The notes beneath the pieces were generated by a model that was not told where the DNA came from, did not search any database, and saw only the letters and a list, made by a program, of their open reading frames with translations. From assembly GCF_024713945.1 (NCBI RefSeq), contig NC_134684.1:725001-789000 (forward strand): 64,000 nucleotides of DNA, written 5' to 3'. Origin of the DNA: Dermatophagoides farinae (Eukaryota; Arthropoda; Arachnida; Sarcoptiformes; Pyroglyphidae). A program made the translations under genes and the position numbers. Below are positions 1-64,000 of this stretch, in pieces (positions within the stretch are counted from its first letter, which is position 1; every line of letters starts with the position of its first letter).

Positions 1-2512
1 CTGTTCAATTATACAGAAAAAAAGATGATGATGGTCATTGGTCATGATGATGATGATGATTGCATAACATTGATTTTTTGCCATGACATATCATCAAATT
101 GTTTATTTCAAGCGTAAATAACAACAAAAACAACAACAAAAATCAAAAAATTCAAATCACAAAGATAATCCACCATTAATGATGGTCATCATCAATGACC
201 TACAATCGAAACAGACTAAATATTTTGACACTTTTAAAATGATTGATCGATTCATTGATTGATTTATCAAAATTCTTAATCAGTAATGATCATTTTTTTT
301 GCCATTATCAAACATAAAGCGTGAAAAATAAAAAAAAAATTTTATGGGCCATTCATAGATAACACATGGAGAATGGAGATGATTTTTTAATTATCATCAT
401 TTTTATTCAAACGATCAATCAGATTGATAAAAAAAAATCAATTCTCATCAATCAATTACCAATTTATGAATGAAATTTTTTCTCGTTTTTGGGAAGGCCT
501 AATGACATCTGACAATTTGTGCAAATGATCGATTAATCAATAAATTAATAGGTTCAGCAACAACAAAAAAAACACAAATGTTAATAACAGCTGAAACGAA
601 TGATTTTTGTGTGCCAATGAAAATGGCTTCAAGTCAAAAAAAAAAAAAACATTGGCACATCCAAAAACGACTTGTAGTCATTAAAAAAAAATTCAAATCT
701 GGTGGTCTCAAACTGATCGATAATTATTGAATTGAATTTGTCATCAAACTCACACACACATGGACACACAGCGGCAGGTCAAAAGTTTCAATCAGAACAA
801 AAAAAACATGTAAAAGGCAAGTATAATAATTGGCTGGCCACACATATCAAATGTTTGATCAATTTGATTGGTCTAATTGATTTCTCATGTACGTTTGTCC
901 TCGGGCATGATGAGTCATAAACCAAAAAAAAAAAAAAAAAAAAGACAAATATATTCAAAATAGCCTGGTGGTCTATACACACGGTGTTTATTATTTACCA
1001 ATATATAAATTAGCTAAATCAGAACAAAAAAAAAATAAACCTTCGGCTTCCCTATTGGGTTTTTACTACATTTTCAGCACATGACAGCAGCTGTTATCGA
1101 TTTTGATTGACCAACAAAACAAAAGTAATAATAATGATCATCATCATCATTATCATCGTTGATGAATCATAAACTGATTTTTTTTATGGCCGTATGTTGT
1201 AGGTTTTTTTTTGTTCTTTTCTTGGAAATAAAATTCCTGAATATATAAACTGAATGAATGAAATGGAAACAAAAAAAAAACAGTCCGATTCGTCATGCAT
1301 TTTTTTCATCATTATTTCAAATTTTTCCAATCAAACATATCCGGGTTTTTTTGTGGCTTTATTATTCTCGAATGTCATTTCATATATCATTTGGATGTGT
1401 CAAGAAACAAGGGACAATAAAATTCTCCATCAAAAATCTAATTAGAAACAAAATTTGCTGAATAATTTATACGACGATCCACGATGTAGATCTAGTGAAT
1501 TTTCAAATGAAAATTGGCCAGCCATGAACAAAACCATTGTGGACGAATTCTTTCAATTTTTTTCCTTTCTCTCTACTTAGATTGATAATTGTAAACAAAA
1601 ACAGACGCAGACATACACACACACACACAAACACAATCAATTATCAGCCAATCAATCAATGGAAATGGGCAAAAAAAAAAGAAAACTTTTGGTCATCAAA
1701 AAAAAACCAAACTCATTTGAATTTGAATCAAGCCAGTTTTTTGTTTCTCATTCAAACAATGAATAAAGAATCGATAAATTTAAATGAAATGAAAAAAAAT
1801 GACATGATTCTTTTCTTTTCTTCTGTATGATGGTTCGGTTTTTGGTTTGTCATCATCATTTTACAGTAGCAAATGTGAATAAAACTTATTTGAATATATT
1901 TTCATTTCATATGCTAATTTTTATATAGAATGAATACCATATACACTTACATTATCAATGAAATATTTGCTTGAAGAAAATTACAGAAAAAATTCAATCA
2001 TAATACCAGTGTGTATATGGTGATGGTGAAAATTCCAAAATGTGAAACAATTGTCTCATCCTATTGGTTTTTTTACCATACACAGATTATTAACAGTAGT
2101 AAATGATTGCGGAAATTACTATCATTTCCAATCATTATCATTATTTTCAGTTTTCAATTTCCCGAAAATTTTCTAGTTCGTAAAAAAAATAAAGAATTTC
2201 CGTTACAAACACACACACACACATACACAGTGAAAAATCTATTTGTTTTTTGGCAACAACAACGAATGATGTAACCAAACAAAAGAAAAGAAAAGAATCG
2301 AATTTAAAAAGAAGAAGAAAAAAAATTCAATTTAAATTTCAAATTTCAACAAACAGACAAACAAAAAAAGGGAACAGAGAATATTCTTTTCGTCATAAAA
2401 AAATGTCAAATCAAATTTTATTCACAGCAGCAACATTGACAAACATTGAGAGGAAAAAAATGCGGATCTTCAAAAATAAAAGAGGCGGGAATATCTTGTG
2501 ATTATCAATTAT

Positions 2513-2513
<1 letters not shown>

Positions 2514-2544
<31 letters not shown>
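2514..2544 (+). repeat. Poly(A) tract, 31 nt
   Basis: Uninterrupted run of 31 A on the plus strand, the longest homopolymer I located in the left third of the window. No target-site duplication or retroelement sequence is visible beside it, so it is listed as a simple repeat only. Confidence 0.9.
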
Positions 2545-2545
<1 letters not shown>

Positions 2546-5407
2546 ACCGCGAATTAATGTGATACATTCATAAATTCAAATGGACAAATTGTTGTTGCTG
2601 TTGTTATTTGCACGTTTAGAAAAAGTTCGGCATAGATGTTATCGACAAGAGAGAAAGAGAAAAAAAAACAAACCGAATGGAATGTGCTAAGGAAATGATG
2701 AGGAATATTTCGATCTCTAGATTTATCTATCTATCTTGTTGTCTTGTTACGAACCTAACCTGGTGAGTGTTGTAACATGCACACACACAGGGAGAGAAGC
2801 ACCACTTTTAATTTCAATCATCAAATGAAAAACACAAATCCGATTATTATTTGATATTTCCGAATTTTTTTTTTTTTGTTCACCATCGAATAAATTAACA
2901 TTCTGAATGTAAATGTAAATGTGAATGTGAATTAGATATTCAATTCAAGTTTTCAACGAATGAAAGAAAAAAAAACCGTGACCAAGATAACATGACGACG
3001 CATACACACTTAGACACACACAACGTAAAACTAAAGTTTTTTTTCATTTCTTTGTTCTGAAAATTCGATTACTTTTTTTTATTATTTTGCCTTATGGTTT
3101 TCGATTTGTTTTCTATTGAAAGATGTGGATCATCATCAAAATGACCAAAACGGTATATTTGTTCATTGTGAATGCACCCAATACAACAAGGACAATATTG
3201 CTTGTGTGTGTGTGTTTGACCTTGTTGAAAACACACACAAGCAACAAAGGTCATCATAATCATAATGAACGGAAATTTTTTTTTTTTTGAAAAAAAAGGA
3301 ATTTGGCCTAATTCTATTTCAATTGATCAATATGAGACGATGAGACAAAATGAAAATAAAAATAAAACGGTAACGTTAGATGATTTCTTTCATTTTTTTT
3401 TTTTGTTTTCAATAGTCAAAGGTCATTTCAATATATACGTTTTCGTTCAACTCCAATATATCGAATAAATGGCCCAATTGTGCTACACACAAGAACACAC
3501 ACACACAGTAAAGTTTCGCATTAAACCATACACACGACAATAACAACAAAAAGTCATTTGACACCATAATTGAAAAAAAATACAAAGAGAAACAGGAGCA
3601 ATCTATCCATCTATCTATCAATGTGATAATGGTTTTTTTTCGTCGAAAACAGAAAGAAAAAAAGTGAGAGAAAAAGAGAGAAAAAAATAAGAAAAAAAAT
3701 CAAAATCTAATAATTTGATTCATCATTACAGCAACGACAACAACAACAAAAACAAAAATCGATGAACCGATACAATGGACACAGTGGAAAGAGGTATAGC
3801 CATTTTATTTCTGAATATAGAAAACAACAAATTGATAATGGAATGACAACGACCTATGTATCAATTAGCCAGAAGAAGAAGAAGAAGAAAAAAAGACAAC
3901 ACACACATACACACAACTTTCAATGTCTATTTTTTGCTTTTTCATCATAATCATCATCATTATTCTACTACAATGATTATGATGATGAGTCATCATCATG
4001 ATAATGACCATGGAATGAATTTAAGATCCACAAAGAAAGGATAAAGAGAATATTCAGAAAATGATAAAAAAACGTGATCAAAAAGAAGGGGTAGTAGAAC
4101 ACACACACACACACATCGTCGATTTGTCAATGTTCATAATCATCAATGAACTTGATTCTTTGAAGAAGAAAAAAAAAATTTTCATGAATTATGCAGTCGA
4201 CCATGATGATATAACAACACAATGGAAATTATCATTATCATTCAGGATTGCATGGTTTGATTGCAATTCATATTTTCAATGGCGTTGACAACAGATCAAC
4301 ATTGAATGGTCATAATATCATGATGATGATGATGATGGGGTTATTGTTATTGATTAGCAAACACACACCCATTATGATTGATTGATTTATTTTTTCAATA
4401 TCATTGATTGATGAGAAAAAAAAAACAAATTCACAAGAAAAACATACAAAATATGAATCCAATTATATCAAGTCATTCATAAAAATAAAATACCAATCGA
4501 CAAACACACACACACAGGACCATCAAAAGAAATAAATCACCATTTGACATTAATCTAAATTGATTTCAATGACTAAAAAAAAAAAAATCAAATCCTGATT
4601 GGCCAAAAAAAAACTTGTGAATTAACAATTTTCAAAATTGATGAATGAAACTACGATGGAATTCATGGAATTTGTTGCTAACAACAAAGAAAAGAATTTT
4701 AAAAAAATGTAAAATATTAAAAAAAAACAAAATCAATCAATCATCAATCGATCTATTTATCATTGAAATAATGAAAATGAAAACGAAAATCTTTCTATAG
4801 CAAGTGTCAAAAAACCCTTTTGCACAACCAGTGTGATCTGGATGATAATTACCACATAACCACCACCACCACTGATGATGATTCATATTTCTACTTGAAC
4901 AATGAACTTGTTTATTTTTCTAGAAAATTTATTCATTTTTTTCCCATCTACGGTAAATTTTTATAAACACTAATTACCGAATAACAAATAAAAATAATAA
5001 TTCCGGTCTATTTCGGTGAAAAAAAATTCCTTTATTACATTCAAGAGATTGAGATGATTGAAATGGAAAAATTGAATTGAATGCGTGATCTCTATAATCA
5101 ACTACAACAATCAACAATCGAAAAAACCAACCAACCAATTTCGATTATCGTCTGAATGACCGACCGACCGACCGAACAAAACAAAATCAAATCAAAACCA
5201 AAATAATAAGTGCATAATTCAAATTCTTAAAATACCTTTGTTGTTGTAGTAGTAGTAATAGTAATAGATCTAAGCATCATCATCGTCAGAAAAAACAACG
5301 AAAATCATGATTGTAGAGAGGATAATAATCTCTCTGTCTCTCTCGCATTAAACTTGGAGGGTCTTTTTTTTCTTTCTTTTTTTTGTGGTGGCTATTGTTC
5401 TTCGATT

Positions 5408-5421
5408 CACACACACACACT

Positions 5422-5497
<76 letters not shown>
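5408..5497 (+). repeat. Compound CA/AG microsatellite
   Basis: A short CA run (about 5408-5426) passes directly into an uninterrupted AG run of 71 nt (5427-5497). It is one of the longest perfect dinucleotide arrays in the window. Two overlapping open frames across it translate to Arg-Glu repeats and are repeat artefacts. Confidence 0.95.
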
Positions 5498-5501
<4 letters not shown>

Positions 5502-8500
5502 ATCTTCAAGATATAACAAATCTGAGGTCGTCGTCATTGTCGTCATCGTGGTTGTAATAAAAGTCGATGATGATGATAATAATCGATGCTGCTGCTGCTA
5601 TTCATCAGTACAAATCAGTAGCAGCAGGGGTTCCCACACACACACACATGGACATACACACAGGATGTCCTTTTAAAAGAATGTTAAAAAGTTTTTTTTA
5701 AAATTGAAATCAAACAAAAAAAAATTTATGACTATGGTACTACTACTGGTGACGATGATGATGACCAAATTATCACCATCAGATCATCATCATCATCATC
5801 ATCATCGTTGGTTTTTATGATAATTAAAACTATCGAAAGATGAAAAAAAAGCAAATTAATTAGTTTTTTTTTGTCGTCAACATTGTTTTTCGATCATCGG
5901 ATTCAAATTTCGAGAGTAATGGAGAATGGAAATTCAAATTATGACAACATTATCATCATTCAGTTGATCAATAATGCAATACAATCTGTGTAATTTGGTA
6001 GTAAAATAATTTCTAGACTAGATCAAATTATGGCTGTGACCTTTTTTTATATCTATATACATGACGAACAATCGATAGTTCAATTAATCGACGACGAAAT
6101 ACAATTCTTCTTTTTTTTAGGAGTGGTAATATTGAGAGGTTCTTCTTCTATTCATTTCTGTGTTTTGTGTGTGTAATAATAATAATAATAATGTTTAATT
6201 AATGCTAATTGCAACGACTGAATACTGAAAAAAAATTCCCATCATATCACATGCATTTATACAAGATAAATAATACAAGAATTTCAGAACACAAAATGAA
6301 CAAAAAATGAAAATGAAAAAAAAAACTTTTCGATAACCAAGTTTTATGTATATATATGGAAATTGAATAGAACAATAAAAAGGGCGTTTATGAATCACGC
6401 AATTTTCGATATATAAAAAAAGAGAACGAAAAAAAAAATTTTTATGAGAATCCTCGTCACAAAATGAATGGAATTTTACCTAATTCATTCATTCATTAAA
6501 ATCGGTCAATGATTCAATGAATCATTCAAAATGATGATTATGATGATGATGATGATGATAATGAACCGGAAAGAAGATATTCATGAATGAAAATCGGCGC
6601 GCCTTTTATAGGCACTTATAAACCAAGAAAAAAAAATTCATTGATTTCCGTGGGTGATTTTTTTTTGGTCTTTTTGTCAAAAAAAAAGAAATATTCTGTC
6701 ACCACCAATGGTGAATGGCGCCATTACATAATTACCATTCATGCATATTACATACACACACACACATTGAAGATGGCCAAAAACAAGTTGAATGAATGAA
6801 TAAATTGTACAATACCTCCTACATCCAACACATATATGAAACCCACACACGCACACTTGAATTTATTGGTTATCATTTTCAATCAAATTCAAATTCTCAC
6901 TTATAAGATAAACACTGTCATTATGTCATAGATATGTATATACAACAACAACATTTGAATGACATTTTCAAAAAGGGCCACTGGCATACTACAATAAAAT
7001 TTTCAAACAATTTTGATTATGGAATCTTGTTTTTTTTTTTTTTTTGATTACCATTGAAATGTGTTGGCCACCACCACCACCATCATCACACAAATCAAAT
7101 GCCTACCTTTCTTTCTTTAGGGTTAATTTTAATTGGATTTGAACAACATCTTATCACCGAGTAGAAAAAAATAAACTCTGGTTGTTTGCTGTTGTAATAA
7201 ATGAAGCTTGAAAAATTCATTCAAAACACACGCACACAGAGTAGTAGTGAAATCGAGTTTAGTTTCAAGAATTATTATTCACACAAAGTCACATAAATAA
7301 ATTATTATTATTAGCACCGAAAAAAATGAAGAATGATGGAACAAAATTCACCAGGAATCCATGGAGAATATAAATTTTTTTTTCCATCTAGCTTAAACAC
7401 TAAGCTGTAGCTGTTCATTTTTTTTTTTGCCACCACAAAAGGGTTAGTCACTTTGGTCGGTTATCATAGAAGATATCATTTCTGAAAGGTAAAGTTTTAG
7501 TTAAGAAAACAAACAACCAGGCAACAACAACGAGGACGACGACGACCGAAAAAAAATATTCTGTCAGATATAACAAAGAAAAAATTTGCTTTGAATTGAA
7601 TTCGAATCGAATCAAATTAAAAATTGTTGAAACTTCGTATATAACGTGACATTGTTTTGGCGCTACATGATGCCATCATCATTATCAAACAAACAAACAA
7701 ACAAAAAAAAATCTTAATATCAATATCATGGTTAGATAATATGTACATCATTATATAACATCGACAATTTGAAATAAAATTAGCATCAGCAGCAACAGAA
7801 GAAAAAAAAACAAACCATCTTATTATCGATTCGTTAGGCTTGCCAACAAATATTGTTGATGATGGTGAAACGATTACTTATTTGTAGACCGAAAAACTAC
7901 TCACATATACAAAACACACACACACACACACAAGGGAAAAATTTTTCAAAAATTCAAATATTCAATTCACTCGCAACCAACCGTTTGGATTTGATGTTTT
8001 TTCCTTTTTTTTCTAGATAATTCAATGTCACGAGATTGATTGTTTGTTCGGTTTTTGATGATGATCATCATCATTCAACTATTAAAATACTTTGAACTTT
8101 GAACCATACACATACATACACACCTAAAAAGGTCAAATCAAACGGTTTGTTGTTGATGAATTGAGAAGAAAAAATAAAACAAATACATTTCCTCGGTCAT
8201 TATCATCCACACATCATCAGTGATAGTGAGGTCAAAATTCTTGTACACAGTGATGGTTACATTATAGATCCATGACCACAAGAAATTTCAGATCAGACTA
8301 ATTACAATGTTTTTGTTGTTGTTGTTGTTGTTGTTACTACTGTAATATAATACCGGTTTTATACTACAACGACAACGACGACGACGACGAAAAAAAAACA
8401 TTGATACATTATCGATTCTCTTACTGATAACTAACTAGGAAATGATAAACTGATAAAATCATCATCATCATTACCTGTTGTAAATGTGGAAATGGTCAAT

Positions 8501-10761
8501 AAATAAAAAAAACTGTTAGCATTCACACTTGGAATTCATCAATCATTTTTGATAGAATTTTCGAAAAAAAAACAAAGATAAATCAAATAGCTACTAATGG
8601 ATGGATATATGTAACTAATATTGTAAGAAAACAGTGTAAAAGCCAATTTTATTGTTACGAAAATAATATGGATCCAAGTTCTTCGTCTTATTCTTCGTTT
8701 GTTCGAATGATTCTCTCTTTTTTTTTATTTCTGGTCATTTCATTTCGATGATGAAGGATGAGGATTATATAATAATAATAATAATAATATTTATTGTTGG
8801 AAAAAGCAAATGATAATAAATGGCCATGGTCCGAATGATTCCATGGTGAATTTTTTTTCATGTTTTATCATCAATATAATGGTAAAAATGTAATAATAAA
8901 CATAATAATCGGATTAATCTAATAAGATATATAACAATGACAGTGATGTTCAATGTTTTGTCAACAACAATATATTGATAATGAACATATAGCAATGTGT
9001 AACAACAATGATGATGATATGTTTCAAATATAGATAATTGAAAAATCTTGTCATTAACCAATGACAATCCAATGGAAATTCACAATCATTGATCATACAG
9101 CTTGTTTGCAGTAGCCAAAAAAAAAACCAAAAAAATTCAAAAAATTTTAAAAATTCACGACAAATTCAATGAAATTCAATTCTTGATGGAAAAAAACAAG
9201 AAGAAAAAAAATGTTTAGAAATTCAATTTTTTACGGACTCCAAAAAAAAAAGTAAAGTTCAACTCGAATGACGTGACAACGAATAAATGGAATGAAATTC
9301 AAGGTAAAAATTCCTTGTTGAAAATTGAAAAAATTTTTTCCCGTTTGTTTGTTTGTTTGTTTGTGATTCTTATATTTTGTCTTGGCTTTTATTTTTTTTT
9401 TTTTTTTTTGTTGAAGTTGTGTTGATATTATCGTTTCAAGATGCTTTCACTTTCTCTTTCTCTGTACCATTGTGTGTTCATATATAAAGTTATAAATGAC
9501 ATACACTCTTGACATCACTTGTACAAAGTCAGTCAAACAAACAAACAAACGAAACGAAATGAAATAAAAAGAAAAAAATCGTCACATTCTTGAATTTTCA
9601 GATTTTCTTCATATTTGATGCACATAAGTGGCCATCATCTTTTGTAGTGTAAGATAGTTGTTATTTTTGGGTTTTCCGTCATCGTCATCATCATCGTCAT
9701 TAAGACAATGATGATGTTTTTGATACAAAAAAAAAGACAGACAGAGAGAAAAATCACTAAAATAGAATGAATGACCAAAGTGAGTGAGAGACCAAATGTT
9801 TTTATTTTCTACAAACTAAATAGAAAATGGAAAGAAATTCGATACCATCATGATAGTGAAAATGGAAAAAAAATTCAAATTTCAAATGTAGAAGAAACAA
9901 AAAAGCAAATGTAAATGTAAATCTCATTACAAATAATGAACAAAGAAAATTCATTTCTATAGAAGCGAAAATAGTGGATGATTGATAATTGGAAATAATC
10001 AATCGGAACAACAAAAGTATGGTATTGTGACTTAAAGATTGGGATTAAAGAGAAAAGCAGCAAAAAAAAAGTTTTGTTTGTTTGTTGCGGAAAATTATTC
10101 TTTCCAGAATCAAACTAGTGCTAGTGTGTCTGTGTCTTCAAGGATTTAAAAATTTTTGATTCACATCCAAAATTGATGATGATGATGGAGGATATTTGTC
10201 AAATCGAATCAGAGAAACAACAACAACAACAACAACAGCAAAAAGTTTTAGTTTTTCTCATCAACAATAATAATAAATCACACGGGATACAACATAGACA
10301 ATCGATCGATTGATGTCTATATATAACAAGCAATGAACGTTTCTGGATAGATTAACATTGTTAATCATCGATAATAATAACCGTACAATGTTTCTTATGG
10401 ACATTTGACAGGATTGGGCGTCATTTTTTTTCTTTACTCACGAAACATGATCAGAATTTTTTTAGTATGAAAATTCTAAAAGTGAGAAAAAGAAATTCTT
10501 TAGCTTCAATTACCATCAGTAAATCATTGTGTGGAATTCTAAACAAAATGAAAAATTCAATCAAAACAAAAAATATAAAAAAGCTACTTTGTGATCTCTA
10601 TTCATTCATCGATGATGATCATGATGATGAACAAATTGACTGAACCTGATTCTGAATTCAGAATTCAATGCACAGAAAAAAAGAAAGAATCTTTCATCAA
10701 TTACACAGATTTATGGTTGAATGATTCAATGAATAATAAAAATTAACAAAATACGACTTAC

Positions 10762-11652
10762 ATCCCAAAATGTTGAAGAATTTCTTGGTGTTTTTTGTTG
10801 TTGCTGCTGTTGTTTATAGTTCTGTTGACGTTGATTAGATGACGATGATGGAAAAGAATTTGCTGATATCGATGAAAATGTGAATCTATTCAAATTGTTT
10901 GTATGTTGTTCTTTATGTGGCTGTTGTCGATAAATTGATTCTGTTATTGGCTGTTGTTGAATAATAGCTGATTCGATCTGATCCAGATCAAAAGATGCTT
11001 CTGAAAGCGAAGATGTTGATGTTGATGTTGATGTTGATGATGATAATGATGATGATGATGATTCAGAATCCGATGATGATGATGAAGATGATGTTGATGG
11101 TTCACGAGGTAACAATTCACTATGAAGAGTTTGATTTGAATTTTTCTCCTTTGTATTGGTAACAGTAGTAGTGGATGGATTAATTTGATAACAAAATTTT
11201 GAACGATGACGAATGTTTCGAGGTTGTTGATTTCTTGATGATCTTGGATTATCACTAAGACTATGATGTTTTCGTTGATGTTGATTGTGATTGATTGAGT
11301 GATGATTTAAATTCTGATCATTTTCATCACTTGATGATGATGATGATGAATAAAATATTTCAAAATTATCATTTCGTTGTACAGTTATTGGCCGTCTATT
11401 AACAATGTTACGTTGATTGGAATGTTTATTATAACCACCACTATTACCGCAAATATTTAATGTTGTTTCATCCAATGATGATGAATATTTTTTCAATTGT
11501 TTTTCTTTTTGTTGTTGTTGTTGTGAAGAATGTTTCCAATAATGAAAAACACTTCTAGGTGGTGGTGGTGGCGGTTGTGGTGGCCGATAATTATTAGTTG
11601 TAGATGATGATGGTGGATGATTAACATCGGCCGTTTTATCGGCGTGGCTCAT
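10762..11652 (-). CDS. Low-complexity protein, 5'-most coding exon only (partial)
   Basis: I do not recognise this gene. The minus-strand frame opens with ATG at 11652 and runs 297 codons to a consensus GTAAGT donor at 10761, leaving phase 0. The protein is almost all low complexity: a proline run near residues 24-32, glutamine runs near 44-48 and 280-286, serine/aspartate-rich blocks near 104-112 and 190-235, and scattered His, Asn and Arg. No folded domain is visible. An 891-nt open frame with a perfect donor in this AT-rich DNA is unlikely by chance. The remaining exons would lie at lower coordinates and may be outside the window. If the donor were not used, the frame would end 11 codons later at 10726. 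Confidence 0.6.
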
Positions 11653-13736
11653 GACGATCCACTTTCTTTATTTAACAACAACAACAACGACAACAATATA
11701 GATGCTATGTATTCATATTCATTTGTTCATACATACCTTTTATATATGAATTGAATCAGACATAATTACGACACATGACAAATCAACGAAGCGAATAATT
11801 TCAATGAACAGAATGTAAAATCACATTTGCATGGAAGAAATAAAAAAAAGGAAATGATCAATTAAATGAAATTGGTAATGAAACAAACAACAGCGACAAC
11901 AACAACAACTAATAATTTTAAATTGTCAAGTTGTCATCAATTGATCGATTCTATTTTACACACACAATTCGGGTGAATGGCATACACATACACACACTGA
12001 TTTCACTTATCCATCAAACCAATAGTAGCAAAACGTTGTCGTTGTTTTATTTTTATTTACGATTAAAGATCGACTATTCCATTCTATGATTATAGCCATC
12101 GTCGTCGTCGTCGTCGTGTGTGCAGGTTTGTCAGTCAATTCTTGCAGAATTACGCAGAATCTTAATACACCGGCACAATACTGATGATGATATTGTTTTG
12201 ATACAGCTTCCACATACTGTTTGTTGTTTGTTTTGTTTTATTTGAAATTCATTCGTCAAAACTGAAGAAAAAAATTGTCCGGATGCTTCAATGAATTCAT
12301 TGCTACAGTACAGTGGAAAATGAAATGAAATCAAATAAAATGAGCTGAGTATTAGCGCGTTGGTTGGTTGGTTGGTTGTCGTTGGTCGTTCAATCATCAT
12401 ACTGCAGATATATTCCCAATGAAAAATTTTTCTGTTTCAAAACTACCGAATGAAAAACGGATGCTATTTGGTGGTGGTGGTGGTGGTAATGGTGGTAGTG
12501 CTAAAAATGAAAGAAAAAAAATTTGTTTTGAGTCGACGTCCTAAAATGCTTGTGTTTTAGTGAATACTTACCGATTTATTTTTTTTGGCTTCCGTTAGCC
12601 AAAAAAATTTTTTCTTTTTCGTTTATGTTACCCTGAAACATTTGTTGTAGTGGCATCATTGTAACAACAACAACAGCCGCAGCAGCAACAGAAAAAAAAA
12701 TTGACAAAGCGGATTTTTTTTTATTTGATTTTAGTGTTTCTGGATCATTCTCAGATCCTTATGATGATGATGATGATTCGATTCGATTCGACGCTCTTTG
12801 TTCAGTTTTTGATTATATTTTTTTTTCGTCTTTTTCTTCTTGCACCACATTGTGTATCATTTTTGTATAGTTGTTAAACTACTGCTGTTGGTTGTATACA
12901 AAATAACCAGGAGAACCAGAACAATAACAGGGACATACATACATACACACACACACACAAACAAAAAGTACCTAGCTAGGGCATACACTTTTGACAAACA
13001 AGACGAGACTGTAACATAAAATAACAATAAAAGACGAGGATTTCATGGCAGAAAAAAAACTGAAAAACGATAATAATAAAAAGCCATGAAAAAAAAGTGG
13101 CAGATGTTCAATGACACATTGAATGAATGAACCAAATGGCACAAAAATTTGAATGGACAAATCGATTGATAATATAATAGGGGGTCCATCCGTTCAATGA
13201 ATTCAGACGACTAATTGATGAAAATTTTTGACACACTTGAAACGGGAAATTTCGGTTCAATGGTTCTGTATTTGTATCTGCATATATTGGTCTTGTTGTC
13301 TTTGACCCTCAGATGATGATAAATTTTCAAATATTTCTCAGTATTCATGACCTATTGATGAAATACATCCATATGTCAGATCAAAAAACATGTTTCATGG
13401 TAGTAACAGTATAGGAAAAATGACAGAACGAATGAAATTTCAACTTTTTGATGAATTTGTTTTTTTTTTTGTTTGGATTTTGGAAAAGCAAAACTTTTTC
13501 TTCTTCTTCTTCGAATTTATCATCATCATAATCTTTATTAAGCAACAACAATAATGCCATCTAGTATCGAATGAAAACATTTACTTCTAAATCTACTTTT
13601 ATGGTTCATTGCGATAAAAATAGAAAAGAAGTTTAATTCAAAAAAAAAACAACTTTTGTCATTTGATCATTTTTTGTTTCGAAATTTCTATCGTGTTTGT
13701 AATTTTTTATGCGTTTGTTATTTCATCGACAACAAA
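11653..13736. other. Intergenic stretch between divergent genes
   Basis: This lies upstream of both the minus-strand exon at 10762-11652 and the plus-strand gene at 13737. It contains simple repeats: a GGT run near 12470-12500, GTTG repeats near 12360, a GTC run near 12100 (written CGTCGTCGTC) and CA runs near 12940. An 89-codon minus-strand frame at 12131-12400 has no recognisable content. Promoters are presumably here, but I see no motif I would call. Confidence 0.5.
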
Positions 13737-14576
13737 ATGCCACGAATTACATTTCCATTCAAAATTCATCGTTCACGATCATATACATTGAATGATGATT
13801 GTCAAAAGAATAGTTGTAAACATCATCAAAATGTATTACGTATTGGTGGTGAATATGTTCCAGTATTTGAAATTTTAAATTTTGGTTCTGTATCAGATAA
13901 AGAATTATTATACATACGTATTGCTAAACAAGGTCTTATAATATCACATAAACCATCTGTCAATCTAAGCTCATTAGCTGGATCATTGGATCGACCAAAA
14001 TCGGAAATGCGTAATTATCATGTGTTACCAGCTGCTTCAAATCATCATCATTTATATCTACAACGATATAATACATTACGTGGACCTTGCCATCGTACCC
14101 GTTCTGATCGTTGTCGTCTAATTAAATGGGATCAAATTTCTGGCATACAAATTTTGAAACCAAAATCACTTATTTTCAAACTTAATCGTTTAGAAGACAA
14201 CAACATTGTAGATGATTGTGATACTGATGTTGTAGATGAATTACGATTGTATCGATTTTGTTCACATCGTAATGAAAACATTTCATTAGCATCATTATTA
14301 CATGATTATCGGTCCAAAATAAATGATAATGATGACGATGAACTATTACGATTCGAATTTCTTATCAAACAAGATCTTGAAGCTATGATTGCATTTGGCA
14401 TACATCATCAATTATTACAACCAGATGATGATGGCCATTGTGGTGTTAGAACTTTTGATCATATCAAAAACACTAACAACACTAATAATAAAAATGGTAA
14501 AATTTTTTCCCGATTATTTCGTTGGATTAATCGTCATATGATTGTTACATTTAGATCATCTACAAAACAACAATAA
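13737..14576 (+). CDS. Hypothetical protein, single exon
   Basis: I do not recognise this family. The ATG at 13737 has a good context (AAAATGCC) and opens 279 codons. The same frame is open 27 codons further upstream, but only from a TTG. Composition is normal for a folded protein: alternating hydrophobic and charged residues through about residue 230, with a segment reading IGGEYVPVFEIL near residues 36-47 and a later acidic loop rich in Asp. The tail (about 240-279) is Asn/Lys-rich then basic. There is no signal peptide or membrane segment. It is convergent with the Argonaute gene, with 366 bp between stop codons. It could be a divergent PTB/PH-like fold, but nothing I can see proves that. 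Confidence 0.7.
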   Translation: MPRITFPFKIHRSRSYTLNDDCQKNSCKHHQNVLRIGGEYVPVFEILNFGSVSDKELLYIRIAKQGLIISHKPSVNLSSLAGSLDRPKSEMRNYHVLPAASNHHHLYLQRYNTLRGPCHRTRSDRCRLIKWDQISGIQILKPKSLIFKLNRLEDNNIVDDCDTDVVDELRLYRFCSHRNENISLASLLHDYRSKINDNDDDELLRFEFLIKQDLEAMIAFGIHHQLLQPDDDGHCGVRTFDHIKNTNNTNNKNGKIFSRLFRWINRHMIVTFRSSTKQQ

Positions 14577-14942
14577 CAACTGATGATGATAATCAATCAA
14601 TCAAACAATCAATTAGCTTTATAAATAAGTTTCATTCATATATTATCGACATATTAACTTGAAATTTATATTCATTTTAATCATGAAATTATAAATTGAA
14701 AATTATCATTGAAATATGTTTGTAAATGTTTCAAAAAAAAAATGTGTCTGCTGTGTGTAATTATGTCATTACAAATTTTTTTTTCACTCATGAAATTAAA
14801 GTATAAATTGTGAAAGATTAACAATTGTATGTATGAATGTGTGAACATTTTTGTTTTTTTTTCGAAAAAGTAGAAAAAAATAGAAATTGAATTTAAATTT
14901 TAATGATTGAAAAAAAAGAGAATCTGTTTATATTGTTTGCCA
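14577..14942. other. Convergent 3' intergenic spacer
   Basis: AT-rich spacer between two stop codons facing each other (gene at 13737-14576 on plus, Argonaute on minus). It presumably holds both 3' UTRs. No exon-like sequence is seen. Confidence 0.6.
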
Positions 14943-17900
14943 TTAAGCATAGTAAAGAACACGTTTAAGTGATTGATGAATTTTTACCAATTCATTCAAG
15001 CGATCAATCAATTTCTTTTCATAATCACCTTGAATGATTTGGCCACGAGGCATACATAGTTTTTCAATTTGGGCTTCAACATGAATTTTAGCACGATAAG
15101 CACAAAGATCAGCATAACGAACTGGTGTTGGCAAAGCAATGGCACCACCACGGAATCGAGTACAATTGTGGCAAAGATAAAAAACAAATTTTTGCAATGC
15201 ATCATTGTTGAATATTTTCTTGTCGAAATCATTTTCCAATATAACATATTTCATTGGACGTGATGTTCCCTATGAATAACACAATTTATTAATTACAACA
15301 ACAACAACAACAAAAAACAATCACTTACCAATTGTGAGAAATGTGAATTCAAGAAAAACATGTGTTGTGATGGATCGACAATAGTGTGATCGACAACAGT
15401 TCCCGATGGTACATTATACACGGGACGATCATTTGGGCCACTCGGTTTGGACAATACAAATCGTGTTCGATGACCTTTTTGTACGACGATGAAAATGATT
15501 TTTCCTTTCGGTACTTTTTTCCGAAAAGCCGTACGGATTTGTTTGATTTCCTTTTCTGCATACTGAAATTGGCCATCCGATACACCATCACGAAACACAG
15601 CCAATGTTTGTGGATAGAATTTATTTCGTTGATGATATGCATCCAACAATTCTGTAATCATTGGTTCCAAACACGTAATTTCTTCATCACAACGTTTAGT
15701 TTGTGAACAAATAGATGCCGTATACAATGTAAACAAATCATCATAGCTACCAACAACGGCTGCAATTGAACTTTCAATACGTTCCGTTTGGCCAGGATGA
15801 TTAACATCAATACCACATACCATGGTTTTCGCATGATCGAATGGTAATTTTTTCCATTCTGATGCATCGATAATACTATTTTGGCCACCAATTTTTCCAT
15901 TTACTTTCAACAGTACGTTGTCTAAATATCCACGTCCACGTTGTTTAGCTTTCATTGAATTCAAACATTGAGTAGCGAAACCATATTTTTGATCACCACA
16001 AAATTTTACCATGTTATACATGCCAGCACCTAGAATTTTTTTTCGATAAAAAAAAATCAATTAGTTAAACATTAAAATTATTGGCGATATAAAATCGAAA
16101 AAACATTACATTGAGGCAATGCGACAAACAATAATTTCAAATCGGGAATTTCGGTTTTAATTTTGGCAAAAATTAAATCCACTTGTGCCAGATTGCCAGG
16201 ATTGACTGGTGTAACAATCTTGTTTCGACAGTTGGATAAATCAAGCTTATATCGTTTAGCAGTTGTCACCAATTCACTAACAATGTTTTCAACGTCCGGT
16301 TTATTGAAATTGATATCCAAACTAACAAATGCCCATGGAGTTTTCGGTATGGAGCGAAAAAACGGTTCCATACGTTGTGCATTCATTTGACGTGGTGTGT
16401 CCAATACCCTTCCAGTGAAACGAATTGGTTTTGTGAAAAAATCCGTTTTAAATTCAGACATCAATTCTGGACTTAATGATGGAATTTGATTGGAAATTTT
16501 TGATAATTTATCGAAATAAATCAGTGGTTTATGTGTCGATACACGAAGCAATTCATTCGGTATGTTAGCATCGGCTTGAATTTTTGAATTGTTCAAAAAT
16601 TGTTTATCGACCATACGGCAAAGTTCAAGTGGAATGAATTGTTCTTTGCCAACCGTAGAAACCAATGGATAATTTTGTACACGCACTTTGTATTTTTCAA
16701 GAAAATATTCCTGAATCGATACAATTTGACCTTCATCTTGATCTTTAGTTTTTTTAGTGAATTTATGTTCATTAGGCTTCTGAACAGTCAATCCTTTGAT
16801 GGTGTAACATGTTTTACGACCAGTATGAGTAGTGTAAATTTTCAATCCACGAATAATTTTATTCGCTGCAACAATATCACCAGGACCAAATTGTGATGGA
16901 TCACGGCCACCAGCAATCAATGTTACCAATTTTGATAATTCATCCACCGAAGGAGAGATCAAACATGATGTTTTCAAATGAATGTTCAACGATAATCCCA
17001 TTTCGGTAAGACAAACACCATGGCTAAAACCACTAGCAAACTTAACCCATTCCATTGGGCCACGCATCAAACTACTTGAATCGGTATCGTAAAAGCCATG
17101 TTGATGCGAGAAAAAACGACAAGTGTAACAATATTGGAACAATAACTCCATGAAATGTCGCATAACTTCAGGCAAATCCGATGCGGTCATTTTGTAATAT
17201 TCATCAATATGAGTCAGATCAATCTGTTGTACCATGTTTAAAGCGATTTGAAAATGTTTTTTGCGACTTTCAATTTGTACTTCGATTGTTTTGGGCAATA
17301 CACTCGTATTCAATGGTTTAGAAGTGAACAAATTCTTGCTACGATCATAAACATAATGGAAATTGAAAAAGTTCGCATTAGCGGCAACAAATTCTTGAAA
17401 AATTGCATATGAATGTTTGGCAAAATATTTTTGCTTCTTATCATTGTCAGCATTGAAATATTGACGATCATTTTCGTCGGCAAAATCGATACTCAAATCA
17501 TATTGATACACCAAAACTGATCCAACATTGATCTTGAAATGATTAGCCAATAATTCAACTTGTTTTCCGTGTTGTCCATGTGGTTCAACACTACGACGAA
17601 CAATAGCATAATTTTGAGATTCAGGATATGATGTAACATTCGGCTGTTGATAACCACGATCACCACCCGAACCACCACCACGTCCGCCGCCACGTCCACC
17701 ACCGCGATTAAATCCACCACCGCCGCCACGATTAAATCCACCACCACCACCGCCACGGTTAAATCCACCACCACCACCGCCACGATTAAATCCACCACCA
17801 CGGCCACCCCCACGATCTGTTCAAATAGAATAAATAAAAATTAATTGAAAGAAAAAAGAAAAAAATCGAAAAAACACGTTCAAATCCATCTAGGCTAATA

Positions 17901-17980
17901 CCTTGACCATCACCACCACGATCATAACCACGGCCTCTGCCGCCGCCACCACCACCACGATATCCTCCTCTACCACTCAT
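14943..17980 (-). CDS. Argonaute with RGG/GGF-repeat N-terminus and DEDD catalytic set
   Basis: Small-RNA-guided Argonaute protein. Four exons join cleanly: 17980-17902, 17816-16110, 16029-15329 and 15269-14943 (introns 59-85 nt, GT..AG), giving 937 residues. Residues 1 to about 85 are Gly/Arg-rich, with repeated RGGGGGGFN units, like the glycine-rich N-termini of some insect Ago2 proteins and a likely substrate for arginine methylation. N, PAZ, MID and PIWI regions follow. The PIWI acidic residues are D670 (GIDVNHPG), E711 (DEEI), D743 (FRDGVSDGQ) and D883 (RYADL). The last aligns where slicer human AGO2 has His, so the set reads DEDD. Spacing (41, 32, 140) fits AGO2 (40, 32, 138). The C-terminus ends in Tyr-Tyr-Ala, close to the family's usual Tyr-Phe-Ala. 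It is an AGO-clade protein by motif, but divergent. It is divergently arranged with the MTHFD gene. Confidence 0.95.
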
Positions 17981-19049
17981 TTTGGATTGAAAATTTTCAA
18001 TTGAATCAGAATCGGGAAAAAAAAATCAAAATTTTTTGATTAATAATGATGACGAAAATCAAAATCAAAAACGAAAGCGAATTTCACAACAGAAAACTAA
18101 ACGTCGCACAATAAACAACAGCTCAACAACAATAGACGGAAAAGGAATTTCAGTGTAAATTTTTTCAGTAGCATTTACTCTTCAAAACAACTGTAACATA
18201 ATCGAAAAATGCTCAAACATTCGAATGAATAAAATTATTTTAAATAATTTTTAATCAATTAAAATTACTTCTAATCAATTTATTAGATTATGTCGCCATA
18301 ATTAAATAATTAAATCAATATTTTAAATTTAATTTAAATTAAATTAAATAAAGCTCAAATTTAATAGCTTGTTACATAGTCTATGAACGGTCAACAAAGG
18401 CATATGTTTGGTTTTTCCAATATATTTCAATATATATTTTGTTTGGTTTCAATTGGATTTTTTTTCCAAATATTTCAAATCGATTTATTGCGCGAAAATG
18501 ACCCATACTTTGTCCATATTTGATTCGAAATCCAATTATCATGTTTAATGAATAAAATAAGAATCCAGAATGCTAATATTTCGTATATTACGAAGCTCAT
18601 TTCTATCATCATCATGGTGAGTTTAATGTCCATTTTTGAAATTTTTATCTTTCTCCAATGAATAAATAAATGAAAGAAAAAAAATCTAGCCACCACAAAA
18701 TCATGAAAAAAAATCATTCGATTTTTTTTAAATACTCGTGTCATGGTTTATCAGTTTTTTTTTCAAATGAAAACAAAACAAAACGTTTGATAAGACCATT
18801 TTTTTATGATCAGCATCATCATCGTTTTATCGTTTGATGAAAACCATGACGTGATCTCGCTGATTTTTTTTCTTGATCCAATGAATTTTTTGTGAAAAAT
18901 AAAATTAAAAATCACAGAGAAAATTTCTGAAATTGAGACATTTATTCCAGATTTTCTAGGTTTTTTAACATGAAAAAATTTTTCAAAAAAAATCTGCTAG
19001 TTTACTTCATATGAATTAATGCAAAAAAACCAATTTTTTTTATTTCATC
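17981..19049. promoter_or_regulatory. Divergent intergenic region, Argonaute / MTHFD
   Basis: About 1.07 kb between start codons of two oppositely transcribed genes, so it should contain both promoters. The centre (18230-18360) is almost pure A/T, with palindromic AATTTAAATT units. A minus-strand open frame at 18475-18744 has no recognisable content and is not called. Confidence 0.5.
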
Positions 19050-20644
19050 ATGATAGTAATCGATTATTTAAATTATCATCATCAACGTAGCATCAATTGG
19101 TTGTCACAATCATCATCATCATCGTTTCATCGTAAATTGCCACCATTATTTATGTCCTTGAATCACCGAACAATCACGAGTTGTAGTTGCTGTTGCTGCT
19201 GTTGTTGTTTTTATGGTACGATTATTGGTAGTCTTTCTGAACATCATCATTATATACGAAGAACAAATATTTTCAGTTATTTCAATCATCATTCCATCAT
19301 ACAACAAGGCCTACAACAACAAAAACGAAAATTTAGTATTTCAATTTTGGATCGAAATTCTACCAGTGACAATCAAAACGGAAATTTAAAAATGGCTAAA
19401 TTATTAAGTGGTAAAGAAGTGTCGGATGAAATCCGTGCACGTCTTCGTGAAGAGGTGAGCCATATATCTATTAAACCAATGTTGGCCATTATTCAAGTTG
19501 GTGGTCGTGAAGATTCAAATGTTTATATTCGTATGAAGAAAAATTATGCCGAATCAATTGGTGGTAATTCGATTCATTTGCAAATGCCCAGAGCCACGAA
19601 TACGCAACAGGTTTGTTTGTTTGAATTTCATTAATGATTTTTATGATAATTTTTAATTTTTATTCTACAGTTAGCTGCTGAAGTTGAAAGATTGAACAAC
19701 GATCCATCCGTACATGGCATCATCGTACAATTGCCATTCGATTCTGAAGAACCTATTGATGCACATTATATTACAAACCTGATTTCGCCGGAAAAAGATG
19801 TCGATGGTTTAACCGTCATTAATGCTGGAAATCTATTGCATGGTAAAATTACTGGAAAAGAAGGTTTCATTCCGTGCACACCGTTTGGTTGTTTGGAATT
19901 GATTAAAAAATCCGGTGTCAAAATGGAAGGTGCACAAGCAGTTGTTCTTGGTCGTTCAAAAATTGTCGGCTCACCAATGGCTCAGCTTTTGATCTGGAAT
20001 AATGCTACCGTCACTGTTTGTCATTCGCGAACAAAAAATCTGCCGGAAATTTGTCGGAATGCCGAAATTTTGGTCGTTGCCATTGGAAAACCATTGTTTG
20101 TCAAACGTGAATGGATTAAACCAGGTAACATTGAATAAAAACATACTTTTGATTGTCGTCGATGATTCTTTGTCATTCAATTTCATGATGATAAAAATGT
20201 ACGGTCCAATCTTGTCGTTTCAAAATCTTATCAAATTATTTCATATGAAAAAAAAATTCCTGATTAAGATTTTGAATCGACAGGATCTAATCGTACAATG
20301 AAACATGGAAACAGGCAAATTCAAATTTTTTCTTCCACTTTTTTTTAATACAGGTGCCGTTGTTATTGATTGTGGTATATCATCAATACCTGATGCGACA
20401 AAAAAAAGTGGACAACGTCTTGTCGGTGATGTTGATTTCGATACGGCCAAAGAAGTTGCATCATATATAACACCAGGTAGATCTTAAATATTGCCATTTA
20501 TGTTGTTTTTTGTTTGCTAAATGTTTTTTTTTCCACACAGTTCCAGGTGGTGTTGGTCCAATGACTGTGGCCATGTTGATAAACAATACAGTAGAATCTG
20601 CAAAACGTGTAGCTGAAAAATTAGACAATGGACAACAGGAATAA
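19050..20644 (+). CDS. Methylenetetrahydrofolate dehydrogenase / methenyl-THF cyclohydrolase
   Basis: Bifunctional folate enzyme interconverting 5,10-methylene-, 5,10-methenyl- and 10-formyl-THF. Exons are 19050-19610, 19671-20124, 20354-20476 and 20541-20644, all with GT..AG introns and consistent phase. The ATG at 19392 (AAAAATGGC) gives a 299-residue core. It has Y45-x3-K49, a QLP segment, DVDGL (116-120), PCTP, the cofactor loop GRSKIVG (167-173) and PGGVGPMT near the end. The frame is also open from ATG 19050, adding 114 residues that end in an Arg/Gln/Ser-rich stretch with an RKFSIS motif resembling a mitochondrial processing site. Two products, mitochondrial and cytosolic, are possible. 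The stop falls exactly where trifunctional C1-THF synthase would continue into the ligase domain, and AATAAA follows at 20705. It could be called MTHFD1-like (loop SKIVG, not MTHFD2-like). Confidence 0.93.
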
Positions 20645-22007
20645 AATATTGGAAAACGAACCCGTTACTGCGATACATTTTTGTTACTCAAAATTTTGAT
20701 ATAGAATAAATGTTGTTTTTTTTTGTCATTCATTGAATTCAATATACAAGTTTTTTTAGAGAGATTTTGAAGAAAAGAAATTTGTCAGTCTAATTTTTTT
20801 TAATTCACGATCAATAAGTCCATCATCATCACCATCATCATTTGGTTGGTTTGGTTTATTGGGTTTGGTTGACGTGATAATCATAATCACCATAATCATC
20901 ATCATCATCATCACTAGACAAATGTGTGAAATGAAAATAAAGAGCAGCAACAACAACAACAACAACAGTAAGCAAGAAAGAAAGAAATAAAGTCAGCCTC
21001 AATATCTATCGATCGATCGATTGATTGATTGATTGATTTTGATCGTATGCACTTAAATAATTTTTTGATAAAAAAAAGCAATAAAATGGCGCTCAAATAG
21101 ATCATCAACATCGACAACAACAAAATTATGAATGTCTAATAAAGAATGTTGATGATGATCATCGAATCAAAATGAATGATGATTGCAACATTGTATACGA
21201 GAGAAGAGAGAAAGAAATTTTTTTTTCTTTTTTTTTTGGATAAATAACCAACATTAGCATCCATTGAATCTCAAACTATTTTATTTATATATCCGTTTTT
21301 TTTTCTTTGATGCAATCCAAAACGCAGAAAAATGTTATGTGTGCACTGCGTTCTTGTTGGTGTTTGAATCAGAAATTTTTTTTTTATTTCTATTAACCAA
21401 GGCTTAAATAATGCAAATTACAACATTTTTTTTTTGGACAAACAACAACAGCCACAAAACCAATGGACAAGGAATGTTTGTTTTTCAATTTATTAAACGA
21501 CCTAGATTGTGTAATGATTTTTAGTTTTTTTTTGTCAAATGAGAAATTTCAGAAAATCAAATGTGTCGCTGTGTGTGTGTGCGTCCTAATACAAACAAAC
21601 AAACAGACAAAAAGACAAAAACAAAACAAAAAAAAATTCGAACAAACAATTTTAGCTTGATTTTCCAGATATTTATTTATTCATTTTTTTTTTTTTTTGA
21701 TGCATCATTATATTCATTCATCGTATCAGCAATACATTGATATCATCATCATCATTCAAGTTTATTTATGGATCCAATGTTATCGTTTGTCATCAATGCG
21801 ATTTTGAAATGATGATCGCAAAATACAAAAAACTAGTTTTATGGAAAAATCACGAGTTAGGATGGTTATTTTTTTTTCTTTGGTAAAGAACGAACAATTT
21901 TTTTTTGCATTCAAATTTTTATACTTCTACGACATTTTTGTTTACAAATTAGAAAAATTTTTTCTTTTTTCGATTCTCTTTTTTTTTCTCTCTCTCTCTC
22001 TCCATTC
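20645..22007. other. Spacer between the two folate genes
   Basis: About 1.4 kb of AT-rich DNA with a poly(A) signal for the upstream gene at 20705-20710, ATC and CAA runs (20825-20970), GATC/GATT runs (21005-21035) and poly(T) runs. CT-rich sequence (21985-22002) lies just before the downstream gene. No exon is seen. Confidence 0.5.
20705..20710 (+). terminator. Poly(A) signal AATAAA of MTHFD gene
   Basis: AATAAA lies 61 nt after the stop codon. The hexamer is common by chance in such AT-rich DNA, but the distance fits a 3' end and supports an independent transcript from the ligase gene downstream. Confidence 0.45.
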
Positions 22008-24235
22008 ATGGTGATCTGTGTACCCCTTAGATATTATTATTATGTTATTATTCCAGTCAATAAAAAGCAAACATCGTCATTATTAATAAATTCATTACAT
22101 CGGTCATCATCATCGACAAAGTTTCAAACATTATTATCATTGGTAAAAATGTGGAAATTGGAAAAAAGTTCATTAAATCGTGTTACACCGGTACCATCGT
22201 ATGTACACATAAAATTGTGACAATAATAATAATCTGGAAATAATTGAAATTTTTCGAATGTTTTTTTTTTGTTCTTAGTGATATTGAAATAACTCGTGCA
22301 CATAAATGTAAACCAATAAAACAATTATGTCATGAAATTGGTCTCCATGAACATGAATATGAACCATATGGACATTATAAAGCAAAAATTGATCGAACAA
22401 TACCTGCACAATTTGATCAGACAAAAATGGGTAAATATGTCATCGTGGCTGGAATGACGCCTACACCGTTGGGTGAAGGTAAAAGCACCACGACAATCGG
22501 TTTGGCACAAGCTTTGTGTGGCCATTTAGATCATAATACTATTGCATGCATTAGGCAACCAAGTCAAGGACCAACATTCGGTATTAAAGGCGGTGCTGCT
22601 GGTGGCGGTTATTCCCAGGTGATTCCAATGGATGAATTTAATTTACATCTTACTGGTGATATTCATGCCATATCAGCAGCAAATAATCTGATTGCTGCTG
22701 CCATAGATGCTCGTTATTTTCATGAATCCACACAAAAAGATTCTGCTCTTTACGATCGATTGGTACCAAAACATCCGAATAAGCCACGGAAATTCTCAAA
22801 AATACAATTAAGACGTCTGGAAAAATTGGGCATTCCAACGGAAATTGATCCAGATCAATTGACTGAAAAACAAAAGTTGGACTTTTCTCGATTAGATATC
22901 GATATCGATACAATTAATTGGAATCGTGTTGTTGATTGTAATGATCGATATCTCCGGTCGATAACCATTGGTCAGGCACCAACAGAAAAAGGATTATCAA
23001 GGAAAACTCAATTCGATATATCGGTTGCAAGTGAATTAATGGCCATTTTAGCTTTAGGTAATGATATGGCCGATATTAAACGAAGAATAGGTCAAATTGT
23101 TGTTGCATTTTCCAAACATCAACCACCGAAACCGATAACATGTGATGATCTAGGCGTCACTGGTGCAGTTATGGTTTTGCTTAAAGATGCTATCAAACCA
23201 ACAGTTGTACAAACATTGGAAGGAACTCCAGTGTTTGTTCATTGTGGTCCATTCGCCAATATTGCTCATGGTAATTCATCGGTTGTTGCCGATAAAATTG
23301 CATTGGAAATGGTCGGTCCTGATGGTTTTGTTCTCACTGAAAGTGGTTTCGGTGCTGATGTTGGTCTTGAAAAATTGGTTGACATTAAATCACGTGCTTC
23401 TGGTTTACGGCCAGATTTGGTAGTATTGGTATGTACAATAAGAGCATTGAAAAGTCATGGTGGTGGACCATTAGTTACACCGGGTGCTATTCTGCCAAAA
23501 GAATATCGTGAAGAAAATCTTGATCTTGTTGGTAAAGGTTTGATTAATCTTAAAATTCATATCGAAAACATTCGAGAACATTTTGGCTTACCTGTTGTTG
23601 TTGCAATCAATCGATTTTCTACGGACAGTGATCTTGAACTTGATTTAGTTAGACAAAAAACTATTGAATATGGTGCCTATGATGCTTGCATTGCTAATCA
23701 TTGGGAACAAGGTGGTGAAGGTGCCATAGATTTAGCTCGATCCGTAATTGATGCTTGTTTTTCTAATAAAAATGTGGAAAATCATTTTAAATTTGTTTAC
23801 AATGACGAAGATGCGATTGAAATGAAAATTGAAAAAATTGCCACAAAAATTTATCGAGCCAATGGTGTGGAATATAGTGAACAAGCTCAAAAACGTTTAG
23901 AACTTTATAAAAGACTTGGTTATGATCGATTGAATATTTGTATCGCTAAAACTCCACTGTCTATTTCACATGATCCATCATTGAAAGGAGCACCAAGTGG
24001 ATTTAAATTTCCGATTAAAGATATTCGTGCTTCGGTTGGTGCCGGATTTCTTTATCCACTTGCTGGAGAGGTATATAATATAATAATCAATTATATTTCT
24101 CATTATTATTCATTATTAATTGTTTTTTTTTGCATAATTCGCAGATTCAAACAATGCCCGGACTTCCTACGAGACCAGCATTCTATGATATTCGATATCG
24201 ACACAGAAACTGGTGTTATTGAAGGATTATTCTAA
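22008..24235 (+). CDS. Formate-tetrahydrofolate ligase (C-terminal half of C1-THF synthase as its own gene), 3' frame break
   Basis: ATP-dependent ligase making 10-formyl-THF. Exons are 22008 (or 22149)-22198, 22279-24070 and 24145 onward. From ATG 22149 the protein starts MWKLEK and keeps the linker TPVPSDIEI known from trifunctional enzymes. The P-loop TPLGEGKST is at residues 79-87, then the [15 protein letters not shown] segment and GDIHAI. From ATG 22008 it gains 47 residues rich in Ser, Leu and Lys that could be a targeting sequence, though an acceptor-like CCTTAG at 22030 leaves the 5' end open. In the last exon the conserved [12 protein letters not shown] is in frame, but one extra base near 24191-24193 shifts the final conserved residues ([11 protein letters not shown], stop 24233-24235). 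Read literally, the spliced frame stops at 24222. The long open frame across 24071-24144 is intron read-through. Confidence 0.9.
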
Positions 24236-24999
24236 AATCTTTGCGTTTTGCGAAACTAAAAAAAAAAAATCTTAATAAATTTTTTTTGTTATTTTCCATA
24301 ATAAAATCTTGTTATATTAGTGTAAATTGAATTCAAAATTGCGGTTAATTTTTTTTCATATATTCAGTCTATACGGCTATTACGGTAGACTTGATTTTTA
24401 TTTCATAAAATACGTAATCAATATATGAATTTGTGTTGAAACATGATTTTTGATATTTATTCGTGGTACTAGGGTAATTAAGTCAGTTCAAAAATGACGT
24501 ACGTACCTTTTGTTTGACTGTTGTTGTTGTTGTTAAATGATTCCGAGTGTGTGTGTGTGTGTGTATTTGCGGTGTGTTTTTTTTCTGTATGTATGACTTG
24601 TGTGTATTTGTATTTGTCTTTTTTATTTTGTAAATCGCATAATGTGTATGTGTGTATTTTATGTGATTTCAATTGATTTCGATTGAATCATCATCGAATA
24701 TCAAACAATAAAAAAAACAACAACAACAACAATAACGAGAAATGAAAATTCGAAAAAAACGATATAAACAATTCAACCCAATATCATTTTCTTCTATTAC
24801 CAACAACTAGATTTGTTCATTCTCTGTCATTCAGTCAGTCAGTCATCATTATCATCAGTTATCCTGGAAATAATTCATTCTCATAATATAATTTTCCCCA
24901 CCCAAACTGTTTGTAGATTTAGAAAAAGAAAAAAAAGATTCGCCTGATTTCATTATTCATCACAATCATTATCATCAATAACAACAAAAAAAAATCAGG
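24236..24999. other. Spacer upstream of CNOT7
   Basis: AT-rich spacer with AATAAA at 24274-24279 (likely 3' end of the ligase gene, about 40 nt past its conserved stop), a TG run at 24548-24564 and CAA runs near 24718-24735. The promoter and 5' UTR of the CNOT7 gene should be in the right half. Confidence 0.5.
24274..24279 (+). terminator. Poly(A) signal AATAAA of formate-THF ligase gene
   Basis: AATAAA 39 nt after the conserved-frame stop codon. Together with the signal at 20705 it suggests two separate mRNAs for the two halves of C1-THF synthase. Confidence 0.45.
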
Positions 25000-26435
25000 A
25001 TGCCTTCAGCTTATGGCCACACAAATGGACACCATATGGTCAATACGAATTCAATGGCTTTGACAAATGGACAAACACCTACATCAGCGATTGCTGCATC
25101 AACTTCATCACCAGCACATCGACATGCAGCCGGTATAGGATCAATGAATGCTGGTAATCATGGTGGTGGCAGTGTTGGTCATCCATCAAATCAAACCCAA
25201 ACACATGGTCCACCGCAAACACCACAAACCAATGAAGAGGTCGGAATCAGAGAAGTTTGGGCACATAATCTTGAAGAAGAATTTATTCGAATTTGTAAGA
25301 TTGTACAACATTATCCATTCGTTGCGATGGATACAGAATTTCCAGGAGTAGTGGCCAAACCGATTGGTCAATTTACATCCAATTCTGAATACATGTATCA
25401 GATAATGCGTTCGAATATTACATTGTTGAAGATCATACAAATTGGCTTGACATTTATGAATGCTGATGGTAAAAAACCTGATGGCCATTGTACTTGGCAA
25501 TTCAATTTCCGTTTCAATTTGAATGAAGATATGTATGCACATGAATCGATAGAATTGCTCACAAATTCTGGCATACAATTCAATAAACATGATCAAGATG
25601 GTATTGATCCAACTGAATTTGCTGTATTGATGTTTGGTTCTGGTTTGATTTTAACTGATCAAATTTCCTGGCTATCGTTTCATTCGGGATATGATTTTGG
25701 TTATTTGCTCAAAATGTTAACCGATAAACAGTTGCCGAAAAAAGAATCAGAATTTTTTGATTTATTGAAAACATATTTTCCACGAATTTATGATTTAAAA
25801 TATTTGATGAAAAGTACCAAAGATTTGAAAGGTGGTTTACAAGAGGTTAGTGTTAAAGTCTATTTTTGTTTTATTAATCTAAATTTTTTTTTTGCAAACA
25901 CGAATAGGTTGCTGAAGCATTAACTTTGGTTCGTAAAGGTCCACAACATCAAGCCGGTAGTGATAGTCTATTAACGGGCGAAACATTTTTCAAATTGAAA
26001 GAAATGTATTTCGAAAATGATATCGAAGAAAAACGTTATTCCGGATTTCTTTATGGTCTTGAAACGGCTGAAACGGGAAAAATTGAAACAGATGATGATT
26101 TAACAGCTTCAAATCCTACTGCTACTAATAATACTGGCAATCGCAATACGCCCATTACTAGTACTACTACCATTTCATCATCATTATCTGTAACAAATTC
26201 AACAACAACAAATGGTGGATCGATCATCGTATCATCGAGTGGTAACAATAACACATCAAATGGTAGCAATAATAGTGGATCGAATAATGATTCAGCTGTT
26301 GTTAGTGGTGGTAAAATAGAAGATGTGAATATATCCGATGCTAATAATTCTGAAAATTCAATCATCACATCTTCATCAACATCAAATTCGACGACTATAA
26401 ATCCACAACAAACGCCCACAAGCATTTCTAGCTGA
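25000..26435 (+). CDS. CNOT7: CCR4-NOT deadenylase subunit CAF1 (CNOT7/8 type)
   Basis: Catalytic deadenylase of the CCR4-NOT complex, shortening mRNA poly(A) tails. Two exons, 25000-25845 and 25908-26435, join as GGLQE-VAEALTLV across a 62-nt intron, giving 457 residues, much longer than the roughly 285-residue human protein. Residues 1 to about 80 are a Thr/Ser/Gly/His-rich extension. The DEDD nuclease core has D111 and E113 (MDTEFPG), D232 (HSGYDFGYL) and D265 (YDLKYLM), followed by GPQHQAGSDSLLTG. The C-terminal 110 or so residues are Ser/Thr/Asn-rich and unstructured. The metazoan family has CNOT7 and CNOT8 paralogues from a vertebrate duplication, so the symbol is the family name. AATAAA follows at 26582. 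Confidence 0.96.
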
Positions 26436-27021
26436 ATCATTTTCATTTTTTCTTCCTTTGTGTTGTGTTTCGTTTTTTCATTTTCTGCCTAACTGTCAAT
26501 CAATCATTATTCTCATTATTTTCATAAATTCATCACCGTCACCGAAAAAAAACCAATACAGAATTATTTTGAAGTAAAAGAAATAAAAAAAAAATTCTTC
26601 TTGTGCGTCTCTACCCCGGTAGAATATTTTTTTATCCCAATCCATATTACATCATTATTTGGTTCTTTAATTTCAAAATCATTACCATATTTTTTTCAAT
26701 GTAGATTACCGAAAAAAAAGGAATTTTCTTCCGAAAAAAGATGTTTATTTATACAACACGAACAAACACACACACACACATACACTGCTAAAAAACAGCT
26801 GAAAAAACTTTCTCATTGATATTCTTAAGATGAATTCATTTGTTTTTTTTATATATGTAACAATGTGAGCAAAAAAAAGAAGAAGAAAAAAAATTGAATA
26901 AATCAAAGAATTCGAATTATAAAATCGAATCATTCGACAATTGTTTCATTCATATATAAAATGTCACAAATATTTAAATTTTTTGTTTCGTGATTCAAAA
27001 AAAAATAAATTAAATTATTCA
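26436..27021. other. Spacer between CNOT7 and the charged-repeat gene
   Basis: AT-rich, with AATAAA at 26582-26587, about 147 nt after the CNOT7 stop, and a CA run at 26764-26780. No exon is seen. Confidence 0.5.
26582..26587 (+). terminator. Poly(A) signal AATAAA of CNOT7 gene
   Basis: Hexamer at a plausible distance (about 147 nt) from the CNOT7 stop codon, followed by a run of A. Chance occurrence is possible. Confidence 0.4.
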
Positions 27022-27970
27022 ATGTCTGATCGTCGAAATCATCGTCGAAATGAAAGAAGCGGTGGTGGTGGTGGTGGTGGTAAAAAATCGTCGAAAAAAA
27101 ATCGAAATAAACGTAAACCTAATGATAAGAGTAAAAAACAAGCCAAAGATCAATATGATTATTATGATGATTCGTCGGCAACCGGTGAAAATGAAGCGGA
27201 TAATTATTATTATGATAATAATGATGATGATGAAAATCATTTATTGTTGCCAACAATTAAAATTGCACCTGAGGATTATGAACATATATTTTCGAGGAAA
27301 AAACAACAACAGCAGCAACAACAGGCGGTTAATTCATCATTGCCTACGGCATTGATTGCACCATCTGATTATGATCATATTTATTGTAGAACTAATCGAA
27401 AGAAACAACAACAACAACAACAAGCATAATCCTCAATCTAAACAATTATCATCACCACCAGAGCAACCAGCATCACCAGATACACCACAATTATCGGATA
27501 AATCACCAACAATTCTAATAGCACCTACAGATTATGAACATATTTTTAATGCTGGTAAAACATATAAATCTGAAACACCAAAACGTCATCATTACAAACA
27601 ACAACAACAACAACAAACGATTAAACCGATTGGAAAGATGATGAATAGATATCATAAACACTCACCATTACCATTTAAAATGAAGAAAAAATGGCCAAAG
27701 ACATTCAAAAAATTTGGTAAAAAAACAAAATTTTCATTGAAAAGATCACCACTAACAAAACGACGACCAAAACAGAGAGAAGAATCATCATACGAAGACG
27801 ACGACGACGACGATGATGATGATGATGATGACGATGAAGAAGAAAAAGGTGCCACCGCCGCCGCCGACGACGACGACGATGACGACGATGATGATGACAT
27901 CGATACTGATGATGTCGATGACAGCAAGAAACAATCAAATAGATATTCAAGAAGAAATCGAAGATTTTAA
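27022..27970 (+). CDS. Charged repeat protein with three IAPxDYEHIF motifs, frame broken in the middle
   Basis: I do not recognise this gene. ATG 27022 opens a basic N-terminus (RGG-like glycine run, then Lys/Arg-rich), an acidic Tyr/Asp stretch and two copies of a motif: IAPEDYEHIF (residues 81-90) and IAPSDYDHIY (112-121), each followed by basic residues and a Gln run. This frame stops at 27427-27429 directly after a CAA repeat. A third copy, IAPTDYEHIF (27518-27547), lies one frame later and continues through a Lys-rich segment to a long Asp/Glu tail, ending at 27970. The matching motif and the CAA runs on both sides make one gene with a +1 break between about 27390 and 27427 the simplest reading. 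Alternatives are an assembly error in the CAA repeat or a decaying gene. AATAAA follows at 28007. Confidence 0.65.
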
Positions 27971-28006
27971 ATTGTGTGATGATGGTGTTATGAAATTTTT
28001 TAGATG

Positions 28007-28012
28007 AATAAA
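28007..28012 (+). terminator. Poly(A) signal AATAAA of the charged-repeat gene
   Basis: 37 nt past the stop codon. It lies about 10 nt from reverse-strand AATAAA hexamers (plus-strand TTTATT at 28022-28035) that could serve the convergent acyl-CoA dehydrogenase gene. Confidence 0.45.
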
Positions 28013-28193
28013 TCAAAATCGTTTATTTATTTATTTCATCATTAGTAGTAAATAACATATTATATGTCTTGTCGAAAATATTTAAAATAAATTAAAAATG
28101 TTACAATCAGCCATTTAATTGTCTCAGAATTCTAAAAAAAAATCATATTCCGAAATCAAATCATAATCACATGCACTCAGAATTTTTTTTTTG

Positions 28194-30268
28194 TTATGAA
28201 GATTCATATGAATGTAATGGGGATTGATGTAGAATACCTTCATTGTTTAAAACTTGAGTGGCAATATTTCTGATTGATTCATCATTTTTCAATATCACTG
28301 GTGATCGTAATGCTGTTAGATTTTGATTAACACGCATATTGGCCTAGAAAAAAAGTTTCAAATTAAATATATTAGTATATAAAGTTAATCACAACAAAAA
28401 AAAAACAAATTCACATACCTCTACGATGAATAATTTGCATAACTGTGATTCATATTCAGCTGATGAAACATTTTTATTCAATGATAATGTTACACGTGAT
28501 AGTAACACTAACATTGTATAGATATCGATAACAGAATTGGCCAATCGTAATAATAACATTTGTTCCATAACAATTTGTTTGTTATATTTGATAAGTAAAT
28601 GTTCAACAGCTGAAGTGAAAAGCATAATATTTTTCGACAATATTTGTGCTTCCGCTTGTAATGATGGATGAATATTTTCGGTTATATTTGGTGCATCCAT
28701 ACCAGCAGTACGTTTTAGTCGTTTTGATGCTTCCATAAAAATCAGACCTAAATTGGCCATTGGATTTTTCATTGCTTTTTGGATTTCACGTAAATGGCCA
28801 CCGGCATATTGAAGACCAGTTAATGCAATAAATAATCGAAGAATTTCATTGGCACCTTCAAATATTCGGAATATTCGAGTATCACGAAGCATTTTTTCGA
28901 TTCCAGTATCTTTAATATAACCCATACCGCCAAAAATCTGCAATGCTTCATCACAAACCCACCATGCTGAATCAGAAGCAACAATTTTACCAACAGCAGC
29001 TTCCAATTGAAAATCAGTCATTCCTTTGTCAATGACGCCACTAGAATTGGAAAGAAAAAAAAATCCATTAATAAACAAGCAAATTTTTGGATAAAAAAAT
29101 ACCTGATCATGTAAGCGTGTGATTGTGTTACAAAATGTGCCAAAGTCATTCGACCAATTTTCTCCTGAATAGCCGTAAAACTTGCTAGTTTATTACCAAA
29201 TTGTGTACGAGTATTAGCGTATGTGCTTGCCATTTCGATTGCTTTTTGCATAGTACCGGATAATGCACAAATCATACCATAACGTCCATTATTTAAAATT
29301 TTCATTGCAACTTTAAATCCTTCACCAACTTCTCCAATAACATTTTCTTTTGGAATTTTAACATTGTCGAACCAAATCTCCGTTGTATTTGAAAATTTGA
29401 TACCCATTTTTTTCATATTTGGTCCACTAGTCAGACCTGGACCTCTTGGTACCCAAAATGCAGTCACTTTATCTTTGACTTCGCCTTTTTCATTCTTGAT
29501 TTGGGTCTTGGCAAATACGGTGAAAAAATCAGCAAATCCACCATTACTAATGTAAAGTTTCGATCCATTGAGGATATAATGTTGACCATCTTCACTTAAA
29601 ACGGCACGACTTTTTATTGAAACAGCATCCGAACCAGCTGACGGTTCAGTCAATGCAAATGCAGCAAATTTATTACCAGCAGCCAGATCAGGAAGATATT
29701 TTTCTTTTTGTTCAGGTGATCCAAACAGCACGATACCTTTATAGCCGATACTTTGATGGGCACCCTGTACGATACCGATGCCTAAATCATATCTGCCAGC
29801 CATTTCACCCATTCGAGCATATTGTGTATTATTACATCCCATACCGCCATATTCAACTGGAACTTGAATACCGAATACACCCATAGTTCTCATCATTTCC
29901 ATAACATCCTCAGGCACCGTTTCGGTGTCTTCTTGTTTAACAATTTCATCCCATTTATCTTCCCACATTTTGGATACCGGATCAATAACCATATCGAGAA
30001 ATCCAATTTCTTCATCATTCAATACTTGTGGATAAGGTAGGAAAAATTCAGTATTGGCACGACCAGCAAATAGATTCTGTACGAATGAATTGGATTCAGG
30101 AACTTTAATTTTATCCAATTTATCCAGATCAACTTTGGCTTCCAATTTTTCCGTTGTTTTTGGTTGTGCACGCGATGATGATGTTGATATTCTGACGACC
30201 AAATTTCGAATCAATTGAATATTATCCGAACGTGGTGAATATAACTTTGCAGCAATAGATCGAAACAT
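28194..30268 (-). CDS. ACADVL: Very-long-chain acyl-CoA dehydrogenase, mitochondrial
   Basis: FAD enzyme for the first step of mitochondrial long-chain fatty-acid beta-oxidation. Three exons, 30268-29103, 29040-28419 and 28343-28194, join in phase and give 645 residues, close to the usual length of about 650. The start (MFRSIAAKLYSPRSDN..., Arg/Ser-rich) looks like a mitochondrial presequence. The acyl-CoA dehydrogenase core follows (FALTEPSAGSDA, TRTQFG). The catalytic base is E450 in FRIFEGANEILRLF. The C-terminal extension typical of VLCAD and ACAD9 is present (KNPMANLGLIFMEASKRLKR), and the last exon ends in SPLHSYESS. The short last exon is easy to miss because it is only 50 codons. It is convergent with the charged-repeat gene and divergent from SF3B5. 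ACAD9 is the alternative, but the match to VLCAD around the catalytic Glu and C-terminus is better. Confidence 0.94.
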
Positions 30269-30846
30269 TTTTATTCAGTTTAGCACGATGGTTCAATAAA
30301 AAAAACAATTGGAGTTCTGTGGTTTTTTCTTTGTTCTCTGAATTGGAAAACACTTAAATCACACAATTTCACTTTTAATTGGATTTTAAGAAAAAAAGAA
30401 CAGATTCAACGTATACAAGGACTTTAATCTTAGTCGGGTACATATGAAACAACAAGTTATGTTGATTAAATAAAAACCAAACAAATAAACAAGCCGATCA
30501 ATTATTATATACCACTACCACAAACTTGAGTATCGTGTTAACACGGTTTAAATATATGTTCAGATTTGAAATTTCGCAATGTTTGTGAATGGATCCTTGA
30601 TGTGGTCTAGCAAAATAAAATTAACAATTAATTACCGTGTATCCACGGTAAGGATTGTTCAAATATTGGTTAAGTGGTTCATTGTTTTGTTTTCGGGTTC
30701 ACATGCTGATCTCATTTGATTTGTTATCGATAAATCTGGTTTTTGAATGTTTTTCTAAATCAGATAATTTTTTTTCAATCATCCATTAATCAATCAACCA
30801 AATCCATCGATAAAAAACGACTACTTTGATATCGATTAATTGAAAC
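30269..30846. promoter_or_regulatory. Divergent promoter region, ACADVL / SF3B5
   Basis: The 578 bp between two divergent start codons should hold both promoters. It contains a perfect 12-bp palindrome CGTGTTAACACG (30534-30545) and an inverted repeat TACCGTG-TATC-CACGGTA (30633-30650). The two share a CCGTG/CACGG half. No TATA box is assigned. Confidence 0.55.
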
Positions 30847-31104
30847 ATGACTGATCGTTATAATATTCATTCACAATTAGAACATTTACAATCCAAATAT
30901 ATTGGCACTGGACATGCTGATACAAGCAAATTTGAATGGATGGTCAATCAACATCGTGATACTTATGCATCATATTTAGGACATCCAGATATGTTGTCAT
31001 TTTTTTCTATAGCCGAAAATGAATCAATTGGCCGTATTAAATTCAATATGATGGAAAAAATGTTACAACCATGTGGTATTAATCCAGAGAAACCAGACGA
31101 TTGA
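30847..31104 (+). CDS. SF3B5: Splicing factor 3B subunit 5
   Basis: Small subunit of the SF3b complex in the U2 snRNP, which recognises the intron branch site. It is a single intronless exon of 85 residues; human SF3B5 is 86. The start MTDRYNIHSQLEHLQSKY and the segments GTGHAD, NQHRDTYASYLGH, IAENES and MEKMLQPCG are nearly identical to the human protein, so the identification is firm. It lies 578 bp from the divergent ACADVL start. AATAAA follows at 31122. Confidence 0.98.
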   Translation: MTDRYNIHSQLEHLQSKYIGTGHADTSKFEWMVNQHRDTYASYLGHPDMLSFFSIAENESIGRIKFNMMEKMLQPCGINPEKPDD

Positions 31105-31612
31105 TGGATTCACTACAAAATAATAAATTGATTATCATTTTAAAAAATTCATTTTCTTGTAAACTGCAATTTTCATTTTCATTAAATGTTAATTCAAAAT
31201 TTCTCTTTTAAAATTAATAAATAATAATACATTATCATTCATAATTATTGATTATTAGCAGTGTGCCATGAGCAGGTAAGCGTTTGACGTATTTTCTTTT
31301 TGTATAAAATAAAAACAAAAGGTAAGATGTTTATAATCAAAACAAAAAAAAAAATTTCAATGACATTTCTTATGAATCAAAATTCAATTCAAATCAATGT
31401 TGTGGTAGTTCAGTCTTTTTTTGTTGTTGTTGTTGTCATCGATTGATAAATGAATGAATGCTGATGATGAATGATGATGATCAAGGTTTTGTATAAAAAA
31501 AAAAATCTTTTCTTCTGGTTTTTCTTCCTGAATTACAATTCAAATATAGCAATGCAATAGGATTAAATGGATGGCATTTTCATTTTTCGAATGATATCGA
31601 TAGGATATAGTA
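31105..31612. other. Spacer between SF3B5 and the short-chain dehydrogenase
   Basis: Holds the SF3B5 poly(A) signal (31122-31127) and simple repeats (TTG near 31420, ATG near 31460). No exon is seen. Confidence 0.5.
31122..31127 (+). terminator. Poly(A) signal AATAAA of SF3B5
   Basis: 18 nt past the stop codon, which would give a very short 3' UTR. Further AATAAA copies at about 31215-31225 are alternatives. Confidence 0.4.
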
Positions 31613-32698
31613 ATGAGAAAAGAAATTATGTTTGTCATTAACAATAAATTTCGTTCCATTGTTCTGATGGTTATACTATTGTCATCATTGTTTGATGCTG
31701 CACGTACTGGAACAAAATCTTCACGACAGCAAAAACGTGCTCCACAATCCGATGGGCAACGAATTTCACAGATTCGTATGAATGGTACCACCACGGATTC
31801 TGATTATGATTTTACCGGTAAAGTTGTACTTATAACTGGTTCATCCGGTGGTCTTGGCGCTCATATAGCACGCGAATTTTGTAAACGTGGATCAAATGTC
31901 GTAATAAATGGACGTCGACAATCAAGTTTACAGTCAATGTTACAGGAATGTCAAATGTTATCACCAAATCAAGCGGAAATGTTAGCTTATATAGCTGATG
32001 TTACCGTAAAAGAACAACTTAAATCAATGGTAGATGCAACAATTGATAAATTTGGTAAAATTGACATACTCGTCAATAATGCTGGTGGTGGAGCATTTGG
32101 TTCGATTTTTGATGAAGATTTGGACGATAAAGTACATCGAATGATGGATTTGAATTTACATTCTGTAGTGAGATTGACACAATATGCTGCACCACATTTA
32201 GAACGAACCAAAGGTAACATTGTTACTATATCGTCGATTTTGGGCCAACAACCGGTAATCGAAAATGATGAAAATGAAAAACTAGAAAATGATTTTTTTT
32301 CTTCCGTTTAGAATCAACATTTTATGCCATATTGTGTGGCCAAAGCAGCTGTTGATATGTTCTGCAAATCCATTGCTATCGAATTAGGACCTAAAGGTGT
32401 ACGAGTTAATTATGTTAGGTAAAGAATTCAAGTTTCATTTATACTGTAACTGTGTGTGATTGACCAATTTCATTCGGTAAAATATAGCCCAACAGCGATG
32501 CGAACAAATTTCCAACAAGCAAGCGGTGCTGGTGAAGTCCTGAAAGGTGTATTATCACATTTGGAACAGACAATTCCAATGCGACGAATTGGCCAAATTG
32601 AAGATGTTGGTAACGCTGTCCTGTTTTTAGCATCGGATAAAAGTTCATTCATTACCGGTGCAAATATTGTTATCGATGGTGGTAATAGTTTAATTTAA
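31613..32698 (+). CDS. Short-chain dehydrogenase/reductase (classical SDR)
   Basis: NAD(P)-dependent oxidoreductase of unknown substrate. Exons 31613-32254, 32312-32418 and 32488-32698 join in phase to give 319 residues. The Rossmann motif TGSSGGLG begins at residue 75. NNAG is at 155-158. The catalytic triad is S208, Y221 and K225 (YCVAK), and VNYVSPTAMRT follows. Residues 1-60 precede the domain. They begin with a hydrophobic segment ([13 protein letters not shown], about 15-27) that could be a signal peptide or anchor. A second ATG (residue 56, just before the domain) would give a soluble form. The gene lies between ACADVL/SF3B5 and HADHB on the same strand as HADHB. Confidence 0.92.
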
Positions 32699-33049
32699 TG
32701 TGTTTCAATTCAAATGAAAACATTTGTCGAATGAAAATAAATAAATAAAAATAAAACTGAAAACAAAAATTTTGTCTACGCGGTAAAAAAAAAATATTCG
32801 AAAAATTAAAACAAAAAACAAAATCATTTTAGACACGTCAGTTATGAACGTGAATCATATGTACCTCACATAAATATTGATGATGATGATGATTATAATA
32901 AAATTGTGTGTAAAAAAAGTGCATTGGGTACAATTGTTCTGGCTGCTAAAATCGACTTTGTTTTGATTGATTTCTTCATTTTTATTTCAAAATTCTAACA
33001 ACTAACCAACTGACTAACTAACTAAGAAAAGAAAAACGACACAAAAAAA
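32699..33049. other. Spacer between SDR and HADHB
   Basis: 350 bp, AT-rich. AATAAATAAATAAAA (32737-32752) supplies several poly(A) hexamers for the SDR gene. CTAACTAACTAA-type repeats precede the HADHB start. No exon is seen. Confidence 0.5.
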
Positions 33050-34867
33050 ATGTTTTCATTAAAACGAATCAATAAATCTACAACATGGCAATTGTCTCAA
33101 CAATTGTTAAATCGAACCGCAGCTACGGCTACGGCTACAGCACCGGCTAAAACTGGATCTTCTGGATATAAATTTGATAATTCAAAATATGGTAAAAATA
33201 TCGTATTGATTGAAGGTGTTCGTACACCATTCACACAGAGTCAAACCGATTATGATAATTTAATGTCCTATGAACTACAACGATATGCGCTATCGTAAGT
33301 ATTGGAAATTTTAATTCCTCATGAAAAACTTATTTCATTTGACCAAAAACAAAAAAAAAAAAACAGATCGTTGATGAGTCGTGTTGATATCCCAAAAGAT
33401 AAAATCGATTATGTTGTATGTGGCACGGTCATCCAGGAAGCGAAAACACCAAATATTGCACGTGAAGCATTATTGGCTGCCGGCATGCCTGAAAATATTC
33501 CAGGAAATACTGTATCACAAGCTTGTGTATCGGCAAATCAGGCAATCACCTCAGGTATTGGTTACATTAATTCCGGTACATATAATGTTGTTATTGCCGG
33601 TGGTGTGGAAACCATGTCCGATGTACCGATTCGTCATTCTCGTTCAATGCGTAAAATGTTATTGAATTTGAATAAAGCAAAAACCACACAACAACGCTTG
33701 AAGATTTTGTCTGGTTTTAAATTAAATTATTTAGCTCCTGAAGTAAGTATTTATAGTAATTAGTTTGGGCTCTATTCTAATCTATTTGTAACCCATGAAA
33801 CAAGTTACCAGCTGTAGCTGAATTTTTCTCTGGTGAAGTAATGGGTCATTCCAGTGATCGTTTGGCTGCTGCATTCAAAGTTTCACGACAAGAACAAGAT
33901 GAATTTGCTTTACGATCACATTCATCGGCTGACAAAGCCTACAAAGAAGGTCTGTTGAGCGATATTGAACCAATCGTTGTACCACAAAAAGGTCTTGTAC
34001 GAAAAGACAATGGTGTTCGTGTCTCGTCGTTGGAAAAGATGGCAAAATTAAAACCAGCATTCGTCAAACCATATGGAACAGTGACAGCTGCCAATTCAAG
34101 TTATCTTACCGATGGAGCTACCGCTTGTCTATTGATGACCGAAGAAAAAGCTAAAGAATTGGGACTGAAACCAAAAGCATATCTTCGTCAACATCTATAC
34201 TGTTCTGTCGATCCAAAAGATCAACTTCTTTTAGCTCCAGCCTATGTCATTACACGATTATTGGATCGAGTTGGTTTAACTGCAAAAGATATCGATGTTT
34301 GGGAATTACATGAAGCTTTTGCCGGACAAGTTTTGGCCAATATGAAAGGCATTGGATTCAGAATTTTTTGCCAAAAATTATATTGGTCGTAGTTCACCGA
34401 TAGGAGCACCCGATATAAACAAATTGAACAATTGGGGTGGTTCTCTTTCAATTGGTCATCCATTCGGTGCAACCGGTGTTCGTTTGGTTACGACAGCCGC
34501 TAATCGTTTACATAAAGAAGGTGGACGTTTAGCTTTTGTCGCTGCATGTGCTGCCGGTGGTATCGTAAGTATTCATTATTTGGATTTTTTTTCGATCCAT
34601 TTATCGGCGTCCATTGATTTTTTGGAACGAATGAACGAAATACAAAATTCAACATTTTTCGTTTCGTTTTTTTTTTTGATGACGCCCAAATCAATTTGAA
34701 TTACGAATTCAAATTACAGAGATATGCAAGGACAGACATTGATTCACAAAGTTTCTTTTTTTTCCATTTTATGAATATGTTTCTGTAGTATGTATCTCTA
34801 ACAATTTTCATTATCATTTTTTTTTCACTTACAGGGCCATGGAATGATTGTGGAACGTTATCCATGA
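33050..34867 (+). CDS. HADHB: Mitochondrial trifunctional protein beta subunit (3-ketoacyl-CoA thiolase), with one-base frame break
   Basis: Thiolase that performs the last step of long-chain beta-oxidation in the mitochondrial trifunctional protein. Exons are 33050-33294, 33367-33742, 33805-34564 and 34835-34867. With one extra base removed they encode about 470 residues, against 474 in human. The N-terminus ([20 protein letters not shown]) looks like a mitochondrial presequence. Catalytic C135 lies in [26 protein letters not shown] and CAAGG supply the other active-site motifs. The end is [10 protein letters not shown]. Near 34352-34354 the sequence reads ATTGGATTC where the conserved frame needs one base fewer. 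Read literally the protein ends early at 34392. Intron 2 uses an unusual CAAG acceptor (33804). Confidence 0.94.
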
Positions 34868-35041
34868 TAGATCCAAAAAAAATTGGAACCCATACGATGG
34901 CGCCATCTATTGTCTGTAAAAAAATTACAATTTTATGAAATTTTTTTTTTTAAATTTAAATCTCTACTGATGATGATGATGATGAAATGAAAAAAAAATG
35001 TGAACGGTAGAAACACGAGAAAAAAAAATTTTTAATTTATC

Positions 35042-35047
35042 AATAAA
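35042..35047 (+). terminator. Poly(A) signal AATAAA of HADHB
   Basis: 175 nt after the HADHB stop codon. The distance is plausible, but the hexamer is frequent here by chance. Confidence 0.4.
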
Positions 35048-37264
35048 CAAAACGTAATATATTTAAAAACTTTTTAAAAATTGAATTTTGAAAAAAAAAG
35101 ATTTGCTTGTGACATTTGCAAACAAAACAAAACAAAAAATTGACAACCGAATGGACCAAAAAAAAAAAAAAAAAAATTATTAATCAGATATCCATGTGTG
35201 TGTGTGTGTGTGAATAAATGATAATAATCGATAAATCTGTTGTTGACATATTTTTTATGGACAACCAAAATGAACAACAATTTTTCGATGGCCGTGGTGA
35301 TGATGAATGTGTGTGTGTGTGTGTGTGTGTGTTTACATCGATCGATTTCTTTTTTTGGTCCTGTAATAATGTACGAGAATAAAAAAAAAATATTTACCAT
35401 GGAAACAAAATGGACATCATTCATTCATTCATCTAAACATTCTTATACGGTCATTTGTTTTGGTTCTCGTTTTTTTGTTTTGTTTTCTATATTCAATGAT
35501 CATGATCAAATCGAAATGAATAAATTCTTGATGGTCAAAATTCTTTCTTTCTTTTTTTTTTTTTTTAGTCATAATCATTGACATGTATGACATGAAGATT
35601 TTTCATTTCTTAATTTTTTATTTCTGTGGCTGTTGTAACAGCATGATGCATATATTCTATTCTATTTTGTTTGTTTTGGTGCTGCATCCGTTAAAAAAAA
35701 TGACGAAAAAAAAACCAGGAAAAAGTCATTTCAAAAGTAATTTTCGCATTCATTCATTCATTCATTGCAACATTCTACAAATTCAATGTTCAACACACAA
35801 AAACAGAACTTTAAATTCCAAATTTTTTATTTTCATTTCTCTTTCGTCTCTTCAGTATGGCAACAAAACAAAAAAAAACTTTGCATATACGCAGTGAATA
35901 TTTAAAATTGTTTACTGTCAAACATAAACTATTTCGACATCATATTGGAAACAAAAACGTCACAAACGCTTATGATGGTAACATTTTTTTTTTATTATTA
36001 TTATTCTTGAGTAAAAAAAAGCGAGAAAGAATATTCTCAACATCGAATAAATTGCATCACTATATGGTGCCATTATTATCTTCATTTTTTGTTCTCCGGT
36101 ACAATTTTTTTTTTTTTTTGGTTTATTAATTGCCGTTTTTTTCCTGTCCAGATTCTTGTTATTATTCAGAAATAATAATAATAAAAGAATCACAGGGGAA
36201 AAAATTCTGAATATTTGATCGAACATTAATCGAAATTTTGTCATTTTTTATTCATTCTATAGAATGGCCAAAACAACAAATTATTGTCGATACTAATGTA
36301 TTCTATAGACATCCAATAATCAATGAATGAATGAATGAATAATTCACATGTATTTACCATTCACATATGAAGAAAAACACATTCCGAATTGAATTGATCA
36401 GTGAATGAATGAATTAACGTTATTTGAATTTTTGAAAACATAAATGGACCGGATATTATTATTATTATTGTTGTTGAGAAACAGAATCAGAATCGGAATC
36501 GGAATTCTTTTCATTCATTCATTCATTTTATTCAAAAAAAAAATGATGTTGATTTTCAAAACAAGAAAATCTTAATTAAACAAAATAACAACAACAACAA
36601 TGACGACGACGACGACAACATTTGTGTGTTGTTTTTGTTTTTGAAACAATGAAATTTGAACAATGAATTCAAATTAGCTAGTTATACAGGTTTTTTTTTC
36701 TTTCTTAGAAAAAAAAATCAAAAAGAAAAACGTAGTCAATTTACAAATTCTGTGAATAATATACACACACACGGACAACAACAAAACAACTATAATTTAA
36801 GAATAATTAATAGTAGTGTGTGGGTGGTGATGATATACCTTGTAATGTATAGTGAGAAACGACATTTGAAAAAAATGAACAAAATCATTGTCATTGCAAA
36901 AAAAAAGACAAAAAATTGTCGCTCTTTTTCATTGTCAAAAGCTAAAAGCAGCAAAAGAAAGGGTTGCTCATTTTCATTTTCATTTTCATTATTTCAATGT
37001 TTTCATAATGACATGATTTTTTTTCTTCTCTTTCTTTGATTTTTGTCATCATCATCATCATCATCATTACCATTGTGTGTCTCATTGTCACGATGATTTC
37101 GGGCTTCAAATTTTTGTTTTCTTATTCTCGAAAATTAATTCAATTAGTGTGTGTGTGTATTGTGTGTATATTGTGTGTTTGTTCAATTTTGTTTCTTTTC
37201 CTTTCGAATAAGAAAAAAAAATGAATGGCTGTTGAAAAAGTTGTTTTCAAAGTTTTTCTTCTTT

Positions 37265-37303
<39 letters not shown>

Positions 37304-37319
37304 CGACACACACACACAC
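37265..37319 (+). repeat. TTG run followed by CA run
   Basis: Thirteen TTG units (37265-37303) followed by a CA run (about 37305-37319). Simple-sequence repeat typical of this window's intergenic or intronic DNA. Confidence 0.9.
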
Positions 37320-38367
37320 TAATCGCTTTTGGAGATTCTTCTTTCTTTTTCAATTCCAACAACAACAACTGTAAATGTTGACATTGTTTTTGTGTTCTGT
37401 TTTTATATTCGAATAAAAAGTTGGTGATTTTTTTTTCAATATATATCTCGAATATTTGGTGTTGAATTTATCACTTACATGACAATGAAAATCGTGATCA
37501 CAACAAATAATAAAGACAGAAATGAAAGAAATGAATAAGCCAATTAGTTTTGGATTTGGGAATAAATGGATTTAGATCATCATCATCATGGCATAACATG
37601 ATGAATATAGGATAACAAGAATTGATTCTTTGAAATTCTATTCTACACACAATGATGCATGACGTTTTATTCTGCTATTTGTCGCCGCTTAATTCTCATC
37701 TAGTGGCAGTGGTGGTGGTGGTGGTGGAATTTTGATCTATATAAATTCAAAAAAAGATAACATTTCTTATTACCACTACTACAAATCAAGAACCATAAGT
37801 ATAGAATCTGAAAAAAAAGCTCGCTGAAATCGAATGAACAAAAAAAAATGATAAATTCGGACTTTGCTTCATTCCACATTCCATGTTCTGTTATTCAATC
37901 GAATTCATTTCAAGTTTCAACAGTGTCAGTGTCAGTGTGTTTCAGCATTCCGGTCTTTTTTTTTGTTTAAAAAAAATTCTGGATTGACAAAATAAAAGAT
38001 AAAAAATTTTTTTTTTATATATTCAAAAAATTTTTTCTTGGACTTTTTTGCCAGTGTTTTCATACTTGTGTGTTCAGTGTGTTGTTCACAATCAAGCATT
38101 CTTGATTCTTGATTCGATTGTAAATAATACAACAGAATATTTTTTTTTCTCCTCTCTCCACATTTTGTCGAGATTTTCGCGCCATTTTTTTTCCATTTTA
38201 TTAATTTTTTTTTCATCTTCTTCTTCTTCTTCAGTGCAAAAAAATTCTTCATTTTTTTCTGGTAAGTTAAATGTTGTGAATTTTTTTTTTTTTTTTTGAA
38301 TGTGTGTGTGACAGATTTTGTAATTTTGATTTGCAAATTTCATTTTTTACGAATTTTTTTTTCGATG

Positions 38368-38370
<3 letters not shown>

Positions 38371-38406
<36 letters not shown>
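38371..38406 (+). repeat. Perfect AC microsatellite, 18 units
   Basis: 36 nt of uninterrupted AC. Among the longest CA/TG tracts of the window and a potential Z-DNA-forming sequence. Confidence 0.95.
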
Positions 38407-38409
<3 letters not shown>

Positions 38410-41400
38410 TATGCAGAAGAGATTCGTGTGTATTCGTGTGTGTGTGTTTTTTTCCTGTATTTTATTTTATTTGAATCAATTGCTGTGATCTAGAAATTCT
38501 TTATATTTTCATTTTCGAATATTTGTTTGATTTTATTTTTGCTACTGCTGAATTTTATACATCTCAAATCATATAAACAAACAAACAAACAGACAGAATC
38601 AATCATACACACACACACACGCATTCATCTTGGCCAGTAGAGAATCATCATCATATTGATCAGAAAATGAATGAATTGGAAATGTGTAAACAAGAAGAAG
38701 ATGAAAAACAAGGTGACTAGGGTAATGAAATTTCTACATTTCTCTCTCTCTCTCTACGTTTCTCTTTTGAATGTAAATAAATGAATCGTAAACAGTTTGA
38801 GACTGATTCATTTTTCGTTTTGTCAATCATTTTAAATTAACAAATTTTTTTTTTTGACTGACATTAATTATGTCAATTCTGTATTCTGTAATTTTGAAAA
38901 TTCTTTACAATTCTGGTTATTATTATTTTTTTTTAATTCAAAAAATTTCCAATACATGTGGAATTTTTTTTTTGCTAATTTTCCTAATGGATTCCTGTTA
39001 TATTGTGTCATATAGCGTGTGTAAGGAATATTCCATTTACATTCATTCATAGAATCATAGAATTTGTTTCAGATTACTGTTTGTTTGTTTGTTTGTTTCA
39101 AGTCGGTTTGTTATCGTCATTTTTATCCATCAATGAAAGTGATCTATCCATCCATACATCTCTATTTATTTATTTCGAACCAAAAACAAAAACAACAACA
39201 AACCAATGGATATTAATGCTGATTGTCGCTAAAATCGATGAAATGATGGGGCGGAAATGGAAGCCGTTTTTTTCTTCTCCTCCATAATCATGTTTGTTAT
39301 TGTTGTTTTCACTGTGTGTGGATGTGTGTGTGTGTGTTTTATTTTTGATAAAACAGAAATCCATTAAAATCATTGAACCAAAAAGTAGAAAAAAAAATTT
39401 TTCAGGATTTTTTCTTGTTTTTTTTTGTCAAAATAAAACGTTATTTATCTATGATTTAATGGTGAAAGCTTGGATTTTTTATTTTTATTTTCATTTTCAT
39501 TTTGTCATTTTGTTGTTTTCAATAAGAATTTTGTCTCTCTGCGCCCATACAACGCCCATTCAATATATTTATTTGTTTTGTTTTGTTTTTTTTTTTGTTT
39601 GGTTCGATCAATCGATTGATCGATTATCAAACATCATAATCATTATCATCATCATCATCATTGATTTCAATGTTTTCAATTGAAAAAAAAATTTATTTGT
39701 CAATTCAATGAGGCTGATTGATTTTAATTTTAGTGATGACAGTCTTTATTTGAAAACTTTCATATCTGTTAATTTCGAGTGATTTTTCCATTTTGTCTAT
39801 TCAGGTGTGTGTTTGTGTGTTGTCATTTGGATTTTTTCTCGTTGCTGCAAGATTCAGATTCATTTACTAAATACACACAATGATGGAATGGGATTTGGGA
39901 TGTATTTTTTTTCCTCATTGAATTGATGATGGAAATCTGAAATAGAATATCCAGAATGATGAGAATATCTTTTCTTTTCTCACATTGTCCATTGTATATT
40001 AAATTGATGTCGTTCAATTGTTTGTTTGTTTGTTTGTTTAGAATAGAATGGAAAAAAAGGATGATTATTTATTGCCTCCTGATGTCATTTTCCTTGGAGA
40101 ATTGATCAAAAGGTGTTTCTTCTGTCTATTTGAGTCTCTCTGTCGAGTGAATCATGACGACGACGAGAATTTATTTTCCTCGTATTCTGTTTTTTCAAGA
40201 AGAAGATGATGATGATTTTTTTTCCTGGATATGACGCAAGTTTCGTTTGTTGACTTTTCATTCTTTCTCTCTCTCTCCCTTCAGGTCATTGTTTTGTTTT
40301 TGATTCTATTTAAAACTTTTCATTTCAAACAACAAAACATCCGAATGAAATTCTTTCACATCTGATTTGGAATTCTTTTTTATTCTGTGAATGTTAACTG
40401 ATTATTTTTTTTATTCTGCTAGAAAATTAGAGTTGCAAATTCAGACCAGTTTCTAATCACAAGCTGTTCACATATTTATGTTTTATATTTTTTTTTTTTT
40501 TTTTTTTTGCTGGTGAAATTGAATGAATGAACGAGAAAGAGAGAAAGAGAGAGAGAAAATATGAAAATAAGAAACTAAAAAGCAAAAGCAAAACAAAACC
40601 GAAAAAAAATAAAAGTTTATTCAGATCCTGTTATTTAGATTCGGTTTGTTTCGTTTCGTTTGGTTGGTTGATTTGGAGACCAAGAATTGGAACCAGAGAA
40701 TTCATTCCAAAAAAAAAATTGCGGTTTGAATGAATGAACGAACAAACAAAAAAAAATATCAACTGAAAATGAGCACACATACATATAAGCGCATAATAAG
40801 TAATTCACGAATTGCATTTTTTTGTTTGTTTGTTGGGACATAAAAAAAGAGTGTGTGTGTGTGTGGTATACAATAATCTTTTTCATCTTTTTTTTTATAT
40901 TTTCTCTTACAAATATCATCATCATCATCAGATCTTTAGCTCTCTCTCTCCCTCTCTTTTTCCAATGATAATTATTTTATGGTCAAATAATAATGGCAAA
41001 ACTTCATAGATCCTTGGCTTTTTTTTTCGTTTGTTTGTTTGTTTGTTTGATTTCCATTAGATTTTCCTTCTGTGTGTGTGTGTGTGTCTGTATATGTTTT
41101 TTGTGGCCGCGTATCCATTTGATTTGATTTGATTTCTGGTTCTGTACAGAAGATTCATTGATCAACTACACACACACACAAAGAATCAAATGAGAAATAT
41201 AAACCCCGGAAAAAAATATATGAAGATGAGAGATAAAGAAAATGTTCCAGTATTCGATATATAATTAAATGGAATCAAATATAAATATTTTTTTTCTTCG
41301 TTTCATGGACAGTTACCATTCCTAGCCATCATACAACAACAGCAACTGAAATGAAATATTCTGTTTGATTCTGTGTCTTGTTTTGATTTATTTTTGGTTC

Positions 41401-41971
41401 TGTGTGTGTGTCTTTTGATTAACTTGAATTCTATACACTTACACACTAGACAGACAGACAGACAGAGAAAGGGTTAATTTTTTTTAATTTTTTTTCCAGA
41501 TGCTCTCGTTTAGTTTTTATCTTTTTTTTTGTTTCGTTTCTAAAATAAAAGAGAGTGGCTGATTAACTTTTTTTTCTTCGATTCTTGATTCACGATATCT
41601 GTGATTTGATATGGCCTAGAAGCGTTTTTCTTTTTCGGAGGGGAAAAAAAATCATAACCAGAAGCAAATTTTTCGTCTCGATATCTGATAATCATTATAA
41701 TGTGTGTGTGTTCGATTTATTCTATGAGCTGATCGTTTTTTATATTCACGTTTTCAAGAAAAAAAACGAAAGAATCTCAAAATCTAAATTGAATTGCAAA
41801 AGAATTGCAAAAAAAAACACTGAAAGAAAATTTAATTTTCACAGCATCGTCTATCTATAATGTTGTTGTTGTTGCTGTTGCTGTTGTCTAGAATTTTAGA
41901 ATTTGATTAGAACTTTTATGCTAAAAAAATAAATGGACGAAAAAAAAGCGATTCTCGTGTCCAGCATTTTC

Positions 41972-42001
41972 CTGTTGTTGTTGTTGTTGTTGTTGTTGTT
42001 G
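41972..42001 (+). repeat. GTT trinucleotide run, 10 units
   Basis: Uninterrupted GTT repeat followed by GGGTTG. Confidence 0.9.
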
Positions 42002-44236
42002 GGTTGATTTTGATCTAAACAACAAATAAAAAAAAACGAACAAACAAACGAACTGAAGAATGAAAAAGTTTCTTATCAATTTTTTTTCAAGCAAATTTCT
42101 TTTTTTTTTACTTTTTATTCTTGATTCTTCACACTATCAACAACGATGAGCAAGATATTTATTTTAACACTGGTGGAAATGAATATTGTCTGTGTGTGTG
42201 TGTTGAAATAGAAAAAAAAATTAGCATAAATAATATATTCGCGTTATTACTTCTCACCATGTCAGTAGCAATGTTCGTTCGTTCGTTCGTTTTTTTTCGA
42301 AGTAAAAGTTTTATGATGTCTAAGAATGAAATTCTTTAAAATAAAAACATACAAAACATGCTGAATTGAAATGACAACAAAATTCTTGATACAGAATGAT
42401 GCACGTTGTTTGTGTGTGTATGGGGCTTCAGTTTATCATTTTTTTTTCTGTCCATTAGTTATATCAATAATCTTGGTGATGATGATAATTTGCAAATTTG
42501 TTTATTTTTTTTTTATTTTTTTTATTCTGGCTGAAAAATTTCTCTTTTGGGGTTTGTCACGAAACTTTCTCTGTGTTTGTTTGTGTGTGTGTGTGTGTGT
42601 TCGTCATATATTCCATGATGAGCCAGAATCGAATCTTTTTTTTTGTCAGTGGTGCAATTTTTGTTTTGTTTTCAACTTTTCACTTTTTTCACGAATTTAT
42701 CTCTCTATTTTCGTTTTTCTTCGTTTAGTTTCGTTTTTTTGGTGCATGTCATTGTCTATCATTATTTTGATGTATGTGTCTCTGTCTCTGTGTAAAAGTC
42801 TCCAATTTTAACTATATTATATTGAGAAACTTACAGAATGAATGATGTGAAACTTGTGCTCGAGAATCAATGAATGATTGATCGATCTATGCTCGTTCAA
42901 TTGACATTTTCATTTTCAAATTTCATTCATTCGAACAATCTGACTTCTTTTTTTTTTTGGTTTCTGCATCACGTGAAATTCATTCGAACAACATGATGGC
43001 AGAAACAAACAAATGGCAGTTGTCACCTTTGTTTGTTTCTACCATGGATGGTGTTTATTGTACTTTTTTTTATTTTAAATTCAATTCATTCATCCATTGA
43101 AATGAATTGAAATCATCCTCAACATCATCAACAACAACAACAACATCTTTATCGTCGTGATGATGATGATGATGATGGTTAGTTAGTTCCAAGTGTAAAA
43201 CATTCAATGAATAATTCAGCAGAATTATACAAATATAATATACTCCTCACGCGTTCATACACACCGTTTTACTTTCATTTTCATCAAAAAAAAGATCAAG
43301 AGTTTGGTTTATTTCACAGAAAACAAAAAACAAAACAAAAACTATTATCCAACCAACCAGCCAGCCAGCCAGCCAATTCCCAAGTATCGGAATTTTTTTT
43401 TCATCATCATCTCCATACTTTATGTTTTAACATTTTCATGGCAATGAAAATGAAAACTTTTCAATTTTCATCGCTTTTGGTGTTTGTGTGTGTGTGTGTG
43501 TAATGTATGAATTTTTAATGCGTTTTTTTTTGTATTCGCTCCATATTTTTTTTTTTGCCTTAAACTGTCTGTCTCTAATCCGGATTCTTTTTTTTCTTGT
43601 TTTAGATATCAATTGCTTGATTGAAAATTTTTTTGCCTGATAAATTGAAACAAAAAAAATTCAAGTGGTGCCTAGTGTTTTGAATTTTTTTTTTTTTTTT
43701 TTTTTGATGATTTAGATTGTCCAGTTAGTTAAACAATAATGGAAATGAAAACAAAAAAGAAACGACAACGACAACGAAAACGACGAATAACGGAATCACA
43801 ACGGAATAACAAAATGACAACAACAACGACAACGACAGCAAAAATTTCCATTTGTCAATGTCAAAAAATCATGGAAAACAATAATCATCATCATCATTAT
43901 AATCATGGCTTATTGTGTCATTTAATTGATAATTCAAATGATAATGATCATCAACAAAATCCTGATAATAGTACAATTCTATACAATACATCGATACAAT
44001 CGATATTTGGATCAAGATATTTTCAAAAACAACAACAACGACAACGACAACAACAATTATTTATCTTGCCATCATCATCATCGACGGCGACATCCATTTC
44101 CGATCATTGTTTTCGATTTTTGTCCACCACCATTATTTATTTTCATCATTCATTATTTATTGATTTAAATATTTCTGATCAAAAACGACGAAAATCTTTT
44201 ATTCATCAACCACTACTACGACAAATACAACGAAAA

Positions 44237-45458
44237 ATGTGGATACGTCAACAGTATTTATTATTATTATCATCATTGTTTTTATCAGTGTTTTGTTTTG
44301 GTTTTGTTTTTTCATCTATTACATCACCATCATCATTCACTTTTAGTTCAATTCAAAATTCAAATCAAAGTGATAATTTATCCTATTCATTACCTATGAA
44401 TCAATCATCATCATCATCCACAACAGCAACAACAACAACAACAATTTCCACGACAACAGTGATATCCAATGATAATTTGTTCAATTCATCCAAATATTTA
44501 ATTAATAAAGAAAATTTTGATTGGTCATCATCACCATCATCAAATCATGATCATCATCATCATTTATTGATTAAAACATCTAAACGTTCTAATCCAATCG
44601 ATGATTTTATCAATATCGATGAAGATGATAATGATAATACGGATGATGATAATGATGATGATGATATTATGTTTATTATTGATGATAGTGATGTTGATGC
44701 TGTGCCTGATACAATTGACGATCCACCACCGCCAAATCAACCAATTCGACGACAAAAAAAATCTTCATCACCATCACCATCATCATCATCATCTGAAGAA
44801 GAAGATTTTAATATTAGCGGAAAACAGCAACAGCAACAACATTCATTTGTCAATGATAATGTTGATTACGTGATGCATAGTCCACGTACAGTGCAAACAA
44901 AATATGGTGCATTACAAGGAATCGTCATCACTTTTGTTCGTTATAATGATGATGATGATGATAAATCATCTACTTCTACTTCCACGTCTTCTAATCAAAA
45001 TCACAATAACTCATCTTCAACTTCATCGATACCGCCACCACCACCGCAGCCAATTATAACTTTATCGCCGGTTGAAGCTTTTTTAGGTGTACCATATGCA
45101 ACACCACCATCAGGTAATCTACGTTTTATGCCACCAGTGGCACCTATTCATTGGCGTGGTGTACGTCAAGCAAATCATTTATCACCAGTTTGTCCACAAT
45201 TATTACCATCATTTACAACGATGATGAATTTATCTACAACAACAAATGATCATCAAAAACAATTACATTTATCACCAAAACATTTTGATCGTTTACAGAG
45301 ACAAATTCCATTCCTAAGAAATCAAAGTGAAGATTGTCTTTATCTGAATATTTATGTTCCATTTGAACATTATTATCAACATCGTCTTTATCAACGACAA
45401 CGACAACAGCAACAAAATCGTAAATTAAAATCAACAACATCGCCAACATCATCGTTTG
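44237..45458 (+). CDS. Neuroligin-like cholinesterase-domain adhesion protein, first coding exon only (partial)
   Basis: Postsynaptic adhesion protein of the neuroligin family, N-terminal part. ATG 44237 begins a clear signal peptide (basic MWIRQQ then a Leu/Phe-rich core). The same frame is open from ATG 43739, but that would bury the signal peptide. A long unstructured region (about residues 30-215, Ser/Thr/Asp-rich, poly-Asp) precedes the esterase-like domain. The domain starts TKYGALQG near 220, continues with VEAFLGVPYATPPSGNLRF near 279 and FLRNQSEDCLYLNIYVP near 359. The last is a neuroligin hallmark and the second carboxylesterase signature. A disordered insert rich in Asp, Ser, Asn and Pro interrupts the domain around residues 230-275. 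A GTAAGT donor at 45459 ends the exon in phase 1. The remaining exons are not in the window. It lacks any catalytic-Ser exon here, so enzyme activity cannot be judged. Confidence 0.85.
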
Positions 45459-46968
45459 GTAAGTGGATCTTGTCGTTTTTCTTTGATTATCATGAAGAAT
45501 TAGCTAGTATAACGGCTGATGAGAATGTTTCATTTTTGTTTTGTACAAAAAAAAACAGAAATTCTTATTTAAATTTTGCCTCAGGTTCATGTTTGTTTTG
45601 TTCTATTCACATATATTACTCGTTTATTTGAAAATACGCGGTTGAAAAAACAGAAGAAATTTTTTCGAATATATTCGTATAATGAAATTGTGAAAAAGAA
45701 AATCTCTGTATTATGATGATTATGAAATTCACACACACACACACACACACACATGCACACAATGTAACGGGAATTATAAATGTGGAAGAATGAAAGAATT
45801 TTGCCCATCATCATCGTCAATGTTAATCCTTGACAATCTTTCTCTCTCTTGATGTCTTCATTTTTTTTTTTGCTATGATTATCATATATGGAAAATGTTC
45901 AAAGAAAAAAAAAAGAAATGACTAAATGAATGAACGAAAAAATGCTCCAATTCCTTGGAGATTTTCCAACAAAAAAAAATATGCATTTTTTTGTCTGCTT
46001 TTAATTGTCGCATCATTTTCCATGATGATGATGATGATGATGATAATTTTCATAATTATTATGGATAGATAGAATAGTGGAAATGGTTGAATAAAGTCAA
46101 TGGCAAATCTGCTTGTTTTGGCTGAATTTCGCTCTTTTTTTCTTAATCCATGTGATTCATCAAAAAAAAAAAAAAAATTTTTTTGATTTCAAACTTTCAC
46201 ACATATATCGAGATTTTTTTTTCGTTGTTGTTGTTGTTAACAGTTGAATTTCCAAAAAAAAGCTCAATGTAATTTTTGTAAAGAAGAAGAAGAAATGTGT
46301 AAAGTCTGATAATTTGATTATTTTATTGACTGATGATTTCTCTCGCTTACTCTCTTTATTTTTTCTAGCTTTTGAATCAAATTGAGAAATTTTTACGATT
46401 CAAAATTCATGTCATGATGTGTGACCGTTTCAAAAAAAAAATTTACAAGAAAATTTTTTTCTTTTTTTCTGGAAAAAAGGTTGAGTTTTTTTCTATAGAA
46501 ATAGTCGAACATTTTTTTATTATACCGATGATGATGAACTTTATTCATTACAGAACAGAAAAAAAAATTTTTTTTTTTTTCAAATCGATCGAAGAATGGT
46601 CAAAATGTAGAATTGAAAAAAAACTACAGAATTCTTTATTACAATTTGTCCTTCTCTCTCTAAACTTCTCTGCTAAGTTACTCCAATGGGAATTATCTTA
46701 TTTATGTGAAAAAGTTCAAGAATTCGATTTCGATGCCCCAATGTATATACAATAACTATATCGACTAGATTTGTATTGGTAATTTTGTGAGAGAGAGAGA
46801 GAGAGAAAAAAATTTTTTTCGCCAACTCATCAGCATTTATTGCCACAGAAAAACAATAACAACAACAACAACAACAACAGGACAATGATCAAATTGTCTT
46901 TGTTGTTGTTGTTGTTGTTATGCGGTTGTTGTTCATCGAATGAATGACACACAGACATTAATGAGTAA
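45459..46968. other. Probable neuroligin intron, left of the Helitron
   Basis: AT-rich sequence with TG/CA and ATG runs. A 127-codon plus-strand frame at 46372-46755 is Phe/Lys/Ile-rich with homopolymers and not convincing. At 46855-46919 an AAC/CAA run and a TTG run face each other across about 25 nt, forming a potential long imperfect hairpin close to the Helitron border. Confidence 0.5.
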
Positions 46969-46972
46969 CCAG
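46969..46972 (-). other. Helitron 3' terminus (CTGG read on minus strand)
   Basis: Plus-strand CCAG, i.e. CTGG on the element's coding strand, matching the CTRR 3' end. The next host base is T. An alternative end a few bases away cannot be excluded without an empty site. Confidence 0.7.
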
Positions 46973-46979
46973 CCCGAGA

Positions 46980-46998
46980 ACAGGCGCTTCGCGCCTGT
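46980..46998 (-). repeat. Helitron 3' subterminal hairpin
   Basis: Plus strand ACAGGCGC-TTC-GCGCCTGT: an 8-bp perfect GC-rich stem with a 3-nt loop, 7 nt inside the 3' terminus. Helitrons carry such a hairpin just before the CTRR end, thought to act as the termination signal for strand transfer. Confidence 0.85.
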
Positions 46999-47026
46999 CC
47001 TGGTCTGGCCCTGCGGGGCTGACTCC

Positions 47027-47277
47027 TTGACGGTCAATATAACTGGATACCCGCAGGGGTGGCGGCTGCGCCGCCCCCCCTGCTTGGTATCCAGTCAAAG
47101 GTATCAATCCTTGACGGTCAATATAGCTGGATACCCGCAGGTGTGGCGGCTGCGCCGCCCCCCCTGCTTGGTATCCAGCCAAAGGTATCAATCCTTGACG
47201 GTCAATATAACTGGATACCCGCAGGTGTGGCGGCTGCGCCGCCCCCCTGCTTGGTATCCAGCCAAAGGTGTCAATTT
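47027..47277. repeat. Three tandem 84-bp hairpin units in the Helitron 3' region
   Basis: Three near-identical units start at 47027, 47111 and 47195. Each begins with the small palindrome TTGACGGTCAA. Each then carries a long inverted repeat: CTGGATACC...GGTATCCAG arms enclosing GCAGG/CCTGC and GGCGGC-TGC-GCCGCC. The hairpins span 47043-47094, 47127-47178 and 47211-47261. Unit 1 pairs most completely; units 2 and 3 have a T in the left arm (GCAGGTG), and unit 3 lacks one C. Open frames through the array on both strands are by-products of its lack of stops. Confidence 0.95.
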
Positions 47278-47410
47278 TAACGCTTCGTGCTTTGTGCCTG
47301 ACGGTGGATTTGTATGCACGACGTTTTGCTTCCGGCTTTCTGTTTGGTACCGCAGGGTCAGCCATGAATTGTACCTGACACCTTTTTAAATGTTACGTAA
47401 ATCCAACATC

Positions 47411-47464
47411 AACTTATCGATATCAAACAGCATACTTATTATTGTTCATCGATATCGATAAGTT
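47411..47464. repeat. Perfect 14-bp inverted repeat around the Helitron stop codon
   Basis: Arms 47411-47424 (AACTTATCGATATC) and 47451-47464 (GATATCGATAAGTT), spacer 26 nt. The right arm lies within the last codons of the ORF, and the stop codon (47439-47441) is in the spacer. In RNA it would form a stem-loop at the end of the coding region. Confidence 0.9.
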
Positions 47465-50400
47465 GGCGGAATACGATATTTTTGGTGTAGATGCTGCGAT
47501 CGTTGTTGACCGTCAGCAAAATAGCACCTTGCTTTTCCTCAATTTCCTCGACAAAAATCTTAAGATTATTTGGATTTTTGCATCGGGAAAGAGCCACATA
47601 CATCATTCCATGTTGGAATACTGGTGTGGGAAGATATACACCTACTTTTTCGAAAGATTGCCCTTGAGATTTATTAATTGTCAGGGCAAAAGCCAACACG
47701 ACAGGAAATTGTCTACGCACCAATTTGAATGGCAGCTCGGGATCTTGATCATTTTGTTGGAAAATGATCCGAGGAATCAGAGCCTCCGTGTTTTTGTGCG
47801 TTCCTGTCAATATGCGAGCTTTAATGGTGCGTCTTTTTAGTTGTGTGACAACTAAACGTGTACCATTAAGCAAACCGCTTTGTGGTTCAACATTGCGGAT
47901 CAACATTATAATGGATCCAACTTTTAATTCCAGTTTGTGTCTAGGATAACCTTGCGGGTTCATCGCATGAAGACACTCAACATTGAATTGCAAACCGCTG
48001 TGGTTTTCCGCAATATTGTCAATGCTGTAATAAATTGTATTCTCACCAATGAGTGAGTTTGATATTTTTGTATTGAAAAAATGTGCTAAATCATTGGTGG
48101 TGGTGAGAATGACCTTTTTGGCCATTTCCTCTGCCTGATCTTGATAAGCTGGATCAAGTCCAGCACCATAGATTTCAGTTGTTAGCTCGTCAACGCTATT
48201 AACTAAAAATTGATCTGGAACACGGAAGTATTCTGGATCTGTGATTCGAGATGATTCAGCTCGAAGTGTACCGTTGCCCAATTTAAGAAGCCATTCATTG
48301 TATTCAGCAAAATTGGCTGATCTCATATTGGTGCTAAGACTAAACCGTTTTGCATATATCCAAAGCGGTGACTTCTTAATGCTCAAGTCTGCAGAAGAAA
48401 CACAAATTCCTCTGGGAACAATCGGAGATATTTGACGAAAATCTCCCCCAAAGATGATTAATTTACCACCAAAAACTTCTTGCGACTGCATGAGATCTTT
48501 GAGCAATAAGTCAATTATGTTGATCACATGAATCGACATCATAGAGACCTCATCAATGATCAATAAATCAGCGGGAATGATCACCTGTCTTGCTTGATAT
48601 TGATTGGCCGTCATTGTTGATCGATCGGTGGATGTAAGTCTTATTGGAATCTTAAAACCGCTGTGAACTGTTCTTCCGCCAGGAAGCAAATCAGCGGCGA
48701 TTCCGGTGGTAGCGAAAGCCGCTACCGAAAAACCTCGACTTCTTGCATACGATATAATTGCAAGATAAGTGAAAGTCTTTCCCGAACCTCCGGGGCCGTC
48801 CAAAAAATAGAATCGACTATTTTTTTCATGTAGCCGTGGGTTTGATAGTTGTCCACTAATTTCATCGAAAAACTCTCGTTGTTTTTCATTGAGAAGTGGG
48901 ATAGTTTCTTCAGCATATCTAGTTTCGTATTCAATGTCTATTTGGTCATTTTGACCATAACTGACAGGGCCTAGAAAGTCGGCTGAGTATCCTTGAATAG
49001 CAAACAGACGATAAATATGTTGTTTTGCTAAATTTTCAGCTCGTGTCACATTTCGATCTTCATCCTGATAGAGAAAGTCTCCAATCATGAATTCTTTGAA
49101 ATTTTCAAAAAGATCTTTTGGATCCGCTGGGTTATTGTAAATGCAAATCTGCGCGTAGAGTTGACGCATTTGCTTTGGAAGATTGTACACACTTGCTTCA
49201 GTGAGACATTCTATCCATTCACTGTCATTGGCCACTAAACCTCTTAAGATGGCGGCTTCCTTGAAGGTAGCACAAACCTGGCCATTGACAGTTCTAAGGT
49301 CTTCAAAACTTTTTGGACCTTTGACATTTTGAAGCAATAACCGAAGATAGAATCGATCAGATTCGCGAGCACTTACATAATATATTCGAGAAATTATTGG
49401 AACGTGGCGCTGTCGTGGTTCCCACTTTTTGCTGCGCTTATTCCAAACGTAGTGCTCACAAAGTTCGGTATAAAGAAACTCATTTGCATTTGAATCTTGT
49501 GCATTGAGTTTGAAAAAAGCTGTCAACATGTTATCAGTTCGAGCAGCTCTTTCACAAAGACGACGGATTTGTTCAGCGTCATCGTCTTCATTAAAATACA
49601 CCGGTTGTTCTTGGGGCAAGTTCACCGGAAGTCGATATACTGCATGAGACTTATCGTGCATAGGAAATTCTAACAATCTCCAAATAGCTTCACATGCAGC
49701 AGTGTAGCGACTATCAATATAGTTGCGTACTTCGTCATGTACAATCTCGTTCTCTCCATCCGTGGTCACACGAACATGGGCTCGGTCGTTACCTTTGAAA
49801 ATATATTTAAAAAGATAAGCCACAGCTTTAATTGTGCGAACTATTTCAGCGTTGATATGACACTGAAAAGTTTTTAGGAGATAAAGATTATGTGGCACAA
49901 TCATACTGTTGTCGATTGTTTTGCCATTGTACACAACTGATGGGGCGTGCTCCCGACGGTATCTCGGATAACCGTCGTTTTCAATCACTGTTTCAGCCTC
50001 AAAGGGCTTTGGAAATTTTCTATTACATTCGCCGTCTTCATTGAGACAACGATTGGGCATACAGGTATGTACCATATGCTTCAGCACAATTTCCCTGACA
50101 AATTCATAATCTGGATTGTCAGGTGGGATTTGAGCCGAAATGTATCGGTCAATCTTTTCCGGTGTGTCAAGTTTATCCCCATCTATTAACCAAACAATAA
50201 TGTGGGCATGTGGCAATCCACGTTTTTGGTATTCAATCGTATAGACATAGGCTTGACATCTACCGAAATATCCCTTTTTGTATATAATTTCCATCAAATG
50301 ATTGAGTTTTTTTTTAAAAACTCTATCAATCAAATCTGGTCTTTCAAAAGCAGTTTGATTTTGATGCAAATTTTCGATAATTTCAGGCCATTCTGTGTTT

Positions 50401-51863
50401 GCAGTCATGGTTATGAATAATTCTGGGAAACCATACTTTGCAACAATAGCCATAGCGTCATGATAATGCTCGTTCATATTTCGAGCACTACCTTCAAAAG
50501 AGGAAGCGAGAATAACAACTCTTCCAAGTCGTCCTTCTACTTCATTGGCTTCACTTTCCAAAGCATCCATTAGACCTCTGTATTGGTCTACTCGAAGTTG
50601 GGCTTGGTTTTTTCTGTGCCAATCCAAACGACTGGTTTCTACATTGAGAAACTTGTCTATAACCCAAACATGGAACAGTCTACCACCATCAAGAATCGGG
50701 TTATAAATGTTTGGTCTCTTAAAGAGTTGGCTTGAATAAAACTGAAGCTGAGTGACATTTCTGTCTCTCGCTGGTTCGTTTAATTCATCCAAATTGATGC
50801 GTTGTCCTGGTATTGGCGACCATCCTTCTTCGCCGTTTGGATAGAAAAGGACGTAACACATTGGATTCAGATGTTTGCTTAGATAATGAATTCTGAACGT
50901 GCTTGCTTGTCCGGCCGGGGTTCGAGGATAGACAACAAAGTCACGTTGAATTTGTGGCAAACCATCTGGGTCAGATTGGTAAATGAAAGCGATCTCACTC
51001 GCTACCGGTGCATTATAACGTCCGGGGTGTGGATCATTTCGGTTTATACGTCTGACATTTCGTTTGAAAATCAGACTCATGTTCATAGATTCTGCTCCTG
51101 ATTCATTAAGAGCATCATTAAAAGCTTTGAATTGGATCGCATAAGGATTATTCTGGGCCAGAAAATCGTGAATTTGAACCAACAAAGCTCTTTCAAGATC
51201 AGAATTAGCTGGATGCTCCAATCGACGTTCTGCAGCCTCTTCGGGCGCATAAACAAATATCTGAGCATAAGCCCGATCTTGTGTTTGTTCAGGGTGGAGG
51301 TGAGCCATTAAATGATATGTCATTCCATGGCATTTGATTGCTTGAACTCCACGTGTGCCACGCAACGATTCATCATGACGCATTCCAATTGAGGCAAAAC
51401 TCAAGGAAGCATTGTAGTTGATTATGTGTTTTTTGAAATTTACAAAATTTGGATTTTCACGATTTGTGAATAAATCTTTCAAAAAATCCGGATAACCAAC
51501 GAATCGTTGCGGCTGCACTTTGCCGTTGTGACAGCAACTGTTTGATGTTTCCCCCGGAAAAAGATAAGCATTGCATTTGTTGCATTGCTTATTCATTTCT
51601 CCAATATAATGGATGGAAACATCTGCGTCACGATAATTGTCGTGAGTCACCCGAGTGACATCAACATTGGCTCTAAGAACTCTCATTCTTACTTGGCTAG
51701 ACTGAAGTCGTCGTCGGGTCTCTTCCTGGCTTTCACTTGCTCGAGTTTCAGCCACATTAGCCGCGTGGGCAATACGCCTGATTCTTGTAACAGAATCACT
51801 TTGGTTGGCGCGATAAGCACGCATATACTCACGCCTACGTGCTCTTTCTTGTTCGTTTGGCAT
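47439..51863 (-). CDS. Helitron Rep-helicase transposase, intact
   Basis: Single 1474-residue ORF with no stop or frame break. A basic N-terminus carries a Cys-rich zinc-finger-like segment (C94, C97, C110, C111). A Helitron-like N-terminal region follows. The HUH nuclease has H552-A-H554 in GLPHAHIIVWL and candidate catalytic tyrosines Y715 and Y720 in YIDSRYTAACEAIWR. A long linker leads to a superfamily 1 Pif1-type helicase: Walker A GPGGSGKT (1023-1030), Walker B IDEVSM (1103-1108), FGGDFRQ (1138-1144), STNMR (about 1177-1181), TINKSQGQSF (1395-1404) and YVALSR (1422-1427). The Rep nicks and joins DNA and the helicase unwinds it for rolling-circle transposition. Codons use G/C endings more than neighbouring host genes. 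An intact frame implies recent activity. Confidence 0.97.
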   Translation of the reverse strand: MPNEQERARRREYMRAYRANQSDSVTRIRRIAHAANVAETRASESQEETRRRLQSSQVRMRVLRANVDVTRVTHDNYRDADVSIHYIGEMNKQCNKCNAYLFPGETSNSCCHNGKVQPQRFVGYPDFLKDLFTNRENPNFVNFKKHIINYNASLSFASIGMRHDESLRGTRGVQAIKCHGMTYHLMAHLHPEQTQDRAYAQIFVYAPEEAAERRLEHPANSDLERALLVQIHDFLAQNNPYAIQFKAFNDALNESGAESMNMSLIFKRNVRRINRNDPHPGRYNAPVASEIAFIYQSDPDGLPQIQRDFVVYPRTPAGQASTFRIHYLSKHLNPMCYVLFYPNGEEGWSPIPGQRINLDELNEPARDRNVTQLQFYSSQLFKRPNIYNPILDGGRLFHVWVIDKFLNVETSRLDWHRKNQAQLRVDQYRGLMDALESEANEVEGRLGRVVILASSFEGSARNMNEHYHDAMAIVAKYGFPELFITMTANTEWPEIIENLHQNQTAFERPDLIDRVFKKKLNHLMEIIYKKGYFGRCQAYVYTIEYQKRGLPHAHIIVWLIDGDKLDTPEKIDRYISAQIPPDNPDYEFVREIVLKHMVHTCMPNRCLNEDGECNRKFPKPFEAETVIENDGYPRYRREHAPSVVYNGKTIDNSMIVPHNLYLLKTFQCHINAEIVRTIKAVAYLFKYIFKGNDRAHVRVTTDGENEIVHDEVRNYIDSRYTAACEAIWRLLEFPMHDKSHAVYRLPVNLPQEQPVYFNEDDDAEQIRRLCERAARTDNMLTAFFKLNAQDSNANEFLYTELCEHYVWNKRSKKWEPRQRHVPIISRIYYVSARESDRFYLRLLLQNVKGPKSFEDLRTVNGQVCATFKEAAILRGLVANDSEWIECLTEASVYNLPKQMRQLYAQICIYNNPADPKDLFENFKEFMIGDFLYQDEDRNVTRAENLAKQHIYRLFAIQGYSADFLGPVSYGQNDQIDIEYETRYAEETIPLLNEKQREFFDEISGQLSNPRLHEKNSRFYFLDGPGGSGKTFTYLAIISYARSRGFSVAAFATTGIAADLLPGGRTVHSGFKIPIRLTSTDRSTMTANQYQARQVIIPADLLIIDEVSMMSIHVINIIDLLLKDLMQSQEVFGGKLIIFGGDFRQISPIVPRGICVSSADLSIKKSPLWIYAKRFSLSTNMRSANFAEYNEWLLKLGNGTLRAESSRITDPEYFRVPDQFLVNSVDELTTEIYGAGLDPAYQDQAEEMAKKVILTTTNDLAHFFNTKISNSLIGENTIYYSIDNIAENHSGLQFNVECLHAMNPQGYPRHKLELKVGSIIMLIRNVEPQSGLLNGTRLVVTQLKRRTIKARILTGTHKNTEALIPRIIFQQNDQDPELPFKLVRRQFPVVLAFALTINKSQGQSFEKVGVYLPTPVFQHGMMYVALSRCKNPNNLKIFVEEIEEKQGAILLTVNNDRSIYTKNIVFRQLIDIDEQ

Positions 51864-52681
51864 TTTTTTCTGTATGTATTATCGTCAAACGAAAAGGCTA
51901 AGGAAAACGATGATGATGATGATGATGTTTGAACACAAATTGAACACAATCAAACAAAAAAAAAATCAGTTTTAAACTGAACACAAACAAACAAATAGAA
52001 AATCAGTAAAAAAAATCGAAAATCACACGTGTTGGAAATCAAATCAAATCAAAATCAAAAAAAAAACGAAACAAACGAAAATGAAACAAACGAAACAAAA
52101 CAAACAAACGAAAATGTGATGTGATATTGTAAAACAACACGTGTGTTGGAAATCAAATCAATCAAAATAAAAAAAAAATAGTTCGAAAATTCGAAAAAGA
52201 TTGAATATTTTTTATCAAAATCATCAAAAATGATTTCATCATCAAATACACACTCACACAGGCACACAAAATGAACTATCTAAATTCGAATTCGAACTCT
52301 TTCTATGTTCTATTGAATAATTGCACCATCTATCGGATGCAAAAGCTGCAGCAACGTGTGCTGAGCTAGAACAATGAAAAAAATATTTGTCAAAGCTACA
52401 TACCACAGAATGCGTTTCTTTAGAAGAGGCTTCTACTTCTGAGCTGGAAGAACTGTTCAGCGGCATTCAAAAGTTTTCCCGCATGCTCAGACACACACAC
52501 ACAACACACACTGAGTAGCTCATACAAAATAGTTATGTTTGTACTGAAAATAAGTAGGAATGGCCGGCTCAGCTTCGCCGCATTAAATGCCAAGTTAATA
52601 CACAGTGCTAGTACACAGTGCAAGCACTTGGCGTGTGTAAAACTCGCAGTTACTCACAAACAAGCGTCATAGTATAGTAGA
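51864..52681 (-). promoter_or_regulatory. Helitron 5' non-coding region
   Basis: 818 bp between the element's 5' end and the Rep start codon. The inner part (51890-52260) is A-rich on the plus strand with CAAA and AAATC repeats. The outer part (52420-52681) is more GC-rich. It should contain the element's promoter and the 5' nicking site at 52681. No further ORF is supported. Confidence 0.6.
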
Positions 52682-55600
52682 TTTATTTTTTTTTGGCCTT
52701 CAAATACATTCTGTTATCATCATCAACCAATGATGATGATGATGATGATGATGATGCATTTTCTTTTCCATCACACACACACACACATTTGTTGTGTTTA
52801 CATGTGAATAAACATTTGATGATCTAATGTGGATGTAGATCTCTATGTCGGTTGTTTGTTGAATTTTTTTTTCAATTTAAATTTTACATTCAAAAAACTG
52901 AGCGATGACAAAAATCCAGATGTTTTTTAAATTTCCAAAAAAAAAAAAAAAAATTTTAATTATAATGAACCAAAAAAAAAAAATCTAAGCAAACACTTTT
53001 ACTGCTACTGCTACTGCTACTGGTGGTGGTGGTGGTGGTGGTCATTTTCATTTAACATTTCCAGTCCAATGAATTTGATTTTGTGAAACAAACAAACACA
53101 CCGAAAAACAGGTGCATCTTTTTCACACATATGCTCAATTTTTTTTGTTTCGGTGATGACATAATTTCTTGTTTTTCTTACGGACACAGAGAGAGAGATT
53201 TAAAAAAATTAAAAAAAAACCTACACACACCACCACCACTGCCACCATAGTTCAAAAACTAAAAGATCAAATCAAATGATTTTAATATCAACAAAAAAAA
53301 AAAAAATTTTTTTCTTGTTTTCCATTCAATCATCCTAAAGAAAACAAATGAAAGTGAAAGTGAAATTGAAACTTTTTCAGTGTGAAACATACATACACTC
53401 GAATATTTTGCAAACATAATCATCATCATCATCATCGGTATGCATAACAACAAACATGACAGAAAAAAAAACACCACCAACAACAACATCATTATTTATT
53501 TGAAGAAAAAAACTACTGTTTGTTTGCATTATATTCTTTCTTTCTTTTTTTTTGGGGGGGGCCTTCGATAATGATGATGATGATCCTTTTTTTCCATTTA
53601 ATGCGGTTGATACTACAACGACGACTACGACGAACGAACGAAAGACATCCGTTATTCATCACAAGTGTATCGAATGAAATGAAATGAAATTCACATTGTA
53701 TTCACCGTTTTTTTTTCTCTCTCTCTCGCTCGTTCTTTTTATTTCAATATATTTAAATTGGCATCATTAATAACTTCAATGGAAAAAAAGCAACTACAGA
53801 AGCAAGCAAGCAAAAAAAACACAAAAATAGAAAATTCAAAATAACATTGAATATGCATTGGCAACTAGAAGAAAAAAAAACAAATTTCCGTTTTTGTTTA
53901 TTCGTTTCTTTGGTGAAAAAAAAAACAGAATCACAGAATCAGAATGATGGAATATGGGAACAAATATATCAACAAAATACCAAAATGTGCAAGCTTGTTG
54001 TTCGTGTTCTTCTTCTTCTTCTTTTTTTCCAATTCATTTGGTGTGGTTTTTTTTCATTCATTCATTGGTAAAATGGATGAATGAAAAAAAATTCTGAAAA
54101 ATTGTCATGTCATTTATGTGTGTGTTCGTGTTTCCTTACTCCCACGCACATATTTTATGTATGTGTGTGTGTGTCGATTGTGTTTCAATCTATTTCCGGA
54201 TCCGCAAACAACCGAAAAAAAAATAATATCTAATTGGCTGAAAAACCAAACTGAATATTTTTTGTTTACCTATTGCTGCAAACACACGTACGTTTTTTTT
54301 TGGATATTTGTCATTTTGTGGATATTTCATCATCATTTGTTGCTAGTTTTTTTTTCGGCATTTTATTATGACAATAATAAATAATAAATAGTAGCCTTTG
54401 GGCATCGTTGTGTTTCAAATGGTCGATTCCATTTTATTCATTATTTATATATCGAGGTTTATGTGTGAAAAGTTAAACTTGCAAGAAATGTAAAAAAAAA
54501 AATTTGACCATTTTAATGAAGTAACAAAACAAAACAAAAAATGCATTGCAGTGAAGAGCACATTTCATCTGTCTGTGTGTGTATTTAGCCTATTTTTTTT
54601 TTGTTTTTGTTTTGTTTATTCCACCATTTCATTCTCACTTTAATTAATGCGAATTTTTTTCAAACTAAATTCTTGAAAAAAAACAAAAATTCATGTTTTT
54701 TTTTTGTTCACAAAGATTAAAATAAAAAAAGGCTCAACCAAAAAAAAAAAAAAAAAAAATACGGATTCCACTATTCATCGTGATCACTTTTTTTCTTGTT
54801 ATTCGTGTAAATGAAAACTTTTTTTTTCTAACAAAAAAAAAACGAGAGAAAAATACATAAAACACACACACACACACACCACGCATACAAAACAAATACA
54901 GTGTGTGTGTGTGTATTGGGTGTATTGGGTGTGCGTGGGAAGAAAAAAGAAAAAGAATATAAAGTGAGGAAAAAAAAAATCTAATCGAGCGAATAAAGTC
55001 CAATTAGTTTTTTTTGTTGTTGTTGTTTGTAATTTTGTTCATTTTGTCAGTAAGTATAATCTGAATATATCTATCTATCTTTGTGTGTGTGTGTGTAAAT
55101 TGATGATTAAAAACAAAAATTCTTGATACTAAAATATCCAATTTGTTTGGTTATTTGTGCTTGTTGTTGTTGTTGTTGTTGTTGTGAAAGTCTTTGTATA
55201 AATGAAATAGAGAGAGAGAAAGCTAGTCAGTTGTTGTTTATAGTTTTTTATTTAAACACACATACACACACACACAAGTTGACACAATTAATCATTGATC
55301 AAATACCAATAATAACAACAACAACAACAACAGCAGCATAAAGAATTCATAAAATACACTTGATTCACATATAGCATCGTTTTATTTGATAATAGTTTTT
55401 CACTTTAACTCTCTTTCTTGGATATATCTTGATCATCGTAACAAGAAGAATTTTTTTTTCTTCTGGAATCTCAAGTGATTGTGTGTGTGTGATACACAAT
55501 TCTTTGGTGATGATTTTCACACACACACACGCCCAGAACTCAAACACACACACACTGGGTGAGACTCGATTTTCATGTTTGAATCGTTTTCTATTTGTAT

Positions 55601-58600
55601 TTGTTTTTTTTTTTTTTTTTTTGGCCGTTGTTCGCGTTGTTATTATTCATTCAACAGGAAAAAAATTTTCAGTGTTCGATGAATTCATTTTTTTTTTACT
55701 TTCTTTTTTTTTGTTTGGTTCATTTTAGATAACAAGAATTTTTTTTTCTTTTTTTTTGCTTTTGATTCAAACTTTTGGATTTATAAATAAATGAAAAATT
55801 GAAAAAAAATTATCTTGTTTTGTGCACATTTTTTTTGCTTGTTTGTTTGTTTGTTTGCAAGTGAATGAATGAATGAATGACAAAAAAAACACATCCACTA
55901 GCTAAGAAAAAGAAAACAGCCGCATCATTTCATCCGAGAATAATCAAATAATCATCATCATCATCATAATTTTTAATCAAAGTTGAAATGATGAAAACAA
56001 AAAAAAAACAACACAAGAATGCCGTAACGACAATAAAAGCAGCAAATAAAAGACAAAGCCTCAAATGACTGGAATAACGCATGCCGTGCTTGTAAAAAAA
56101 AAATTCTTGTTAAAACTCGAGCAAGTGGAAAATGAATAGATGAAAATCAATTTATTGCCATTCCTGTGTGGATTCTGAAATGATTTTTTTTCTCTCATCA
56201 TCATCATTCAAAAGTAAAGGTATTGGATATTGTCACATCGTGTCGTGTGTTTTTTTTTTTTTTTTTTTTTTTGATCTGAATTTCTCGCCGAAAAGAAGAA
56301 GAAATCTAGAATCTAGAAACAAGATAAGTAAAGAAAATTTTCAATTTCCATTCAATTTGATTGATTCATTCAATCAATCCAATATACATCTATTTTTTTT
56401 GTTGTTGTTGTTGCTGTTGTTGGCGTTACCACACCCCATCCACTCCCACTTTTTCGTTTTATTTTATTTTCATGGTGGGTGTCATCATATGATCAAATAT
56501 ACTTGATTTGTGATCATCATCATGGTTATCGACAATAATAATAATAAAAAAAATAAAACTTTCAATCGAACGAATCATTGAACAATAAAATGCATGGAAT
56601 ATAACTCAATTCTATTCGGCTGTGTGTGTGTGTATGTGATTTGAATTGTCGATCAAGTCTTGAATTTCAACTTTTTTTTATCGATTCTTGTTTCTTTGTG
56701 TGTGTGTGTGTGGTTATGTTGTTTTTTCCCCTATCTTTCTCCCTGCCTACTCAATTCATCATCATCATCATCATCATCGACATCAACCATCATCAAATGT
56801 ACGAGTTATGATGATCATGATGATGCTGATTCGTTTATTTTTTTATTCGGTGTCGTTGTCATTTTTTTTGAAAATCGACTGCATGTGTGTTTGTTAGTTC
56901 TTCAAAAGTTCTTGATTGAGCTTTCGAATCTTGATGCTAAACAACAACAACAAAAATAAAACGCCCTCCACTCACCACTATATAACCGCAACAAAAAATG
57001 CCTATTTTTTTTGTCGAAAGAAAAAACTAAACTAAACTAAAAAATGGATGAAAAAAAATTGTCAAATTCAAAAAACGACATTCAATCATTTTTGGTTCAA
57101 TTTTTTTATGGAACAAAATTATATTTCATATTGTCAAATCCATACGCACGCACAAACACAGACACATACCGAAATAAGTAAAACAATGAAAAAATCGGTT
57201 GAATTATTGAATATTTGATATTTCTTGTTATTTACCCAAAAGGAATCTATCGAATTGACGAAAACAGTATTGATGACGTTGATGTGAAAATGTTATTGAC
57301 ATGATATTGGTGAATTTGAAAGAAAAAAAATAGAATCTACAATGTGCATGAACCAAGGAAATTTTTTCACAAAATAAAAGATGATGATGAAAATGGAGAA
57401 AAAAGTGAAAATTTTCAATTTTCAACTAATCATCATCATCATCATCAATATATAACCAGTTAGCAGTAGTAGCTGCTTGATGATGATCGTTTACATTTTC
57501 TTTTCCTTTTTCCTTTTCGCTCTCACACTCATTTATTCACCATCTTAATATTTTTTTTTTTCACTCACTCTTTCCCTCACACACAAAAAGGCCAAACAAA
57601 AGAATTGCTTGAATGGACTGGGAAGCGAAAAAAATGGCGCAATTTTTTTTTCTCTTGCCCTTAAACGATGAATGAATGAATGAATGAATAAATAGAGAAT
57701 GGAAAATAATAATGATGTGAAATCGATTATTTATTTATTTTTTTTTTTGAATGAAAACCAATGGTGGAAAGTGAAAAAAAATAACTGGCAAAATTCTGTA
57801 ATCTATTCTTCCATAGTGTAGCTTGTATACGCACGCATTTCAATAAGCATCAACGGATTTATGAATTTTCTTTTTGGTTTAATTCCATTTATTCATTATT
57901 TCAAATGGCAAAAAAAAGGTCACAATCAAATACGGTCATGTGGTCAATTTTTGAATATCTAATTTGATGATTTTTCTTATCATTGTTTCAAATGTTTCCA
58001 GTGAATCTTTTCATTTGTTGACCATCATCATCATCATCATCATCATCATCATTATGATCACCATCATTTGTTTGTTTCTGAATCAATAAATGCAGATGTT
58101 TTTTTTTATTGTTTGATTCTCCATATATATACAACACATGCATTTAAATGATTGAAAATTTGTATCTCTAAATGTCCAATTACATTTCATTTTATTTCAT
58201 GTTTTTTTTGTTTATTTCTATCATTGTCATAGTATCACAGGCGTGGGTGGATGATTATGATTATCTTTTGTTTTTTGTTTTGGTCAAAAAAATGCAAGTT
58301 GATTGAACTTTCTCTCTCTCTGGCTGTTTTTGTGTGTGTGTGATTTCCATTTCCATCTTATTATTGAACATATATTTGAATATATATTCCATTGTCATTC
58401 ACATTTGATTGTGATTTAAATTTTTTTGCTTTTACACACATCTATTATATATAAAATCATTGTCCATCGAACATTGTTCATGTCAATGTTTTGCAACTAA
58501 ATGTGTGCGTGTGTGTGTGTGTGTGTTTTCCGTTTGTAAAAAGTTTATTTTTTCCTCGTTGATGAAAAGGAAGAAGAACAGTAAAAAGAAAAAACTCATC

Positions 58601-61600
58601 CATCACTTGCTATGGTTGTTGTTGTTGTTGTTGTTGTTGTTTAAAACGTGATAGAAGAAAAAAATGGCGACTTTAATTGCGTTCGAGCGGTCCACTACCA
58701 TTTTTGTTTTTTATTTTACAAAAGAAAATTCTTAAAAATTCGAATTCAACACAACAACAACAACGACAACAATTTGAGTTTCATTTCATTTTCTTTTTTG
58801 TTGAAAGAAAAAAAAACAACTCAAAAGTATTGGAAAATTTAATTACATTTTCAACAGTAACAACAACAACAACGATGATGATAAATTTCAAAAAAAACGT
58901 AAATGAAAATCATAATGAAGAAAACTTTTTTGCTTTTCTTTTGTTTTTTTGTTTTTGTTTTACCCGTATTTACTGGTGAATTATTGGATTTTTTCTCTCT
59001 CTCTCTTTTCATTTCAATTCAATTGTTTTTTTTTATCAAGTTTTCGTCGTCGTCACCGTCGATGTTTGCTTTGAATCATTGAAAATCTGCTGTTGTCGTT
59101 TGATATATGTAATCATCAAACTGTCCTGGATACATAATGACTTTCATTTTTTTTTTTTTTTTTGATCGGTCAATGTGTGGATTTTTAATTTTTGAAATTT
59201 TTTTTGTTTTCTATTTACGCTTCAATAATTTTCATTATTGATTTTTTTTCCATAGAATGGTGGCCCCATTAGATTTTTTGTTGTTGTTTTTTTGTTTTGT
59301 TTTCCCGTTCATTTCATTTTGATTTTCGTTATTCTCTTCTCTTTTCTCTCTCTCTCTCTCGACGACATTTTCACATCAAAGCAATTCATTTTCATTCCGT
59401 TTCTGGTGCTAGTGGTGGTGGTGGTCATCACAAACATCAGAATTACACCAATCGCTTGTTAGTAGCAAAAAAAAATGTTTGTTTTTTTTCTCATCATCTC
59501 AAATCTGAACCAAAAAAAAAAAAACCGAAAAAAACCCAAAAAAAGTTAATGATCCATGTCTTTTAGCATTTGATAATTGTTTTATATATATTCTGATGAC
59601 GTGCAAATAGTAGTCCTCTTTTCTATCGCATTCTGTTCACTATTTCCACACACACACACACACATCCATATTTGATCAATGTGTCTTGTTTCTCAATAAC
59701 AAAAATGAAACGAAATTCAATGATTTAATTTCAAATAATTCATTTTTTTTCTTGTTTTTCATTTCATTTTCCAACAGAATAAACACACACGGTACTGGAT
59801 AATTTTTTTTTCACCATCATTTTCAATTTCGTTTTCTTTTCTTTATTCAACACACACTCTCGCACACACTGGAAATTTACATGATCATGATGATGATAAT
59901 CATCTCTCTGTCTTTTTCTTCTTCTTTCCATGATGATGATTTCACAAAGATGATGATCTCTCCTTGGAGATTTGTTTTTGATGATGATGATGATGATGAA
60001 AGTTTCTGTGAAACTTTTGTTTTTTTTTATTCCAGAGAATAATCAAATAGCTGTTAAATTATCCACAAGATGTGTATATGTCGACCTTACCGATGTTTTT
60101 TTTTTTTTTTTTTTTTGTTAACCTCGACAAACACCAGAAAAAAAATCTTGTATGTTGTGTAATGCATGAATTTTTAATTTTTTTTTTTTTTTTTTTGATA
60201 ATAAAAAACACAACAAGACACACTATCTGTGTATCATTAAGTGTGTGTGTGTGTGTTGTACACACTTGATGTGTTGGATCATTTATCACACACACACACT
60301 CGACAGAATAACTTTTATATCTACTGTGTCACCTCTATCGACCAGCTACGAAAAAAGAGTTTTGTCATACTGTCTATCTCTTTTTGTTTTGTTTCCGATA
60401 GCTAATATATAAATTGCCTTTCATCGTCTCTCAGTGTGTGTGTGTGTGTGTTTGTGTTTGATAATTAATTCACTCGTAGCTCTTTTTCATCATTAAGACT
60501 ACTACTCCTCTCAATGTTTCATCATCAACAAAGAATTTTTTCTTTTGATGATGATGATAATTAATTAAGGCCATTCATTCGTTGATTTGTTTTTCTTTTG
60601 CCATTCTCATTCATTCATTCATTCATTCATAAACCAGAAGAAGAAGATGAAAAGGCTTGTATCACACTCATACATACACACATTTATTTGATTGTTTTTT
60701 TTTTGTTTGTTTGTTGAAATTACATTTCCTTTAGGGCTTCTTTTTTTTCTGGAATATATGTGTGTGGGTGTTTTACAGAATTTTTTTTTGGATTCTCAAT
60801 TCCAATAACATACACACCCATACATTTCTTTTTATCTCTCTGAAAAGATGAAGAAAAATGCGTGTTTTTTTGCTTCTTTGTTCTCGTTTTCGTTGTTGTT
60901 GTTGTGTTGATTTTTTTTCTGGTCTTTTAGATTCCGGTTGGAATCCAGAATTTTTTTTTTGATTCCAAGAATTTCATTCAAACAACATCAACAACAAAAT
61001 GAAGATACAATCTTAGACTATTGATGATGATGATGATGATGATGATGAGAGGATTGTAGTGAAAAACCACTTTATCGTGTCTGTTTATGGTTCACTTGCC
61101 TATAAATGATGATGATGGAAGCAGAGATGACCAAAGAAAAAAATTTTTTTTTGCTGTCGTTAAGATGAAATGGATTTTTTTTTTGGAGTTTGTTTGTTTG
61201 TTTTCGTTTTTTTTTATTTTGATTCATCATTATTGCCTTATCATTACTGCCCCCACCCTATTACCCACTACTACTCCTACAATATTGGTTGGTTTTTTTT
61301 CTGTGATTTTTTCTTGGTAAACGCCAACATGGCCAGAAATACTTGGAAATGAAACGAAAAAAAGCGGAAGTACGGAAGTACCAGTAAGAGAGAGTGTGTG
61401 TACTGTACCCGTCGTCAAAACAGACGAATCATTTTCGTAGAGTTTCATTTTTTAACAATGTTTTTCTCCATCTAAATGATACACACACACACTCATTACT
61501 ACGTCAAATAATGGCTTTAAAAACAATAAAACGCGAAACTCATTAAGACAATTTATTGAAATTGTTAAAAACGAACAAAAAAAAATTGAAAAGATTTTTA

Positions 61601-61654
61601 TGCAACAACATCATACAAGAATATACCCACACACGCCCACACACACACACAACA
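52682..61654. other. Gene-free stretch, probable neuroligin intron
   Basis: About 9 kb without a recognisable exon. Plus-strand poly(T), CT (53716, 58310, 58997, 59345), TG (55083, 56626, 58500, 60425) and TTG (55160, 56400, 58618, 60890) runs dominate. Notable are facing poly(T) runs at 60097-60116 and about 60178-60196, and an inverted TG/CA pair at 60240-60298. Open frames are repeat-derived. The strong pyrimidine bias suits an intron of a plus-strand gene. Confidence 0.5.
61552..61557 (-). terminator. Poly(A) signal for the nested antisense gene
   Basis: Plus-strand TTTATT is AATAAA on the minus strand, 98 nt beyond the stop codon of the ORF at 61655-62734. It supports that ORF being a real gene, weakly, since the hexamer is common here. 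Confidence 0.4.
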
Positions 61655-62734
61655 TCACCATAATATTCGTGTTTTAATTCGTTTTAAAAGTGCTGTTGCC
61701 GTCTTTGTTTTGGCACGTGTAACAATTGGCCGTGTAGTTGCCATTTTTGTTGATGTATGTGTATTGTGATTGTTCGTGTTTTTTACTTTAATTCTAGTCA
61801 TTATATTCGGAAGTTTGACAGTGGATCGTTGATATTTTGTCTTTACAATTGGTAAACGGCAATCGGCATTTGTAATGCTGCTGCTATTATCGTTTTTGTT
61901 GGCGGTAGGGGCCCTTGAAGCAATACATCGTAGATTATATGAATGCTTTGGAATAATTTTCTTTGTAATAGTCAATTTTGGTTTGATTTTTTTACTTTGA
62001 ATTTGATCATCATTAATCGATTGATGTTTTGTCTTAATCATCATCGGTGGTCTCGAAACTCTAGATTTACAGATTGGAATTCGTGTTTTTATAGTTTTTT
62101 CTAACGAATTTTTCTTGCATGTTTTGTTGTTGTTGTTGTTGATGGTGGTGGTGGTAGCGGTGCTGGTGGTGATAGGAGAATCATGATCTTCAAGTAGGTT
62201 CAACATTTTTTGGAATTTTAATTTATTGGTCATCATCATATTTGTTGATGATTTTGATCGATTTGATGCTATTAACGGTGAAATTCCATCATTATCATCA
62301 TCATCATCGTCATCGCCATCAGCAGCAGCAGCATCAACGGTAGCTGCTATATTTCTATTATTACGTCTTAACCATTCACGACGAATTCTACCTTGAATAT
62401 GTGGTGATAATAATAGAAATGAATGCAATGTAATTTTACCATCATTTATTGATTGTATAATTTCTTCATCTTTACGTGTTGCTGTTGTTTGTAATTGTAT
62501 TTTTTTACTACCAACACCATTATGTACAATACGTTGATGTTTACAACGGCAACAAATATGACGACTTGGTGTATCTGTATCGGATATGGGTATAAATTTC
62601 ATCGTCATTGATGATGATTTCATCATTTCTTTTTCATATTTTTCATTATTTTTCACAATTGATTGTGGTGTTGATTTTTTTATCATTTGAAATTTTGTCA
62701 ATTTTCGTAACACTTTTGTTCTCGTTCTGATCAT
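61655..62734 (-). CDS. Basic hypothetical protein, single exon, antisense in presumed intron
   Basis: I do not recognise this protein. ATG 62734 opens 359 codons. The frame extends 15 codons further up through a CA repeat (Cys-Val run), which is unlikely to be coding. The product is strongly basic (Lys/Arg/Thr-rich throughout), with a possible Cys/His cluster CCRCKHQRIVH near residue 60, a segment HSFLLLSPHIQGRIRREWLRRN near 100-125, an Asp run near 140-150 and an Asn run near 205. HSYNLR lies in the distal third. No signal peptide or membrane helix is seen. An open frame this long in DNA of this composition argues for a real gene. It lies on the opposite strand to, and probably inside an intron of, the neuroligin-like gene. 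Confidence 0.6.
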   Translation of the reverse strand: MIRTRTKVLRKLTKFQMIKKSTPQSIVKNNEKYEKEMMKSSSMTMKFIPISDTDTPSRHICCRCKHQRIVHNGVGSKKIQLQTTATRKDEEIIQSINDGKITLHSFLLLSPHIQGRIRREWLRRNNRNIAATVDAAAADGDDDDDDDNDGISPLIASNRSKSSTNMMMTNKLKFQKMLNLLEDHDSPITTSTATTTTINNNNNKTCKKNSLEKTIKTRIPICKSRVSRPPMMIKTKHQSINDDQIQSKKIKPKLTITKKIIPKHSYNLRCIASRAPTANKNDNSSSITNADCRLPIVKTKYQRSTVKLPNIMTRIKVKNTNNHNTHTSTKMATTRPIVTRAKTKTATALLKRIKTRILW

Positions 62735-64000
62735 AATTGATGGCTGACTACCACACACACACACACACACACTACACAAACTTGTCTATACGAACGAATT
62801 TTATAGAAAAAAAAAATCAAAAAATATTTTCAATGGCAAATTCGACAAAAAAAAACTCTGTTTTTCATACTTTTTTGTATTGATTGATAAAAATTCAATT
62901 AATTAACAGCTCTGGTAACAATGACAAAAATTTTCGAGAATTTCCAATCAACCACACACTCTTTCTATTTCTACTTTATCGAAAAAAAAACCAAATCAAA
63001 AAGTGCAAGGTCATCATGATAAAATCTCGTTTTTTTTCTTTGGATAATTCTAATTGTTGTCGATGACCAAAAAAAAAATGTGTCTATTTGCACAACACAG
63101 AAAAAACAGAATCCTAATGATTTTTTTGTTTCTTCGTTTGTTTAATCTTCATAAACGTGATCGTCTATTTTCCACATAGTGTGTGTATCATTGTAATTTT
63201 TTCGGTGTTTAGTTTGTTGTTGTTGTTGATCAAGTTTTTTTCATTTTCATTTGTTTATTGCATTGTTCATTGGTTGAAATATGAATATTTTCAATGGATG
63301 AGAGAAAAAAAAACAAATGATAAATTACAAGAAAATTGTAATATGCAACAATAAATCTTTTTTTTTTTTTTTTTTTGACTTTGGTGGACACACTGTGAAA
63401 TCACTATTGGCAAAATATTAAATGGTTATATCATCAGTTGATATTGTTTACCACACTCGATGAAAGATAACCAATCATTATCATCATCATCATCATCATC
63501 CACTTTACCAGAAAAAAATAGAATATGACAATAACAGGAATTGGCGTTGTTTGTCATTAAAATCAAAAAAAAAAAAAAAAGAATTTTCCACTCGACCGCT
63601 GATTTTACAGACACAGACACAAAAAAAATCAAAAGTCAGCTTCACCACAATGATTTTTTTTGTTGTTGTTGTTCCATTCGTTCATTTTTTCGGTGGTCGT
63701 AATCTTATTTTTTCAGCCATAATTTAGCTTTTTTGTTCATTTAAAAAAATCTTATTCTTAATAACGTTTATCATCATCATCATTATTATTGTTTTAGCTG
63801 CGGTTTTGTCTTTATTTTTGTTTTTGTTGTTGTTGTGAATCACTTACGTATGTATCATTAACTTTTGTTATTATTTTTTTTTCTCTCACGCGCATGCAAA
63901 CAAGAATAATATAAAATTCTTGATTCCCATTGCATTGTTTTGATGATGATCATTGTAAATGTTTCCATTTCATCATCATCATCATCAATTTGTCTATTGT
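62735..64000. other. Gene-free right end
   Basis: CA run at 62753-62772, poly(T) at 63359-63376, TTG runs (63215, 63665, 63825) and ATC runs (63475-63500). No exon is recognised. The promoter of the minus-strand ORF at 62734 would lie at the left of this stretch. Confidence 0.5.

Follow-up and report, generated by a model that had tools for sequence, protein, structure and literature searches.

A probable autonomous Helitron of the mite Dermatophagoides farinae, from a family long resident and probably lately mobile in its genome

The 64,000 nucleotides analyzed here (the window; assembly GCF_024713945.1, contig NC_134684.1, positions 725,001 to 789,000) contain a complete mobile element of 5,713 bp. 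We are highly confident that one joint explanation covers it: an autonomous canonical Helitron (Helitron1 type) of D. farinae, a member of a family long resident there, with Helraiser-like transposition and recent jumps within the mite. The original prediction spoke of a mite-like genome. This can be narrowed to D. farinae, since a group 2 allergen-like exon on C1 is nearer to Der f 2 (270.7 bits over 122 residues) than to Der p 2 (247.1). In the chromosome assembly of this species (62.43 Mb, ten pseudochromosomes) Der f 2 is on chromosome 1 (PMC11074847). The parts of the element are the following.

46969..52681, minus strand: complete autonomous Helitron, 5,713 bp (from termini, flanks and relatives in its own genome)
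52652..52681, minus strand: 5' terminus (LTS), TCTACTATACTATGACGC..., preceded by A (52682)
51864..52681, minus strand: 5' non-coding region including the LTS, 818 nt, GC 0.335
47439..51863, minus strand: RepHel transposase frame, 1,474 aa, unbroken (Pfam; match to Helraiser, 7lcc)
51531..51584, minus strand: cysteine cluster, residues 94-111 (sequence pattern)
50193..50738, minus strand: Helitron_like_N (Rep) domain, residues 376-557 (Pfam)
49803..49817, minus strand: YLFKY with two putative catalytic tyrosines (alignment with Helraiser)
48252..48893, minus strand: PIF1 helicase domain, residues 991-1204 (Pfam)
47838..47972, minus strand: Pif1_2B domain, residues 1298-1342 (Pfam)
47410..47465, minus strand: 15-nt perfect inverted repeat, 26 nt apart, spanning the stop codon
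47024..47275, minus strand: three tandem 84-bp units
46980..46998, minus strand: hairpin of the 3' terminus (RTS), stem 8 bp, loop 3 nt, 11 nt from the end
46969..46995, minus strand: 3' terminus of type I, ...CTGTTCTCGGGCTGG, followed by T (46968)

On its own strand the element reads, with its flanks, ...AATAAA|TCTACTATACTATGACGC ... CGGGCTGG|TTACTC.... The A at 52682 closes the left flank, the element starts as TCTACTATACTATGACGC at 52681 and ends as ...CGGGCTGG at 46969, and T (46968) comes next. With the element removed, the joined flanks would read ...AATAAA|TTACTCATT... on the minus strand. The termini are 5' TC and 3' CTRR (TCTACTATAC... and ...CGGGCTGG), as in Helitron1, and the overall form is A|TC...CTGG|T. 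The distance of 11 nt between hairpin and end agrees with the Helitron1 definition (about 10-12 nt) in those passages of PMC5148889 that separate Helitron1 from Helentron and Helitron2. Both termini had been predicted, and the same ends recur in other copies; the predicted 3' hairpin is found at 46980-46998. The last 60 nt fold at -18.1 kcal/mol and the first 60 nt at -5.9. The 84-bp array is placed downstream of the stop codon and ahead of the terminal hairpin. A single unit of it gives a long hairpin rich in G+C (-30.0 kcal/mol, DNA parameters), and there are one to four unit cores per element among the 28 paired elements described below. Rfam at its gathering thresholds gave no match within the 64-kb window.

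The predicted intact Rep-helicase frame also stands. It is stop-free over 1,474 residues, it has Pfam matches, and Helraiser (PDB 7lcc) is its best match among solved structures, with 1019.9 bits over RepHel residues 39-1469. The HUH motif GLPHAHI (residues 549-555) is inside the Rep domain (50193..50738). The Walker A motif GPGGSGKT (residues 1023-1030) is within the PIF1 domain, and in the 7lcc alignment its lysine pairs with the glutamine of K1068Q, the Helraiser mutant whose structure was solved. The tyrosines of YLFKY, counted by hand on the alignment, correspond to Helraiser Y727 and Y731, the two residues mutated in PMC5876387. This is the Helitron1 arrangement: a Rep part that carries HUH and two tyrosines, in one protein with a PIF1-like helicase. 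No endonuclease domain was matched by Pfam in the 1,474 residues at E up to 0.1. The cysteine cluster of RepHel we presume to be zinc-finger-like.

A search of the mite's own genome with the element as DNA gave at least 116 matches, and 40 of 156 candidates were scored. Three terminus patterns were also searched, each at up to 3 mismatches; the counts are lower bounds and no census. The type I 3' terminus (...CTGTTCTCGGGCTGG, the type of the window) is present at 22 places at least and type II (...CTGTACCGGGCTGG) at 52 at least, with 0 for the reversed-pattern control in both cases; the 5' pattern is present at 76 or more places, against 8 in its control. The copy count that the original prediction proposed as a check therefore comes to at least 74 3' termini, both types together, and two whole Rep domains. 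Thirty-four of these 74 termini were fetched and read. The survey covers 39 sources, namely 38 of the 39 regions fetched (a distant fragment, L052, was left out) and the window. The 34 3' termini come from 33 sources, the other six having none, and 28 of them pair with a 5' terminus. In these 28 elements there are six types of 5' terminus and two of 3' terminus, and 5' types A, B and C occur with both 3' types. Additional to the six is the form TCTACTCTTTAAGAGG, found in L023, L029 and L040. Four places in the genome match the Rep domain, with five matches in all; the domain is whole in the window and at C7:4583442-4591186, and partial on C1 and at C8:2964k.

Two separate observations concern the 5' termini. 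The form ATCTACTATTCTATGTCGCT is present at 14 genome places (e.g. C5:4852149 and C2:4648871), only two of which fall in Helitron loci that were read (L015, L050). Tandem 5' termini are seen in L042 on C7 (three, about 300 bp apart), in L019 on C2 (two, 87 bp apart) and at C8:1324255 and 1324276 (two, 21 bp apart).

Recent activity, which the original prediction had supposed, is indirectly borne out by a near-identical coding pair and by short derivatives at unrelated sites. The C7 copy, on another chromosome, is the sole other copy with a whole Rep domain. It is frameshifted by one inserted base in the helicase half, and its coding region differs from that of the window at 21 of 4,425 bases. 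This divergence is near the heterozygosity of the assembled strain (0.52%; PMC11074847), and therefore the two coding regions are about as close as two alleles. Twelve changes are synonymous and nine non-synonymous (pS 0.0127, pN 0.0026, pN/pS 0.20). The 12 of 21 compare with an expected 21% (binomial p 0.0004, for 21 changes and uncorrected for transition bias). Six of the eight changed residues fall in residues 33-53 and are perhaps one exchanged tract. Among short elements, L017/L037 are 99.85% and L022/L046 99.81% identical, among 21 pairs listed. Flanks were compared in nine of these pairs and have nothing in common except one 23-nt match; hence all nine are separate insertions. Judged from such comparisons, the window copy and its closest relatives probably come from recent transposition within the mite, and not from a demonstrated recent transfer.

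The same genome contains much older material. Coding pieces at C8:2964k are 87-89% and those at C7:3029k 84-89% identical to the element in DNA, and both have stops in the reading frame; their aligned protein identities (65% and 47%) are low because of frameshifts. A fragment at C1:1742k has 48% identity over 54 residues and no DNA match. Among the matches listed, many short relatives carry pieces 71-81% identical in DNA, and others are above 90%. The family has been resident long enough to acquire several end types and mostly short derivatives. Whatever its first origin, it is no newcomer in D. farinae.

What might that first origin be? The family could have entered an ancestor of the mite by an older horizontal transfer and diversified there, the window copy being a late descendant. 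Such transfer is reported for other arthropod Helitrons in passages of PMC6544945, and it is compatible with all present data. Nothing speaks positively in its favour, and we consider it a serious possibility that is on balance doubtful. Recent arrival and horizontal transfer were candidates of the original prediction. A recent transfer, in which a Helitron lately entered D. farinae from another species and is only beginning to spread, we now think improbable. It would agree with the intact frame, with a G+C content above that of the flanks, with a RepHel GC3 (0.339) that exceeds the range found for 12 host frames of the window (0.16-0.30), and with the movement of Helitrons between arthropods (PMC6544945, in part). 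However, decayed coding fragments, relatives of 71-81% identity and several end types share the genome with the window copy, and for this reason recent transfer is not preferred. An abundance of old and diverged copies within one genome had been named beforehand as an outcome that would speak against transfer. To a large extent this is the outcome: pieces of 71-81% identity, stop-bearing fragments, six 5' and two 3' types. Six short peptides, fit for close relatives only, found no relative in viral contigs and six none in prokaryote genomes; a eukaryotic donor would not be there.

The base composition, which had been put forward as a sign of transfer, deserves a separate comment. The contrast with the flanks is real. 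GC is 0.298 and 0.294 in the 5 kb of flank on each side, and in the element it is 0.335 in the 5' non-coding part, 0.406 in the frame and 0.547 in the 3' non-coding part. Mostly, this is a contrast of coding with non-coding DNA. Twelve Pfam-supported host frames of the window (17 were scanned) have GC 0.31-0.40, so that the gap of coding against coding is about 5 points and not 11, and RepHel is only slightly above them in GC3. Elsewhere, the stop-to-stop frames that surround seven ML-domain exons of the host have GC3 of 0.19-0.57. Since the gap is mostly one of coding against non-coding and host GC3 reaches 0.57, composition does not show foreign origin, and we rejected it as evidence for transfer.

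Two other readings can be dealt with briefly. DINE/Helentron elements have tandem repeats near one end, and DINE-1/Helentrons have short derivatives and internal tandem repeats, as the mite family does. That the element is a Helentron or of Helitron2 type, a reading to which its tandem repeats near one end would lend something, is nevertheless hardly credible given 5' TC, 3' CTGG, the A|T target, the hairpin 11 nt from the end, the lack of an endonuclease among the Pfam matches and Helraiser as the best solved-structure match; the group of DINE-1 and Helentrons (PMC4067079) differs in that Helentrons carry an endonuclease and other termini, according to passages of PMC5148889. Equally remote is the domestication of a Helitron as a host gene with a cellular role. 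Such a gene, too, would have an open frame and be under purifying selection, in line with the pN/pS of 0.20 between the two coding copies. But the frame is enclosed by complete mobile ends, and two chromosomes carry near-identical coding regions in differing non-coding surroundings.

We return to the autonomous canonical Helitron and its insertion. There is T on the right of 33 of the 34 3' termini (the exception is L038) and A on the left of 27 of the 28 paired elements (the exception is L021, and L014 is counted despite altered first bases). Insertion is between A and T, as in Helitron1. A comparison of left with right flank in 30 elements, set against crossed pairs, showed no common target duplication. 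Five of the 30 elements reach the top 3.5% of the crossed pairs, against an expectation of about one. The window copy is outside the eight highest scores listed. The high scores of L028 and L033 are simple T- or TA-rich matches. In L014 and the second L036 element, the high-scoring flank matches start exactly at the 3' junction and the 5' ends are altered, hence some insertions may be irregular. In both of them the left junction also resembles the right flank over 13-16 bp with gaps, as though repair had joined the ends.

The mite sequences themselves show the anatomy, the motifs, the preferred target and the structure of the family; for nicking, peeling and circle formation we lean on Helraiser. 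By that analogy, RepHel would nick at the 5' TC end by means of one of its two tyrosines, and the PIF1 helicase would peel the strand off after the nick. Peeling would stop at the hairpin before CTGG, and the element ends would be joined into a circle. Insertion would take place at an A|T site, and no regular duplication of the target would result. A junction in L029 (C4:1244400-1248300, minus strand, about base 2035) suggests such joined ends. There CTGG|TCTACTCTTTAAGAGG joins two Helitrons precisely with no base between them. Also read as CTGG|TCTACT, it leads from the 3' end of one Helitron to the 5' end of the second without an intervening A. Junctions of this type are not new, since end-to-end junctions and tandem arrays are reported from plants and bats in passages of PMC5876387. 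A genome-wide scan with a joined-end pattern gave one match, in L027, which resembles ordinary flank and was rejected as a true junction. The L029 junction was missed by that pattern because its 5' terminus differs.

Outside the coding region, the window and C7 copies are less alike. Past the stop codon the alignment has 16 gap columns and, in 154 aligned bases, 6 substitutions; compared with 12 of 948 synonymous sites, 6/154 gives a Fisher p of 0.03. In the 84-bp array, where C7 has one unit fewer, the count is 6/167, and downstream of the array it is 7/54. The 5' side of C7 has 2,993 nt against 818 in the window and carries three 5' termini, 91-94% identical to that of the window. This one pair suggests that the coding region has been exchanged between backbones. 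The candidate of a 3'-end exchange at the 84-bp array is weakened, as the differences between window and C7 rise already after the stop codon. A more speculative joint reading can be offered. The window copy would be an animal Helitron of natural mobility that still jumps, in a host whose piRNA pathway has been lost. Its 84-bp array would be a stack of 3' stop signals, its coding region would move among different non-coding backbones and be combined with either type of 3' end, and the family would evolve by end exchange around a shared transposase. We think it rather unlikely that all of this is correct.

Among known systems, the element is like Helraiser/Helibat1 of Myotis (PDB 7lcc; PMC4778049 and PMC5876387, both in part), a single Rep-helicase protein with a nearly full-length match. 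HUH, two tyrosines, Walker A, 5' TC and a hairpin before a CTRR 3' end are common to both, and the L029 junction suggests a likeness to the end-to-end joined intermediate of Helraiser. The 3' end is CTGG in the mite element and CTAG in Helraiser, and the mite element has the 84-bp hairpin-forming array before it. The mite element is a natural sequence of predicted activity, whereas Helraiser, the model animal Helitron, had to be reconstructed from decayed copies in bats for want of an isolated active element (PMC4778049). The arthropod Hel1/Hel2 families, known to us by description, include Helitrons of spiders, and autonomous partners were reconstructed in some hosts (passages of PMC6544945); the words mite and Acari are absent from the main text of that paper. 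Xuan-Feng of wheat is also a natural Helitron family, with reported mobilisation, in a plant (PMC13286980, in part); this likeness too is by description.

Taken alone, this is a transposon of an ordinary kind. A small animal genome in which an unbroken Helitron occurs beside near-identical relatives would be a useful system. D. farinae has no Piwi proteins, and its piRNAs are replaced by siRNA-like RNAs; of its eight Argonautes six are in a divergent clade and none is of the Piwi clade (PMC5805368, in part). The family therefore offers a way to study what becomes of a rolling-circle transposon when piRNAs are absent. The word Helitron occurs neither in the main text of the assembly paper for D. 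farinae (PMC11074847) nor in that of PMC5805368. Among the papers searched, the one with both Helitron and Dermatophagoides describes a tomato russet mite genome, with D. pteronyssinus used for comparison. The family may be catalogued already in paper supplements or repeat databases.

Two other loci within the window we mention for their own sake. An RGG-rich Argonaute gene with ArgoN, PAZ and Piwi domains lies at 15296-17820 on the minus strand. A 632-aa frame at 43733-45628 on the plus strand, about 1.3 kb from the Helitron 3' end, has a low-complexity start and, at its residues 446-546, a carboxylesterase fragment.
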